Positions 1 through 53,520 of a stretch of DNA of 53,520 nucleotides are shown here, piece by piece. The DNA lies in the IMG/VR virus record IMGVR_UViG_3300046011_008859, positions 1 through 53,520 of that record; one strand, given 5' to 3'. How positions within the stretch are numbered: the stretch's first letter is position 1; every line of letters starts with the position of its first letter. Position numbers and translations under genes: made by a program. This stretch comes from a virus. The notes below the pieces were generated by a model, which ran no database searches, was not told the origin of the DNA, and worked only from the letters and a program-made list of their open reading frames with translations.

Positions 1-68
1 TCCATGGCAAACACCCTCAGGATCAAGCGCAGTTCCACTGCAAACGCTACCCCTACCGGCCTTCAGGC
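1..68 (+). repeat. Direct repeat, copy 1 (identical to 52957-53024)
   Basis: Bases 1-68 are identical to 52957-53024, covering TCC, the start codon and the first 21 codons of two fibre paralogues. A second identical block of 90 nt lies at 159-248 and 53115-53204. Both keep the same offset of 52956, so there is no net indel between the copies. The window begins exactly where identity begins, as a contig broken at a repeat would. Confidence 0.9.
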
Positions 69-696
69 CGGGGAACTTGCCGTCAACATCCCTGACAAGC
101 GGTTGTTCGTCGGTGATGGCACCAACTCTCAGGAGTTGACGCGCCGTGCGGCATCGGATACTGCGGGACGGGTGCAGTTGGCGGCAAGCACGGGCGCACT
201 GACAGACAGCGGAGGACTGCACTTTGACAGCACGAACAACACGCTGACGGTCAACACGCTACTGGTGCAAAGCACTGCTAGCGAAGGACTGCTCTACCAA
301 AACGCCAATCCGTCAAAGCCGCTAGTGCTTACGCACTCAAACATGGCAGATGGCGGCGAGATCATCATTGGCGATTACTTTCAGGACGGCAGCAGCACCA
401 CGATCACGGTGAATGACGAGGCCAATACGGTTACTGTCGCCGCAGAACTGGTCGTGCAAGGCGAAGTTTACTCCGCGCAACTAGTGTTGCCGGATTCGGA
501 TGGTTCTAACTCCATCACGCTGAAGTCGGCGGCGACCGTAACAAGCAACTACACGCTGACGCTTCCGGCCACGGCAGGGAGCAACGGACAAGTCCTCACC
601 ACCAACGGGACGGGTACCCTTTCGTGGACCACCCCCAGCGGGGGAAGCGGATCTTCAACTCCCGATTTCCTGCTCATCAGCGCAGGCATCATCTAG
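4..696 (+). CDS. Tail fibre protein, paralogue A (230 aa)
   Basis: This is a probable receptor-binding or fibre-shaft protein. The N-terminus (MANTLRIKRSS, then GLQAGELAVN and LFVGDGT at about residues 20-40) is the short beta-rich module found at the start of many phage fibre proteins, where a 'GELA.N...LFIGDG' pattern recurs. The C-terminal half has the fibre-type stretch YTLTLPATAGSNGQVL and a Gly/Ser-rich end. A second copy of this gene starts at 52960 and aligns without indels for at least 561 nt. The ATG lies at the window edge, so no ribosome site is visible, but the equivalent copy starts at the same place 4 nt after an upstream stop. Fibre role is inferred from family style and neighbours. 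Confidence 0.75.
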   Translation: MANTLRIKRSSTANATPTGLQAGELAVNIPDKRLFVGDGTNSQELTRRAASDTAGRVQLAASTGALTDSGGLHFDSTNNTLTVNTLLVQSTASEGLLYQNANPSKPLVLTHSNMADGGEIIIGDYFQDGSSTTITVNDEANTVTVAAELVVQGEVYSAQLVLPDSDGSNSITLKSAATVTSNYTLTLPATAGSNGQVLTTNGTGTLSWTTPSGGSGSSTPDFLLISAGII

Positions 697-705
697 GATC
701 TTGAC

Positions 706-1119
706 ATGGCGACATCAGCCCAATACACGGCGCAGCCGATCCTTGAATACGCGCAGCTCACCACCGGTGAAGCGTCGCGTACCGCCCCCACCAACATCGT
801 GGAAATCTGCGCTGGTCCAAACGTGACTGCTGGCGCAGGCGTCGGCAAGCGCATCACCCGCATCACTTGCCACGGCACGGGCAACACAGCAAACGGCATG
901 ATCCGGTTCTGGCTGTCGCTTGACGGCGGAACGACCAAGCGCCTCATCCTTGAAAAGGCAAAGCCTTCCACCACGCCAAGCAGCGCTACTTCAGCAGCGA
1001 GGATCGAAGCCTCGGAGTTGGCAGGAATGATCCTGCCGGGAGGAACGGCCAACAAGTTGTACGCGACGATTCAGGACACCGAGACTTGGAACGTCATCGT
1101 GGAGTCGGCGCTGCTGTGA
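706..1119 (+). CDS. Hypothetical tail-fibre-module protein (137 aa)
   Basis: I do not recognise this protein. It has no membrane segment, few charges and many Thr, Ala and Gly, consistent with a beta-rich virion protein. A central stretch (about residues 45-85, ITRITCHGTGN then FWLSLDGGTTKRLILE) reads like alternating beta strands. It starts 9 nt after the fibre gene, with GATCTTGAC before the ATG, and its stop overlaps the GTG of the Gly-rich gene (GTGA). Position between two fibre-type genes suggests a small fibre, fibre connector or assembly helper. Function is inferred from context only. Confidence 0.6.
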   Translation: MATSAQYTAQPILEYAQLTTGEASRTAPTNIVEICAGPNVTAGAGVGKRITRITCHGTGNTANGMIRFWLSLDGGTTKRLILEKAKPSTTPSSATSAARIEASELAGMILPGGTANKLYATIQDTETWNVIVESALL

Positions 1120-2111
1120 ACGAGGGCATCAACGGATTCCCACGTGGGTGGATGAGCCGCGCAGCCGTGGCGATGTACACCATTGACGAATCGCGTGCGA
1201 TCCTCAAGCAGGAGTTCAAGGTCGCCGGGACGTACAACAACATCACTCCTCCCGCTGGTGCTGGTGGCGTCACCGTCCTTGTGTACGGCGGCGGAGGTGG
1301 TGGACAAAGCGGTGGATACCAAGTCGCGGGGACCGTCGCGTCTGGCGGCGGAGGAGGGGGTGGAGGAGGCGTGGACTTGGTTTCCATGCGGCTGTCGTTC
1401 TGGCCTTCTCGGCTCGGGACGATCTACTTTCAGGTGATCGTCGGGTCAGGTGGAGCAGGCGGCGCAGCGCGAACGAGCATTGGAAACGGATTCGGTGGAT
1501 CAAGCGGTGGTACGTCCACTGTCAACCTGACGAACAGTGCACGTACCGTGCTGTCTCGCTTTGTGACTGCGGAAGGCGGAAGCGGAGGCTCCGGTTCGCC
1601 GGGACAGCGCAACGGAATCGGAGGACGCATTCAGCCGTGGGGAAGCAACCTACGGTCGCAGTCTGGCGGCGGTGTTGCCGGATGGAGTTCCGGCGGCTTC
1701 CGATTCCCTGCCTCTTGGGGCGGCGTTGGCAACTTCGCACCATCCCACGCCTATAGTTGCGGAGGCGGTGGTTCTGGCGGCGTGGTCAACACGGACGGCA
1801 CCTCCAAGCAGGCAGGCGGCGCGGGCGGATACGGCGCGTACTTCTTCGACAGCATCTACCGTGCTGATGACGGAGGCACGGGCACAGGCGCTGATGCCGC
1901 GGAAGAAGAAATCATCTTTGGAGGCGTCGGCGGCAACGGCGGATATTCGGCGGGCACTGCTGATGGGGCCGCGTTTGCAGGAGGGGCTGGTATCAGAGGT
2001 GGAGGCGGTGGTGGGGGCGGCGGTTGCGTCACCCCGTCCAATGGCACGCACAACAGCGGAGGAGGTGGCGCAGGCGGGCCCGGATACGTCATGCTCCTTT
2101 GGACTCCTTGA
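1116..2111 (+). CDS. Glycine-rich tail fibre / adhesin tip protein (331 aa)
   Basis: After a short N-terminal part (to about residue 40) the pattern FKVAGTYNNITPPAGAGGVTV followed by YGGGGGG matches the opening of phage glycine-rich fibre domains. The rest is dominated by Gly runs of 4-9 residues separated by short loops, ending GGPGYVMLLW. T-even-type adhesins and other phage fibre tips use such Gly-rich sandwiches to carry variable receptor-contact loops. I chose the GTG overlapping the previous stop (GTGA), with GGAG 11 nt upstream; an ATG at 1152 is a good alternative. Likely host-recognition protein, by family resemblance and location. Confidence 0.7.
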   Translation: MNEGINGFPRGWMSRAAVAMYTIDESRAILKQEFKVAGTYNNITPPAGAGGVTVLVYGGGGGGQSGGYQVAGTVASGGGGGGGGGVDLVSMRLSFWPSRLGTIYFQVIVGSGGAGGAARTSIGNGFGGSSGGTSTVNLTNSARTVLSRFVTAEGGSGGSGSPGQRNGIGGRIQPWGSNLRSQSGGGVAGWSSGGFRFPASWGGVGNFAPSHAYSCGGGGSGGVVNTDGTSKQAGGAGGYGAYFFDSIYRADDGGTGTGADAAEEEIIFGGVGGNGGYSAGTADGAAFAGGAGIRGGGGGGGGGCVTPSNGTHNSGGGGAGGPGYVMLLWTP

Positions 2112-2112
2112 C

Positions 2113-2292
2113 ATGGAACGCTACGCAGTCATCCAAGAGGCAGACAACATCGTCCGCACCATCGTCGCGGTCGCGCCGGATCAGGCGTGGCATTGCGACG
2201 ACAACTGCTTCCCTGTCCTGCTGAACGCAGGCGAGAACTGCGACATGGGGTGGACGTACTACGCAGACGAGACTCCGAGGTTCGTCCCGTGA
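2113..2292 (+). CDS. Small fibre-associated protein (59 aa)
   Basis: This short acidic protein begins MERYAVIQEADNIVRTIVAV and ends TYYADETPRFVP. The opening resembles the many small phage proteins placed directly after tail fibres that start with 'FAVIENGVV.NVI' type strands; those are usually unannotated or called fibre-assembly-related. The ATG follows the stop of the Gly-rich gene by one base (TGACATG), and its own stop overlaps a GTG (GTGACC) of the next gene. Function unknown; tail-fibre role is inferred. Confidence 0.6.
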   Translation: MERYAVIQEADNIVRTIVAVAPDQAWHCDDNCFPVLLNAGENCDMGWTYYADETPRFVP

Positions 2293-2294
2293 CC

Positions 2295-2498
2295 ATGGAG
2301 CCAGGCTCAAACGTGGTGAAGCTCTCGCCGGGAGACTGGGCGAAGATCGCCGGCGTGGCAATCACGTTGTTCGGGAGCCTGATCGGGGTCTACATCCACC
2401 ACGACCGCCTGCTCACCCAGCTCATCGTCCAGCAGCAGTACACGAACACCCGCCTGGACAAGATCGAGACGAAGCTTTATGAAACGCCTCACCGCTAG
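2295..2498 (+). CDS. Putative holin-like single-TM protein (67 aa)
   Basis: One hydrophobic segment spans about residues 17-35 (IAGVAITLFGSLIGVYI), followed by an amphipathic, Gln-rich, charged tail with heptad character (LLTQLIVQQQYTNTRLDKIE). That layout resembles small phage holins and XhlA-like membrane proteins. It sits at the head of three consecutive small membrane-protein genes directly after the fibre module, a usual place for lysis genes. ATG 2295 is chosen; GTG 2289, overlapping the upstream stop, is possible. The 3' end overlaps the next gene by 20 nt. Holin is a hypothesis from topology and context. Confidence 0.5.
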   Translation: MEPGSNVVKLSPGDWAKIAGVAITLFGSLIGVYIHHDRLLTQLIVQQQYTNTRLDKIETKLYETPHR

Positions 2499-2958
2499 CC
2501 TCCTGCTGGTGGGGTGTAGCGCGACGGAGCGGGTATCGGACAACACGAACGAGATCCGGGCAGAAGCCCGCGCCCTGTCCGTGCACGGGGAATCCATCCA
2601 AGACAAGGAGGTAGTCACCCGTGCCGACAGAATCTACGAACTGGCTGCCGATATCCATGCTCAGCTTCCTGGCCTTGAGGACCGTACCCCTGCGTGGATG
2701 GAAACGCTCATTTGGGTGGCTGGCTCCGTGGTTGCCGTTGCAGTCGTCATTGTCCTGTGGCAGACCGGACTGGGCCAGGCCATCCGGATTGCCGTCGGCT
2801 GGATCCCGCGCAAGAAGGTTTCGGATGCGGACCTTGCCAGCCGAATGCTCGATGACAAATCACCTGAGGATGCCCGCGAATATGTCGCTGCGCGGCGGGC
2901 ATCTGACCCGGAGTTCGATGCTGCGTGGCGACGCATTCACAAAAAGGAAACAGCATGA
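2479..2958 (+). CDS. Lipoprotein with internal TM, candidate unimolecular spanin (159 aa)
   Basis: The N-terminus MKRLTASLLLVGCS is a very short signal with a lipobox LVGC, so Cys13 is the likely lipidated residue. A polar, helix-forming stretch follows (about 14-72), then one strong membrane segment (about 76-97, TLIWVAGSVVAVAVVIVLW), then about 60 charged residues. An outer-membrane lipid anchor plus one inner-membrane helix in the same chain is the plan of u-spanins such as T1 gp11, although their cytoplasmic tails are usually shorter. If right, the host has an outer membrane. It could also be a generic lipoprotein. Confidence 0.5.
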   Translation: MKRLTASLLLVGCSATERVSDNTNEIRAEARALSVHGESIQDKEVVTRADRIYELAADIHAQLPGLEDRTPAWMETLIWVAGSVVAVAVVIVLWQTGLGQAIRIAVGWIPRKKVSDADLASRMLDDKSPEDAREYVAARRASDPEFDAAWRRIHKKETA

Positions 2959-3071
2959 TCCTCGCTGACTTCTCCTCTTTCCTCGGTAGCCTTTGGTTTG
3001 CAGCCCTGCTTGGTGCGGTCGGCTTCGTGGCTGGCTGGTACCTGTGCAAGAAGCATGGCTCCAAGATCTGA
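2955..3071 (+). CDS. Small membrane protein, lysis cassette (38 aa)
   Basis: A 38-residue protein whose ATG overlaps the previous stop (ATGA) and whose stop overlaps the next start (TGATG). AAAGGAAA lies 5-6 nt upstream, a good ribosome site. Residues about 9-31 (FLGSLWFAALLGAVGFVAGW) form one hydrophobic helix, followed by a basic tail CKKHGSKI. The tight overlaps on both sides and the ribosome site argue that it is real despite its size. It may be a pinholin-like or accessory lysis protein; no family recognised. Confidence 0.6.
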   Translation: MILADFSSFLGSLWFAALLGAVGFVAGWYLCKKHGSKI

Positions 3072-4009
3072 TGTCGAACACTACCTTGGGATCGAATCCT
3101 AAGGCCCCGTTTCAGGTGAGGGCAGCGACAAGGAACATCCACCTTGTCGATCTCGATTGCACCTCGAAAACGGATGAGTGGTGGTTCCTGCTGTCCGGGG
3201 ACCGCCACCACGACAACCCGCACGCAGACCATGAACTTGAGCTCAAGCACCTGGATGAAGCGGTTGAGCGTCGCGCTGGCATCATCGATGTCGGCGATCT
3301 GTTCTGCGCCATGGAAGGCAAGTTCGATCCTCGCCGCAACAAGGCGGGCATTCGCGAAGAGCATGCACTGGCTGCGGACTACCTCGATTCCCTAGTCCGC
3401 CACGCCTCCGACTTCTACGCGCCGTACGCAAAGAACTTCGTCGTGATTGGCCGGGGCAATCACGAATCAGCGATCCTGAAGAACTGCGAGACGGACCTGA
3501 CCGAGCGGCTGTGCGAGCGCATAAGCCAGCAGACCGGGCACAAGGTGTATCCCGGAGGCTACGGCGGCTGGCTCCGTTTCAACATCAACCTTGACACCGA
3601 GCGGTTCACCCTGTCCCTCAAGTACTTCCACGGGGCTGGTGGGGCTGCGCTCATGTCCTTCGATACGCTCAAGGTCCGTCGCAACGCGGCGGTCATGCCG
3701 GACGCGGACGTGATCGTGCAGGGCCACGTCCACAAGCAGTGGTTCATGCCGCTGTCCCGCGAGCGACTTGTCTGCGACAAGGCCGGCTGCCGCGTGGTCA
3801 GCGACATCCAGTACCACGTCCGCACCGGGACGTACAAGGACGAGTTCGGTGACGGCCACAGCGGCTGGCACATCGAGCAGGGCCGAGGACCCGAGGTGCA
3901 GGGCGCGGTGTGGATGCGGCTCTACCTCGCGAAGCAGGCCGGCAAGACGATCAGCGGCGACCGCAAGACCTACTACCAGCTCACGCCTGAGTTCCACCTC
4001 GCGCACTGA
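3071..4009 (+). CDS. Calcineurin-like metallophosphoesterase (312 aa)
   Basis: The metal-binding blocks of the calcineurin phosphoesterase superfamily are all visible in order: SGDRHHDN near residue 43 (the D-x-H block), DVGDLF near 76, GRGNHES near 133, and GHVHKQ near 220. The family cleaves phosphomonoesters, phosphodiesters or nucleic acid with two metal ions. The ATG overlaps the upstream stop (TGATG), giving 312 residues, typical for a single catalytic domain. It is not next to the main replication genes. The substrate is unknown; DNA repair nuclease (SbcD-like) or nucleotide phosphatase roles are possible. Confidence 0.8.
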   Translation: MSNTTLGSNPKAPFQVRAATRNIHLVDLDCTSKTDEWWFLLSGDRHHDNPHADHELELKHLDEAVERRAGIIDVGDLFCAMEGKFDPRRNKAGIREEHALAADYLDSLVRHASDFYAPYAKNFVVIGRGNHESAILKNCETDLTERLCERISQQTGHKVYPGGYGGWLRFNINLDTERFTLSLKYFHGAGGAALMSFDTLKVRRNAAVMPDADVIVQGHVHKQWFMPLSRERLVCDKAGCRVVSDIQYHVRTGTYKDEFGDGHSGWHIEQGRGPEVQGAVWMRLYLAKQAGKTISGDRKTYYQLTPEFHLAH

Positions 4010-4021
4010 ACCCCACCAGCC

Positions 4022-4294
4022 ATGGCGAAGGGCGATCGAATCCTCCGCATCCGTGGCCAGCGATGGCGACTCAGGTTCGTGCCCCACCTGGGGGACGCGG
4101 AGGGCTTGTGCCACAAGCAGGAGCGCGTGATCCGCATTGCACGCGGCTACCCCGAGGAGCGGACCATGGACTCGATCATCCATGAGATCCTGCACGCGGC
4201 GCTGTGGGACCTGGACGAAGAGGCGGTGAACGAGACGGCCAACGCAATCTCCGCCGCACTCTGGCGTCTGGGCTACCGCCGGCCCGGAACTTAA
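4022..4294 (+). CDS. Small HExxH zinc-protease-like protein (90 aa)
   Basis: The core SIIHEILHAALWDLDEEAVNETA (about residues 51-73) carries the HExxH zincin signature on a helix, followed by a Glu-rich helix that could give the third ligand. Such minimal phage zincins are short and often unassigned. The ATG follows 12 nt after the phosphoesterase stop; the spacer is almost exactly one Chi-like motif (CCCCACCAGC at 4011-4020) and holds no Shine-Dalgarno sequence. The protein may be a regulatory protease or a remnant SprT/ImmA-type domain; a cell-wall role is not supported by any motif. Confidence 0.65.
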   Translation: MAKGDRILRIRGQRWRLRFVPHLGDAEGLCHKQERVIRIARGYPEERTMDSIIHEILHAALWDLDEEAVNETANAISAALWRLGYRRPGT

Positions 4295-4618
4295 ACTTCC
4301 ACTTGTAAGAAACTCTTACAAGTCTTCATTACCGCGTACGTGGGATCGACAGTCCCAAATAACGTGTACGGACTCACCACACTTGTGAAGATCTGTAGCA
4401 CTTTCTATCCGGCGACCGACAATTCATCACAGCCGCCGTGTGGGATTCCCACTACCCACATTGCCGGGGAACACACGGCATCTTGTTGTTAGCTTCCGAC
4501 CGAAGCGAGCGATTAGATCAACGGCGGTGAAGCAGATACTACACCCTCTTCCCCTAGAGTCGCGCACGCGGGGAGGCGCGGTGCGCCCCGCGTGCGCTCA
4601 ACCCCAGGAGTCCCGACT
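4295..4618 (+). promoter_or_regulatory. Structured intergenic region with several inverted repeats
   Basis: No gene is supported in these 324 nt. They hold a perfect 10-bp hairpin ACTTGTAAGA/TCTTACAAGT at 4301-4323; a small TGGGA/TCCCA hairpin at 4341-4357; the odd palindrome GTGGGATTCCCAC at 4440-4452; and a perfect 12-bp stem GCGCACGCGGGG/CCCCGCGTGCGC at 4562-4597. The last stem lacks a T-run, so it is not a simple terminator, and it sits just before the AGGAG ribosome site of the recombination operon. A promoter-operator region, attenuator or secondary origin are all possible. Confidence 0.5.
4562..4597 (+). promoter_or_regulatory. 12-bp hairpin upstream of the recombination operon
   Basis: Arms 4562-4573 and 4586-4597 are perfectly complementary, with a 12-nt loop that itself contains GGCGC/GCGCC. 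The hairpin ends 22 nt before the ATG of the RecB-type nuclease gene, with AGGAG between. It could control translation or transcription of that operon. Confidence 0.55.
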
Positions 4619-5848
4619 ATGCCCCCACCAACCGTCTCAGTCAGCTACCCAACGTCCGTATGTGACCCGGTTTCACCCTGGCTTGAAAGCCACGGGATCT
4701 TCGCCCGGACCCCCCTCATTCGGTCCAGCGACTACCGCCTCGTCCGGTCGTGCCCACGCACATATTATCTGTCACGCCGTCTGGGGCTCGTAAAAGCCTT
4801 CCAGTACAGCCGGGCCCTCAGCCGGGGCTCATGGGTACACCTGGCCTTCGCGTGCATCTTGGACGATCCTAGCGATCGTGCCGTGACGCTAGAGCAAGCC
4901 GTGGTCGCCCGGTGCGAGGAACTGCGGGACGTGGCCAAGACCCTTGGCAGCTCCTCGGACAAGATCCGGGAGATCGTCGCCCGTGAGGAGCAGGACGCCC
5001 GTGTCAGCATCGCGTGGTTCAATGCCGCCCTCCAGGTCCCGGACGGATCCGGACGCACCATCGCCCAGCGTTTCCGCGATGACTGGCAGATCGTGGAGCA
5101 GGAACCGGAGATCGCGTTCAAGGACTGCCTCATTCAGCCCGACTGCCTCGTCCGGGACAAGGCCGGCAAACTCTGGATCGTGGACTTCAAGACCACGGCC
5201 ATGTCCACCAACGCCCGTCTCCAGACCTGCCCCCTCGAGTTCCAGACCCAGCACTACTTCAACACCATGCTTCGCCGCACGGCCGCAGACCCAGCCGCCG
5301 CAGCGCAGTGGTCCGCACCCGACCGCATCGGCGGCGTCCTGCACATCGCCGTGCGCAAGCCGTCCATCGAGTTCGGCATGCGTGACCGTCCGTTCACCAT
5401 GGACCTGAGCCCGTTCAAGTCCGGCCCACGCAAGGGCGAGCCCCGCAATGAGAAGATCTTCCACGGCGAACCGGACCCGTACCTCTACGAGCAGCGTTGC
5501 CTCGACTGGTACATCGGTCGCGGCGAGTACCTGCACAACGAACCCGAACGGCTCACCGATCCGTGCGTCGCGATTTCCACCACTTCCGCCGAACTGCTGC
5601 TTTCCGCCGAAGTACAGGCCGAGTACAATGCTCGCTTGTCCTTCGTGCGGAGATACAGGGAGCAAGCCGCAGAACCCGGCAACTACGAGATTGGGGATCC
5701 GGTCGTACAGCACGGCACGCCGTCGCCTTACCTCCCGTTCCACATGATCGAACCCGGCAAGTGGCCTGACCTGATCCTCACCGAAGGTTTCCTGCAGCGT
5801 GACAGAGACACCTTCACGGAGACGGATCTTGGAGAACCAGCAACCTGA
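4619..5848 (+). CDS. RecB/Cas4-type PD-(D/E)xK exonuclease (409 aa)
   Basis: Key blocks of the PD-(D/E)xK exonuclease superfamily are visible: an N-terminal RSCPRTYYLSRRLG (residues 43-56, the 'CP..YYL' block of RecB-like nucleases), then QPD (D175), VDFK (D189 and K191), and QTQHY (209-213, the QxxxY motif). These build a two-metal site that degrades DNA ends. It opens a block with an HTH-like protein, a RecA-like ATPase and an ssDNA-binding-like protein, so it probably makes 3' overhangs for phage recombination. ATG 4619 has AGGAG 7 nt upstream; GTG 4592 lies inside the preceding hairpin and is rejected. Identity is strong; the pathway is inferred. Confidence 0.8.
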   Translation: MPPPTVSVSYPTSVCDPVSPWLESHGIFARTPLIRSSDYRLVRSCPRTYYLSRRLGLVKAFQYSRALSRGSWVHLAFACILDDPSDRAVTLEQAVVARCEELRDVAKTLGSSSDKIREIVAREEQDARVSIAWFNAALQVPDGSGRTIAQRFRDDWQIVEQEPEIAFKDCLIQPDCLVRDKAGKLWIVDFKTTAMSTNARLQTCPLEFQTQHYFNTMLRRTAADPAAAAQWSAPDRIGGVLHIAVRKPSIEFGMRDRPFTMDLSPFKSGPRKGEPRNEKIFHGEPDPYLYEQRCLDWYIGRGEYLHNEPERLTDPCVAISTTSAELLLSAEVQAEYNARLSFVRRYREQAAEPGNYEIGDPVVQHGTPSPYLPFHMIEPGKWPDLILTEGFLQRDRDTFTETDLGEPAT

Positions 5849-6338
5849 GGAGAAGTCCCCCACCAGCCGCGAGTCTGGCAAGTCGGTCCTCGGCCCGGAG
5901 ATGTGGTCCGAAGTCCTGCAGCGCGTGATCGCACCACGCATCGCATCGGCAATCCGCCTCGATCCCCCCATCGAGAACAGGCACGAACTGCACAAGCGGT
6001 TCTGCGAGCTGAACTCGGTGCGCATCTCGTACTCCACCTTCAGCGGGTGGTGCGAGGATCTGGGCATCACGTTCCGCAAGCGCATCGAAGTCACCATCCC
6101 CGGCTGGAAGCCAGTGTCACAGCCGGTCAAGATCCCGTTCCGTGCCGTGTCGGAGACGGGCCCCGAGAACTCGCCCACCATCGAAGTGTCCATCTCCCCG
6201 GAGCCGGACGTTCCGATCACGTGGGATCCGCCGAAGCCCCCACCATCCCAGGTGTTCGGAGATGACGGACTTCCCAACATCCTGCCAGGCGGCATGCGTG
6301 GTCCCGCCTTCCTGGAATCCAAAGACTACGCAAACTAA
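5799..6338 (+). CDS. Unknown protein of the recombination block, HTH-like N-terminal half (179 aa)
   Basis: No family is recognised with confidence. Residues about 58-95 (ENRHELHKRFCELNSVRISYSTF) look like a small helix-turn-helix in which a short recognition helix follows the turn; the C-terminal half is Pro-rich and disordered-looking. It starts at a GTG 50 nt inside the nuclease gene, with GAAGG upstream; a TTG at 5829 preceded by GGAG is an alternative start. It lies between the nuclease and the RecA-like ATPase and could be a regulator or loader. A Chi-like motif occupies 5858-5867 and encodes Pro-Thr-Ser. Confidence 0.55.
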   Translation: MTETPSRRRILENQQPEEKSPTSRESGKSVLGPEMWSEVLQRVIAPRIASAIRLDPPIENRHELHKRFCELNSVRISYSTFSGWCEDLGITFRKRIEVTIPGWKPVSQPVKIPFRAVSETGPENSPTIEVSISPEPDVPITWDPPKPPPSQVFGDDGLPNILPGGMRGPAFLESKDYAN

Positions 6339-6347
6339 GGAGTCATC

Positions 6348-7247
6348 ATGACACACTCCGTCACTCACGGTTCCACAATCGCCTCCAAGTACGCAGGGCT
6401 CGGCAATGCCGTTTCTACTGGTCGTAGCGTTCCTTCTCGCATGCTTGGACTCGTGGTCGGAGAGGCAGGCTGCGGCAAGTCCTTCCTCCTCCAGTCCCAT
6501 CCGGGTGCGTACATCCTCAATCTGGACGAGACTCCTGCGGTTTGCTCGACCAGCGAAGCCGTCATGTTCCCCACGCCCGGCCCTGACGGACGCTCCATCG
6601 ATGAGCGCGGCAACCCGGTCGTGATCGACTGGGCTGCGCTCGAGGCCAAGCACAAGGTCCTTCTCGACCTTGCCAAGAGCAACCAACCCCGACCAGAAAC
6701 CGTCGTCATCGACACGCTCGGTGCGGCGATCCGCCTGCTGCGTCCGCACATCGCCAAGCTCTACGGCCGCGAGCGGTTCACGGACGTCGATGGCCGGCTG
6801 GGCTGGGAGCGCTTGTTCGACACGCTCATCGAGTTCGGCACGAGCCTGCGCCGGCATGGGTACGGCGTCTACTACATTGCCCACCTGTCCCGCAAGCACG
6901 TTCCGCTCAGCGAGAACCAGCACGTCGAGGAGTACAAGATCCTCATCTCGGACGGCCTGTACGCGCGCATGTTCCCCATGTTCGACATCGTCATACCCGT
7001 CACGGCCCAGTGGGACACCCGCGAAGTCGTGACCGAGCAGACGGTGGAGATCAACGGCAAGCCCGTGAGCCGCAAGGTCACGAGCCAGCAGAAGATCCGC
7101 AGGCACTACGCCTCGTTCGACAACCCCAAGCTCGACGGCATCGCGAAGGTCCGCACGCTCACCCCGCTCTCGACCTTCGAGCTGCCGCGTGAGAATGCGT
7201 GGCAATCCTTCTGCGCCGCGTACGAGAGCGCGAACGCGGTCCGCTGA
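6348..7247 (+). CDS. RecA-like P-loop ATPase, Sak4/AAA_24 type (299 aa)
   Basis: Walker A is GEAGCGKS (residues 38-45) and Walker B is TVVIDTLG (118-125), followed by the arginine- and glutamine-containing C-terminal part of the RecA-like core. Phage ATPases of this size, encoded between a nuclease and a small ssDNA-binding protein, are usually Sak4-type single-strand annealing recombinases or DUF-type RecA homologues. GGAG lies 7 nt before the ATG. A hairpin overlaps the 3' end. Function in strand annealing or exchange is an inference from motifs and neighbours; a general AAA ATPase cannot be excluded. Confidence 0.75.
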   Translation: MTHSVTHGSTIASKYAGLGNAVSTGRSVPSRMLGLVVGEAGCGKSFLLQSHPGAYILNLDETPAVCSTSEAVMFPTPGPDGRSIDERGNPVVIDWAALEAKHKVLLDLAKSNQPRPETVVIDTLGAAIRLLRPHIAKLYGRERFTDVDGRLGWERLFDTLIEFGTSLRRHGYGVYYIAHLSRKHVPLSENQHVEEYKILISDGLYARMFPMFDIVIPVTAQWDTREVVTEQTVEINGKPVSRKVTSQQKIRRHYASFDNPKLDGIAKVRTLTPLSTFELPRENAWQSFCAAYESANAVR

Positions 7248-7301
7248 CGCGGGAACCGCGTTCGCTTCCCAGACTCTGTTTCGTTTGTTTCGTTTCGTTT
7301 C
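7230..7301 (+). terminator. Hairpin plus pyrimidine tract
   Basis: Arms GCGAACGCGGT (7230-7240) and ACCGCGTTCGC (7255-7265) form an 11-bp stem overlapping the end of the ATPase gene. About 12 nt further on comes a long T-rich stretch with repeated TTTCG (to about 7301). It looks like a leaky rho-independent terminator or an RNA-processing site before the next gene. Confidence 0.6.
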
Positions 7302-7327
7302 TTTCACCCCTCTTTACGGAGCATCAG

Positions 7328-7849
7328 ATGCCCATTGAGAACAACGTCAAGGCCATGTTCAACTCGCTCAACAACACCTTCGCGCAGGCCCAGCCCGACA
7401 ACGGCATGGGTGCTGGCGGTTGGTGGCCCGCCGAAGGCCAGCACGACGTGTTCGTGTCCAGCCTCAACGTGCGTGCCAGCGAGTTCAAGATGCCTGACGG
7501 CCAGAAGGTCCCCGGCACCGAGATCGTGTTCCGGTACCAGCTCATCAACGATCCTGACCAGCCCAACGAGCCCCGTTCCTTCGACGGTTCCTCGTTCCGG
7601 CTCCCGCAGGACACATCGTCCCTCGATGACAAGGGCCGCATGCGTGTCGAGATCGAGATGCGCCGCCTGAAGGGCCACCTTCAGACCATCCTCCGCCGCG
7701 ATGTCAAGGACATTGCCACGGCTCTCGCCGAGGCAGATGCACGCATCAACGGCGACCAGGCCGTGGCGGTCGTGGTCAAGTGCCAGTACGACAACGTCAA
7801 CGGCCGAACCTATCGCAAGGACTTCCTTGTGAAGCCCCTCGCGTCCTGA
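7328..7849 (+). CDS. Putative ssDNA-binding/recombination accessory protein (173 aa)
   Basis: The N-terminal region GWWPAEGQHDVFVSSLNV, a central beta-rich stretch (FRYQLINDP, SFRLPQD) and the end GRTYRKDFLVKPL follow the pattern of small phage ssDNA-binding proteins of the DUF669 kind (intro strand, hairpin, 'GR.y..f.v' last strand). Context supports this: it follows the RecA-like ATPase. ATG 7328 has GGAG 8 nt upstream; longer in-frame starts cross the upstream hairpin and are unlikely. The gene at 39856 has a similar leader (hairpin then pyrimidine tract) and perhaps the same fold. Not certain without structure or profile search. Confidence 0.5.
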   Translation: MPIENNVKAMFNSLNNTFAQAQPDNGMGAGGWWPAEGQHDVFVSSLNVRASEFKMPDGQKVPGTEIVFRYQLINDPDQPNEPRSFDGSSFRLPQDTSSLDDKGRMRVEIEMRRLKGHLQTILRRDVKDIATALAEADARINGDQAVAVVVKCQYDNVNGRTYRKDFLVKPLAS

Positions 7850-7875
7850 TACACTCACCAGTCACCCCACCAGCC

Positions 7876-7910
7876 GGGGGCGGGTAGCCCGCAAAGCTCC
7901 CGCCCCCTTT
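7876..7910 (+). terminator. Rho-independent terminator 1
   Basis: Perfect 9-bp stem GGGGGCGGG/CCCGCCCCC (7876-7884 and 7899-7907) followed by TTT, 26 nt after the stop of the ssDNA-binding-like gene. A Chi-like CCCCACCAGC at 7865-7874 abuts the stem. Confidence 0.75.
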
Positions 7911-7926
7911 CAGAGCCCCCGGATAG

Positions 7927-7968
7927 CCCCCTGGCTGCGACCTTCGACGGAACGCGCCAGGGGGTTTT
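7927..7968 (+). terminator. Rho-independent terminator 2
   Basis: Stem CCCCCTGGC/GCCAGGGGG (7927-7935 and 7956-7964) followed directly by TTTT. It is the second of two terminators in series that close the recombination operon, just before the AAGGA ribosome site of the next gene. Confidence 0.85.
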
Positions 7969-7988
7969 CCCGGAGGGGGAAGGAACCC

Positions 7989-8426
7989 ATGTACCAGACC
8001 CGGTTCGTCTACCAACTGCCACTCGAACGAGCCGGAGAAGTTGCGGCCCACGTCACGAACGCGATGCAGGAAACCGCGATGCCTCCCGCGAACGTGCGGG
8101 TGCAGCCGGCTGATGACCTTGTCTTCGCGACGATCACGTACATGACGCCCACGCTGACCGAGAGCGACCAGCTCATCCAGTCGTGGAAAGCTATCGACGT
8201 GGCCGTGCAGGTGGAGCGCACTCATCGCCTGGACCCGGACCAGGTGGACTCGCTGCTTCTCGCGGGGAAGAACGGGCGCGAGCTTCGCCGCGCCCTAGCC
8301 CGCGCGATTCGCGAACTGTGCGTTCGCGGGGTGGGCTCGAAAGGCATCCTCGAGTACCTGCACGAGTGCGAGGAGATCGTCTCGGAGGCCTGCGAATTCG
8401 TAGAATCGCAGCGTGCACAACTCTGA
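7989..8426 (+). CDS. Hypothetical protein (145 aa)
   Basis: No family recognised. The N-terminal half (about 1-70) alternates strands and helices (TRFVYQLPLERAGEVAAHV), reading like a ferredoxin-like small domain; the C-terminal half is helical and charged (GRELRRALARAIRELCVRG). A strong ribosome site (GGGGGAAGGAA) precedes the ATG. It is transcribed after two terminators, so it may have its own promoter that I cannot place. It overlaps the next gene by 14 nt. Confidence 0.65.
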   Translation: MYQTRFVYQLPLERAGEVAAHVTNAMQETAMPPANVRVQPADDLVFATITYMTPTLTESDQLIQSWKAIDVAVQVERTHRLDPDQVDSLLLAGKNGRELRRALARAIRELCVRGVGSKGILEYLHECEEIVSEACEFVESQRAQL

Positions 8427-8859
8427 ACACGGGCTCTCCGCAGTCCTCTACCAGCACCCCGGCGAGCCACTCTCCATCACGGGCCCCAGCCCCTTCGTCG
8501 AAACCACGGAACCCCTCCCCGCGCACGTCGGCCTCCACCAAACCCCCACGGGCTGGTGGGGCGTCGTCACGCACACCCTTCCGCAGCAGCACCCGCAGGA
8601 CACCCTGCACCACTACGAACCCCACCTGCCACCCTGCGTGTGGTTCGGGCAGTGCGCGAACATCGGCCTCTACCTGCTGCCTACCCGCGAGAAGGTCGTG
8701 TCCGCACGCATCCGCGAGTCAGGCCTGCTCGGCATGAAGTCCTACCTCATGCACGAGATGGGCAAGGACAAGGCCGAGTCCCGGTTCGAGAAGCGCCGCA
8801 TCCCAGCCGGCGTCAGGTTCCTTCCCGGTCGCCACCTGCAGCTTTGGTTTTCCCTCTAG
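8413..8859 (+). CDS. Hypothetical protein (148 aa)
   Basis: Unknown protein rich in Pro and His in its first half (GEPLSITGPSPF, HHYEPHLPPC) with a Trp pair TGWWG encoded by a Chi-like motif at 8552-8561. The GTG start lies 14 nt inside the preceding gene and no clear Shine-Dalgarno is seen, so it is likely translated by coupling. Its last 47 nt overlap the 3' end of the opposing 1276-residue virion gene, with no terminator in between. Confidence 0.6.
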   Translation: MHNSEHGLSAVLYQHPGEPLSITGPSPFVETTEPLPAHVGLHQTPTGWWGVVTHTLPQQHPQDTLHHYEPHLPPCVWFGQCANIGLYLLPTREKVVSARIRESGLLGMKSYLMHEMGKDKAESRFEKRRIPAGVRFLPGRHLQLWFSL

Positions 8860-11800
8860 CCGACCAGCGGTACATGTCGCCCTGCTCCGTGGGCTGCGGC
8901 ACCTCCGCGCCCATGAGCTGACCCGGCAACGTCTGCTCGACCGCCTGCTGGTACACGTCGCGCACGGTGCGGTCGATCGTCTCCACCGTCCTGCCGACCA
9001 CGCTCTCCTCACGCAGCTTGATCGCCGACTTCATCTGCTCCTGCGTCACGGTCAGGGGCAGGCCGAAACGACGCTCGAACTCCGCCTTTACCTTCGCCGC
9101 AGCGCCCATGTTGTTGCCAAGCACCGCAGCGATGTAGCGCCTACGCCCCTCGCGGATAGCGTCACGGTTCTTCAGAAGGAACTGGCTCAGCTCCTGGGGC
9201 TGGCTGAACCTGCCAAGGTCTGCACCGAACGCCTTCAGCACGATGTCGCTGGTGGGGACTTGGCCCATGAACCGCCCGTCCGACTTGAACACGGGAGCCA
9301 TGCCGTTCTCCGCCTGACGCCAGTCCACGTACGTCCGCTGCAGCCCGATGTCCTGCAACGCAGTCATGGGCGACGCACTGCCCAGCAACCGGCTGATCGC
9401 AACGCCAGCCGGCACCGTGCGGGGCACGAGGTCCTTCAGGATCTCGATGTCTTGGCTCGACATGAACTTCAGGCCCTGCCACCCCAGATCCACGATGGGC
9501 GGGATGTACAGGGGTGGATCCTCGCCGGACAACGCCTGCTGCCCACCCACCAGGTCAGTCATTCCCATCGCAAGTCCCCGGCTCAGGTCCGCACCGAACA
9601 CGCTCTTGCCCACCTCGTACGTCACGGCACTGACCGCCATCATCCGGGTGATGTCCACCATCGTCACGGGAGAGGGAAGCACGCCAAGGATCGGCTTTGT
9701 GCTGCTCACCTCCCGGCCGGCGAAGGAACGGGTTCCGCCCATCATGGCCGGGACGGTGAACAGGTTCGCGAACGACCGAAGTCCGTACTGCGCGAACTGG
9801 CGGAACGCAGGCTCACGGAGCACAGGCGCGTAGAACAGGCCGGGACGGTTGATCGGGCTCGTTCCGAACTGGAACTGCTGCACTGCCTCCATGGCATCAA
9901 CCTGCGCACGGATCACGTCGTCCCCCACCATCCGGCCCGCACGCTGGTACGCGTTGAGCACGGCGTTCGCGGTCACTGTCCGGTTCAGCGTCTCGCTGAG
10001 CTGGAACGGCTTCATCACGAACTCGAGGAACGAGAACTTCGGCTTGCCGACCTGGACCTTCGCGCCCCAGCCGCTCTTCTCCATCATCTCCCACGTGCTG
10101 CCAATGTCCGCGATCCGGGTCAGGTCGATGTCCGTGTCCCCGAACTTGCGGCGGAACGACGACTCCATCGCAGACTGGATCTGGTCGCGTGTCGCACCCG
10201 GGCCCAGCCGCGACCGGGCAGCCGCGTAGCTTCCGATCATCTCGAACGCCTGGCTGTACGCACGCACCGTGTTCTTGAACCCAAGCTGGTGGATGCTCTG
10301 CAACGGCTGCATCAGGTTCATGATGACCGTGCCGATGTTCAGGCCCATGTGGCTGGCGTAAAGACCACGCGTCACGTTCGTGAACGGGCTGAACTCGAGC
10401 CCGGTCGAGTCGGTTGCCCAGCGCCGCAGGTCCCGGACGATCCTGCTGCCGTATCCGCCACGGGCCTCGATGGCCGTCATGAACTTGCTGTTCGCCAGCC
10501 TGAGCGCAGCCTCCTGCATCAGCGTCGCGCTTGCGACGTGTGCCGCCTCGTCCATGGGACGGATGCCCGAGATGGCGGGGATGATGTGCTTGCGCCACAG
10601 GTTGACGAAGTTCTTGTCCCTCGGGTTCTGGAGCGCGGCATCGTCAAGGTCCGTCTCCATCAGGTCGTACAGGCTGTACCCACCCGCAGGCTTCGCACCC
10701 TCAGGCACTGCCTCCAGGTCACGCACGGTCCACGGGGCCCCCCCACCGCTGGCCCCCACCGGCCCAGGCAATCGCGCCATGGCGGAAGCCTGCCCGAGAT
10801 CCTGCATCGCGATACGGACGGCGGGGTTCTTTGCCGCATCGTGCACGAAGAACGTGTAGTCCCTCGCCACGCTGGTGACGTACTTGTCCGCAGCGACGTC
10901 CGGCGCGACCCGCATGGTCCGGTAGAAATTCTGGTTCTCTCGCTGGCCCCTCACGCGCTGACGCTGCTGCTCGATGAAGTTGAACATCGCCTCGGTCCCA
11001 CCGAAGCGGTTGGCAATGTCCTCGAGGTCAGCGGGATTCCACGGCACCTCGGTCGTCCGGGTCCGGCCAAACGTGCGACCGGAGATCGCCACGCCATCGT
11101 CGCCGCCCGGCCCTTCCCGCTTGCCGGTGTAGGGGTTGTACGCGATCACGCGGTCGTCACGGTCACGCGTCTCGATCGTGTTGCGGGGGATGTAGTACGG
11201 ATCCTCGTAACCCTTCGCCATCGTCTCGACGATCAGGTTCTCGATCTCGTCCTTCGTCGCACCGACGCGCAGGCCAGAGGGCCTGCGCTTGCCTGCAAGG
11301 GTCATAAGGCGCGAAGCCACGTCGTCGGACAGCAGGTTCCGCACCGCCTCCTCGCCCGTGGAAGTCATCATGCCGGCGGAGTCCATCGCCCCGACGTTCT
11401 GCAGTTCCTTCATGCGAGCACGCACGGAACGCAGGATCTTGTTGCGGTCAACGACGAACCCGCGCCCAGCTGCATGCGCATCCTCGTCTCCTGCCAGCAA
11501 TACACGTCCGTACTCGTAGAACTTCCGCTGGGCCTCGTTGAAACGGTTGAGCCCGAACTCACGTTCGACCGCCTCAAGGGATCCGATGTCCGAAACGTAC
11601 TGCGCACGGGCTACCGTCTCGAAGTCCACCCTCGGACCGCCCTCGAACACGCTCGAAGCGCCCAGGTCCCCCCTGCCGAACACGCCTTCCGGATCCAGCT
11701 TGGTGGGGTCAAGCCCCGCCTTGATCACGATGCTGGGTTGCTCCCGCTTCCTCACAGAGTCCAGCAGAGTCGGAACTTCCGGACCGTAGTCCGTCATCAC

Positions 11801-12643
11801 TTCCGGATCCAGTCCGGGAATCTTTCCGAGCAGAGACGCGTCAGACGGGTTCGCAAGGTCGTACGACTCCAGCCCAGTCCGGTTGTGTTCACGCACGCGC
11901 ATGAACACTTCCTCCGAAACCTCGACCGGCTTGAACCTCGGACTGCCGTCGCTTGCCTTCCCCAAGTAGATGCGGATGTGATAGCGGTCCGGGCTCACGC
12001 CCCTTACGAACGTCTCTTCGCGGTTCTTGTCGAACCCAAGCGAACGAATCAGGATCGCGCCCCGGATGTCCCTCAGGTCTCTAGCAACTGCCTGGTTCGG
12101 AGCCTCGTCCGGGTCAAGGCTCGTCAGCTTGACATTGTGCTTCCGGCTGACCGTATCCAGCAGGGTGCGGACTTCCGCCTCCATCATCGATGACATGCGC
12201 TTGGTGACTTCCTCGTTCTTGAGGATGCCTGCCTGCGCCAGCGCGGAGATCCTGCGGCCGATGCTCTCCGTCGATCCGCTGGTGAACCCCACCATCCGCA
12301 GGAAGGGGAACATGGCCTTGGACGCATCGCCTGCCCAAGTGCCCTGTCCTCCCGCGAAGAACCGACGGCCGGACGCAAGGTTCCGCGCAGCCACGCCACC
12401 CGTGCCGAGCGTCAGCACGCCGAGCCAGACTAGCGGGTTCCCGAGCACGTTAATCGCCGTGTCGGCAACCGGGTTCCCGCCGTACTCCTCGCGCACCTTG
12501 TCCACGAACGACTCGCGCTCGCGTGGGCTCAGCGATGCCGGATCAAACAGAACGCGACTGACCGAGTTGGTCGTCGCGATTCCGTTTGCCAGCTGGCTGA
12601 TGATGACCGCTGGCTTGTCGTAGCTGCGGATCGGGTCGAACAC
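8813..12643 (-). CDS. Large internal virion / DNA ejection protein (1276 aa)
   Basis: This is the largest gene and the last of the virion operon. It is a mostly helical, charged protein with a hydrophobic Gly/Ala segment near residues 65-90 (VLGNPLVWLGVLTLGTGGVA) and others near 930-1000. Very large proteins at the end of podovirus structural operons, after the tail nozzle, are usually internal core or ejection proteins that are pushed into the cell ahead of the DNA. No lysozyme motif is obvious. The start is GTG with AAGG 9 nt upstream. An uninterrupted 977-codon reading frame runs antisense (9260-12193) and is treated as a shadow. Function inferred from size and position. Confidence 0.65.
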   Translation of the reverse strand: MFDPIRSYDKPAVIISQLANGIATTNSVSRVLFDPASLSPRERESFVDKVREEYGGNPVADTAINVLGNPLVWLGVLTLGTGGVAARNLASGRRFFAGGQGTWAGDASKAMFPFLRMVGFTSGSTESIGRRISALAQAGILKNEEVTKRMSSMMEAEVRTLLDTVSRKHNVKLTSLDPDEAPNQAVARDLRDIRGAILIRSLGFDKNREETFVRGVSPDRYHIRIYLGKASDGSPRFKPVEVSEEVFMRVREHNRTGLESYDLANPSDASLLGKIPGLDPEVMTDYGPEVPTLLDSVRKREQPSIVIKAGLDPTKLDPEGVFGRGDLGASSVFEGGPRVDFETVARAQYVSDIGSLEAVEREFGLNRFNEAQRKFYEYGRVLLAGDEDAHAAGRGFVVDRNKILRSVRARMKELQNVGAMDSAGMMTSTGEEAVRNLLSDDVASRLMTLAGKRRPSGLRVGATKDEIENLIVETMAKGYEDPYYIPRNTIETRDRDDRVIAYNPYTGKREGPGGDDGVAISGRTFGRTRTTEVPWNPADLEDIANRFGGTEAMFNFIEQQRQRVRGQRENQNFYRTMRVAPDVAADKYVTSVARDYTFFVHDAAKNPAVRIAMQDLGQASAMARLPGPVGASGGGAPWTVRDLEAVPEGAKPAGGYSLYDLMETDLDDAALQNPRDKNFVNLWRKHIIPAISGIRPMDEAAHVASATLMQEAALRLANSKFMTAIEARGGYGSRIVRDLRRWATDSTGLEFSPFTNVTRGLYASHMGLNIGTVIMNLMQPLQSIHQLGFKNTVRAYSQAFEMIGSYAAARSRLGPGATRDQIQSAMESSFRRKFGDTDIDLTRIADIGSTWEMMEKSGWGAKVQVGKPKFSFLEFVMKPFQLSETLNRTVTANAVLNAYQRAGRMVGDDVIRAQVDAMEAVQQFQFGTSPINRPGLFYAPVLREPAFRQFAQYGLRSFANLFTVPAMMGGTRSFAGREVSSTKPILGVLPSPVTMVDITRMMAVSAVTYEVGKSVFGADLSRGLAMGMTDLVGGQQALSGEDPPLYIPPIVDLGWQGLKFMSSQDIEILKDLVPRTVPAGVAISRLLGSASPMTALQDIGLQRTYVDWRQAENGMAPVFKSDGRFMGQVPTSDIVLKAFGADLGRFSQPQELSQFLLKNRDAIREGRRRYIAAVLGNNMGAAAKVKAEFERRFGLPLTVTQEQMKSAIKLREESVVGRTVETIDRTVRDVYQQAVEQTLPGQLMGAEVPQPTEQGDMYRWSARGKTKAAGGDREGT

Positions 12644-12652
12644 CCGGTCGCC

Positions 12653-13123
12653 TTAAGCCACCATGCTCCGGAAACGGATCTGGACCGTTCCTCGGAATGC
12701 CGCGAAGGTGTTCTCAAAGTCAATCATCACCCAGCGACCCTTCTGGATCAGGTTGTTCGCGTTGTTGATCTTGGTGCTTGCACCGACGTTCTGGGAGTCT
12801 CCTGCTGCGTCAATACGGACCACGGAGTCCGTGTCCGAGATGATCGTGTCTCCGGCAGCAGCGTTGTTGCCGCCGTCGATGTTGAACGAGCAGATGATCG
12901 TTCCCGCCGAAGAGTTCGGGGCAGTCGCCTCTTCAATGTTGAGCCGACCGTTTCCGCCACCGGGAACAATGATGCCAACAACCACGCTGTCGATGACGAG
13001 ATCACGGTCCGCATACATGAAGACCACGGGATCGCTGGTGCTTGCAGCCGCAACGAACGGAACGGTGACGATCTGGAAATCGTTGGGGTAGTGCTGGGTA
13101 ACGAGAGAGTTTGCGCCTGCCAT
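12653..13123 (-). CDS. Probable minor virion protein (156 aa)
   Basis: A beta-rich sequence with few charges (FQIVTVPFVAAASTSDPVVF, VIDSVVVGIIVPGGG) and no membrane helix. It is reminiscent of head-decoration or trimeric capsid-cement proteins but I cannot assign a family. AAGGAG lies 9 nt before the ATG. It sits between a repeat-bearing protein and the 1276-residue internal protein. It belongs to the virion operon by position; the role is unknown. Confidence 0.6.
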   Translation of the reverse strand: MAGANSLVTQHYPNDFQIVTVPFVAAASTSDPVVFMYADRDLVIDSVVVGIIVPGGGNGRLNIEEATAPNSSAGTIICSFNIDGGNNAAAGDTIISDTDSVVRIDAAGDSQNVGASTKINNANNLIQKGRWVMIDFENTFAAFRGTVQIRFRSMVA

Positions 13124-13147
13124 TAAAGTGCTCCTTGTGTTTGAAGT

Positions 13148-13954
13148 TTACTGAGTGAATTGGCCCTCGGCCATGGCTCGGCCAAGTTCCTGAAGAAGAT
13201 CGGTTCTCTGTTCGCCTCCAAGCACGACGGCCCCCTGAGGAAGCCGACGCCCGGCCATGACCTGTGCGTACATCGCAGGATCTGCCTGTGCCACACGCTG
13301 GAGGTTCAGGTCGATTGCAGCCTGCAAGCTTTCGCGCTGTGCTCGTTCCGCCTCCTGGTTGATGACCTGGCGGCGCTGCGCGTTCCGGAACTCCAGGAAC
13401 GCATCCTCTGCCAGCTTTCCCTCAACCTGCCGAGTCAGACTACGAAACGCTCCAACACCAGCTCCCAAGCCAGCCAGAGCGGCAAGGGCCCTAACTCCGT
13501 ACTTTCGGCCAAGCCTTACGGCCAAGTGAGGAGGGACCGGACCCGAAACAGCGCGAGGATCTTCCGGACCAAGGAGTGGACGAGGATCTGTCGGACCAAG
13601 GATTGTTCGGGGATCCTCAGGACCAAGAACCTCTCGAGGATTCTGAGGACCGAGAAATCGTCTTGGTCTTGGGTCTTCTGGACCGAGGAATCGTCGGGGA
13701 TCCTCAGGACCAATGGACAAATAGCGCGGATCTTCCGGACCAGAAATGCGTCTTACTTTTTCTTCCGGACCAGAAATGCGGATTACGTCGTCAGTAAGGG
13801 GAATTTCTACCGGCGACCGCTCAGACCGGGTCGGCGCTTCAGGACTCTTCTTCTTCCTACTTCTCTTCTTAGAAGAGGAAGAAGACCTGGTACTGCCGGA
13901 AGTAGCAGCCATAACGCCCTTGAGGACCTTGCTCTGAACGGGCTTCTTAGCCAC
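13148..13954 (-). CDS. Virion-operon protein with tandem GPEDPR repeats (268 aa)
   Basis: Three parts are visible. Residues 1-50 are basic and Ser-rich (SSSSSKKRSRKKK). Residues 60-140 hold about eight imperfect 9-residue repeats of the form LGPEDPRxx. Residues about 154-173 are a hydrophobic Gly/Ala segment (VRALAALAGLGAGVGAF), followed by a helical Gln-rich C-terminus. I do not recognise the family. A disordered repeat linker between a basic head and a membrane-prone segment would suit an internal, ejected protein. The start is GTG with GGAGG 6 nt upstream, overlapping the previous gene by 8 nt. Confidence 0.65.
   Translation of the reverse strand: MAKKPVQSKVLKGVMAATSGSTRSSSSSKKRSRKKKSPEAPTRSERSPVEIPLTDDVIRISGPEEKVRRISGPEDPRYLSIGPEDPRRFLGPEDPRPRRFLGPQNPREVLGPEDPRTILGPTDPRPLLGPEDPRAVSGPVPPHLAVRLGRKYGVRALAALAGLGAGVGAFRSLTRQVEGKLAEDAFLEFRNAQRRQVINQEAERAQRESLQAAIDLNLQRVAQADPAMYAQVMAGRRLPQGAVVLGGEQRTDLLQELGRAMAEGQFTQ
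13535..13777 (-). repeat. Tandem 27-nt repeats encoding LGPEDPRxx
   Basis: Codons 60-140 of the gene above read as successive variants: ISGPEEKVRR, ISGPEDPRYL, SIGPEDPRRF, LGPEDPRPRRF, LGPQNPREV, LGPEDPRTI, LGPTDPRPL, LGPEDPRAV, SGPVPPHL. Unit length is mostly 9 residues (27 nt). The DNA units have diverged, so this is not a very recent expansion. Confidence 0.85.
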
Positions 13955-14420
13955 GAGCAGCCTCCAGCCGGCTCAAGATCTCCATGGGAGTCATTGCTCT
14001 CGTCTGCTGAAGAGACGAAAGTCGTGCAGTATGACCAGCAAGAAGTTCTTCAAGTTCAGAGCTGATTGTCGGAGCCTCGCGGGCGCGCCTCATGTTCCTT
14101 GCAATCCCGGAAAGTTGTCGAGTCAACTGCTCGTCTGCCATCAACTCGGCAATGCTCGGAGCGCGACCGCCCCCCACCAGGCTTTCAAGCCCAGCGCCTC
14201 CTCCCATGCGCGACATCTTCTGCTGCTCGAACTCGTCCTGGATCTCCAGCTGCCGGCGCAGCATCTGCTCCTGCTCCTCCGTACTTGGCATCCCATTGCC
14301 CATCAGGAGGAAGGGCAAGGATCCAACGAGGCCGCCGACAAGCGCACCAGCAATGGTCCCAGGAGGGCCAAGGAATGATCCAAGTCCACCACCGACTGCG
14401 GCTCCTGCTGTGGCGCTCAT
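13947..14420 (-). CDS. Gly-zipper internal virion protein (157 aa)
   Basis: Residues about 5-40 form a glycine-zipper hydrophobic hairpin (GAAVGGGLGSFLGPPGTIAG, then LVGGLVGSLPFLLMG). The rest is charged, Gln-rich helix (EEQEQMLRRQLEIQDEFEQQ). Such proteins in podovirus operons are often internal proteins able to insert into membranes during ejection. ATG overlaps the upstream stop (ATGA), with GGAGG before it. Function inferred. Confidence 0.6.
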   Translation of the reverse strand: MSATAGAAVGGGLGSFLGPPGTIAGALVGGLVGSLPFLLMGNGMPSTEEQEQMLRRQLEIQDEFEQQKMSRMGGGAGLESLVGGGRAPSIAELMADEQLTRQLSGIARNMRRAREAPTISSELEELLAGHTARLSSLQQTRAMTPMEILSRLEAARG

Positions 14421-14749
14421 TCTTCTGCCTCCGTGAACACGATCGCCTGCTCATCGTCAGGCGACCCAATGCGACCCACGCGACCAACCCAGCTGGTGGG
14501 GGACTCACGCTCCACGTACACCAGAACGTCAGCCTCCTGCCACACGGGATCGTACCGCACGTCCCAGAGCCAACGCCGAATCTGCTTCGGCGTCATCTTG
14601 CTGAACTTCCTGTCCAGCTCCGGCTTGACCAGCAGCCCGTTCGATCCGAGGATCTGGAACCCGTTCTCCGCATCCGGAGTGGACATCCCAATCCCAAACT
14701 TGTGGGCCATGAAAGTCAGGAAGTGGCTTGTTTCCTTCCAGTCCGACAT
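14417..14749 (-). CDS. Hypothetical virion-operon protein (110 aa)
   Basis: A small soluble protein starting MSDWKETSHFLTFMAHKFG, with a helical middle (PKQIRRWLWDV) and an acidic end. No family recognised. The ATG overlaps the stop of the 534-residue gene (TGATG); a TTG one codon earlier is possible. Codons for Pro-Thr-Ser come from a Chi-like motif at 14492-14501. Confidence 0.6.
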   Translation of the reverse strand: MSDWKETSHFLTFMAHKFGIGMSTPDAENGFQILGSNGLLVKPELDRKFSKMTPKQIRRWLWDVRYDPVWQEADVLVYVERESPTSWVGRVGRIGSPDDEQAIVFTEAEE

Positions 14750-16353
14750 CAAGGACTCAATCTCTGGATCTCTCCTCCAAGTCCGGTAGACAGAAGGCGA
14801 AGAGCATCCAGTTCTCCGCCAACGTCCTGCATCTCTGCGCCCGTGATCAAGTCTGAAAGCTGACCTTGTAGCTGGTTCTCGCGATTGAGCCCAGACATGA
14901 ATTCACGTTCAAGTTCCTGAGCAGAGCGAATCGGGATGCCAGGCCCCATCCTGCCTTCGGACAGGTAGTCAAGCAACGAGTTCACTTCCTCGTCAAGTCC
15001 GTAACGCTGGGCTCGCTCAAGCATTCCGCTTTCGGCAAGACGATCGTACTGGCCAGTCCTGCGGATTCGTCCGACAGCTTCCGACATCAACCGAAGATCC
15101 TCAAGATCGGTAACGACCATTGAACCTGCGGCATTCGCAAACATCGACATCTTCTGTCGCTCGGCACGGGCAGCCGCTTCGATTGCCATGCTTCGCAGCG
15201 AACGCTGTCCCCCCTGAGCAATCAACGCAGCAGATGCGTTGTCGTAGTTCAACGCGTTCTGGTTTGCCTTAGACGCAAGGTTCTGGAACATAATCTTCAC
15301 CGTGGTCGGATCCATGCCGGCAGCGACCAGCTGCTGAGTCGCATCGCCTTGACCCCCACCAGCCAGAAGAGCCTCAAGCGCAGTGCGCGCGGCGTCTGCG
15401 TTGAACTGCTTCTGTCCAGGGATGGTCGAAAGGGTAGCGATCATCGAATCAACCGCCGTAGCCTGCACCTTCTTACGGATCTCATCATCCGTATCCACTC
15501 GCTGGACAAGACCAGCGCTTCTTTCCATTCCAGGAAGGAATCCTTCTGCCACCCCCATGGAGGGCTGCAAAGCCATGTAGGCAAGACCCGAAAGTTCTTT
15601 CTCAGTCAAGTCAATGCCCTGGCTCGCCAACTTTCTTACAAGGAACGCCATGGGGCCACCGACAGAAGAAGCAGCCATTTCCTCTGCAGCTATCTGGACT
15701 CCAAAGAACTTTGCAACTTCAACCGCCTTGCGGATCTCGGCGGACGACAAGTTCATCTGCGCGGTTTCAGAGAACCGACCCGCATTGTCCGCAGCAGTCT
15801 TCAGCTGCTCGCTGAGTTGGGTGGCCTTGTTGCCAATCTCCTCTACGAAGGCGTCGAACTTCTGAGGAGTCAGCTCCATCCGTCGTCCAAGGATTGACTG
15901 CTGCATCGCAGCGTCTGCCTGCACTTTCTTCAGCTGCGACATCTGCAACTGGAGCTGCTGAGCGGCAGCTTGGCGTCCCTCGGCACTTGCGATCTGGAAG
16001 TCAATGTCCAACTTCTTCAACTTGAGTGCAGCTGCCTGTGCGTCTCTGGCAGAACTCTGCTGGGCAGCCAAGAGCATTTGGTTCTGCTGTAGCTCAAACT
16101 GCTGACTACTGGACTGCTGGCCCTGCTCGAACTGCTGACGCTGCTGCTCAAGTGCCAGTCTCTGATTCATCTCAGCCTGGCTTTGCGCCAACCCCATGCT
16201 TGCGAGCCGTTCCTGTTGGCTCATCTGCTGCTGCGCCAGTGCCATCGACTGTTGCTGCGCAAGGCCCTGCATGCCCCGCTGCGCAATCCCCTCTTCCGAA
16301 GATACGAGGTTCGAGAGGAGCGGATCGATGTTGCTCGGTGGCTGATATGCCAT
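14749..16353 (-). CDS. Gln-rich coiled-coil internal virion protein (534 aa)
   Basis: The first 150 residues are extremely rich in Gln, Ala and Met with long helical runs (QGLAQQQSMALAQQQMSQQE and similar); the C-terminal two thirds are more ordinary helix. Together with the next two Gln-rich proteins it forms a trio just after the tail nozzle gene, the usual place of podovirus internal or ejection proteins. AAGGA precedes the ATG. No enzymatic motif is seen. The role is inferred from composition and position. Confidence 0.65.
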   Translation of the reverse strand: MAYQPPSNIDPLLSNLVSSEEGIAQRGMQGLAQQQSMALAQQQMSQQERLASMGLAQSQAEMNQRLALEQQRQQFEQGQQSSSQQFELQQNQMLLAAQQSSARDAQAAALKLKKLDIDFQIASAEGRQAAAQQLQLQMSQLKKVQADAAMQQSILGRRMELTPQKFDAFVEEIGNKATQLSEQLKTAADNAGRFSETAQMNLSSAEIRKAVEVAKFFGVQIAAEEMAASSVGGPMAFLVRKLASQGIDLTEKELSGLAYMALQPSMGVAEGFLPGMERSAGLVQRVDTDDEIRKKVQATAVDSMIATLSTIPGQKQFNADAARTALEALLAGGGQGDATQQLVAAGMDPTTVKIMFQNLASKANQNALNYDNASAALIAQGGQRSLRSMAIEAAARAERQKMSMFANAAGSMVVTDLEDLRLMSEAVGRIRRTGQYDRLAESGMLERAQRYGLDEEVNSLLDYLSEGRMGPGIPIRSAQELEREFMSGLNRENQLQGQLSDLITGAEMQDVGGELDALRLLSTGLGGEIQRLSP

Positions 16354-16361
16354 GTTGTTCC

Positions 16362-17555
16362 TTATGCGAACAGTGACATGATGCGCGGATCAACCCGCGA
16401 ACTGCGGTCAACTTCAAGCGCCATTACCTGGCGGGTCAGCATCTCAGCAAGAGACACCGGGCCAAACGGCATCGTCTGAACCATCTGCGCACCCAGTACG
16501 TTGCCTCGCATCTCCATGTCCAAGGCGGTTGCCATCGCGCTCTGCAGCGCCGACTGAGAGAACTGGTGCATTCCGCTGTACCACTGGCCGATCTGCTCCT
16601 GCGCCTGCTGCTGCATCGCCGCAGACTGGAGCCCAAGCGCGCCCATGCCCTGCGCCGTCTGCGTGGTGAGCGAACCCCACTGTGCACCAACCGTGCTTTC
16701 GAGGCTCGCGAGGTTGGACTGCATCTGGGCCAACGCCTGCGCTGCCTGCTGGTCTGCCTGGCTCGCAAGGCTCGCGCTCTCGCGCTGCATGCCCATCCGG
16801 AGTTCGTCCTGCATCATGCCCTTCTGTTCGGGCGTCAGGTCATCCCGCCGGTTGATCGCATCCATCTGCGTGCGGAACTGCTGCTGGACCCCCATCACGC
16901 CGCTCGCGACCGTGTCCTTGCGGAAGAAGTCCATGTCCGAGATCGCACGGCGCATGGTGTCCACGCCGCCCTGCATCTGGCGCTGCGCTTCCTGCAGCCC
17001 ACGCTGGGCCTGCTGCTGTGCCTGCTGCACAAACTGCTGGCCCTGCTCACCTGCACGGTTCACGTTCTGGGCCTGCTGGAACATCAGGTCCATGCCCTGC
17101 TGCTGGGCACCCTGCGCCTGCTGGACCATCTGCCCGAAGCCCTGTCGCTGTCCCTGCAACTGGCCGAACAGACCCTGCAGCATCGCAAGTTCCTGCTGGC
17201 GAGCACCTTCAAAACGCTGGCGATCTTGAGCCAAGCCACCGGCGATCAGCTGCCCATACGTCGGAAAGCCCCCACCAGCCTGCTGGCTCGGGGCTCCCGG
17301 CGTGATGCGCATGCCCGTCTGGCCGCTGAAGTACCGGGGCTCGAACTGCGAACTCTCGAGGCCAAGTGGAACCACGTGCCCGCCGGGACCACCGAATGCA
17401 TGGCTCGAACTAGGACCCGCGTACGAGAACTGTCCGGGAATGCTGGGATGCGACTGCGGGTGGGTGAACCCGCCGGTATGGCTCATCGGACCCTGCTGGC
17501 CGCCACCGCCGAACAGGCCTTGAAGACCCTGCAGCCAGCTTGGAAATCCGCTCAT
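16362..17555 (-). CDS. Gln/Gly-rich internal virion protein (397 aa)
   Basis: Residues 1-110 are Gly, Pro, Ser and His rich and probably disordered (HTGGFTHPQSHPSIPGQFSY). From about 110 to the end the chain is Gln-rich helix (GQMVQQAQGAQQQGMDLMFQ), predicted coiled coil. GAGGT lies 5 nt before the ATG. It is the middle member of the Gln-rich trio and is probably an internal or ejected protein; no family recognised. Confidence 0.6.
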   Translation of the reverse strand: MSGFPSWLQGLQGLFGGGGQQGPMSHTGGFTHPQSHPSIPGQFSYAGPSSSHAFGGPGGHVVPLGLESSQFEPRYFSGQTGMRITPGAPSQQAGGGFPTYGQLIAGGLAQDRQRFEGARQQELAMLQGLFGQLQGQRQGFGQMVQQAQGAQQQGMDLMFQQAQNVNRAGEQGQQFVQQAQQQAQRGLQEAQRQMQGGVDTMRRAISDMDFFRKDTVASGVMGVQQQFRTQMDAINRRDDLTPEQKGMMQDELRMGMQRESASLASQADQQAAQALAQMQSNLASLESTVGAQWGSLTTQTAQGMGALGLQSAAMQQQAQEQIGQWYSGMHQFSQSALQSAMATALDMEMRGNVLGAQMVQTMPFGPVSLAEMLTRQVMALEVDRSSRVDPRIMSLFA

Positions 17556-17563
17556 TGGATACC

Positions 17564-18241
17564 TCAGTACACGAAGTTGGAGAAGCCCGGAATGTTCTGG
17601 AGCGACTGTCGGGAAATGCCGCCAGACTCATTCGAGAACGTGGCGCTTGGACTGCGCCCTCTTGTCTTTGAAGGACGACCAGCAGTGGTCGGGGGTGCCA
17701 ACTGCGGACGCTGCGGGTTTGCCGACAAGAAGGTGGAAACGTCGTCTCTTCGTCCCGGCATTCCAGGCCGATCTCCACGCACATACGAAGCAGCGTCGAT
17801 CACGCTTCCGTCAGCGCGAAGCATTGGATTGGACCTTCCCTGATTGCTTCCCGGCCTGAACTGCTGGCTAGGCTGGTTGCCCATCATCGGCATGTTGCCG
17901 TACATGTTGCTCGGAGCCTGTTGCTGCTGCTGGCGCATTGCTGCGTTCTGCTGCGCCTGCTGCATCCAAGCCATCTGTGCCTGATACGGAACCACGCCAA
18001 GCTGAGGGAATGGCCTGCTGTTGTTCTGGACGTACTGGTCGTAGAAAGGACTGGATGGAGCAGACTGCTGCTGGGACGGCATGCCCAAGAGAGAGGAAAG
18101 CTGTGCCCAGTAATCCCCACCACCCATCGGGTTCTGCGAAGGAGCAGAAGAGGAAGGAGCAGACTGAGGCATAGTCTGGGTAGGAACAATGTTGTTCCAC
18201 CCACTAACCGTTTGCCACGGCATTCCAGTCATCCATGCCAT
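17564..18241 (-). CDS. Low-complexity Gln/Pro/Met-rich virion protein (225 aa)
   Basis: Low-complexity sequence (YQAQMAWMQQAQQNAAMRQQ, then SNMYGNMPMMGNQPSQQF) with no recognisable domain. GGAGG precedes the ATG, which overlaps the stop of the nozzle gene (TAATG). Overlap and operon position support a real, co-translated virion component. Confidence 0.55.
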   Translation of the reverse strand: MAWMTGMPWQTVSGWNNIVPTQTMPQSAPSSSAPSQNPMGGGDYWAQLSSLLGMPSQQQSAPSSPFYDQYVQNNSRPFPQLGVVPYQAQMAWMQQAQQNAAMRQQQQQAPSNMYGNMPMMGNQPSQQFRPGSNQGRSNPMLRADGSVIDAASYVRGDRPGMPGRRDDVSTFLSANPQRPQLAPPTTAGRPSKTRGRSPSATFSNESGGISRQSLQNIPGFSNFVY

Positions 18242-20913
18242 TAGAAAGTCCTCCGAGTCCTGTCGGTTGGAAGCATTCTACCCTTTACCTGGACCCCCAC
18301 CAGCCGATATTCCACGTTGGGCAGGAAGATCTCCACCCCCGGCGAGAACCACTGGCCGAGATATCCGTGCTTCCCGAAGGCAGCCCAGTGGGAACTGTCG
18401 CCACGCAGGATCGACTTCTCTACTTCCGACCCCGCAGAGTTGGTGGGGTAAGCCGCCATCAACGGTTCCTTGTCATTCTCACGGTACAGCAGGGCTTTCC
18501 ACTGCCGGGGGCCGATTTCCTTGCCAACGTTCACCTTCACGTCGGAGAATACGGCCCCCATGCTGCTGGGCTGCTTGACCACGAACTCCTCTGCCTTGTC
18601 CTCGCTCATACGCAGCGGGTTCCCGACCCACTTCAGGTAGATGGGATCCAGCGCCACGATGTCCCAGCTCTTCAGCAAGGATTCGCTGGGCACGTAGATC
18701 GTCACCCAAGAAGGTCCAGCGTCGTAGATGATGCCCTTCTCGCCCTTGGCTCCCCCGCTCAGGCAATAGACCCAACTTCCGATCTGCCGCATTGCCAAGA
18801 GGTTCGTGCCGGCCCCGAACGGATTGGAGCTTGCAGAAGAAAGACGCAGACCCTTGTTCGTGTAAGTCTGGCGGGTGCAGCTTGCGTCATACTGCTGGAA
18901 CGTCGTGGATACCTGGGCCCCTACCTGGGCCATGTGGTCGCCCGCGTACTCCAACATGTAAACCGGAGGCTCGGCGGAGGGGTCCGGGTACGTCTTGTCC
19001 CCGTAGGTTCGGCAAGGCATGAACACCGCCGGCCGGAAAGACGTGTTAGTCACGGCGTCCGGGAATGGCGCGTTCTTCAGGAACAGCGCGCGCGGCACCA
19101 GCTGCCCGTCCGTGTCCTTCCACCACCCGCCCGTCACCTTCGCGAATCCCGTGTCCTGCAGCTCCGTCACGCTGCCCGTCGAGAACCAGAACTGCACCGC
19201 CTGCTCGCGGGTGGGGTTCAGGATGTACAGGCACAGGGTCGCCGGATCGAACGCCATGCTCACCTTCGTGAGCTCTTGCGCGCCCGTGGTGCCCGAGTAC
19301 CACTCATCGATAATCAGGTCATCCACTGCCTGCACGTCGTCCAGCCGTCCGTCCGGGTACACCGCCTTCAGGCCCCGGTAGTTGACGTAGTACGTCACGG
19401 GCCCAACGGTCGCAGCCGCATACGGCCCGACCACGCCGTACCCGGCATGGGCCGCCACGACCCGGATGAACCCGTTGTCCTTGCTGAAGAACTGCACGCC
19501 GTTCCGCGTCAGTCCCGCCATCATCTGCCCGGTGCGCTTGAACACCGTCACCGCATCGCCCACGTTCGACGGACGGAACTCTCCTCGTGCCGTGAACAGC
19601 TCGACGCTCTCGTCTGTGCTCGAACTCCACCGAGTCTCGCCGGTCCCGGTCAGGTCCCCCGCGCTCTCGCTGATGTTCCCCACCAGCATCGTGCTGTCGA
19701 ACAGAGCACCAGCCCCGCCCTTCGGCATCGTCTCGTAGAAGCTCGGCTTGTTCAGGAACACGTCCTGCATCACCAGCGCGCTGTCCGTCAGCTGGTACGC
19801 GTACCGCCAGTACTTGATGCTTCCTCCCGTTGGGGGAGTTCCGGCAATGATTGTGTTCGCTTCCTCATAAGTAATGTCGAAGTCATCGATCGCAACCCTT
19901 GCCTCGAGCTGAAGGATCCCGCCCGTGTACGCGCCGGCGGCGTTGTCCGTCTTCACGCTCCGGTAGATGGCGACCGTGTCGAAACGGCTCGAGTCCACCA
20001 CGCCCGTGATGAAGATGCGGTGCGGATTGGAAAACGTCATGTCGACGTTGTTGCAGATCTGGCTCTTTCTCCCGCTCCTGCTGTCTTCGTACTGGACCGC
20101 AAGGCTGTACGAGCCACCCGGCAGGAGGGGAGCGCTCGACAGGTTGCTGACGGTCTCCAAGTGCGACCCGGTCGGGTTGTGTGACGTGTACGCAAACACG
20201 ACGGAACCAGGCGCGTTAGACTCATTGATCGGATCCGGAAAGTCGGCAAGCGCATACGTCGAATTGGAGCTGAAGTCCGATCCGAAGTTCTTGCCGTTGA
20301 TCCGCTTGCCGGGTCCGGCATTAGGGATCACGGTCACGCTCGTGGTCGTTGAGTTCTCCGCACGGAAGTACACCGCTCTCGGGGCGGATCCACGGATGAA
20401 GACGTAGACCGCCTTGCTGGTCGTCTCGACGCTCATTACCGCCTTGCCGTTGTTCGACAGCAATCCGGCGTCTGTCATTCCTTCCTTCAGGATCACCGTC
20501 TTCCAGCTGGGGGTCGTGCTTCCGTTCGGAGCTTCGTACTCCATCATCAGGTCGTATAAATCGTTGCACGCCGGAGTCTCCAGGTCGCTGGGTCTTCGGA
20601 CCACATACACGAATCCCCACACCCGCGTGCTTGCACCTGCGATCACGCTGAAGGACCAGAAGTCCACGACCTTGCAGCGGTGCGCCTTGTTCTCGTAGTG
20701 ATTGCTCAAAGCCCACCCAAGCGCAGTCTCGGGCGCGAATCGGTGCATCTCCCGGAAGCCAGGGAACGGCTTGATCCCTCCCTCGACCGAACCGTCCACC
20801 CCCACCAGCTCCGCAGCAAATCCGGGCATGACGCCCGTACGGGAGGTCGCCTTGCTCTCGGTGATCTTGAGCAGCGAATAAGGCCAGATGATGTCCGTCT
20901 CGGGTACCTGCAT
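18241..20913 (-). CDS. Tail nozzle / tail tubular B-like protein (890 aa)
   Basis: A long, beta-rich protein without membrane or coiled-coil parts, in the slot where podoviruses encode the nozzle (T7 gp12-like), following the adaptor-like gene at 23566 with three genes between. The N-terminus MQVPETDIIWPYSLLKITES and repeats of strand-turn segments fit a propeller-type tail protein; the size (890 aa) is close to that of T7 gp12 (794 aa). AGGA precedes the ATG. Assignment rests on size, composition and gene order, not on a decisive motif. Confidence 0.6.
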   Translation of the reverse strand: MQVPETDIIWPYSLLKITESKATSRTGVMPGFAAELVGVDGSVEGGIKPFPGFREMHRFAPETALGWALSNHYENKAHRCKVVDFWSFSVIAGASTRVWGFVYVVRRPSDLETPACNDLYDLMMEYEAPNGSTTPSWKTVILKEGMTDAGLLSNNGKAVMSVETTSKAVYVFIRGSAPRAVYFRAENSTTTSVTVIPNAGPGKRINGKNFGSDFSSNSTYALADFPDPINESNAPGSVVFAYTSHNPTGSHLETVSNLSSAPLLPGGSYSLAVQYEDSRSGRKSQICNNVDMTFSNPHRIFITGVVDSSRFDTVAIYRSVKTDNAAGAYTGGILQLEARVAIDDFDITYEEANTIIAGTPPTGGSIKYWRYAYQLTDSALVMQDVFLNKPSFYETMPKGGAGALFDSTMLVGNISESAGDLTGTGETRWSSSTDESVELFTARGEFRPSNVGDAVTVFKRTGQMMAGLTRNGVQFFSKDNGFIRVVAAHAGYGVVGPYAAATVGPVTYYVNYRGLKAVYPDGRLDDVQAVDDLIIDEWYSGTTGAQELTKVSMAFDPATLCLYILNPTREQAVQFWFSTGSVTELQDTGFAKVTGGWWKDTDGQLVPRALFLKNAPFPDAVTNTSFRPAVFMPCRTYGDKTYPDPSAEPPVYMLEYAGDHMAQVGAQVSTTFQQYDASCTRQTYTNKGLRLSSASSNPFGAGTNLLAMRQIGSWVYCLSGGAKGEKGIIYDAGPSWVTIYVPSESLLKSWDIVALDPIYLKWVGNPLRMSEDKAEEFVVKQPSSMGAVFSDVKVNVGKEIGPRQWKALLYRENDKEPLMAAYPTNSAGSEVEKSILRGDSSHWAAFGKHGYLGQWFSPGVEIFLPNVEYRLVGVQVKGRMLPTDRTRRTF

Positions 20914-20922
20914 TGCTTGATC

Positions 20923-21264
20923 CTACTGCCCAACCGGCCATTTCCCCAGCGGACACGTAACCGCCGGCATTTCCCACTTCACCTGCAGCCTGCTCCGTTC
21001 CCACTTGGGACACCCGCAGTTCTTGCAGTACCACGCATCCCCGTCCACCTCGAGCCCCTCGCAACCGAAGCACGCCGCTTTCCTAGTCTCGATCACTGGC
21101 AAAGGAACGCTTCCTACCAGCGCGCTGGCCTCCGCTTTTGCGTATTCCATCGCCTTCCTGACGATCCCGGTCTTCTCCGACGAGATAACGGACAGCTCTC
21201 CCGTCTCCATGTTCTGCCGAAGGACATAGGTCCACATGCCGGAAGAGATCTTGAATTCCTTCAC
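20923..21264 (-). CDS. Zinc-ribbon protein (113 aa)
   Basis: Two Cys pairs CFGC (residues 64-67) and CKNCGC (79-84), with a later Cys, form a likely four-Cys zinc ribbon in the C-terminal half. The N-terminal half is a small strand-helix domain (SGMWTYVLRQNMETGELSVI). GTG start overlaps the stop of the upstream gene (GTGA), with GAGGG upstream. Zinc ribbons inside a virion operon are uncommon; an assembly or DNA-binding role is possible. Confidence 0.65.
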   Translation of the reverse strand: MKEFKISSGMWTYVLRQNMETGELSVISSEKTGIVRKAMEYAKAEASALVGSVPLPVIETRKAACFGCEGLEVDGDAWYCKNCGCPKWERSRLQVKWEMPAVTCPLGKWPVGQ

Positions 21265-22784
21265 AGCTCTGCCCTCAATCTTCCGTTGATCGACTGCGTC
21301 ATCTCCAAGACGATGTCAGCCTGTGGGACGCAAATAAGAGTTTCTTCCGTAGAGATCAGGTAAGAAACAGTTCCGTTGACACATACCACTATGTTCGTCG
21401 GATCGCAATTGCAGTCACTCCATCGACAAACCCAATCGTTTCCTTCAAATTGACACGTAAAGGGTGAAAAGTTGCATACTCCAGATGCGCCGCTCCAGTC
21501 CACGTTAGGGGGAGGAGGGAAGCATGGGTCTTCCGGGCCATTGAAGGGAATGCAACCGATGCAACCCCAAGTATCCGTCCTATTCGTGACGGCTCCGAAA
21601 GCGTTTATGCAACCTTCGCTCTCTCCGGGGATCACATACTGCTGAGTTACAACCGAAGGCCGTTCGTTCTGCTGCCAAAGAGACGTGTTCAGTCCCAGAT
21701 ACGTAGAAGACAGGGACTGAAACGCGCCAAAGGCAAGACTGCTCGAAGTCAACTTTGGATACCAACCTTGAAGAAGCCAAGCGGTGAACCCGTTTACGTT
21801 GGGACCATATCCGAACGAAGATGCGTTGAACTGGACGTTCCAGAAAGAACCCCTGGCCTGATACCCAGGAATACCCATGGCAATCCTGTCGCCAACGTCC
21901 GCGATGAGAACCCTCTTGATGCAACCCTGTCCGAATGGATCAGTCCTGACAGGCCTGAGATCGAATACGAGAGCAGCAGACGTGCTGGACATGACCGATG
22001 CGGAGAACAATCCAGACGCATTGATGCTTGAGACGGCAGAAGCAACCGTCCCTGAGTAGACAGTTGTGTTTCCTTGCGCGTTCGTCAGCCTGATCTCTCC
22101 ACCAGCAACCTCCAGAATCCATGGATCGCTGGACGGACTTGCGGAAGTCCTGACGATCTGAAGCCCAAAGACGCTGGCAGTCACGACTGCGACCCATTCG
22201 ATCGCAAAGGACGAAGACACCACTGGTGGGGCGGAGTTCGTCACCGGGTCACCACTGACCATCTTGTCGAAAACCGCTACTTGGTCCTCACCGCAACAAG
22301 TTCCATTGGCACCTGTTTCGTTCTTGGTCACGGGATCCACGAATTCAAGTCCTTGATTGTGAACCCTTGATCTTGAAGAGAGGTTGTAAGTGGTCCGCTT
22401 CTGTCTCCAGCTTTGCGTCGTCGCGATGACTACGCTCGTGTTTGTCCTCGTGATCGCACCCAATCCAACCACGCTGCCTGATTGAATCGTCGTTGCTCCC
22501 TTTGTCCAGACTGCCTCTCCTTCGCAAGTGCCGTCTACGTCAAGGGCATAAAGCCTGGTAGCCGAAGAAAAGAACTCAGCGGTGTTTATCCAATTGACGT
22601 TGGAAGTGACGAGAAGACAATTCGGATTGTTGTTCGTGTACGTGCTCTTGAAAAACTGACCTGCGTACGAGAAGTTCTGTCGTTCCAGGAACGTGCATCT
22701 CACGCGCACGAAAGGACACTCCGGAATCTCAGCATCCGGTTCCCCGGTCGAACAGCAACTGGACCTGATCAAGCCCCCCAACAT
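21261..22784 (-). CDS. Cys-rich tail/virion protein (507 aa)
   Basis: A beta-rich, Ser/Thr/Asn-rich protein typical of tail or fibre parts, with an unusually cysteine-rich C-terminal third: about 11 Cys in the last 120 residues, including WGCIGC and WSDCNCDP, and CC pairs near residues 9 and 160. The ATG overlaps the stop of the previous gene (TGATG). Gene order puts it between the adaptor and nozzle genes. Cysteines could bind metal or make disulfides in the mature virion. Family not recognised. Confidence 0.55.
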   Translation of the reverse strand: MLGGLIRSSCCSTGEPDAEIPECPFVRVRCTFLERQNFSYAGQFFKSTYTNNNPNCLLVTSNVNWINTAEFFSSATRLYALDVDGTCEGEAVWTKGATTIQSGSVVGLGAITRTNTSVVIATTQSWRQKRTTYNLSSRSRVHNQGLEFVDPVTKNETGANGTCCGEDQVAVFDKMVSGDPVTNSAPPVVSSSFAIEWVAVVTASVFGLQIVRTSASPSSDPWILEVAGGEIRLTNAQGNTTVYSGTVASAVSSINASGLFSASVMSSTSAALVFDLRPVRTDPFGQGCIKRVLIADVGDRIAMGIPGYQARGSFWNVQFNASSFGYGPNVNGFTAWLLQGWYPKLTSSSLAFGAFQSLSSTYLGLNTSLWQQNERPSVVTQQYVIPGESEGCINAFGAVTNRTDTWGCIGCIPFNGPEDPCFPPPPNVDWSGASGVCNFSPFTCQFEGNDWVCRWSDCNCDPTNIVVCVNGTVSYLISTEETLICVPQADIVLEMTQSINGRLRAEL

Positions 22785-23566
22785 CAGCAGCTTCCGTCGA
22801 TGCGGTTCGGCGCGCTGAACCAATACGTCGTGCTTCCGGTCACCTGCTCCGTGTACTCCATGCGAACCCAAGCATTCACCGGAACCGACTTTACGAAGAA
22901 GTTCGTGCCTGCCACCCTGTCCCCCGTTCCTGACTGAACCGTGTACCCATATGCGCTGGTGCTTGAATTGCCGCGTTCAAGGAGGTTGAACGCAGTCACG
23001 GGGCTTCCGGAAACCAATCCGTTGTCATATGGCTGGACGGTATACGTCCACTTCGCAAGGCTTGAATCCTTCTGGGCTGCGGTGATCTGCCCGTACACCA
23101 GCGTCGAACCGCCAGTCCCCCCACCTGCCGCGTAGTTGACGATCGCGGTCCCTGCATCCTCGGTCACGCTCACCAGTCCGGTACCCGTGAACCGTACCGT
23201 GTCGATGTTCGCGTAAGTGGCCGGCTCTCCTCCCCCATCCAAGTCCGTCTCGACCGTGATCGTCGTCCCTGCCCCTCCAGGTCCTCCAACCGGGATGGTG
23301 GGGAACGTGATCGGCGGGAACACGATCGGCGGAAAAATCCCGCTCCCATCCGGCCCGCCCGTGATCGAAATGCCGGGCAGCGTGATCGTCGTGCCGGGCA
23401 ACGGCGGAATTCCGATCGGAGGGAACGTCAGGTCGCTGTACCCGCTCGGGCGGTTGAGCGATGGGATCATCGCACTCCCATCTCCTCCACGTTCCATCAA
23501 GCCGGGGAAACGACGGGCAACTTGCCAGCGCGTGGTCCGGAAGTCGTTGTCGTCTCCGAGGGGCAT
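22784..23566 (-). CDS. Pro/Gly-rich tail protein (260 aa)
   Basis: Residues about 45-105 are a Pro/Gly/Ile-rich repeat-like stretch (FPPIGIPPLPGTTITLPGIS and SGIFPPIVFPPITFPTIPVG) that would form an extended rod. The C-terminal half is a beta-rich domain (VRFTGTGLVSVTEDAGTAIV, then WVRMEYTEQVTGSTTYWF) as in fibre and tail spike parts. It lies directly after the adaptor, overlapping its stop (TGATG) with GGAGG upstream. A tail fibre or appendage bound at the tail is the best guess. Confidence 0.6.
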   Translation of the reverse strand: MPLGDDNDFRTTRWQVARRFPGLMERGGDGSAMIPSLNRPSGYSDLTFPPIGIPPLPGTTITLPGISITGGPDGSGIFPPIVFPPITFPTIPVGGPGGAGTTITVETDLDGGGEPATYANIDTVRFTGTGLVSVTEDAGTAIVNYAAGGGTGGSTLVYGQITAAQKDSSLAKWTYTVQPYDNGLVSGSPVTAFNLLERGNSSTSAYGYTVQSGTGDRVAGTNFFVKSVPVNAWVRMEYTEQVTGSTTYWFSAPNRIDGSC

Positions 23567-24504
23567 CAGATCCTCCAGGTCTGGCCGAGCTGGTTGTCCA
23601 CCGTGTCCTTCTCGAAGTGCTTCGGCGTCCGCATCTGGATGTTGCTGTAGTGATCCATCAGCGTCTTCATCGCATCGCGGTACTGCGCCTGGATCATCCC
23701 GAAGTGCTCGCCGGTGGTCTTTCTGTACCCAGCCAGCTTCATCGCGCCCGCCGCAGCAAGCGCTTCGTACAGCGGTTCGCTTCCCTCCGGCGCGATCTCA
23801 AGGGCCGTCAGGTTTCCGGCGGCGTTGTGAACGAACGGTCGGCGGAAAGTAGCAATCCACTGCCCGGCAACCGTACCCGGATTCCACGAAGCAATCATCC
23901 TCTCCTCGATGACCCCGGTGTTTGCGGTTGGAAGCAGCCTGAGCATCTGCCCGACATACGCACTTGGCCTGCGATCGACGGACCCCACCAGCCCTGTCAG
24001 CGTGCCGAGCGTGAAAGTCACCTGGTCCTTGTTCCCGTTCAGCACGGCGCTTGTGCCTGCGCTCTGGCAGTAGAACGCCTGGTAGTCGCCGCTCGGCGTG
24101 TACCACAGTTCCAGCTCCGCGTAGTCCTCGGAAGGGTACGGAAGGAACGTGATCATGTTTCCCTCCACCTGCCAGTTCGGTCCCCGCAGGTTGTACATGT
24201 TGCGGGGCAGGGCTTCCTGGATGACCTCGCCGTTCTCCTGCAGGATGCACAGACGCCACACCTCGCCCACGCACGGGGGAAGCTGGTAGTGCTGCTGGTT
24301 CTTGGTGATCGGGAAGCTGAGCCGCTGCAGCACCGGGCTGGTCGAGCTGTTGTTCACCCGGCTCATGATGCTTGCGAACGCAGGCTGCACCACGTGCCGG
24401 ATGATGTAGTCGTCGCTGTACTTGGCCTCCATGTCGGGATCATCGAGGAACCCACGGATGCGCTCGACCACCGTCTTCAGGACACTGTTGCTTGAGTCAG
24501 CCAT
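23566..24504 (-). CDS. Adaptor / tail tubular A-like protein (312 aa)
   Basis: Begins MADSSNSVLKTVVERIRGFLDDPDME, a helical N-terminus that resembles phage adaptor (head-tail connector) proteins, which carry a helix bundle followed by a beta domain (about residues 60-180 here) and a final helix. Size is somewhat above T7 gp11. It is the first large gene downstream of the capsid and the tiny-gene cassette and is followed by tail proteins, the expected location. AAAGG precedes the ATG. Confidence 0.6.
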   Translation of the reverse strand: MADSSNSVLKTVVERIRGFLDDPDMEAKYSDDYIIRHVVQPAFASIMSRVNNSSTSPVLQRLSFPITKNQQHYQLPPCVGEVWRLCILQENGEVIQEALPRNMYNLRGPNWQVEGNMITFLPYPSEDYAELELWYTPSGDYQAFYCQSAGTSAVLNGNKDQVTFTLGTLTGLVGSVDRRPSAYVGQMLRLLPTANTGVIEERMIASWNPGTVAGQWIATFRRPFVHNAAGNLTALEIAPEGSEPLYEALAAAGAMKLAGYRKTTGEHFGMIQAQYRDAMKTLMDHYSNIQMRTPKHFEKDTVDNQLGQTWRI

Positions 24505-24505
24505 G

Positions 24506-25057
24506 TCAGCATGCCTTTGCCATTGAGATCAGTTCACTGACCGTGTTCCGGTACTGTTCCTCGGACTCGCTGGGGGCGGTCCACCCCACCTGCCCGTTCT
24601 CGACCTGGTGCGCTGCCTGGTCCATTCCCTTGCTGCGCATGTACTTCACCGCGTTCCTGCGGCTGTACTTGCGGTCATCGAGCATCTGACGCCTGTGCAG
24701 CGACGCCTTCCGGAGCCGTTCCCGCATCGCCGCCACCGTCTCCTCGACTGGCTTGCACCGTGCGATCAACGCCTCCCCCACCAACCTGCCGGAAGCAGGC
24801 ATGTCCGGCGGAACCGGCATCGACTCCAGCTCCAGCGCAACGGGAGTGTCGGTCTTCGTCGGCGGATAGATCCACTTCGCAAGCACCCACGTCCCGGCTT
24901 TGCGGTGGTGGTACACGAACAGGTCATGGATGCCAGTCAACTTGCGGGCGTACCGAATCCACTCGCCGTCCGGGCAGACCTCGTGCTCCTCGCCGATGGC
25001 AAGTCCTGCACAAGCCGCTTCCCATTTAGGGTCGAACGTGATTTCCATTTCGCTCAA
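24506..25057 (-). CDS. Hypothetical virion-operon protein (183 aa)
   Basis: Unknown family. The N-terminal part (EITFDPKWEAACAGLAIGEE to about residue 75, with IHDLFVYHHRKAGTWVLAKW) is a compact strand-rich domain; from about 100 it is helical and basic (RERLRKASLHRRQMLDDRKY). I chose the TTG at 25057 because AGGAGG lies 6 nt upstream and TTGA overlaps the preceding stop; the ATG two codons later (25048) is the alternative. Position before the adaptor suggests a head-tail junction or head-completion protein. Confidence 0.6.
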   Translation of the reverse strand: MSEMEITFDPKWEAACAGLAIGEEHEVCPDGEWIRYARKLTGIHDLFVYHHRKAGTWVLAKWIYPPTKTDTPVALELESMPVPPDMPASGRLVGEALIARCKPVEETVAAMRERLRKASLHRRQMLDDRKYSRRNAVKYMRSKGMDQAAHQVENGQVGWTAPSESEEQYRNTVSELISMAKAC

Positions 25058-25308
25058 TCGAAACCTCCTCGCTTGCGGGACTCCCTGATCTTCGACCGGA
25101 ACTCGCCGAGCGTCATGCCGTCCGGCGGCCAAGTTCCGAACTTCCTCTTGTAGAACCCACGCTCACCCTCCGTCAGCTTCCTGCCCCTGTCCATCCCAGC
25201 CGGCTTGGACTTTGGCCTCGGCAACGGACGAAACGAAGGAGTGTCCGGAATCTTCTCCGGAGCCTTCTCCATCATCCGTGCGATCCGTGCGCGATAGCCT
25301 TCATTCAT
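25054..25308 (-). CDS. Small basic protein of the tiny-gene cassette (84 aa)
   Basis: A Lys/Arg/Pro-rich small protein (RARIARMMEKAPEKIPDTPS, then GRKLTEGERGFYKRKFG). ATG 25308 is preceded by GAAGAAGCG; an upstream in-frame extension would cross a GC-rich hairpin and is rejected. No family recognised. It is the last of six tiny genes between capsid and head-tail genes. Confidence 0.55.
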   Translation of the reverse strand: MNEGYRARIARMMEKAPEKIPDTPSFRPLPRPKSKPAGMDRGRKLTEGERGFYKRKFGTWPPDGMTLGEFRSKIRESRKRGGFD

Positions 25309-25345
25309 CGCTTCTTCGCCATGACTCAATCCTACCCACGAAATC

Positions 25346-25369
25346 GGGGCCGGCCCTTCGACCGGCCCC
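25346..25369 (-). terminator. GC-rich hairpin inside the virion operon
   Basis: Arms GGGGCCGG and CCGGCCCC (25346-25353, 25362-25369) close an 8-nt loop in the 95-nt gap between two tiny genes. There is no T-run downstream on the minus strand, so it may be a pause, attenuator or RNA-processing hairpin rather than a full terminator. Nothing else is seen in that gap. Confidence 0.45.
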
Positions 25370-25403
25370 TGCGGGAGTCCCTGCCCGCCCACCCCTCAGG
25401 TGG

Positions 25404-25550
25404 TCAGTAGCCCTTGGTCTTCCCGAAGGTGTTGAGCTTTCCGCCCTTCACCCTCACCTTCCTCGGCTTCAACGCGCCGCTGGTCATTCCCTTCGGCTTG
25501 ACCTTGCGGCGCACGCGCTTCTTTAACGCGGCGATCGGGTTCGGCCCCAT
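25404..25550 (-). CDS. Tiny basic protein (48 aa)
   Basis: The sequence starts MGPNPIAALKKRVRRKVKPK and ends NTFGKTKGY; about one third of residues are Lys or Arg. A strong ribosome site AAAGGAGG lies 9 nt before the ATG. The composition suggests nucleic-acid binding or packaging with DNA in the head, but no family is recognised. Confidence 0.6.
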   Translation of the reverse strand: MGPNPIAALKKRVRRKVKPKGMTSGALKPRKVRVKGGKLNTFGKTKGY

Positions 25551-25551
25551 G

Positions 25552-25623
25552 TCAGCATCCTCCTTTGCAGTTGCACTTGCTCATGCCACACTTCTTGCAG
25601 CCCTTGACTTTGATCTTCTTCAT
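25552..25623 (-). CDS. Cys-rich micro-protein (23 aa)
   Basis: MKKIKVKGCKKCGMSKCNCK plus GGC: five Cys in 15 residues, with CxxC and CxC spacing, plus many Lys. The ATG overlaps the stop of the 65-residue gene (ATGA), the same coupling style as its neighbours, and its stop is followed at once by the next ATG. Small size makes translation uncertain. If made, it would be a minimal metal-binding knuckle. Confidence 0.45.
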   Translation of the reverse strand: MKKIKVKGCKKCGMSKCNCKGGC

Positions 25624-25817
25624 CGGATTCCGTGCTTGTAAAGAGGGGGCAAACCGAGATCCTTGTGGGGAGAGCGAGTGGGTGCCCTTGGTCCCTTTCG
25701 CTTTTTGCCTGGAACTCCGGGAGCTTCGATGCTTCCGGGATTGACCTTGTTTCTCATGCTTGACCGGCCGATCTGGCTGGCCATGTTCCTGAATCCGTTC
25801 AACGGGTTTGGCGACAT
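25620..25817 (-). CDS. Tiny basic protein (65 aa)
   Basis: Starts MSPNPLNGFRNMASQIGRSS and continues with a Lys/Arg/Pro-rich half (PGKKRKGPRAPTRSPHKD). ATG overlaps the stop of the upstream gene (TGATG). No domain recognised; disordered and basic. Confidence 0.55.
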   Translation of the reverse strand: MSPNPLNGFRNMASQIGRSSMRNKVNPGSIEAPGVPGKKRKGPRAPTRSPHKDLGLPPLYKHGIR

Positions 25818-25954
25818 CACTTCCAACCTTTCTTCATCTTTGCGTACTGGCTCGGATCCACCGTGGACTCGCTCTTCGGACGGCTGATCCCAAGCCGCCT
25901 TCGCTTGTTGATGTTCCCCACCAAGCTGTTCTTGACCTTCACGCGCTTTGCCAT
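25817..25954 (-). CDS. Tiny basic protein (45 aa)
   Basis: Starts MAKRVKVKNSLVGNINKRRR; strongly basic. Its ATG overlaps the upstream stop (TGATG) and its stop overlaps the next start. The opening MAKxxxxxK is shared loosely with the 80-residue gene upstream (MAKKRFNFKAK), hinting at duplication. Function unknown. Confidence 0.55.
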   Translation of the reverse strand: MAKRVKVKNSLVGNINKRRRLGISRPKSESTVDPSQYAKMKKGWK

Positions 25955-26196
25955 CAGCAGTTCCAAGCCCTTCGTGCTTTGCGGAGCCGGCTGTTCGGAT
26001 CCCCTGCGGCCTTGGGCCACATCTTCATCTGGCCGGCGGAACGCGCGCAGAACGAATCGCGACGCGAACCGCCTTCAGGCTGCGGAGGCTTCAGGTTGCT
26101 TCCGGTGGCACGATTGTGCGCACGTCTGCCCAGCTCGCTCAGTCCGCCGAGCGGGTTCTTGTGCTTGGCCTTGAAGTTGAAGCGCTTCTTTGCCAC
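25954..26196 (-). CDS. Small basic protein (80 aa)
   Basis: Starts at GTG as MAKKRFNFKAKHKNPLGGLS; basic along its whole length. No clear Shine-Dalgarno precedes it, and a terminator-like hairpin separates it from the capsid gene. It is the first member of the tiny-gene cassette. Function unknown; possibly a head-completion or DNA-condensing protein. Confidence 0.5.
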   Translation of the reverse strand: MAKKRFNFKAKHKNPLGGLSELGRRAHNRATGSNLKPPQPEGGSRRDSFCARSAGQMKMWPKAAGDPNSRLRKARRAWNC

Positions 26197-26216
26197 GCAG
26201 TCAGTTTAGCAAAGGG

Positions 26217-26248
26217 AAAGGGGCGAGCCCCGAAGGACCCGCCCCTTT
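26217..26248 (-). terminator. Terminator-like hairpin after the capsid gene
   Basis: Arms AAAGGGGCG and CGCCCCTTT (26217-26225 and 26240-26248), followed on the minus strand by CCCTTTGC. It lies 18 nt after the major capsid stop. A partial terminator here would raise capsid over downstream mRNA. Confidence 0.65.
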
Positions 26249-26265
26249 CTGCGTGGACGCTGCAA

Positions 26266-27771
26266 TCACTCGCCGTACTGACGGTCCTCGGCGACACCGG
26301 TCAGCTTCATGCCGGCCGGCTGATCCGGGACGAGCTGCATGCGCAGCATGCCCGGCATCTGAGCGCCTTCCGTCAGGAGGCTGTTGCCACCGCCGCTTCC
26401 CGTCCGGGTGATCGGCACCTTGACGCTGGAGTAGCCCAGCGCCGGGGCGACGAACTCGAAGGGGATGAAGGACTCGGCCTTGTCGAACTTCTGCGTGCCC
26501 TTCGGCGACGGCGGAACGTACTTCTTCCAGTTCGCGCCACCCTTGCGGAGGCCGTACACGGTGCCCGACTCGATGTAGTTCGAGGTGTAACCCGCGTACG
26601 TACGACCGTCGAAGGTGAACTTGAAGCCCTCCTGGCTGCCCTCGTTGGTGAGGGACGACAGGCGGTTGGTGCGATCGATCTGGTACTGACCGATCTTCTG
26701 GGCCTCGTAGTTCAGCCACACGCCATCGCTGGCGATGAGGCAGTCCATGTACTGGCCGTACTTCTCCTTCGCACGGTGGAACCCGCGCAGGTACTGACGG
26801 AGCTTGTGCTCAGTCAGGGTGCCGACGCTGTTCTTGAAGAACGACTTGAACTCCGGGTGGACGTCCACGTCGATTCGGTTGTTGTCGTCCGAATCGCTGC
26901 CGAGGAGGTAGCCGCTGTTCTTCAGCCAGCTGTTGATCCCGGCGATCCCGTAGCCCTTGCTGTTCGCGAAGGTCACGATGTCGTTGTTGATGATACCCGT
27001 GTCGTCCTTGCCGACAACGGTGATCGTCACGAGGTTCTCGACCTCATCGACCGCAGAAACGTACGCGCTTTTACGAGTGCCAGACGTCTCGTTCCGGCGG
27101 GTGGCACCGTTGGACGTGTAGATGTCCACGCGCATGCCGACCGCGTAACGGTCGATGTTGTTCTGGAGGGGGTTGAACGAGAAGACGCTGTTGCCGCCAG
27201 CCACGTCGATCGTGCCGCGATTGGTGATGGAACCGAGCGAGTAATTGGTGTTGTCGCTCATGTACCAGTAGTTGCACAGCGTGTGCGCGATCAGTCGGGC
27301 GTGACCCTCGAGCTTGGGCGCAAGGATCTCGCCGATGAACGCCGGGGTCGCCTCGGCCTGCATCTCACCCAGGGTGACGAGCAGGTTGGAAACCATGGCC
27401 TTCATGCCGATGCCCAGACGGTACGGACGGGCCATCGCACCATCCGAGGGATCAGGCCAAGTCTGGCTGAGGCTCTGGGTCTGGAGCTTGCTGCCCACGT
27501 TCGTCACGCCGCTGCTGTCACCGTACAGGGTGAACTCGGTGTTGGCGTTCATCTCGAGCACGCCAGCCATCGAGCCCATGTAGATCTTGAGGATCTTCAT
27601 GTCGCGGCCGATGAGGCTGGCCTGACCGACGCCCTGGCTGGTCACGGTGGTGTCACGCCATGCGGGGTCCATGGCGGGAAGGAAGACTTCGATGTTCTTG
27701 TTCAGGATCTCCTGGATCCGGTTGCTCTGCTGCGAAAACAGCGAGTTGGCTGGTGCAAACTGTGCTGGCAC
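26266..27771 (-). CDS. Major capsid protein (501 aa)
   Basis: Gene order portal, scaffold, then this protein, plus a terminator directly behind, marks it as the major capsid protein. The sequence has the alternation of helices and strands typical for HK97-fold capsids: a long N-terminal arm (QSNRIQEILNKNIEVFLPAM), a helix near residues 120-160, and beta segments to the end. The start is GTG with GGAG 8 nt upstream. No protease-cleaved delta-domain is evident, in keeping with a separate scaffold. Assigned by position and composition; no signature motif exists for this family. Confidence 0.8.
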   Translation of the reverse strand: MPAQFAPANSLFSQQSNRIQEILNKNIEVFLPAMDPAWRDTTVTSQGVGQASLIGRDMKILKIYMGSMAGVLEMNANTEFTLYGDSSGVTNVGSKLQTQSLSQTWPDPSDGAMARPYRLGIGMKAMVSNLLVTLGEMQAEATPAFIGEILAPKLEGHARLIAHTLCNYWYMSDNTNYSLGSITNRGTIDVAGGNSVFSFNPLQNNIDRYAVGMRVDIYTSNGATRRNETSGTRKSAYVSAVDEVENLVTITVVGKDDTGIINNDIVTFANSKGYGIAGINSWLKNSGYLLGSDSDDNNRIDVDVHPEFKSFFKNSVGTLTEHKLRQYLRGFHRAKEKYGQYMDCLIASDGVWLNYEAQKIGQYQIDRTNRLSSLTNEGSQEGFKFTFDGRTYAGYTSNYIESGTVYGLRKGGANWKKYVPPSPKGTQKFDKAESFIPFEFVAPALGYSSVKVPITRTGSGGGNSLLTEGAQMPGMLRMQLVPDQPAGMKLTGVAEDRQYGE

Positions 27772-27810
27772 GGTGGTTGTCTCCGGTCATTGACCGGCTA
27801 GAGGCGGAGT

Positions 27811-28707
27811 TCAGACTTTGCTTTCCCCACCAGCCCCGATGTCGGCGGCAAGTCGGGTCAGCGCGTCTACGTTGAAGTTCCGGACGTCCTTGTCCACATC
27901 GCCCCGGTCCATGCCCTTCTTGAATTCGGGCGGTGCCACGGGCTTCTGCGACTTCAGGACTTCCAGCTCGCCATCTGTTTCCGGCGACCGGCCGAGGCCG
28001 TCAATGTCGCCGATGACCGTGCGATAGTTTCCTGCAACAGCCTTGGCTGCTTTCGCAGCCTCGTCAGCGACCCATTCCTCGCTGAACTGCCCGCCAGCCG
28101 AATCACGCCGGCTGTAGAGGTTCTTGAGGGTGGCCTCGCGGACCTGCTCCTGCAGAGCTCGCCAGGCACCCGCCGCATGCTCGCGGCCACGGGTCTTGTC
28201 GAGCGTTTCCAGCATCTTAACGATGTCGGGATTCTTGTCAATGCTTTCGATGACCCGGCGATCCATCTCCTCCTTCAGCATCCGCAGTCGAAGGCTCTGG
28301 GACTCTTTCATGGCCCTCTCGGCCTTGGACTCGGCCTCGCGGGTCGATTGCTTAATCATCCGTTCGATCTTCACGGTGTCGTCCTCGTCTCCCTCATCTG
28401 CTTCCTCAGCACCCTCGTTCTCGAGGTATTCCTTTGCGTACTGACGGGCCTCGTTATCGCTGAACCCGGCGCCACGCAGGACCTTGTACGCAGCCTCGGC
28501 GTCCGGGCTCTCACCACGCATCAGGCGGGTTGCGTTCTCCCGGAACTCCTCCAGCTGGCTAATCTTGGTCTGGGCATCCCTTGCCGCGTTCGCCTGCTTC
28601 AGCAGCTCTCCGACCGTGAGGACGGTTCCGTCCTCGAGCTCCAGCTCGGTGTCCATCTCCAGATCGTCCGACACGCCCTCGATGGGCTTCTGCTCTTCGT
28701 CAGCCAT
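27811..28707 (-). CDS. Scaffolding protein (298 aa)
   Basis: A very acidic, helical protein with almost no aromatic residues in the middle: residues 5-45 acidic (DDLEMDTELELEDGTVLTVG), about 95-110 a run of acid (EGAEEADEGDEDD), about 110-200 charged coiled coil, and a C-terminus that could bind capsid. Location directly upstream of the major capsid and downstream of the portal is the classical scaffold slot. AGGAG precedes the ATG; the 3' end of the portal gene overlaps by 8 nt. Confidence 0.8.
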   Translation of the reverse strand: MADEEQKPIEGVSDDLEMDTELELEDGTVLTVGELLKQANAARDAQTKISQLEEFRENATRLMRGESPDAEAAYKVLRGAGFSDNEARQYAKEYLENEGAEEADEGDEDDTVKIERMIKQSTREAESKAERAMKESQSLRLRMLKEEMDRRVIESIDKNPDIVKMLETLDKTRGREHAAGAWRALQEQVREATLKNLYSRRDSAGGQFSEEWVADEAAKAAKAVAGNYRTVIGDIDGLGRSPETDGELEVLKSQKPVAPPEFKKGMDRGDVDKDVRNFNVDALTRLAADIGAGGESKV

Positions 28708-30703
28708 TTGCTACTCCTGGGGGTTGTGCCTGGGGACCGATCCGACCTGCGACCCCACCAGCCATCTGGGGGTTGACGATCGCTACGTCGTCGGGGTTCG
28801 GGACCATGGCGGGAAGGGACTGTCCCATGAACGAGATCAGGGACTCACGGTATGACTTGAACGCGTCCTGCACGGCAGGGCTCGCCAGCGTCATGATCGG
28901 GTTTGCCATGAACGCGCTGAGAACCCTCAGCTGCAGGTCAGGGCGACAGGTATGCGGGGTCAGCACGATCTGCTGGGTGTTCTCGCCATCACCGTACAGC
29001 AGCAGGGTGTTGCGGATCACGCTCTCGTAGGCGCTCTTCTCCTCGTCCATCCACAGGGCAAAGTCGAGGCCTTCCTTCATCGCGAACAGCTTTACGCCCT
29101 CAGGATCGGTCATTCCCGCCTGCAGCAGACTCATCGCCTCCTGCTTGCGAACGACCTCGCTCTTTGGCGCGGTGTCCTTGACAGTGAAGCTGATCTGGCT
29201 GAAGTTCGGGATCGGGTTCTTCTTGAAGCTGACCGTGCCGTCCTGCGGGTCGATCACCGCCCCGGCCAGGTCCAACGTCATCTTATTCACCGGGATTGCA
29301 CGCTGGCTCAGCAGCATCTCCCGACTCGCCTTCGCCACGAGGCTCTTGTACATGCCGCCGAACGCCGCCTGCACACCGCTGGTGGGGTTCGTCATCGCCT
29401 TGCTGATCTGCTCATCGAGGAACTGCAGGCCGCTTGCGCTGTCCACCCGGCCCTTCTCCGCAAGAAGGTCCTGCACCGGGCTCAGCCCGTCGCTGATCGC
29501 CTTCGCAAACTGAGCGACCTTTCCCGGCACGTCGCCGGCATTGTGCGGCTGGATGACCAGCGGCTTGAAGTCGTCGCCGATCAGCGCATCCTTGCTGTAG
29601 CTGACGTACCGCAGGCCCTTGCCGATGTCGCGCATCATCGCACGCTCGTTCATCGTGCCCTGCGGCATCACCAGCAGGCCGTACTTGTCGATGTCACGGA
29701 CGTTGTTGAACAGGCTCTTCAGCATCCGCTCCATCTCGCGGACGATGCCGAACATCAAGTCGAACAGCCCCGCTCCATGGAACGTGCCGTTGTCCATAAA
29801 CCGCGCAAAGCCGATCGGGCAGTACGTCTCGACGCCGGTCAGGTCACGGTCCTCGAGCACCACGTCCCCGCTCGACACGACGTAACGGCTGACAGTGCCG
29901 CGAGGCCCGTCCATCCACAGCTCACGGACCTTGACCACCTCCATCTCACGCCCGTCCGGAACCCCGTTTAGTGCGCCGGTGCTCGCGGAGTTCAGGATGT
30001 AGCCGTTGCCGGGGCTGTCCGCCGGCTCCTCCATGTCATGACCCCACTCCCAGCTCCACGCGTCCATCCGCTCCTTGTTCTTCTCGAGCGTGCCCTTGCT
30101 GAACCGCTCCTGCAGGAACGTCATGGGAACGACCCGCTGGCGGATCATCCCGCGTGCCTTCGTGTGGTCCATGCCCAGGCTCGGGAACGGCATCAGCTCC
30201 TTGGGGTGAATCACCTCCAGGTCGCTGGTCAGCCCGATGGTGGGGTGGTCAACCATGTGACCCGTTACGCCGCACGAACCCAGAAGCGCGAACAGGTAGT
30301 TGAACTCCCGCTTAACCTTTTCCAGCTGCTGGTCGCTCACGACCGCATCCGCCACCAGCTGCGCGACGCTCCGCTCCCGGATGCCCGCGAGGCTCATACC
30401 CTGCCGGAGAGCACGGGGACGCAGGTCCATGGTGTTGAGCCTAGCCGTGGTCTTGTCCACGATGGACAGGAGCTCCGTGCTCTGGAACTCCATGTTCCCG
30501 TCTTCGTCCAAGTAGTACGGGACCACACGTGCCGTGCGAGGATCGAATACGTCGAACCGTCGGAACCCGTTCAGGTAGTACCACGCCAGGATCCAAAGGG
30601 TCCGGCGGTACGTCAGCTTCGTCAGCTCTCGCTCGACGTGCTGGTCGATGATGCGACCAAGTAGGTTCTTGTCCTTCGGCAGCGTGTAAGCGTCACTCGC
30701 CAT
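28700..30703 (-). CDS. Portal protein (667 aa)
   Basis: Begins with a helical N-terminal part and contains a long alpha/beta wing and stem, then a C-terminal clip and crown-like helical end (AFMANPIMTLASPAVQDAFK). Size is in the range of podovirus-type portal (head-tail connector) proteins, which form the dodecameric DNA channel. It is encoded between the terminase gene and the scaffold. The start ATG overlaps the end of the 82-residue gene by 11 nt. Assignment rests on order and size. Confidence 0.75.
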   Translation of the reverse strand: MASDAYTLPKDKNLLGRIIDQHVERELTKLTYRRTLWILAWYYLNGFRRFDVFDPRTARVVPYYLDEDGNMEFQSTELLSIVDKTTARLNTMDLRPRALRQGMSLAGIRERSVAQLVADAVVSDQQLEKVKREFNYLFALLGSCGVTGHMVDHPTIGLTSDLEVIHPKELMPFPSLGMDHTKARGMIRQRVVPMTFLQERFSKGTLEKNKERMDAWSWEWGHDMEEPADSPGNGYILNSASTGALNGVPDGREMEVVKVRELWMDGPRGTVSRYVVSSGDVVLEDRDLTGVETYCPIGFARFMDNGTFHGAGLFDLMFGIVREMERMLKSLFNNVRDIDKYGLLVMPQGTMNERAMMRDIGKGLRYVSYSKDALIGDDFKPLVIQPHNAGDVPGKVAQFAKAISDGLSPVQDLLAEKGRVDSASGLQFLDEQISKAMTNPTSGVQAAFGGMYKSLVAKASREMLLSQRAIPVNKMTLDLAGAVIDPQDGTVSFKKNPIPNFSQISFTVKDTAPKSEVVRKQEAMSLLQAGMTDPEGVKLFAMKEGLDFALWMDEEKSAYESVIRNTLLLYGDGENTQQIVLTPHTCRPDLQLRVLSAFMANPIMTLASPAVQDAFKSYRESLISFMGQSLPAMVPNPDDVAIVNPQMAGGVAGRIGPQAQPPGVANG

Positions 30704-30941
30704 TTGTCTTTCGCTTCCTCAGGGACTTCCATCCGGGCGGCATTTCCTCGAACAGCTCCACGCCCTTCAGGTTGAAGGTGGTGGAAGGCGTCGGATCGGG
30801 GCTGGGCAGCTTCTGGTTGGCGGGGCTTGCCTCCATCCGATCAGACACCTCTTGCCCATAGTAAGACTGGGCAAGCATCTGGAAGTATACGAACGGAATC
30901 GTGACGTAAAGGGGATTAGACCCGCGTTCCTCGTTTGCCAT
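30693..30941 (-). CDS. Hypothetical protein between terminase and portal (82 aa)
   Basis: A small, Pro-rich protein (VTIPFVYFQMLAQSYYGQEV, then SPDPTPSTTFNLKG) ending in a basic patch (LRKRKTNGE). ATG 30941 has GGAG 7 nt upstream and lies inside the last 26 nt of the terminase gene. No family recognised. Short proteins here in phages are sometimes portal- or terminase-associated. Confidence 0.6.
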   Translation of the reverse strand: MANEERGSNPLYVTIPFVYFQMLAQSYYGQEVSDRMEASPANQKLPSPDPTPSTTFNLKGVELFEEMPPGWKSLRKRKTNGE

Positions 30942-32859
30942 TGTCATTCTCCTGGATGCCGCCCATCAAGGCATTGATGGGCATTGAGTTGAAATCCATT
31001 GCTTCCACGGCAGGGATCCCACCAGCCAAGGGATCCCTGATGCTTCCGTCCTCGATCATCTGGGCAAAGTCGAGGGCAGTGGACTGGCCGGGGACGATCT
31101 GTCGATCCAGCCGTCCCCGGACCACGAACATGCTCATCGCAACCGTGTCAATGAAGTCGTCGTGCTGGAGTCCGCCGCTGTCCGCGTCCGGGTTGAACTG
31201 CTCGATCTGGTCAAACAGCATCCGCCATGGTAGGACCCCACGACGCCAGACCGGAAACTTGATGAGCCCGTGCTCGAATCGGTAGTGCAGGGCGTTGATC
31301 TTCGAGGTCTTGTCAAGGGTGCCTACCCTCAACGGAATGATCCGGGGGGGTGTCTCACCCGTCACTTCCGATGCCTTCTGCCGGACCATCGACTCCATTG
31401 CGGAGTACAGGCCAAACGACTGTCGAACCACCTCCGGATGGATCGATGGGCACCCCCACCTGCCGGCCATCGCGAATGACTTCTCGATGAGAAGCTGTTC
31501 CCGGCACTGTCCTCCCCAGGTGTCCAGAACGAACAAGCAGGCATCCACGGGGTCATAACCCATCAGGGTGCAGACCTTGTAGTCGCTGTCGCTCGTGTTC
31601 GTGTAGCTGGTGTCCACGGTAATGAACATGCGCACCCGGTTCTTCAAGAACTCAGGAAGCAACATCTTTTCTTCAAGCCCGTTCTTACCGTGCCAGCAGA
31701 TCGTCGACCCGCTCCGCTTTGGGTCGGCGTCGAACTCCGGGTCCGGATTCTCCAGCCACCACCCATGCTTGGCCTGAGTGACCTCGCCGAAGTGCAGGTC
31801 CTCGGCCTCGCCTGGCTGGGCCAGGTACTCAGCCATGTAGTTGTGGCTTCCGATCATCTCACGGATTTCGTCAAGGCTGACCAGACCCTTCAGCTTCGGG
31901 TCCTCATCCTTCGCCTTACGGTCCAGCGGCCACATGCCAGGCCAGCAGCTCTTGCGGACTCCATTCTCCTCGTACTCGGCCTTGAGTATCAGGCGGGCCC
32001 ACTGGTCGAAACGAGAATCCTTTGCCACTAGGCCGGTGGGGCTTGGCATGGTTTCCATCGCGTGCCATGCGTAGTGACGACGGCTCACGAACGTGGCAAG
32101 CCAACGGACGCTCGTGTCACGTCGTGTCACCATGGGCATCACGACCTTGAACAGAAGGCGTTCCATGTACGAACGGAGCACGCTCATGCTGGTCGAGGCC
32201 TTGGGGTCATACTCCGGATCGTCCAGCGCGTACACGCGCGGGCGTCCGCCACGCTGTCGGCTCTCAGCGCTCATTGCACGGAACCAGCTTCCGTTGTTCA
32301 GGTACATCATCTCCACGCCGAACGAACGCTCGCCACGCTTCGGAGTCAGTCGGCCGTCGGGGAACTCGGGACCCCAGTCGTCAATCAGGCGCTGGTTCGA
32401 CAGGAACTGAGTCTTCAGGATCTGGGACGTCTGCTCTGCGTTGTCGATGCTGCTCGTGGCGTAGATGAAGGAGTAAGCCGGGCGGCTAACCATCTGAAGG
32501 AGTGCCGACTTGCGGAAGCAATTGCTCTTGGCAAAGCCACGCGGGGCAATCGCGACGCTGCGGGGTGCGAGCGCCCACAGGCGGTAGATGGCGAAGTGCC
32601 CCAGCGGCGACTCGATCGGGTCATCGTCGTAGAAGTAGGGATTGAACTCCTCTTCCCAATCCGGGTAGAGGTAGTAGCGGTCGAAGAAGTTGATGGCTGC
32701 AGCGAGCGCCTGGGCCCGGTCGTTCGGGTCGCCGCCGAGTTGCCACTGCTTGCACGCGTTCACGCGCGCGAGTCTCTGTCCCTCGGGCGTCAGCTCGAGG
32801 TAGTCGGCGGGAAGTGGGTAGAAGTCATTCCCCCCACGCTCGATCCGTACGACGCTCAA
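30916..32859 (-). CDS. terL: Terminase large subunit (647 aa)
   Basis: The ATPase of the DNA packaging motor. Walker A is APRGFAKS (residues 105-112) and Walker B is RVYALDDPE (208-216, with acidic pair DD). The C-terminal RNase H-like nuclease shows its first Asp in ITVDTSYT (about 425) and a later acidic block HDDFIDTVA (about 590). It starts at TTG, with GGTGGGG a few bases upstream; that GGTGGGG is part of a Chi-like motif at 32862-32871. TTGA overlaps the previous stop. The packaging type (cos or pac) cannot be read from this. Confidence 0.92.
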   Translation of the reverse strand: MSVVRIERGGNDFYPLPADYLELTPEGQRLARVNACKQWQLGGDPNDRAQALAAAINFFDRYYLYPDWEEEFNPYFYDDDPIESPLGHFAIYRLWALAPRSVAIAPRGFAKSNCFRKSALLQMVSRPAYSFIYATSSIDNAEQTSQILKTQFLSNQRLIDDWGPEFPDGRLTPKRGERSFGVEMMYLNNGSWFRAMSAESRQRGGRPRVYALDDPEYDPKASTSMSVLRSYMERLLFKVVMPMVTRRDTSVRWLATFVSRRHYAWHAMETMPSPTGLVAKDSRFDQWARLILKAEYEENGVRKSCWPGMWPLDRKAKDEDPKLKGLVSLDEIREMIGSHNYMAEYLAQPGEAEDLHFGEVTQAKHGWWLENPDPEFDADPKRSGSTICWHGKNGLEEKMLLPEFLKNRVRMFITVDTSYTNTSDSDYKVCTLMGYDPVDACLFVLDTWGGQCREQLLIEKSFAMAGRWGCPSIHPEVVRQSFGLYSAMESMVRQKASEVTGETPPRIIPLRVGTLDKTSKINALHYRFEHGLIKFPVWRRGVLPWRMLFDQIEQFNPDADSGGLQHDDFIDTVAMSMFVVRGRLDRQIVPGQSTALDFAQMIEDGSIRDPLAGGIPAVEAMDFNSMPINALMGGIQENDNGKRGTRV

Positions 32860-33206
32860 CGCCCCACCAGCCCCACGGCAGCGATGCGCAGGAACGCAAC
32901 GGCCATGAGGTTGTGGTCCTGCACGAAGCGTTCAAGGTCGTCACCGATCTTCAGCCACTTCTCGCCTTCGTAGACCTGGCTCCGGAAGAGCTCTCCAAGC
33001 TGGTCGGGTTCCATCTTCCGGAACACGCTCGGCTCGAGGACCCCAAGCTGCGGGAGGATCGACGCGCCTAGACGGTAGCAGTCAAGGGGCGGAAGGCTCT
33101 TGATCCGCTCGAACGCCGCTTTCTGGAGCGGGGTGGGCTGCTTGGGCGGAGTCGCGGGCGGGAAGGAACTGGGCTGCGAAGGGGAGGCTGTCTGGGACTT
33201 TGACAT
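32856..33206 (-). CDS. Hypothetical protein upstream of terminase (116 aa)
   Basis: The N-terminal 40 residues are Pro/Ser-rich (MSKSQTASPSQPSSFPPATP) and lie in the region overlapping the 148-residue gene by 125 nt; the remaining part is a compact helical domain (LEPSVFRKMEPDQLGELFRS, then DDLERFVQDHNLMAVAFLRI). The latter looks like a real domain. No Shine-Dalgarno is clear and no internal start codon exists, so either the overlap is real or the start is misjudged. The slot before TerL fits a small terminase subunit or packaging helper. Confidence 0.5.
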   Translation of the reverse strand: MSKSQTASPSQPSSFPPATPPKQPTPLQKAAFERIKSLPPLDCYRLGASILPQLGVLEPSVFRKMEPDQLGELFRSQVYEGEKWLKIGDDLERFVQDHNLMAVAFLRIAAVGLVGR

Positions 33207-33528
33207 GGTTCGTTGTTTCTCGCAGGGACTGGACGAGTTTCGCCGACGCGCTGATCTTAACGACCCGGTCGCCTTCCTGGTGCGTGATCTCCGCGTTCTG
33301 GCTCTGGATGATGCCGTTGATCTCGGCCGTCTCCCGCACCACGCCACGGAGCTGCTTCATCGCAGCCATCGCAACCTTGGGGTCGGAGTCCCTGCTGAAC
33401 TCGACCAGCCGCTCGACTTCCTCCCGTACCTCCCAGTTGCTCGACCGCAGCGCAAGGGCAACGCCGTCAAGCCCGAAGTAGGCGCGGATCGTGTCCTCGC
33501 CGGGAACCGCTCGGTCTACCTGCTTCAA
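33082..33528 (-). CDS. Hypothetical protein upstream of terminase, possible small terminase (148 aa)
   Basis: Helical, acidic-basic protein with residues about 30-65 (SNWEVREEVERLVEFSRDSD, then KVAMAAMKQLRGVVRETAEI) like a helix-turn-helix or oligomerising helices. It starts at TTG with GGAGG 6 nt upstream, TTGA overlapping the preceding stop. Its C-terminus (PARDSAQAAHPAPESGVRAD) is Pro/Ala-rich and overlaps the next gene. Candidate small terminase subunit by position only. Confidence 0.5.
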   Translation of the reverse strand: MKQVDRAVPGEDTIRAYFGLDGVALALRSSNWEVREEVERLVEFSRDSDPKVAMAAMKQLRGVVRETAEINGIIQSQNAEITHQEGDRVVKISASAKLVQSLRETTNHVKVPDSLPFAAQFLPARDSAQAAHPAPESGVRADQEPSAP

Positions 33529-34769
33529 TCAAGGCCTCCGGCAAGCGCAGACGGATCCCACTCCATCCGCATCTTCTCCAGTGCCTTCCGGCCACGGCGG
33601 GTCTGGACCGTCTTCTCGAGATCACGCCAGCGGGACAGGGTTGCCTTCATTTGGCGGCCGGACGAGATGCGCGCACGCTCGGCCTTCCGCTTCTGGATGG
33701 GACCCAGCTTCTGGGTCTTGATCGCTTCCTTGCCGGCCGGGAGGTTCGATCCGTAGTCCTCGAGGAACCGCTGGTAGTGGGGGTACATCTTCGCGATGGC
33801 CAGGCGGTCGTACGCATCTTCCGGGAGGTCCGCGTACTTGGCGCGTGCCTTCCCCACCAGCTTCTCGAACCGCTTCCGCTCCGGACGGGTCATGCCCTCC
33901 CGGAGCGAGAAGAACATCTGCTTCTCCTCGGCGACGAGTCGGCGGTCGGACACCATCTGCTTGCGCGGGGCCACGTCCCTCGGGATCGCCATGCTCACGT
34001 CCGAACGCTCGCCGGACTTGGGCGCGTAGAAACCTGAATCAGCGTACGAACGCCAGGCGGTCAGCGCGCCCTTGCCGGATTCCTTGATCTTCATGCGGGG
34101 CATGGATCCCCGGAACACAACATCTCCGGCTTCTTCTGCCTTCTTGACCCGACCGACGTCCTTCTCGAGCTCCTTGAGCACGTCCTTCTTGCGGATGTCG
34201 GCAGGCGAGCGACCGCTCCTCATGCGCGAGCGAAGGGCGGCCATGACGTACTTCTTGCCTTCGGGCATCGCGAAGAACTCGGAGATCGGTCGCTGCAGCT
34301 CCGGCATGATCGAGGACTCGAAGAACTCGCCGCGTGCCGTGAGTCGCTGCTTCGTCCTTGCGGACTTCAACTGGGCCTTGCTCTCCGGATCGGTTGCGCC
34401 TTCCTTGAAGTAGCGCTCGTCCAGAGGCTTGGTTCCCGTGGACACCATCGTGCCCTGGGAAACGCCCTCGATGCGGTCCTGCGCGTAGGTCACGAGGGTC
34501 GGCATGAGCTTCGCCGCCTGCGGGCGGACCTTGCCCTGCTTGACGGCGGCATCAACCGCAGACTGGATGTTCTTTGCCTTCGACTTCTTGCCCAGAATCC
34601 CCATCACCGCAGCAAGCTCTTGGCCGGTGGGGACCAGGTCCGCCAGCTTCATGCGGGGCTGCATCTCTTCCGCAACCGCTGACATCGAAGGCTGGCTCCT
34701 CGACAGGGCAGGCAATGCCTGGCGTCCCTGCACGAGCGTCAGCTTCCTGATTGGGTTCTTTCTTGCCAT
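33525..34769 (-). CDS. Basic virion-operon protein (414 aa)
   Basis: A Lys/Arg-rich helical protein (KSGERSDVSMAIPRDVAPRK, RPERKRFEKLVGKARAKYAD). No domain recognised. The first about 70 residues overlap the C-terminal end of the gene at 34552-35235 in another frame; the start could be at the internal ATG 34604 instead. A strongly basic internal or DNA-associated virion protein is plausible. Codons LVG at 33852-33861 come from a Chi-like motif. Confidence 0.5.
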   Translation of the reverse strand: MARKNPIRKLTLVQGRQALPALSRSQPSMSAVAEEMQPRMKLADLVPTGQELAAVMGILGKKSKAKNIQSAVDAAVKQGKVRPQAAKLMPTLVTYAQDRIEGVSQGTMVSTGTKPLDERYFKEGATDPESKAQLKSARTKQRLTARGEFFESSIMPELQRPISEFFAMPEGKKYVMAALRSRMRSGRSPADIRKKDVLKELEKDVGRVKKAEEAGDVVFRGSMPRMKIKESGKGALTAWRSYADSGFYAPKSGERSDVSMAIPRDVAPRKQMVSDRRLVAEEKQMFFSLREGMTRPERKRFEKLVGKARAKYADLPEDAYDRLAIAKMYPHYQRFLEDYGSNLPAGKEAIKTQKLGPIQKRKAERARISSGRQMKATLSRWRDLEKTVQTRRGRKALEKMRMEWDPSALAGGLD

Positions 34770-35235
34770 TGGTCTGCTCGGCTGCCGGGATCATTGTAAG
34801 CACGAAACGCGTGAGTTCAGCGGCGGCCGACCGGATTGCTGCACGCTCGGTAGGAGGAGAGTGAAGCCCCACCATCCGGCGGGAGTCGAGGATCGAACGG
34901 ACGACCAGCTTCCAGTTGCGCTGGATCTCGTCAGGCTCCACGCGATTGCGGAAGTGTCGGCGGTTCTTCTTGTCCTTCTGGTAGGAGTTGGGCCCGTGGA
35001 AGTCCTTGTTCCCGGGCATGGACAGGTGCTTCATGCACACCTGGAAGACAGAGGGGTCCACGAATGCCGTGCGGCCCAGCACGATGGTGGGGCAGCAGAT
35101 GGAGCGGCACAGCGCCCGGAACGCACGGGTGGTGTCGATCCCGAAGGGGGTCAGTTCGCGGATGTAGTACGCCTCGCTCATGAGACGGACCCCGCGACCG
35201 AACGAGATGACTTGCTGATCCTTGTCAGTTACCAA
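34552..35235 (-). CDS. Hypothetical protein, possible DNA-binding packaging protein (227 aa)
   Basis: The first 150 residues look like a genuine domain (VISFGRGVRLMSEAYYIREL, then FGIDTTRAFRALCRSICCPT), possibly a helix-turn-helix. The last 75 residues (to 34552) are Gly/Pro/Arg-rich and lie in the reading frame opposed to the start of the 414-residue gene. I chose TTG 35235 because the sequence reads well from there; ATG 35181 is the alternative. Neither has a convincing ribosome site. It is unknown whether the long overlap is translated. Confidence 0.45.
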   Translation of the reverse strand: MVTDKDQQVISFGRGVRLMSEAYYIRELTPFGIDTTRAFRALCRSICCPTIVLGRTAFVDPSVFQVCMKHLSMPGNKDFHGPNSYQKDKKNRRHFRNRVEPDEIQRNWKLVVRSILDSRRMVGLHSPPTERAAIRSAAAELTRFVLTMIPAAEQTNGKKEPNQEADARAGTPGIACPVEEPAFDVSGCGRDAAPHEAGGPGPHRPRACCGDGDSGQEVEGKEHPVCG

Positions 35236-36680
35236 TACTTGCCGGGGAAGTAGTACATGCTTCGCGGATCGCTGAAGCTTTCGGGCATCTGGGACCGGAG
35301 CCACTCCATGAATCCTCCCTGCAACGAGGGGTTCTGCTGGAATCGGCGAGAGAGATCCTGCTGCGTCCGGCCCAGGGATTCGTTGAGGGAGTTCGGGAGA
35401 TTGAAGAGCTGGGAACCAGCGGCATCAAGCGCACGCGACAGGTCGGAGTTGTTCAGGTAGTCGATTCCGCGACCTGCGGCTCCGATTGCAGAACCAACTC
35501 CTTCATCCATCCGGCGGAAGGTGTCCATCGCTCCCGGTCGGGATGCCTGTTCCTGGAAGGATCGGCCAAGCGATTCGTTCAGGGCGGAAGGAAGATTGGC
35601 AACCGATCGACCTGCGGCTCCAAGAGCATTAGCAAGATCCGAGTTCGCTGCGGCACTCGCAGCGCTGGAGGCTGCGTCGTAGATCGCTCCGGGGGCAGCT
35701 TCGATTGCCCGACCGCCCTTGATGAGCGCGCTGTCGATTGCTCGACCGGCGCGGTTTGCGAGGTAGTCAGCACCTTCCCCAAGTGCACGTGTGAATCCGA
35801 TGGGATCACGTTGCCCATCCGGGAAGATGTAGTTGGAGAATCCGGTTCGGAATGACCAGTTCGGATCCTGGAAGATCTCGGACATCTTCCTGAATCCTTC
35901 TTGCTGCGTCTCGTATGCACGCTTTGCCCGGTTCTGGGCAGAGGTGGCTGCGGTATCCAAGTCAGAGATTTCTCGTCGGCGTTGCTCGTCGGCTTGGCGG
36001 TATCCGGCCTGCGTGTCTCGAATGCCCTGCTGCGCTGCCTCGCCTTCGGTGCGGATTCGAGCCTTTTCTGCCTCGGTTCTCTGGGCATTGCCGAGCTGGA
36101 AACCCCCCACCAGCGAACCGAAGTCCTGAACGCTCATGGTGGGAGCTGCTGCGTTCAGCTCTTCCAGGGTCATGTTCATACCCCGCTGGCGAAGTTCTTC
36201 CGCACGCTTCTGTTCGGTTGTGCGATTTGCCTGCGTGCGGGCCTCGATGTCCCGGAAGTCCTGCTCGTTCTTTAAGCGCATCCTCTCCGAAGGCGTCATC
36301 TCACGAGAAGGAGTTTGAGTCTTTGAGGAGGCCTCTGCAATCGGAGTCCCAACAGGAGCTGATTCATGCAGACGCTCCACCGCATACATTGGTCCTACGG
36401 TGTTCTTCTCTGGAATTACTCTGGTAGCAGGGACGGAAACCTTGCGACGACGTTGTTCATCGAGTCGGCGCATGGCCGGGGTGACGGAGACTTGGGTTCC
36501 GTCCGGCAGGGTTTCGACTCGGGTGCCAGCGGGAGCGGAGGAGCGGACGCGACGCCGGCGGTTGCGCGGATCGACGCCGCCACGGTTCATGTCGCGGGAG
36601 TGTCGCGGCTTGGAGTACGGAGTGAGAGAACCGCCGTAATTCTGGCTGGGGGCGTTGACGTTTTGAGATCGGTTCGCCAT
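35229..36680 (-). CDS. First gene of the virion operon, internal-repeat helical protein (483 aa)
   Basis: The N-terminal 55 residues are Arg-rich (RNRRRRVRSSAPAG); the middle is charged helix (EEQRAEELRQRGMNMTLEEL-like); the C-terminal part is helical and Ala/Asn/Ser-rich with a 28-residue duplication (about 346-373, NSDLANALGAAGRSVANLP, and about 411-438, NSDLSRALDAAGSQLFNLP). No enzyme motif. The gene starts 29 nt from the divergent helicase gene. Either an early packaging factor or an internal protein; not assigned. Confidence 0.55.
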   Translation of the reverse strand: MANRSQNVNAPSQNYGGSLTPYSKPRHSRDMNRGGVDPRNRRRRVRSSAPAGTRVETLPDGTQVSVTPAMRRLDEQRRRKVSVPATRVIPEKNTVGPMYAVERLHESAPVGTPIAEASSKTQTPSREMTPSERMRLKNEQDFRDIEARTQANRTTEQKRAEELRQRGMNMTLEELNAAAPTMSVQDFGSLVGGFQLGNAQRTEAEKARIRTEGEAAQQGIRDTQAGYRQADEQRRREISDLDTAATSAQNRAKRAYETQQEGFRKMSEIFQDPNWSFRTGFSNYIFPDGQRDPIGFTRALGEGADYLANRAGRAIDSALIKGGRAIEAAPGAIYDAASSAASAAANSDLANALGAAGRSVANLPSALNESLGRSFQEQASRPGAMDTFRRMDEGVGSAIGAAGRGIDYLNNSDLSRALDAAGSQLFNLPNSLNESLGRTQQDLSRRFQQNPSLQGGFMEWLRSQMPESFSDPRSMYYFPGKYW

Positions 36681-36709
36681 AATGGTTCGCTCAGAGAGAG
36701 GAGACAGAC

Positions 36710-38128
36710 ATGAGAGATTGGTGGCTTCAGAATCCGCTTGACAGCGTAGAGCCTGTCAAGGTTGCGCGCGTTGCGCTGCAGAGGCAATTTACCACGTCCG
36801 AAGGGGTGAGAGGGCTGTGGCGTTGGCGGAATGACTGGTGGGTGCTCGAGGACAACGTGTGGCGGGTGGTCGATGAGGAGCGCGTAAGGGACCTCATGTG
36901 GCTGTTCCTCGAGGACAGTGTGTGGCAGAGGGCCACGCAGAACGGGCTTGTGCTGGAGAGGGTGAAGCCGGACAAGCCGAAGGTGGACGGAGTGGTGAGG
37001 GCGCTGGAGGCGTTGGTGAGGATCAGCGCGGAGAGCGTTCCGCTGTGGCTGGACCGGAGGCCAGGCGACTTTCCGGCGGGAGAGACGGTCGCGTTCATGG
37101 ACCGGCTGGTGAATGTGAGGACGCTGGAGACGGTGGAGAGAACGCCGAGGTGGTTTGATACGGCGATCCTGCCCGTGAACTGGGAGCCGGACGCGAAGTG
37201 CCCGAGGTGGGAGCAGGCAGTGAGAGAGTGGGGTGAGGGCGATCCGATCTGGGCCGAGTTGTTGGCTCGGTGGATGGGATATTGCCTGATGGGGACGCGG
37301 AAGTATGCGCGGTGGATGCTGATGTACGGCAAGATCCGGGGAGGGAAGGGCACGATCAGCGGGGTGTTGAGGAAGTTGGTGGGTAGGGATGCGTTCATGG
37401 GAGCGAGCCTGGAGGATCTGTCGGGCGGGTTCGGGATGGACGGGCTGGAGCGGACGAAGGTGCTGAGCATCAACGAGGTGAGCGAGCTGGAGGGGAAGAA
37501 TGGGGAGAGGGTGTGTCGGGTGGTGAAGAACATCGTGGGCAGGGACCCGATGACGGTGGACGCGAAGTACATGCGGCAGCAGAGGAACGTGGTCGTGAAT
37601 GCGGCCGTGATGATGCAGAGCAACGAGATCCCGGTTCTGCCGAACAAGGGCAGGGGGTTGAGCGGCAAGATGCTGGTTCTGCCGTTCGACGTGAGCTTCG
37701 AGGGCAGGGAGGACCTGGATCTGGAGGGTGATTTGGAGCGGGAGCTGCCGGGAATCGCGGCATGGGCGATCAGGGGTGCGCATCGGCTGGAGGGAAGCGC
37801 GGCGGGAGACAGGTGGCCTGTGCCGAAGGCGAGCGATCGGGCGGTGAAGATGTATCACCTGCAGAACAACCCGTTCGATGCGTTCCTAGAGGCACGGTTT
37901 GTGAAGGTTCCGGGTGGGTTCGTGAGCAACACGATCCTGAGGGCGCAATGGGACGCGTGGGTGAAGGCGAACCGGATCCGGATGCACGTGAGCATGAACC
38001 TGCTGCCGATGAAGGTGGTGCAGGGAAGCAGCTGGGACGTGAGGCAGACCCGGTTGAGCGAGGCCCATGGGCACGAGAGGGGGATCGAGGGGTTGGGATT
38101 GAGGAAGGAGTATGATGACGAGCACTAG
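36710..38128 (+). CDS. Superfamily 3 helicase, D5/P4-primase-like C-terminal type (472 aa)
   Basis: Walker A is GKIRGGKGT (residues 207-215) and Walker B VLSINEVS (251-258), with the preceding conserved region WMGYCLMGTRKYARW (188-202) typical of the D5-like helicase domain. The protein is a replicative helicase, possibly lacking primase domain (no zinc ribbon or TOPRIM seen). GAGGAG lies 6 nt before the ATG. The coding strand is extraordinarily G-rich, unlike its + strand neighbours, which are C-rich; this suggests a different replication strand history or mobility. High confidence for the helicase, less for exact family. Confidence 0.85.
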   Translation: MRDWWLQNPLDSVEPVKVARVALQRQFTTSEGVRGLWRWRNDWWVLEDNVWRVVDEERVRDLMWLFLEDSVWQRATQNGLVLERVKPDKPKVDGVVRALEALVRISAESVPLWLDRRPGDFPAGETVAFMDRLVNVRTLETVERTPRWFDTAILPVNWEPDAKCPRWEQAVREWGEGDPIWAELLARWMGYCLMGTRKYARWMLMYGKIRGGKGTISGVLRKLVGRDAFMGASLEDLSGGFGMDGLERTKVLSINEVSELEGKNGERVCRVVKNIVGRDPMTVDAKYMRQQRNVVVNAAVMMQSNEIPVLPNKGRGLSGKMLVLPFDVSFEGREDLDLEGDLERELPGIAAWAIRGAHRLEGSAAGDRWPVPKASDRAVKMYHLQNNPFDAFLEARFVKVPGGFVSNTILRAQWDAWVKANRIRMHVSMNLLPMKVVQGSSWDVRQTRLSEAHGHERGIEGLGLRKEYDDEH

Positions 38129-38136
38129 GAGGTCAC

Positions 38137-38388
38137 ATGAAGCCAGGATCCATGGACGGGGCGGTGGAGGAGCAGGTGTTGGCTGTGCAGATGGGCGACA
38201 TCAGCCAGCGTGCTACGGCTGCCTTGCGGTTCCTGGACTGGCTGGAGGGCGTGACTGGCCCTCGGTGGGTGGGCACTGAGCGTGGTGCGGTGAAGCAGGA
38301 TGGTCGGAAGGCCACGGACCAGGAGTTGGAGGTGCGGAAGGCCGCGTTGGACTACCTGAAGCTGCACCTGCACGGCGAAATGGACTGA
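38137..38388 (+). CDS. Hypothetical helicase-linked protein (83 aa)
   Basis: A small helical protein (AVEEQVLAVQMGDISQRATA, then KATDQELEVRKAALDYLKLH). AGGAGGTCAC before the ATG is a perfect ribosome site. It follows the helicase by 8 nt and precedes a strong terminator, so the two form an operon of their own. It shares the G-rich coding strand of the helicase. Possible helicase loader or partner; not recognised. Confidence 0.65.
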   Translation: MKPGSMDGAVEEQVLAVQMGDISQRATAALRFLDWLEGVTGPRWVGTERGAVKQDGRKATDQELEVRKAALDYLKLHLHGEMD

Positions 38389-38401
38389 TACTCCCCTCTC
38401 G

Positions 38402-38437
38402 CCCCCCATCGCCTTCGGGTAGGTGGGGGGTTCTTTT
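38402..38437 (+). terminator. Strong rho-independent terminator
   Basis: Stem CCCCCCATC/GGTGGGGGG with a small loop, followed by TTCTTTTT. It closes the helicase operon. Confidence 0.92.
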
Positions 38438-38775
38438 TGGCCGTTGTTCGGGTACCAGGGGTACCAAGAGATCGATCGGCTCCTTTCTTTTATATATATC
38501 TCTCTTATGTAGGAAAGGAGGGTTGGTATTGCTGGTACAGGTTAGGTATTTGTAGGGGAATTTTGAGAGATATAGGGCCTTTCCCCTCTACGGCGCGCAC
38601 AGCCGGGGGGCCTGCACCCCCCCCTCCGGCCGGCAGGCACGCTCGAGCGGCAGCGGGCACACACGAAGGCAGCAGCCGGAGCGCGACGGCGGTGCCCAAG
38701 TGGCTTCTTTATGAAGCCACTTGGACACGCGTGTGTCGGGTGACTTCGAACCTCTTGTCCCGAAAGGACAACGCC
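38438..38775 (+). promoter_or_regulatory. Gene-free AT/GC-mixed region with inverted repeats; candidate origin or early promoter
   Basis: No gene is supported. It holds GGGTACCA repeated in tandem (38450-38466); a CTCCTTTC/GAAAGGAG inverted repeat (38480-38487, 38513-38520) around the AT run TTTTATATATATC; TATATCTCTC (38495-38504) facing GAGAGATATA (38565-38574); a G6/C6 hairpin (38605-38623); and a perfect 12-bp hairpin (38696-38724). Strand composition flips here. It could be the replication origin, an early promoter region, or both. Confidence 0.5.
38696..38724 (+). promoter_or_regulatory. Perfect 12-bp hairpin ahead of 38776
   Basis: CCAAGTGGCTTC pairs with GAAGCCACTTGG across loop TTTAT. 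It is followed 51 nt later by the ATG at 38776, so it is in the leader of that gene. It may be a transcript stabiliser or regulator; it has no T-run. Confidence 0.7.
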
Positions 38776-39150
38776 ATGAAGACCGTGACCATGACCGAGC
38801 AGCAGATCGCCGCGTTCGCACAGCAGGCCGCACAGCAGGCCGTGGCGGAGTACATCGCCCGGAACACGCTGAAGCCGTCCGACTTCAAGGTCGTCGCCGT
38901 CACCAACATCCCCTCGAAGTCCGGCGGCAAGCCGTGGGGCACGCTCGAGATCATCGACCAGCGCACGGGCGAGCGCGTCGAGTGCTTCCTCGACCGCGTG
39001 CACGACGCCGGCAAGCGCAAGGACGGCGCGGATCAGCAGATCTTCTACGCCACCGTCCGGAAGCCGAAGGCGGACGCCGCCCCGGCCGCCCCGGCGAAGG
39101 CCAAGAGCAAGACCAGCGCCGTCTCCGCCGCCGTCGCTGCGTCCGCCTGA
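38776..39150 (+). CDS. Hypothetical early protein (124 aa)
   Basis: N-terminal helix (MTEQQIAAFAQQAAQQAVAEYI), then a beta-rich middle (FKVVAVTNIPSKSGGKPWGT, LEIIDQRTGERVECFLDRV) that could be an OB-like fold, and an Ala/Lys-rich tail (AAPAKAKSKTSAVSAAVAA) like the disordered tails of DNA-binding proteins. AAAGGA precedes the ATG, and hairpins flank the gene. Perhaps an ssDNA- or nucleoid-binding protein; no family identified. Confidence 0.65.
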   Translation: MKTVTMTEQQIAAFAQQAAQQAVAEYIARNTLKPSDFKVVAVTNIPSKSGGKPWGTLEIIDQRTGERVECFLDRVHDAGKRKDGADQQIFYATVRKPKADAAPAAPAKAKSKTSAVSAAVAASA

Positions 39151-39166
39151 CGCAGCATCAGCCGCC

Positions 39167-39197
39167 CTCCCCCTGCCTCCTTGCGGGGCAGGGGGAG
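39167..39197 (+). terminator. Hairpin after 39150
   Basis: CTCCCCCTGCC (39167-39177) and GGCAGGGGGAG (39187-39197) form a perfect 11-bp stem with a 9-nt loop. A long U-run is missing. Confidence 0.7.
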
Positions 39198-39274
39198 TGG
39201 CTTTCGTGGTTCCCGGCGCGTAGCCGGGCCGACCGCTCCCAACCCGTCCTACCCCGGCCAGAAGGAGGCCAACC

Positions 39275-39658
39275 ATGTCCAACCCCACCCGCCAGCAGTC
39301 CGTCAGCGCAGCCGTTGCCGCAGCCCGCATCCGTGTCGAGGACGCGCTCCTCGCCCTGTCCCAGGAACTGAGCAAGACACTCGTCGGTCTCGATGACGAG
39401 ACCCAGGACGACATCGTCCAAGACCGGCGTGCGCAGGGCCGAAAGATCTACGAGGCGCTCAACCGCCTAACCGAAGACCTGATCGAGCCGTGCTCGACCT
39501 GCGGACACGGCGAGCACTCGACCTGCCCGTGCCGACTGTACGACGAGCCCGACCCGGACGGCGACCGGGACCATCCCGGCATCCCCACCTGCCCGTCCTG
39601 CAAGCACGACCTCGAGCTCGACGCGGAACTCCGCTGCTCCCGTTGCGGTGCAGCCTGA
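39275..39658 (+). CDS. Double zinc-ribbon protein (127 aa)
   Basis: The N-terminal 70 residues are helical (RVEDALLALSQELSKTLVGL); the C-terminal half has CSTCGHGEHSTCPC (about 73-86) and CPSCKHDLELDAELRCSRC (about 106-124), i.e. two Cys4-type zinc ribbons. Such proteins often bind DNA or other proteins in replication. AGGAGG lies 7 nt before the ATG. Hairpins separate it from both neighbours. Confidence 0.7.
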   Translation: MSNPTRQQSVSAAVAAARIRVEDALLALSQELSKTLVGLDDETQDDIVQDRRAQGRKIYEALNRLTEDLIEPCSTCGHGEHSTCPCRLYDEPDPDGDRDHPGIPTCPSCKHDLELDAELRCSRCGAA

Positions 39659-39665
39659 CCTTGTC

Positions 39666-39699
39666 GGGGTGGTTCCCGCTGTCGCGGGGGAACCACCCC
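39666..39699 (+). terminator. Rho-independent terminator after the zinc-ribbon gene
   Basis: Perfect 12-bp stem GGGGTGGTTCCC/GGGAACCACCCC followed by a pyrimidine tract TCTCTTTCTTC. It begins 8 nt after the stop. Confidence 0.85.
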
Positions 39700-39763
39700 T
39701 CTCTTTCTTCTTTCCTCTTTCGCAGACAGGAATCACATGCCCGCCTGACCACTCCCACTCTCT

Positions 39764-39803
39764 CCCCACGCGGGGGGATGCGCTTCGCGCCCCCCGCGTG
39801 GGG
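39764..39803 (+). terminator. 14-bp hairpin upstream of the ssDNA-binding-like gene
   Basis: CCCCACGCGGGGGG (39764-39777) pairs perfectly with CCCCCCGCGTGGGG (39790-39803), followed after 13 nt by TTTCTTTTCTTCTTTC. Ahead of it is a four-codon mini-frame ATG CCC GCC TGA at 39737 with AGGA upstream; I regard that as doubtful. The hairpin may act as terminator, attenuator or stabiliser of the downstream mRNA. Confidence 0.75.
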
Positions 39804-39855
39804 TTGCACTGCGTTTCTTTTCTTCTTTCTCATTTCTCTATCACAGGACACTGCC

Positions 39856-40464
39856 ATGGAAATCAAGTTCGAATCACTCAACGCCATCGACTTCTCGCGC
39901 TTCGCCCGTCCCACACCGTCCGACTACCCGACCGGCCGCTACTCCGGCACCATCTCGGCCGTCGAGCCGCAGACCAAGGACAGCAAGGGCAACTTCACGC
40001 TCCGCCTGCGCGTCCAGACCACCGTCGACCAGGAGCCCGGCAAGCCCACGCTCCGCGTCAACGACCTCGTCTCGTTCGTCGGACCCAACGGCTTCATGTG
40101 GGCTGGCGCCAACGTGTTCTGCGACCTCATGGCCATCGCAGGCCACGACCGCGACTCGATCTACGCCTCGTGCAAGGCGCTCGCCAACGCCCTCGAGTCC
40201 GCAGACACAGCCGCAGTCCGCTCCACCTTCACCGAGATCGCCTTCAACGCCTCGGTCCTGCCCGGCACCCGCGTCGCCCCGTTCATCACGTGGACGGACG
40301 ACGGACAGTACGCCAACGTGAAGGGCTCCAAGGTCGCGCCGTCCTACGTCTCCGCCACCAACGAGTCGGACCCCGCCGACTCCTTCACCGGCGATGACGT
40401 CGACAGCCCGACCGAGCAGCCCAACCGCCGGGCCAAGCGCACCCTCGTCAAGGGTCGCCGCTGA
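39856..40464 (+). CDS. Putative ssDNA-binding protein (202 aa)
   Basis: Opens MEIKFESLNAIDFSRFA and continues PTGRYSGTISAVEPQTKDSK, a strand pattern like the beta-barrel of phage ssDNA-binding proteins; a helical insertion follows, and the C-terminal 30 residues are acidic then basic (TGDDVDSPTEQPNRRAKRTL), as in many SSBs. It resembles the protein at 7328 in leader structure. AGGA precedes the ATG. It lies in the replication region before the polymerase. I rate the class as likely but not proven. Confidence 0.55.
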   Translation: MEIKFESLNAIDFSRFARPTPSDYPTGRYSGTISAVEPQTKDSKGNFTLRLRVQTTVDQEPGKPTLRVNDLVSFVGPNGFMWAGANVFCDLMAIAGHDRDSIYASCKALANALESADTAAVRSTFTEIAFNASVLPGTRVAPFITWTDDGQYANVKGSKVAPSYVSATNESDPADSFTGDDVDSPTEQPNRRAKRTLVKGRR

Positions 40465-40477
40465 TCCATCCACTCGT

Positions 40478-40525
40478 CTCCCCCACCGACCTCTGTCCAT
40501 CCTTCGGACATGTCGGTGAGGGGAG
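40478..40525 (+). terminator. Hairpin between 40464 and 40556
   Basis: CTCCCCCACCGAC (40478-40490) pairs with GTCGGTGAGGGGAG (40512-40525) with one bulged base. It fills most of the gap between two genes. The gap otherwise holds only the AAAGGA ribosome site of the next gene. Confidence 0.65.
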
Positions 40526-40555
40526 CCGGGATCACCACATGCAGAAAGGAACCGC

Positions 40556-41131
40556 ATGCTGCCCTCACTCACCGTCTCCGCCCTCCTCGTCCCCATCCCG
40601 TTCTCCTCGTGGGTCGTCAGCCACTCCGCCATGGAGTCATCCGCCCAGCCCTCGTGGATGCCGGACCCCGCCTCCGACCACCGTCCCTACCTCCTCCCGC
40701 CCACCAGCGACATGACCGAAGGCATCCCCATGCCCACCGAGTCAGGCACCGAGCGCGAGGAGTTCTCGTTCCGCCAAGCGTGGGAACTGACCCGCTCGCT
40801 CGAGTCCCTTCCCGCCCAGTGGCATCCCGTCTACCGCAAGTGGAATCGCGTCCTCTCCCAAGAGCACCAGCTCTCCATGTCCGCAGGCGGTGCTCACCGC
40901 TACGCAGGCCTCGAACCCATCACCATCCGCACCCCACCTGCCCCGCCCGCACCCGCCGTCATCGAAACCCTGCTCGGCACGGACCAGCGACGCGCACTCC
41001 GCGCACGCCTCTACCGCAGGCTCGGCATCGTCCGTTGCTCCCGCACCCAGCGCCTTGCCCGTGACCCGGACTCCGCTTGGACCACCATCGGTGGACTCGA
41101 CCGCCGTGTCCGCTGGGCCCAACCCGCCTGA
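40556..41131 (+). CDS. Hypothetical early protein (191 aa)
   Basis: A protein with a hydrophobic start (LPSLTVSALLVPIPFSSWVV), a Pro-rich linker and a basic C-terminal half (DQRRALRARLYRRLGIVRCS, then LDRRVRWAQPA). AAAGGA lies 6 nt before the ATG. No family recognised. The Pro-rich and basic make-up is atypical for a compact enzyme; a nucleic-acid-associated role is possible. Confidence 0.55.
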   Translation: MLPSLTVSALLVPIPFSSWVVSHSAMESSAQPSWMPDPASDHRPYLLPPTSDMTEGIPMPTESGTEREEFSFRQAWELTRSLESLPAQWHPVYRKWNRVLSQEHQLSMSAGGAHRYAGLEPITIRTPPAPPAPAVIETLLGTDQRRALRARLYRRLGIVRCSRTQRLARDPDSAWTTIGGLDRRVRWAQPA

Positions 41132-41143
41132 ATCCTTTCTGCA

Positions 41144-41182
41144 CCCCGGGTGAGGGTCGCGTTCGCGCCCCCTCACCCGGGG
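41144..41182 (+). terminator. 13-bp hairpin after 41131
   Basis: CCCCGGGTGAGGG and CCCTCACCCGGGG form a perfect stem with a 13-nt loop, in the gap before 41213. No long T-run; it resembles the other hairpins of this region. Confidence 0.7.
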
Positions 41183-41212
41183 ATTCCCTTCGTTCCTGTC
41201 CCGATCAGTCCC

Positions 41213-41497
41213 ATGCCGACCCAACCACCATTCATAACCGCCAAGTACCAGGTCTTCTGCGCCACCAACCCGTCCGGCCGAATCATGCAGGTCTGGGCAC
41301 AGCCTCCCAACTTCTTCCCCGAGGTCATCGCCACCGACTACCCCGACCCCGACACCTGCCAGACCATGCTCGTCTGCGCAACCGACGACTACGCCACCGC
41401 ACTCCAGTCATGGCGTGCCAACGCGTCCGCCTGCCGTACCACCTGCTCCGCTCTCGGCACCAAGTGCCACACCCTGGACTCCCAACTCGAGGACTGA
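41213..41497 (+). CDS. Hypothetical protein (94 aa)
   Basis: Starts MPTQPPFITAKYQVFCATNP and contains a Cys-rich end (CRTTCSALGTKC). No ribosome site is strong here, and longer in-frame starts would run through the 41144 hairpin, so the ATG is chosen. Cys spacing (CxxxC, CxxxxxC) is not a known ribbon. Function unknown. Confidence 0.5.
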   Translation: MPTQPPFITAKYQVFCATNPSGRIMQVWAQPPNFFPEVIATDYPDPDTCQTMLVCATDDYATALQSWRANASACRTTCSALGTKCHTLDSQLED

Positions 41498-41498
41498 C

Positions 41499-42296
41499 AT
41501 GACAACCTCCCGTCTCTACCTGCACGCCGGCGCTTCCGAGATCTCCTTCTCCGATCTCGCCGCCATCCCGGCCCCCGAACCCACGCCCTCGTGGCATCCG
41601 ATCCCGCACTCCACCTACATCTCCGCCATCCGCGACTCGCTCTCCGTCCTCGGCGCATCCGTCGTCACCGAACGGTTCGCCATCAAGCCGGGCCACACCG
41701 GAGCCGACAAGCTCTTCGGCCTCATCGAGTTCGAGCACCCGCGCCTGCACTCTTCCAAGGGCGGCATCGCAGGCTTCGGATTCCGTGGCTCGTGGGACAA
41801 GACCATCGCGCAGTCCGGCATCATCTCGTTCCGCACGTTCGTCTGCGACAACATGGCGTTCTCAGGAGGCGAAGCCATCTCGTTCCACCGCAAGAACACG
41901 CCCGGCCTCGCAGCCGACTACGAAACCACCATCGCCACGGCGATGATCAACTTCATCTCGACCGCCAACCAATTCATAAAGGTGCTCGACCAGCTCAACC
42001 ACGTCCGAGTCCCGGACACCCGTGAGTTCATCGACACCACTGCCTGCGCCCTCGCCGACGAAGGCGCTGTCCTCTGGCAGAACGTCCCGCACCTGCGCCG
42101 TGAGCTCATGCGCATCGACGGACCTGGCGGATTCTTCCCAGCCGAACGCAACGACGGCCTCACCACCGGCCTTGTCCTCCAAGCCGTCACCGAAGTTGAG
42201 AAGCGATCGCTCAACGCCCTGTCCACCGTCGATCGCATGCAAGCCGCAACCAACTACGTCACCCGTCTCGCAGACCTGGAGTACGCACACTCATGA
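41499..42296 (+). CDS. DUF932-like phage/plasmid protein (265 aa)
   Basis: The block GIISFRTFVCDNMAFSGGEA (about residues 107-126) and the preceding and following helices resemble proteins of the DUF932 family, found on phages and plasmids in replication or recombination regions; their exact function is unknown. The ATG follows the preceding stop by one base (TGACATG). The stop overlaps the next ATG (ATGA). Family assignment is by memory of the motif and moderate. Confidence 0.5.
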   Translation: MTTSRLYLHAGASEISFSDLAAIPAPEPTPSWHPIPHSTYISAIRDSLSVLGASVVTERFAIKPGHTGADKLFGLIEFEHPRLHSSKGGIAGFGFRGSWDKTIAQSGIISFRTFVCDNMAFSGGEAISFHRKNTPGLAADYETTIATAMINFISTANQFIKVLDQLNHVRVPDTREFIDTTACALADEGAVLWQNVPHLRRELMRIDGPGGFFPAERNDGLTTGLVLQAVTEVEKRSLNALSTVDRMQAATNYVTRLADLEYAHS

Positions 42297-42610
42297 CAAC
42301 CCCACTCGACCCACGCGTCATCGAATCCATCCGCTCCGCCTTCAAGAACAACAACGAGTACTTCTGGGATGCCCCCAGCAAGCCCGAGCACATCGACGCC
42401 ACGGCCAAGTACGCGGCCGCCTACTTCAGGCTCGCTCCCAAGTGGATCGAACTGAACGAAGCCGTCCGCAACTCCATCACCACCATCGAAGTCCAGTCCG
42501 AACTCATCTCCCGTCTGTCCGACAAGGTCGACCGCTTCATCGCACTCTGCGAAGACAACGGCATCCTGTCCGACGACATCGAACGCGCCAAGAACGGAGC
42601 ATCCAAGTGA
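42293..42610 (+). CDS. Hypothetical protein (105 aa)
   Basis: Helical, mildly charged protein (RVIESIRSAFKNNNEYFWDA, then SELISRLSDKVDRFIALCED). ATG overlaps the upstream stop (ATGA), and its stop overlaps a GTG (GTGA). These overlaps tie 41499-43212 into one translation unit. No family recognised. Confidence 0.6.
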   Translation: MTTPLDPRVIESIRSAFKNNNEYFWDAPSKPEHIDATAKYAAAYFRLAPKWIELNEAVRNSITTIEVQSELISRLSDKVDRFIALCEDNGILSDDIERAKNGASK

Positions 42611-43212
42611 TCGCCACCCGCACCCGTCCCTACACCGACCCGCACCCCACCATCCGCATCCAGGAGGACGCACTCAAGCGCCAGCGCGAGCGTTTCGCCG
42701 AACGCAAGCGTGCCATCTCACGCCTCGTCGCCGAAGCACCGTCCGACCAGAAGGAGATCTTCCACTGGACGCTGGTCTACGACCTCGAGCAAGCGCCGCT
42801 CATCACCAGCCGTGAACTCCTGCTCACGCAGGGCATCATCCCCTGCCCCCCGCAGGAACTCATCACGGACCTCGACGTTCACGACGAACTGTGGACAGTC
42901 ATCGAGGGCATGGCCAAGACCGGCATCTACCTCCTCAACACGGACCACATGTGTGACCGTGACCTGTACGCCCGCCTGTACTTCCGCATCCTCGACGAGC
43001 AGACCCGTGGCCTGCCACCCGCTGCCGAAGCCTGCGAGTACATCGACTGCCTGCACCCGCTCGACCTTGACCACCCGCTCGGCAAGAAACTCGCAGCACG
43101 GAAGCCGGCCAACCCTGCCACCACGTACGTTCGTGGCCCGGCCTGCCCCCTGTCCGGCGAACTCGCCGACCGTGATCGCTACCTTCCACGTCCGTCGAAC
43201 CCCAACGACTGA
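42607..43212 (+). CDS. Hypothetical protein (201 aa)
   Basis: Starts at GTG (GTGA overlap, GGAG 7 nt upstream) as MIATRTRPYTDPHPTIRIQE. It has a helical N-terminal region (EDALKRQRERFAERKRAISR) and a compact middle with GIIPCPPQELITDLDVHDEL. No catalytic motif is recognised. An extended frame upstream is a shadow of the neighbouring genes. Confidence 0.55.
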   Translation: MIATRTRPYTDPHPTIRIQEDALKRQRERFAERKRAISRLVAEAPSDQKEIFHWTLVYDLEQAPLITSRELLLTQGIIPCPPQELITDLDVHDELWTVIEGMAKTGIYLLNTDHMCDRDLYARLYFRILDEQTRGLPPAAEACEYIDCLHPLDLDHPLGKKLAARKPANPATTYVRGPACPLSGELADRDRYLPRPSNPND

Positions 43213-43469
43213 CGAACCAAGCCATGGGACCGTCCGCACCGCCGGCTCGTAACCGGCGTCAAGCGGAATCCCATGAACACCCTGCGCTCCAGGTTTACCT
43301 GGTAGCGGACGACGGTCCGTGCGCAGGGAGGTATCCCCCGGCCATCCGCCCTCCTCTGAGCGACCATGCCTCTGTCTCGGTGCCGCGGCACTCAGCACAC
43401 GCCACTAGCGTCCACCACGATAAGGCTCTGGCTGGTGGGGTACCATCCCCGCCCCATCCGAGGAACGAC
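43213..43469 (+). ncRNA. Structured leader with tRNA-like stem, candidate regulatory RNA
   Basis: The 257 nt before the UDG-like gene contain no separate gene. Bases 43223-43275 fold as a rod: CATGGGA/TCCCATG (7 bp), TCCGC/GCGGA (5 bp), then CGCCGG/CCGGCG (6 bp) around a 7-nt loop CTCGTAA that looks like an anticodon loop. D- and T-arms are absent, so it is not a tRNA. GACGGTCC at 43311-43318 can pair instead with GGACCGTC at 43227-43234. A CCAGG/CCTGG hairpin and the palindrome GTGCCGCGGCAC (43380-43391) follow, then a Chi-like motif at 43431-43440. Confidence 0.4.
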
Positions 43470-44186
43470 ATGCAACTCACGCTGCTCCACGCCAAGCCGT
43501 CATGCACGGCCTGCGATCTCCATTCCTCCGCCAAGAACGTAGGCATCCCGTCCCGTCACCTGCCCACCAGCCTGCCGCCTGACCCCGCCAACCCAGTCGT
43601 CATCGTCATCGGCATGAACCCCGGCACCCAAGAGGACCGTGCCGGCGAGTGCTGGATCGGCCCGTCGGGCCAGCTCCTGTCCGGCCCGTACCTCACGGGC
43701 TCCGGCATCAACTCCCTCGCCACCGTGTACCTCTGCAACGTGGCCCGGTGCGTGTCACCCGGCGGCAAGCCCAAGCCCGCTCACTACCGAACCTGCTTCG
43801 GCAACACACTCGCCGACATCCAGTCCATCCTCGAGCACCACATCCCGGCCACCGCCCGTGCCATACTGTGCGCCGGTGCCGACCCGGTCACGCACCTGTC
43901 CCGCACCTGGTCCAAGCGCGCACTCTCCCAGCAAGAAGCATTCCGTACCCAGGGCATCGCCATCCCGACCCTGTCGCGCACCCACTTCTTCGCCACGTAC
44001 CACCCAGCCGCAGTCCTGCGCGAGCCCGGCCTCATCCACCCGGTCGCAGACCACATGGCCCTGCTCCGCAACTTCCTGACCGGAGAACTCGCACGCCCGT
44101 CCGCTCCCCTCATCCGCGAACCCTTCTACCCAGTGACCGAGGCCAACCTCAACAACGCCGCATTCCGGCAAGGCACGCTCCGATGA
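43470..44186 (+). CDS. Family 4-type uracil-DNA glycosylase-like protein (238 aa)
   Basis: Four cysteines at C12, C15, C94 and C109 fit the iron-sulfur cluster of family 4 and 5 uracil-DNA glycosylases. Motif 1 is GMNPGTQEDRAG (48-59) with WIGPSGQLL following; the second motif region includes TYHPAA near residue 176, where family 4 has an HPS/HPA block. It probably removes uracil from DNA or is a DNA-binding relative. GAGGA lies 6 nt before the ATG. A longer in-frame start exists at 43224 but would translate the structured leader and lacks a ribosome site. Confidence 0.8.
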   Translation: MQLTLLHAKPSCTACDLHSSAKNVGIPSRHLPTSLPPDPANPVVIVIGMNPGTQEDRAGECWIGPSGQLLSGPYLTGSGINSLATVYLCNVARCVSPGGKPKPAHYRTCFGNTLADIQSILEHHIPATARAILCAGADPVTHLSRTWSKRALSQQEAFRTQGIAIPTLSRTHFFATYHPAAVLREPGLIHPVADHMALLRNFLTGELARPSAPLIREPFYPVTEANLNNAAFRQGTLR

Positions 44187-44431
44187 CTAACCCCAACAAA
44201 CAGCCCGAAGAGCAGAACCCGTACGCCTCATACCTCGAGCAGCTGCTCGGGTACACGGTCAAGACCGTGATCATCTACGCATCAGACGACGGCGTGGACG
44301 AAACCTCGTACGGCCTGATCCTCAGCCGCACCGACGACGACGGCAAGGAACAGTTCCTCTACACCGAGATCCTGCGTGACGAGGAAGGCAACGGGCCCGG
44401 CCACCTCCACATCTCCAAGGACCTGGCATGA
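44183..44431 (+). CDS. Hypothetical acidic protein (82 aa)
   Basis: Small acidic protein with a helical start (EEQNPYASYLEQLLGYTVKT) and a strand-rich end with many Asp and Glu (SRTDDDGKEQFLYTEILRDE). Its ATG overlaps the UDG-like stop (ATGA) and its own stop overlaps the next ATG (ATGA). No family recognised. Confidence 0.6.
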   Translation: MTNPNKQPEEQNPYASYLEQLLGYTVKTVIIYASDDGVDETSYGLILSRTDDDGKEQFLYTEILRDEEGNGPGHLHISKDLA

Positions 44432-44601
44432 CCGACAAGGAACTCATCGAACGCCTCACCGCCGAGCGCGACGAGGCGATCAAGGACGCGGAACGATGGC
44501 AGGCAGACGCCCTGCGCCTGTTGACCGAACGCAACGCAGCCAAGGAACAGAACGTCAAGCTCCTATCCAAGATCCAGGAGTACGAGGCACGTGAGCAATA
44601 G
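44428..44601 (+). CDS. Small coiled-coil protein (57 aa)
   Basis: MTDKELIERLTAERDEAIKD and onward is a continuous charged amphipathic helix with heptad spacing. ATGA overlap with the upstream gene and an 11-nt overlap with the polymerase start show translational coupling. Role unknown; small coiled coils next to polymerases can act as partners. Confidence 0.6.
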   Translation: MTDKELIERLTAERDEAIKDAERWQADALRLLTERNAAKEQNVKLLSKIQEYEAREQ

Positions 44602-46675
44602 TCCCCGAGTCATCTCCCTCGACATCGAAACCTACGGAGCCGCTGCCACCAACGGGAAGGGAACCCTGTTGCCTGCGCAGACCGTGTTCCATCCTGCACG
44701 GGCCATCGCCACGGACGGCGTTGCCCGCCAGGACCTAGTGCTCACGTGCGCCATCACCGTCGCAGCGTCCGAGCCACGCCGTCCCGCCAACGGAACGCTC
44801 GACCTCGACGGCATCGCCAGCCTCGTGCCCGGCTCCACCTTCACGCTCAACCTGACCGACCCCACCAGCCACGCGTGCCTGTCCGCATGGCTTCGTCACT
44901 CCGACGTGATCGTCGGCATGAACCTGCCGTTCGACATCCTCTGGCTGCGTGCGTTCAGCAACGAGTTCGCGATGCTCCTGTCCGGCAGGCATACGCTCAT
45001 CGACCTGTCCGTCGTCAACTTCCTTCACTCCGAGCTCCGTCCAGAGCGCAGCCTCAAGTCACTCGGCCCCGTCCTCGGCACGCACTCGTACCGTGACGAC
45101 GCCACTCTCAAGGACGGCCGACGCTTCCCGTCCCCCACCAGCCCGGATCTCCACGCCTACAACGCGCAGGACACGCACAACACCATGCTCGCCGTCGCCC
45201 ACCTGGCACGGCGCATCCAGCAGGATTACCCCGGCACAGACAAGCTCAACCCAAAGTGCGTCGGCCACTTCAGCAGCACGCTGTGGTCCACCATCCGCAT
45301 GAGCGAAGCCGGCATCCCGTTCCGGTTCCGCACCCTGCACAACCTCGAGGATCGCCTGCTCCTCGAAGCAGACCAAGCATCCAACTGCGCCGCTGCTGGT
45401 GGGGTACTCATCGAAGGCGAAGGCAGCGTCCAGTCGCAGCGCGAGTTCCTCGACCGATGCATCGCCGACATCCAGGTCGCGCACCCCGACTTCCTCACCC
45501 ACCCACTGCTCACCTACACCGAGAAGAACAAGCAGCTCTCGTGGTCCAGCGAGAACCGCCGCCTCATCTCCAGCCACCTGCCCGACACGCACCCGGCCCG
45601 TGCCGTCTTCGAGTGCGCCGACAAGCACGCCACCGCACAGAAGCTCGTCTCCTCATACACCTACCCGCTCCTCCGGCACCGTCGCACCAAGCCCACGGAC
45701 AAGTCCTCCGTCCTCATCCCCTGCGCCGGCAACCCGATCATCGGCATCGCGTACCCCACGTGGTACACCGTCCCGTCCGTGCCGAAGGACTCCGGCTCCG
45801 AGGGCGGCACGATCCAGGCACGCATCACCTGCAAGAACCCAGCAGCCCAGACATTCCCCGCCGTCATCAAGGACTGCGAGGAGTCACGCTTCCCCGGCGG
45901 CAGCATCGTCTCGTTCGACCTGAGCCAGATCGAGCTCCGCGTCGCAGCCGTCCTGTCCGGCGAGCCCACCCTGCTCGCCGCCTTCAACGACGGCCTCGAC
46001 CTGCACACCGAGCGCACGCTCGCCATCTTCGGCCCCGACTCCAAGGAACGCACGGACTTCAAGGCCCTGCGCCAGATCGGCAAGACCGTGAACTTCGCCG
46101 ACCTGTTCGGCGCATCCGCCGCACGACTCCAGCGTTCCGTGCTCGACATGTCCGGCACGCTGTACCCCATGTCCTTCTTCGACCAGATCGTCGCCTCACG
46201 CCACGCCCAGCGTCCCCGCCTGGTGGAGTGGCAGCACTCCCTCTGCAAGACCGCCGAGTCCAATGGGTACATCGAGCTGCCGTACACCGGCCACTCCCGC
46301 ACGTTCACCAACTTCCGTCTGGACGAACGGGCATGGCGCACGCGCAAGGAACTCAAGCAGATGCTCGCACGCGGAGGCAAGTCGATGATCTCCGAAGTCT
46401 GCAACTTCCCCGTGCAGGCGACCGCCGGCAACGCCATGCTCGCCATCCAGAACCACATCCACCGCAGCCTCGGACCCCTGACTTCTCCCACCAGCCACCT
46501 CCAGCCGCGCCTGTTCCTCCAGGTCTACGACGCCCTGTACTTCGACTGCCCGCCGGGCACCGAAGACCATGCCCGCGACCTCATGGTGGAAGCAGTCGAG
46601 CACGTGTCCGAGTGCGGCTATTGGTACGAACTCTGTTCCCGTTCCGGTCATCACGCACCCCTCATCTACGAGTAA
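44591..46675 (+). CDS. Family A DNA polymerase with 3'-5' exonuclease (694 aa)
   Basis: Proofreading motifs: Exo I SLDIETYG (D11, E13), Exo II NLPFD (N111, D115) and Exo III YNAQD (Y190, D194). Polymerase motifs: A DLSQIELR (443-450), B RQIGKTVNFADLFG (494-507) and C VYDALYFD (645-652). Motif B has F506 where E. coli Pol I has Y766; motif C has VYDA instead of VHDE, keeping the catalytic Asp. GTG start overlaps the previous gene. Length is about that of phage PolA enzymes without a 5' nuclease. It is the replicative polymerase. Confidence 0.93.
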   Translation: MSNSPRVISLDIETYGAAATNGKGTLLPAQTVFHPARAIATDGVARQDLVLTCAITVAASEPRRPANGTLDLDGIASLVPGSTFTLNLTDPTSHACLSAWLRHSDVIVGMNLPFDILWLRAFSNEFAMLLSGRHTLIDLSVVNFLHSELRPERSLKSLGPVLGTHSYRDDATLKDGRRFPSPTSPDLHAYNAQDTHNTMLAVAHLARRIQQDYPGTDKLNPKCVGHFSSTLWSTIRMSEAGIPFRFRTLHNLEDRLLLEADQASNCAAAGGVLIEGEGSVQSQREFLDRCIADIQVAHPDFLTHPLLTYTEKNKQLSWSSENRRLISSHLPDTHPARAVFECADKHATAQKLVSSYTYPLLRHRRTKPTDKSSVLIPCAGNPIIGIAYPTWYTVPSVPKDSGSEGGTIQARITCKNPAAQTFPAVIKDCEESRFPGGSIVSFDLSQIELRVAAVLSGEPTLLAAFNDGLDLHTERTLAIFGPDSKERTDFKALRQIGKTVNFADLFGASAARLQRSVLDMSGTLYPMSFFDQIVASRHAQRPRLVEWQHSLCKTAESNGYIELPYTGHSRTFTNFRLDERAWRTRKELKQMLARGGKSMISEVCNFPVQATAGNAMLAIQNHIHRSLGPLTSPTSHLQPRLFLQVYDALYFDCPPGTEDHARDLMVEAVEHVSECGYWYELCSRSGHHAPLIYE

Positions 46676-46678
46676 ACC

Positions 46679-46993
46679 ATGCAGAACTGGTCCGTTCCCC
46701 CCACCGTCTTCGAGTCCCTCTACCGCTACTACAGACACGGCATCCCCGGCGGCGACTTCGTCATGTCCGTCATCAACGACAAGGGATGGGAAGCCGCAGC
46801 CCGTGCGGACTCCACCAACCGCAAACACCTGGCCGACATCCTGCTGTTCAACGGGCAGGCCAGCCGATACCACCGTGACTGCAAGCTCTCGAACGACATG
46901 TCCGGATACGACCTGCGATGGGAAGCATGGCGCAACCGGTACAGCCCGGAAGCCCAGGAGATCACCGCCTACCTCGGAGAAGACGATGATTAA
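46679..46993 (+). CDS. Hypothetical protein (104 aa)
   Basis: Unknown; helix-rich with aromatic clusters (VFESLYRYYRHGIPGGDFVM) and an acidic end. Starts 3 nt after the polymerase stop and overlaps the next gene by 8 nt, so is co-transcribed with it. No family recognised. Confidence 0.6.
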   Translation: MQNWSVPPTVFESLYRYYRHGIPGGDFVMSVINDKGWEAAARADSTNRKHLADILLFNGQASRYHRDCKLSNDMSGYDLRWEAWRNRYSPEAQEITAYLGEDDD

Positions 46994-47303
46994 GTACGGC
47001 GACTACAACCTCGAAGGTCCCATCGAACGGGACATCACCGTGTACGTGGAGCGCAACGGCATCTACCTTGCCACCACCTATGCCTGTCGCTACACGATCA
47101 TCAACGAGCGAATCGACAACGGCGACCGTAGGTCACGCGTCGAAGTCGAGGACCGCACGCTCATCAAGGTGGAGTTCGGAGATGTCCACGACAACGAGTA
47201 CCGCTGGATCTACGGCGACGACATGCACCCCAAGATCCGCAACGCGGTCGACACGTTCGGTCCGGAGATCGAGAACAAGCTGAACAAGGAACTAAAGCCA
47301 TGA
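46986..47303 (+). CDS. Hypothetical protein (105 aa)
   Basis: Starts MIKYGDYNLEGPIERDITVY; a beta-rich first half and an acidic helical tail (KLNKELKP). GGAG lies 6 nt before the ATG. Overlaps both neighbours by a few bases. No family recognised. Confidence 0.55.
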   Translation: MIKYGDYNLEGPIERDITVYVERNGIYLATTYACRYTIINERIDNGDRRSRVEVEDRTLIKVEFGDVHDNEYRWIYGDDMHPKIRNAVDTFGPEIENKLNKELKP

Positions 47304-47698
47304 GCAACTACCCCAACATCCGCAAGTGCATCGACCAGGTCCGCCACCTCCTCCCCGCCGAGTTCACGCTGGTCGTGGAGTACTCCGGGTCCAACGACTC
47401 CGGCTGGTTCGACCACCACTTCTTCTCGATGGAGGAAGGCGACCGGGTAATCTACAAGTCCGAAGACGAGAAGGAAGCAGCGCACTCCATCGTCCAGTCG
47501 TTCATCTCCGACATCCACGACGAGCTGTACCAGCTGCTCGAGTCCAGATTCCCCGGCTGGGAGATCGGGGATGGGTACGTGGACGGATCGAACGGAGCAT
47601 TCACGATCCACAGCAAGAACAACGTCATCTCCCAGCGGCACGAGATCCGATTCCAGGAAACCAAGGACGAGAGTCCAGACGAGGAAGTGAGCTTCTGA
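47300..47698 (+). CDS. DUF6878-like protein (132 aa)
   Basis: The pattern EYSGSNDSGWFDHH (about 27-40), and later RFPGWEIGDGYVDGSNGAF resembles DUF6878 proteins, in which a 'YSGSGDSG' loop and a 'GWE...G.YG.F' segment recur. Function of the family is unknown. The ATG overlaps the upstream stop (ATGA), and its stop overlaps the next ATG (TGATG). Assignment is from memory of the pattern. Confidence 0.5.
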   Translation: MSNYPNIRKCIDQVRHLLPAEFTLVVEYSGSNDSGWFDHHFFSMEEGDRVIYKSEDEKEAAHSIVQSFISDIHDELYQLLESRFPGWEIGDGYVDGSNGAFTIHSKNNVISQRHEIRFQETKDESPDEEVSF

Positions 47699-48135
47699 TG
47701 CACCCATACCACCACGCACTGTCCTCCGCCAAGAAGTTCGGCGGGGAATGGCAGGATTACCTGTTCATCCACAACTGGTTCGACGAGACGAAGGCACTGA
47801 TGGGAGACGCACGACACCGTGCCCTCCGCCACCACACCGCCGGCATCTTCTGGTGCGAGCAGGAGTTCGGAACCAACATCAAGGTTGGCGACAAGCTGGT
47901 CCCGGTCCGGCTGGTCGCGGAGCAGCACGTCATGGAGGACATGGGTTTCCTGCCCACGCCCGAGTGGTGGCTGTCCAACATGAAGCTGACCATCGGCATG
48001 AACCGAGTCCCCTCCAAGCCGCCGGTCAGCGGAGACGAATGGGCGGACACCAGGAAGAATCTCCTGAAGGACATCTACGGACTGCACAAGGAAATCCCTA
48101 GCATCCGGGAGTGTCCCGAACCGCCACCGTCCTGA
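47698..48135 (+). CDS. DUF6915-like protein (145 aa)
   Basis: The pattern MHPYHHALSSAKKFGGEWQD, then HNWFDETKALMGDARHRALR and later VRLVAEQHVMEDMG matches my memory of DUF6915 proteins, which have an HNWFD block and an H-R-A-L-R-H-H block. The His and Asp residues suggest a metal-binding site and perhaps an HD-type or related activity, but this is not established. It pairs with the DUF6878-like gene by TGATG overlap. Its 3' end overlaps the ERCC4 gene by 25 nt. Confidence 0.6.
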   Translation: MHPYHHALSSAKKFGGEWQDYLFIHNWFDETKALMGDARHRALRHHTAGIFWCEQEFGTNIKVGDKLVPVRLVAEQHVMEDMGFLPTPEWWLSNMKLTIGMNRVPSKPPVSGDEWADTRKNLLKDIYGLHKEIPSIRECPEPPPS

Positions 48136-48692
48136 TCGACAGCAGGGAGAAGAAGCCGCTTGCGTTCCCGGCCCACCTCGTGGTGCTGGACCGCAGCCGC
48201 CCCTCCACCGCCGGCAAGTCCCTCACATTGACGGTCCGCACTCAGTCTCAGACCCTCAAGACCGGGGACTACCGGCTGGTGGGGGGCACCAGCGCAATCG
48301 AGCGGAAGGGATCCTTCGAGGAGATCGCAGGCAATTGCCTGACCGTGGACGGCAGGCGACGCTTCGCTGACTGCTGCCGTCGCCTGCGCGACGATTGCAG
48401 GACAGCATGCCTCCTGTTCGAGGGCTGGATCCGTGACTTTGAAGTAAGGCCTGGACTTCCCCATCCGGGGGTAGCAACCGATGCCCTACTGGATATCATC
48501 GGGGAGCACGGTTTGCCGCTCATGCTTCTTCCCCTGAGCACAGTAGGCCAGCGTAGGGCCGCAGGAGAATGGGCACTGAGGTGGCTGCTCGCGCAGGAAA
48601 AACATGGCACAGGTCCAGCTCACGACGGACGTCAAGAACTACGACTACCAGACGCTGATCTCAGGGGTGACTCCGTCAGGGGAGACGTTTGA
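48111..48692 (+). CDS. ERCC4-type nuclease (193 aa)
   Basis: Residues 6-15 (TVLIDSREKK) carry the first acidic residue; LKTGDYRL (48-55) and the catalytic block IERKGSFEE (61-69, the ERKxxxD-like motif, here ending E) follow. This is the XPF/ERCC4 nuclease core, used for branched or flap DNA. The helix-hairpin-helix DNA-binding domain is not seen, so this is a minimal form. The GTG lies 25 nt inside the previous gene, and the 3' end overlaps the next gene by 89 nt. Confidence 0.75.
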   Translation: MSRTATVLIDSREKKPLAFPAHLVVLDRSRPSTAGKSLTLTVRTQSQTLKTGDYRLVGGTSAIERKGSFEEIAGNCLTVDGRRRFADCCRRLRDDCRTACLLFEGWIRDFEVRPGLPHPGVATDALLDIIGEHGLPLMLLPLSTVGQRRAAGEWALRWLLAQEKHGTGPAHDGRQELRLPDADLRGDSVRGDV

Positions 48693-49140
48693 ACCCAGGA
48701 GATTTCCGGTTTCCGTCCGTCCGACTTCCTCGAATGGATCAGGGGTCTATGTCTTCGGCGGTAACCAGAACTACCTGAAGCTCCAGGTTTTCTCGGCTCA
48801 GACCTCGGGGCTCAACGCATACATCTACGGCTGGAACTTCTGCGCAGAACGAATGTTCTGGGTTCCTCAGGCCCTTTGGGAAGGAAGCTTTTCGTTTTCT
48901 GCTCCCATCGCGACTGTTCCGTTCTCGACAAGTCAGATGTATGCAGGGTTCATGACGACCACTTCTCCCGGAAACAATGCTGGACCGACGAACAGCAAGG
49001 AACTTGTGTTTGGGACACACACTGCAGGTTCCACCCTGATGGTGGACTGCGTCGGTGCTCAGTTCCTTGAGCTGGTCATCTTCAATCCTACTTCTGGCGG
49101 TTCGGCTTCCACCCTTGGCATTCTCACGTCGAGCCTCTGA
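48604..49140 (+). CDS. Virion/tail-fibre-module protein (178 aa)
   Basis: A beta-rich protein (VYVFGGNQNYLKLQVFSAQT, then FLELVIFNPTSGGSASTLGI) in the style of tail fibre parts. It begins inside the nuclease gene. No catalytic motif is seen. It is the first gene of the fibre module that leads to the large fibre at 50782. The next gene overlaps by one base (TGATG). Confidence 0.6.
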   Translation: MAQVQLTTDVKNYDYQTLISGVTPSGETFEPRRFPVSVRPTSSNGSGVYVFGGNQNYLKLQVFSAQTSGLNAYIYGWNFCAERMFWVPQALWEGSFSFSAPIATVPFSTSQMYAGFMTTTSPGNNAGPTNSKELVFGTHTAGSTLMVDCVGAQFLELVIFNPTSGGSASTLGILTSSL

Positions 49141-49397
49141 TGAGATACAGAATCAAGCCAGTCGGAAGCCCATACGCGCTGCTTTCGAGACTGCGCAACG
49201 GCGAGAGGATCCTGCCGCTTGTTCTTGTTGCCTCGTTCAATCCGAGCGACAACGTCTACGACTACGTCTACGACGGTGAGAATCCAACCGCAAGCCAGGC
49301 GTTCGTCCAGGATTACCTCGAAGGATCCGATCCGTACGAAACGCAGTACGTCCTGTACGTAGACGGTGGAGATCCCTTCACCGAACTGCCTTCGTAA
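49140..49397 (+). CDS. Hypothetical protein of the fibre module (85 aa)
   Basis: Small protein (ATG start overlapping the upstream stop) with strand-rich, acidic composition (YDYVYDGENPTASQAFVQDY). No family recognised. Confidence 0.55.
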   Translation: MRYRIKPVGSPYALLSRLRNGERILPLVLVASFNPSDNVYDYVYDGENPTASQAFVQDYLEGSDPYETQYVLYVDGGDPFTELPS

Positions 49398-49400
49398 TCG

Positions 49401-50405
49401 ATGATCACGAACAAGTCAATCATCGCAGTAAGGCGTGGATCATCCGCTGCGTGGGTGAATGCGAATCCACTTCTTGTACTTGGCGAGATTGGCTACGACA
49501 CGACGGCCCTGAAGTTCAAGGTCGGGAACGGAGAAGACCTGTGGAACGACCTGCCGTACGTCACGGCCGGAGACACCCAGGCTCTCTGGACACGGACAGA
49601 CCCGACGACCATTACGGTCGGCGGCATCACGAGCGGAACGTCGGGCTCCGCGCTGGTGGGTGACAATGCCATCGAGATCCTCGAGCGGATGCTGTACCCA
49701 TACGTCGCACCCGTGTTCAGCAACCTGTCGGTGTCCGGGCTGAGCAGTGCATACGAGATCGGCCAGCCATTCATCACGAGCGGCACCGCAACCTGGACCG
49801 CCGGCCAGCCCACCGCCAACTGGATCAACGGCACCGGGTACATCTCGTTCACCCCACCCACCGGCGTGGTGGGGGACATCGCGGGTCCGTTCAACCCCAC
49901 CAGCCAAAGCCAGGTACTCAACTTCTCCTCCTTCACTGCCCCCACCAGCCCCGTCAACAGCAACTCGATCACGATTGCACTGCGTGGCCAGCACAACGCA
50001 GCCAACCCCACCAACGCGAGCACCAGCATCAGCCGTCAGTGGTGGTCCCGCATGTACTTCGGCAAGTCAAGCAACGCGAACCTGACCACCAACACATTCA
50101 ACGTGGCAGCCGGCACAAACAACGGTGCGCTGCTCCAGACCACGAACGGCCAAGGCCCCAGCAACTACTCGATGGACGTGGGTGCAGGCGGTGGATACTT
50201 CTACTTCTTTATCCACAATGACTACACCCTGTCCACCGCTGGACCGTTCTTCGGACTGAGGTTCGGCACCAACGCGCTGGCGCAGGACCCGATCACGACC
50301 GTCACCCTGACGAACCAGTACGGCGTGACCGCCACGTACAAGCGGTACAAGTCCACCAACATTCTCAACGACGCCATCACCGTGGTGGCGAACCCGACTT
50401 CCTGA
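49401..50405 (+). CDS. Tail fibre protein with Mtd-like N-terminal module (334 aa)
   Basis: The N-terminal region IIAVRRGSSAAWVNANPLL then GEIGYDTTALKFKVGNGEDL is the well-known 'RRGT..W...NP.L..GEIG.e.dt..fKiGDG...W..LPY' module shared by many phage fibre, hyaluronidase and major tropism determinant proteins. The rest is Thr/Ser/Asn-rich strands typical of fibre shafts. Two Chi-like motifs (49895-49904 and 49940-49949) encode Pro-Thr-Ser just 45 nt apart. ATG follows 3 nt after the preceding stop. Confidence 0.75.
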   Translation: MITNKSIIAVRRGSSAAWVNANPLLVLGEIGYDTTALKFKVGNGEDLWNDLPYVTAGDTQALWTRTDPTTITVGGITSGTSGSALVGDNAIEILERMLYPYVAPVFSNLSVSGLSSAYEIGQPFITSGTATWTAGQPTANWINGTGYISFTPPTGVVGDIAGPFNPTSQSQVLNFSSFTAPTSPVNSNSITIALRGQHNAANPTNASTSISRQWWSRMYFGKSSNANLTTNTFNVAAGTNNGALLQTTNGQGPSNYSMDVGAGGGYFYFFIHNDYTLSTAGPFFGLRFGTNALAQDPITTVTLTNQYGVTATYKRYKSTNILNDAITVVANPTS

Positions 50406-50406
50406 C

Positions 50407-50772
50407 ATGCCAATCCCAGGAACAGTACCCCTCTCAGGCACGGTCGCGCCCACCTCGGAGCTCGACACGTTCCCGGTGACGAACCCGAAGTACGGGCTCG
50501 GCGGACTCAGGACGGTGGCAGACATCACCGAGAGAAACTCAATCCCAACCGAGCGCAGGCAGGTGGGGATGATGGTCTATGTCCTGTCCGAATCCCTCTA
50601 CTACGGACTTGCGGGGGACACGGGGAACAACAACTGGGTGCCGCTTCGGATTCCTGACATAAGGTTCTTGGTAACTAGTCCCCAGAATCTGGATATCCTG
50701 TCCTTCAATAGCAGCGTTTCCGCATTCATAAATCTGCCTCAAGAAACAATCACCGACGGCGGGACTTACTAA
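50407..50772 (+). CDS. Small tail-fibre-associated protein (121 aa)
   Basis: Residues about 18-45 (ELDTFPVTNPKYGLGGLRTV) and 50-75 (SIPTERRQVGMMVYVLSESL) follow patterns seen in fibre-bound and trimerisation modules; the C-terminus SAFINLPQETITDGGTY ends with the Gly-Gly-Thr-Tyr that also ends the 724-residue fibre (IDGGTY), a shared terminal tag. Its ATG follows one base after the previous stop. Function inferred. Confidence 0.6.
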   Translation: MPIPGTVPLSGTVAPTSELDTFPVTNPKYGLGGLRTVADITERNSIPTERRQVGMMVYVLSESLYYGLAGDTGNNNWVPLRIPDIRFLVTSPQNLDILSFNSSVSAFINLPQETITDGGTY

Positions 50773-50781
50773 GGAAGAACA

Positions 50782-52956
50782 ATGCCAAACACGATCCGCA
50801 TCAAGCGCCGCCTCCTCGACGCTACCGTTCCCAACCCGCTTCAGTCAGGCGAGCTTGCGTACAACGAGGTCAGCAACAAGCTGTACTACGGTGCGGGCAA
50901 CAACGGATCCGGCGTTGCCACCAGTGTCATCGAGATCGCGGGTTCCGGTTCGTACGTGGGCCTGACCGGAACGCAGACGATCACCGGGAACAAGACCTTC
51001 AGCGGCACCGTTACGCTGAGTGGCACCTCGACCGCAGTCACACAGGCAAACAGCGACGACTCCACCAAGATCGCGACGACCGCGTTCGTCAAGAGCCTCG
51101 GCCTTGGGTCCGGCTCGGTCACGAGCGTTGCCCTGACACTTCCGTCCTTCATCACGGTGACCGGATCGCCAGTCACCACCTCCGGCACACTGACGGGCAC
51201 GCTTGCATCGCAGACTGCCAACCACGTTTTCATCGCACCGAACGGTTCGGCCGGCGCTCCGACTTTCCGTGCCTTGGCAGCCGCCGACATTCCCGAACTA
51301 ACGTCGAGCAAGATCAGCAACTTTAACACTTCAGTTCAAAGCACCAAGCTGAACCAGTTTGCCGCGCCGGATGGGCCAGTGGCCATGGGAAGCCAGCGGA
51401 TCAGTGGCCTCGCCGAGCCCACTCAGTCCACCGACGCAGCGACCAAGAACTACGTCGACACCACCGCTCAGGGCATCCACACCCACACGTCCTGCCGCCT
51501 GGCCACGGCTGCTGCTCTTCCGTCCTGCACCTACAACAACGGGACGAGCGGCGTCGGCGCAACCCTGACCGCCACTGCGAACGGGGCACTGACCGTCGAT
51601 GGCGTTGCCGTTGCCTCAGGCGACCGCATCCTTGTCAAGAACCAGGATGCTGCGCCCCTTCAGAACGGCGTGTACGTAGTGACAAACACCGGCGGCGCAA
51701 GCGCCGTGTTCGTGCTTACCCGTGCCACGGACATGGATGCGGCCGACGAGTTCCCCGCCTCCTTCGAGTTCGTGGAAGAGGGATCGCAGGCAGACTCCGG
51801 CTGGATCTGCACCACCAATCTGCCCATCACCGTCGGCACGACCGCAATCGTCTGGACGCAGTTCAGCGGCGCAGGTCAGATCGACGCGGGCAACGGTCTC
51901 ACGAAGACGGGCAACACCCTCAGCGTGGTAACCGCCTCTCAAACCCGTATTGCGGTCAGCGCAGACAGCATCGACCTTGCCCAGGTCACGGTGACGCCAA
52001 CGGTTGGTTCCCCTGGAACGGACTACGTTGCTGGCCTGACGGTTGACGACTACGGTCGAATCACTGCATACCAGACTTCGACCATCCAGTCTGCAAGCAC
52101 TTCGGTTTCAGGCATCGTCCAGCTTTCGTCGGCCACGAACAGCGCGTCTAACTCGTTTGCTGCCACTGCATCAGCAGTCAAGTCAGCCTATGACCTTGCC
52201 AACGGTGGTCTGAGCAAGACCGGTGGCACGATGACCGGCAAGCTCACCGCTAGGGCTTCCGATATCTCGGCTGCCTCCATCAACATCGGGAACGGAACGG
52301 CCCCGACTACGCCTGTGACCGGAGACGTGTGGGCCACGGGCGGCGAACTTTACCACTACACGGGAAGCAAGAGCGCCAAGATCGCGCAGGCAGACTTCTC
52401 CAACGTCACGGGGCAGCTCGGGCTTGCCAACGGCGGAACCGGCGGAGCGTCATACACCGCAGGCAAGATCGTCAAGGTCAACGCAGGCGGCACGGCATTC
52501 GTCAACGTCACGGACGGCACGGACCTGGTCGTGCCCGGAACCACCACGGTCGGCAAGATCATCACTGCAGGTGGAACGACGACAGTCGCTTCGCTGAACA
52601 TTCCCGTTGGCGTTGCCCCCACTTCTCCTGTTTCTGGAGACATCTGGAACTCAGGCACTGCAATTAACTTCCGGAACAACGTAGGTGGAAGCCGAACCTT
52701 TGCGTTCTCTGATGGAAACATCACAGGTACCGCAGCTGGTTTGTCTGCAACTCTTGCGGTTGCATTCGGCGGCACGGGCGCGACCTCGCTAACGGGCTAC
52801 GTCAAGGGCAATGGCACGAGCGCAATGACCGCTGCGGCCACGATCCCGAACACGGACATCACTGGGCTCGGCACGATGTCCACGCAGGCGGCGAACAACG
52901 TCGCCATCACCGGCGGTACTATCGACGGCATCGTGATCGACGGCGGCACCTACTGA
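50782..52956 (+). CDS. Large tail fibre protein (724 aa)
   Basis: The N-terminus MPNTIRIKRRLLDATVPNPL and GELAYNEVSNKLYYGAGN is homologous to the short fibres at 4 and 52960. The body holds the usual fibre segments, such as QRISGLAEPTQSTDAATKNY (about 208-227) and DTTAQGIHTH, then repeat-like Gly/Thr/Ala blocks (GQLGLANGGTGGASYTAGKI). The end IDGIVIDGGTY resembles that of the small neighbouring protein. Gene order and repeats show it is a main receptor-binding or fibre shaft protein. GGAAGAA precedes the ATG. Confidence 0.8.
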   Translation: MPNTIRIKRRLLDATVPNPLQSGELAYNEVSNKLYYGAGNNGSGVATSVIEIAGSGSYVGLTGTQTITGNKTFSGTVTLSGTSTAVTQANSDDSTKIATTAFVKSLGLGSGSVTSVALTLPSFITVTGSPVTTSGTLTGTLASQTANHVFIAPNGSAGAPTFRALAAADIPELTSSKISNFNTSVQSTKLNQFAAPDGPVAMGSQRISGLAEPTQSTDAATKNYVDTTAQGIHTHTSCRLATAAALPSCTYNNGTSGVGATLTATANGALTVDGVAVASGDRILVKNQDAAPLQNGVYVVTNTGGASAVFVLTRATDMDAADEFPASFEFVEEGSQADSGWICTTNLPITVGTTAIVWTQFSGAGQIDAGNGLTKTGNTLSVVTASQTRIAVSADSIDLAQVTVTPTVGSPGTDYVAGLTVDDYGRITAYQTSTIQSASTSVSGIVQLSSATNSASNSFAATASAVKSAYDLANGGLSKTGGTMTGKLTARASDISAASINIGNGTAPTTPVTGDVWATGGELYHYTGSKSAKIAQADFSNVTGQLGLANGGTGGASYTAGKIVKVNAGGTAFVNVTDGTDLVVPGTTTVGKIITAGGTTTVASLNIPVGVAPTSPVSGDIWNSGTAINFRNNVGGSRTFAFSDGNITGTAAGLSATLAVAFGGTGATSLTGYVKGNGTSAMTAAATIPNTDITGLGTMSTQAANNVAITGGTIDGIVIDGGTY

Positions 52957-53024
52957 TCCATGGCAAACACCCTCAGGATCAAGCGCAGTTCCACTGCAAA
53001 CGCTACCCCTACCGGCCTTCAGGC
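52957..53024 (+). repeat. Direct repeat, copy 2 (identical to 1-68)
   Basis: Sixty-eight identical bases matching window positions 1-68, starting just after the stop of the large fibre gene. A further 90 identical bases lie at 53115-53204. Confidence 0.9.
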
Positions 53025-53520
53025 TGGTGAGCTGGCGGCCAACACGACAGACAAGACGCTGTTCATCGGTGACGGCACGAACACGCAGGAGCTGACGCGC
53101 CGTGCAGCATCGTCTACTGCGGGACGGGTGCAGTTGGCGGCAAGCACGGGCGCACTGACAGACAGCGGAGGACTGCACTTTGACAGCACGAACAACACGC
53201 TGACAGTCAACACGGTGTTGGTGCAGTCCACGTCTACGGAAGGTGTTGTCATCAATAACGCCAACCCGAGCAAGCCGATGGTGCTGACGCACTCAAACAT
53301 GGCAGATGGCGGCAAGATCATCATCGGCGATTACTTCGAAGACGGCAACGGCACCACGATCACGGTCAACGACGAGACAACAGAAGTCGGCATTCAAGGC
53401 ACGCTGGTTTCGCTGGAGGGTATGCAGACCGTTCAACTTCAGTTGCTTGACGGTGACTATTCACACAGCGTCAATCTTGCTGCGCCATTGACTGTTGCGG
53501 CTACTTACACGCTGACGCTT
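52960..53520 (+). CDS. Tail fibre protein, paralogue B (partial, first 187 aa)
   Basis: The frame is open to the window end. It starts MANTLRIKRSSTANATPTGL, with LQAGELAANTTDKTLFIGDG following, the same beginning as the gene at 4. The nucleotide alignment stays in register for all 561 nt, with blocks of perfect identity and blocks of strong divergence. The missing end should be roughly 43 codons by comparison with paralogue A. ATG is 4 nt after the preceding stop. Third member of a set of fibre paralogues. Confidence 0.8.
   Translation, partial: MANTLRIKRSSTANATPTGLQAGELAANTTDKTLFIGDGTNTQELTRRAASSTAGRVQLAASTGALTDSGGLHFDSTNNTLTVNTVLVQSTSTEGVVINNANPSKPMVLTHSNMADGGKIIIGDYFEDGNGTTITVNDETTEVGIQGTLVSLEGMQTVQLQLLDGDYSHSVNLAAPLTVAATYTLTL

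What the first reader, a model, noticed from the sequence alone, without database searches (positions are those of the whole stretch)
25054..26196. Cassette of six tiny, overlapping, mostly basic genes after the capsid gene
Between capsid and head-tail genes lie proteins of 80, 45, 65, 23, 48 and 84 aa, several joined by TGATG or ATGA overlaps, all rich in Lys and Arg. They may help condense DNA, bind capsid or modify the host. I know no phage family that has this exact series.
Basis: partly seen in the sequence, partly recalled or inferred. Interest (0 to 1): 0.6.

Follow-up and report, generated by a model that had tools for sequence, protein, structure and literature searches.

The report
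Shuffled basic micro-genes behind phage capsid
Directly behind its capsid gene this uncultured phage carries a row of tiny, real, positively charged genes drawn from a pool that many aquatic phages shuffle next to their head genes; the proteins probably ride inside the virus head on the DNA, but that has not been shown by experiment.

Summary
In detail: six minus-strand genes of 80, 45, 65, 23, 48 and 84 aa, 20-35% Lys+Arg, net +8 to +16, joined by TGATG/TGATG/ATGA. They are real genes. The 80-aa protein is a DUF6321 domain (Pfam 62 bits, cut-off 28.5). The 45-aa protein matches phrog_25774. All six recur at the same place in uncultured relatives, with pN/pS of 0.18-0.70. The cassette is combinatorial: 16 genomes with both flanks show 14 different series, always with DUF6321. 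Other relatives add a DUF5872 protein, a CTG/FGG micro-protein and a predicted Dps-fold protein (DUF5856). The first five genes lie between two strong RNA hairpins. The same modules flank head genes in unrelated T7-like cyanophages and pelagiphages, and are fused in a +86 protein among the head genes of a T4-like cyanophage. A DUF6321 protein was detected in the S-CREM2 virion by mass spectrometry. Best reading: small basic head-internal proteins that bind packaged DNA, functioning like T4 IPI-III (confidence 0.45). Virion location is inferred from one homologue. DNA binding is inferred from charge, fusion and company only. The families are catalogued without function. I found no description of the shuffled capsid-side cassette as a unit.

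The parts
26266..27771 (-). major capsid protein gene (upstream neighbour), 501 aa, named from position and relatives
   Evidence: Lies between the scaffold-like and adaptor-like genes; no PHROG/Pfam match; 33 IMG/VR relatives at 64-95% identity
26216..26249 (-). hairpin behind the capsid stop codon: 15-bp stem, UUCG loop, CCCUUUGCU tail; terminator/attenuator-like
   Evidence: segment -33 kcal/mol, z -4.4; a long hairpin in this place in every relative checked, UUCG-type loop in nearly all, with changed but still paired stems
25954..26196 (-). g1, 80 aa, GTG start, DUF6321 domain; helical C-terminal part predicted
   Evidence: PF19846 E 8.8e-17, 62 bits, cut-off 28.5; phrog_10346 and seven others; pN/pS 0.18; AlphaFold2 mean pLDDT 71, 84-88 over residues 51-80
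25817..25954 (-). g2, 45 aa, phrog_25774
   Evidence: E 3.3e-14; homologues in pelagiphages, roseophages and phage P60; pN/pS 0.28
25620..25817 (-). g3, 65 aa, basic Pro-rich protein with an N-terminal NPL motif
   Evidence: homologues at the same place in 6 of 28 relatives; pN/pS 0.46
25552..25623 (-). g4, 23 aa, MKKIKVKGCKKCGMSKCNCKGGC, five-Cys possible metal-binding micro-protein
   Evidence: 17 of 28 relatives; identical protein in L003 despite 2 silent changes
25404..25550 (-). g5, 48 aa, N-terminal NPI motif, very basic
   Evidence: 16 of 28 relatives; pN/pS 0.70
25346..25369 (-). second hairpin (10-bp GC stem) between g5 and g6, closing the g1-g5 unit
   Evidence: 71-nt segment z -2.6; the surrounding DNA recurs in relatives as spurious 'MGGQGLPQGPVEGPAPLS' frames
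25054..25308 (-). g6, 84 aa, after the second hairpin
   Evidence: 6 of 28 relatives pass the profile search, many others end before it; pN/pS 0.61
24506..25048 (-). g7, 180 aa, unknown, near-neutral charge; flank of the cassette, not part of it
   Evidence: tblastn in all relatives that reach it; no Pfam/PHROG match
23566..24504 (-). head-tail adaptor-like protein, downstream flank
   Evidence: SU10_adaptor 22.8 bits, below the cut-off of 27

Best explanation
The cassette encodes small, basic, head-internal ('cargo') proteins that are made just behind the capsid protein, enter the procapsid and bind and organise the packaged DNA, functioning like T4's internal proteins IPI-III. DUF6321 (g1) is the constant member; the others are exchangeable. 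Transcription from the capsid gene runs through a hairpin that would lower expression, and overlapping stop/start codons would couple translation of g1-g4. Shown: real genes, purifying selection, position, combinatorial turnover, hairpin conservation, fusion of the modules in a cyanophage head-region protein, mass-spectrometric detection of one DUF6321 protein in a virion. Inferred: location inside the head in this phage, DNA binding, regulation by hairpin and coupling, ejection with the DNA.
For: (1) Conserved, selected frames behind the capsid. (2) Same modules next to head genes in other lineages: P-SCSP1u capsid-DUF6321-58 aa basic-tail tube; between scaffold and capsid in HTVC201P, HTVC142P, HTVC021P, P-SCSP2, S-TIP37, S-RIP2, S-SBP1, KBS-P-1A, in some with psbA or hli genes also in between. 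(3) ACG-2014f gp125, 936 aa, net +86, between gp16 and gp17, contains the DUF5872 first-half module (E 9e-14) and DUF6321 (E 8e-23) in one chain. (4) S-CREM2 ORF137 carries DUF6321 (40.8 bits, cut-off 28.5), is the annotated gene at 108049-109521, and is listed in the virion proteome (4 unique peptides, 4.1% coverage; PMC10665884 Table 3). (5) In 15 of 28 relatives a DUF5856 protein with a Dps-like predicted fold (TM 0.61, Foldseek probability 1.00, E 0.07) sits in the same cassette. (6) Precedent: T4 IPs are 8-20 kDa, basic, about 360 copies per head, bind DNA at low salt and vary between T4-like phages (PMC9026906).
Against: No peptide from this phage group exists. The S-CREM2 peptides cover 4.1% of a 490-aa acidic protein and need not come from the DUF6321 part; that paper warns that highly expressed non-virion proteins may co-purify. 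DNA binding is deduced from charge only; the g1 model has no PDB match. Outside these phages DUF6321 is not tied to capsid genes: among 127 neighbours of DUF6321 genes in IMG/VR contigs only one matched a major head family, and in LMM01 it lies among replication genes. No packaging peptide or prohead protease was identified in the window.
Confidence: 0.45

Rival explanations
1. Ejected host-takeover or anti-defence proteins: packaged in or carried with the head, but their job is to act on host enzymes (restriction, nucleoid, RNA polymerase) on entry. The rapid exchange of members would then reflect an arms race.
For: T4 IPI does exactly this as an inhibitor of a type IV restriction enzyme (PMC9026906). 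Members turn over quickly: 14 series in 16 genomes, and pN/pS rises from 0.18 (g1) to 0.70 (g5).
Against: g1 is present in every relative that holds the region, is strongly conserved and spans phages of different hosts, unlike an arms-race factor. No similarity to known inhibitors in Pfam/PHROGs; PADLOC was not searched.
Confidence: 0.2
2. Assembly helpers that are not in the finished virion (co-scaffolds or chaperones of the capsid or portal) and act only during head formation.
For: Place between scaffold and capsid, or capsid and adaptor, genes in several lineages. The P-SCSP1u capsid has no decoration protein although its genome has the DUF6321 gene (PMC10575957), which argues against an outer-shell role.
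Against: DUF6321 protein reported in the S-CREM2 virion. Strong positive charge suits nucleic acid better than a procapsid interior. DUF6321 occurs far from head genes elsewhere.
Confidence: 0.15
3. Intracellular nucleic-acid binders (late mRNA, ribosome or phage nucleoid) whose only link with the capsid is high late expression.
For: Basic, Cys-containing micro-proteins; the g1-g5 unit is bounded by hairpins and so may be expressed separately. In LMM01 DUF6321 stands next to helicase and polymerase genes.
Against: Recurrent placement beside scaffold/capsid genes in phages with no detectable similarity in other head proteins, and the head-region fusion protein.
Confidence: 0.15
4. Chance or spurious reading frames in GC-rich DNA.
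For: Hundreds of spurious frames exist in the same stretch of the relatives (918 frames of 18 aa or more, both strands).
Against: Family matches, pN<pS in nearly all pairs, profile hits only in these frames of the window.
Confidence: 0.02

Closest known systems
DUF6321 proteins (Pfam PF19846) of cyanophages, pelagiphages and Microcystis phages
   Same: g1 is a full-length member: GGL..GR..., SFCAR(M/S)xG..., xxRxWxC end
   Different: here a stand-alone gene at the head of a micro-gene cassette in a phage whose capsid and terminase have no match in 50,697 phage records; in Kyanoviridae examined it is the C-terminus of long proteins
Head-side micro-gene pairs of Autographiviridae cyanophages and pelagiphages (P-SCSP1u, HTVC201P, S-TIP37, P-SCSP2)
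   Same: DUF6321 next to one or more other basic micro-genes, adjacent to scaffold/capsid genes
   Different: their partner is usually the 'GLYANIH..SGEKMRKPG' micro-protein, absent here; usually before the capsid gene rather than after it
T4 internal head proteins IPI-III
   Same: small, basic set that varies between relatives (PMC9026906)
   Different: no sequence relation; T4 IPs carry a cleaved capsid-targeting propeptide, not demonstrated here
Basic virion DNA-binding proteins of chlorovirus PBCV-1 (A278L, A282L and others)
   Same: virion-packaged basic proteins thought to neutralise the genome (PMC3281028)
   Different: large proteins of a eukaryotic virus; no sequence relation shown. 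The same paper states there is no evidence that basic proteins contribute much to neutralising phage DNA
Dps / DUF5856 (in relatives only)
   Same: 15 of 28 relatives have a predicted Dps-fold protein close behind the capsid
   Different: absent from this window

Membership tests
DUF6321 (PF19846) | profile match above Pfam gathering score over the full domain | tested here: met
   g1 62 bits vs 28.5, residues 12-78 on profile 1-72/72
phrog_25774 | profile match over most of the family | tested here: met
   g2 E 3.3e-14, profile 2-37 of 42; no curated cut-off exists
T4-type internal head proteins | small basic proteins, a variable set, encoded among head genes | tested here: met
T4-type internal head proteins | N-terminal capsid-targeting propeptide cleaved by prohead protease | tested here: inconclusive
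   an NP motif lies in the first 22 residues in the majority of listed members in 7 of 13 cassette families against 4 of 50 other predicted window proteins (binomial P 8e-6, chosen after seeing the data); no protease gene or cleavage site identified
T4-type internal head proteins | present inside the virion and bound to DNA | not testable with these tools
   only indirect: DUF6321 protein in S-CREM2 virions
Dps-like DNA protection proteins | ferritin-like four-helix protein in the cassette | tested here: not met
   absent from the window; present in relatives
capsid decoration (cement) proteins | density on the outer capsid surface | not testable with these tools
   against by homology: P-SCSP1u has the DUF6321 gene but no decoration protein on its capsid (PMC10575957)

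The most novel reading that the evidence does not exclude
Aquatic tailed phages share a pool of unrelated basic micro-proteins (DUF6321, DUF5872, the g2, g4 and g5 types, and a Dps-fold protein) that are loaded into the head through a short shared N-terminal '(KK-KVKxK)NP[L/I]' peptide, as cargo peptides load encapsulins, and form a protein-organised, chromatin-like phage genome. The head-side cassette would be a shuffling site at which cargo sets are exchanged.
Probability: 0.15. Interest if true: 0.85.

Novelty: new variant of a known kind. Interest (0 to 1): 0.55.

Why it matters
Phage DNA is generally thought to be neutralised by cations and polyamines rather than proteins (PMC3281028). 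A recurring, selected, exchangeable set of basic micro-genes at the capsid locus, shared as modules by T7-like, T4-like and uncultured phages, would be an exception that can be tested in cultured cyanophages and pelagiphages. It also gives a concrete lead on the function of DUF6321, seen in about 540 sequenced phage records, and of DUF5872. Both are Pfam families without assigned function, and the text search found no paper on DUF6321 and one, without function, on DUF5872.

Tried and rejected
Chance frames: rejected by homology and pN/pS. Solved-structure relatives of g1: none by sequence or by fold. Capsid adjacency as a general rule for DUF6321: not supported by the survey of 80 IMG/VR loci (74 stand-alone; neighbours mostly unknown; one major head protein among 127); those neighbours were chosen by a mechanical ORF rule, so some may be spurious frames. 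FSNWRD repeats of ACG-2014f gp125 as a general head-targeting signal: not found in its other head-region proteins that I translated. Host link through a bacterial genome contig: none. Capsid, terminase and g7 relatives among sequenced phages: none. Link of the CRP-212 protein to other giant-virus families: only sub-threshold DUF5754. Independent virion mass-spectrometry data for S-CREM1 and S-SCSM1: tables only in supplements, not readable; MaMV-DH01 has none.

Full report
What is there. On the minus strand, behind the capsid gene (26266-27771), lie six frames of 80, 45, 65, 23, 48 and 84 aa, exactly as reported. The first three junctions are TGATG, TGATG and ATGA, and the fourth has one base between stop and start. 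All six are basic (net +8 to +16). The capsid stop codon is followed by a 15-bp hairpin with a UUCG loop. A second GC-rich hairpin lies between gene 5 and gene 6. A long hairpin follows the capsid stop in every relative checked, nearly always with a UUCG-type loop and with stems whose sequence differs but still pairs. Genes 1-5 therefore look like one small unit between two terminators or attenuators. From general knowledge, T7 too has a terminator directly behind its capsid gene. The promoter/terminator consensus scan did not flag these hairpins, whose tails are poor in T, so the transcriptional role is inferred.

Real genes. Gene 1 is a DUF6321 protein and gene 2 a phrog_25774 protein. A scan of IMG/VR with the capsid gave 33 relatives. 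Profiles of each micro-gene, searched in all frames, hit exactly the six reported frames in the window and nowhere else in it. Pooled pN/pS is 0.18, 0.28, 0.46, 0.47, 0.70 and 0.61 for genes 1-6. Selection is therefore strong on g1 and g2 and weak on g5 and g6. The number of pairs overstates the independent evidence because the sequences are related.

A combinatorial cassette. In 28 relatives with the region, DUF6321 is present in 28, g4 in 17, g5 in 16, DUF5856 in 15, DUF5872 in 13, a CTG/FGG micro-protein in 11, g2 in 8, g3 in 6 and g6 in 6. Counts of the later genes are lower bounds because many contigs end early, and the 28 were counted because they hold DUF6321. Sixteen genomes with both flanks (capsid and g7), the window included, show 14 different series. 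Three contigs carry a chimeric 18-aa frame, MAKDDCYR-INKSLRAWNC. Its second part is 32/34 nucleotides identical to the end of their own DUF6321 gene and its start resembles the DUF5872 gene. The first part is short (14 nt), so recombination inside the cassette is likely rather than proven. DUF5856, often the first gene behind the capsid in relatives, was modelled with confidence (pLDDT 80) and its best fold matches are Dps proteins (TM 0.61, Foldseek probability 1.00, E 0.07). It is absent from the window.

Same modules elsewhere. DUF6321 occurs in 542 of 50,697 phage records, mostly cyanophages and pelagiphages. In T7-like phages whose capsids have no detectable relation to this one, it stands beside head genes with another basic micro-gene. 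In P-SCSP1u the order is capsid, DUF6321, 58-aa basic protein, tail tube. In HTVC201P, HTVC142P, P-SCSP2, S-TIP37, S-RIP2, S-SBP1 and KBS-P-1A it lies between scaffold and capsid, in the Synechococcus phages together with hli and psbA genes. HTVC021P has a g2-type gene in that place. DUF6321 directly followed by g2 also occurs in P60 and the roseophage CRP-212. In CRP-7 and P-SCSP2 the DUF5872 domain is split over two micro-genes. In T4-like ACG-2014f the first-half module of DUF5872, a weaker match to its second half and DUF6321 are joined in one 936-aa, +86 protein encoded between gp16 and gp17. In the T4-like S-CREM2 the DUF6321 protein ORF137 in the same place was detected in purified virions (PMC10665884).

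Limits. DUF6321 is not always near head genes. In the IMG/VR survey its neighbours were mostly of unknown function and only one of 127 matched a major head family. In Microcystis phage LMM01 it stands among replication genes. The S-CREM2 detection rests on 4.1% coverage and may not include the domain. The g1 model is moderate (pLDDT 71) and matches nothing solved.

Shared leader. Many cassette proteins that are otherwise unrelated begin with a Lys-rich stretch and an NP[L/I/A] motif (g1, g2, g3, g5, DUF5856, C18, C26). In 7 of 13 families the majority of listed members have NP in the first 22 residues, against 4 of 50 other predicted window proteins. The motif was noticed before it was tested and members were hand-picked, so P = 8e-6 is indicative only. 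It could be a head-loading peptide, comparable to T4 capsid-targeting sequences or encapsulin cargo peptides (the latter from general knowledge), or a trace of recombination at the 5' ends.

Mechanism. The best-supported reading is a set of small, basic internal head proteins, functioning like T4 IPI-III (basic, 8-20 kDa, about 360 copies, binding DNA at low salt, variable between relatives, one of them an anti-restriction protein; PMC9026906). Head association is supported indirectly. DNA binding and ejection are inferred. An anti-defence role, an assembly-only role and an intracellular nucleic-acid role remain open.

Novelty. The families DUF6321, DUF5872, DUF5856 and phrog_25774 are catalogued without function. 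Text searches found no paper on DUF6321 and none describing such a head-side micro-gene cassette, within an open-access library only. The window belongs to an uncultured lineage whose capsid, terminase and g7 have no match in the phage collection.

Noticed in passing
L004:8494-8550, L005:8494-8550, L006:7907-7963: Chimeric 18-aa frame MAKDDCYR-INKSLRAWNC that joins a start resembling the DUF5872 gene to the last codons of the DUF6321 gene; a likely recombination scar inside the cassette.
   Followed up: partly
L008:7611-8027 and 14 other relatives, directly or shortly behind the capsid gene: DUF5856 protein with a predicted Dps-like four-helix fold encoded between capsid and DUF6321; missing in the window.
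   Followed up: yes
window 33525-34769 (-): 414-aa Lys/Arg-rich protein without PHROG match, encoded near the terminase gene, that starts MARKNPIRKL, the same kind of leader as the cassette proteins.
   Followed up: no
window 13148-13954 (-): 268-aa protein with about eight degenerate repeats of GPEDPR (SGPEEKVRR, SGPEDPRYL, GPEDPRRFL, GPQNPREVL, GPTDPRPLL...).
   Followed up: no
L039:2406-5216 (ACG-2014f gp125): 936-aa, +86 cyanophage protein that strings basic micro-domains together between three FSNWRD/FSSWRD repeats; the repeats were not found in the other head-region proteins translated.
   Followed up: partly
L069:557-4213 and L077:2306-4273: DUF6321 at or near the C-terminus of very long viral proteins (1218 and 655 aa), as in the cyanophage fusions.
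   Followed up: no
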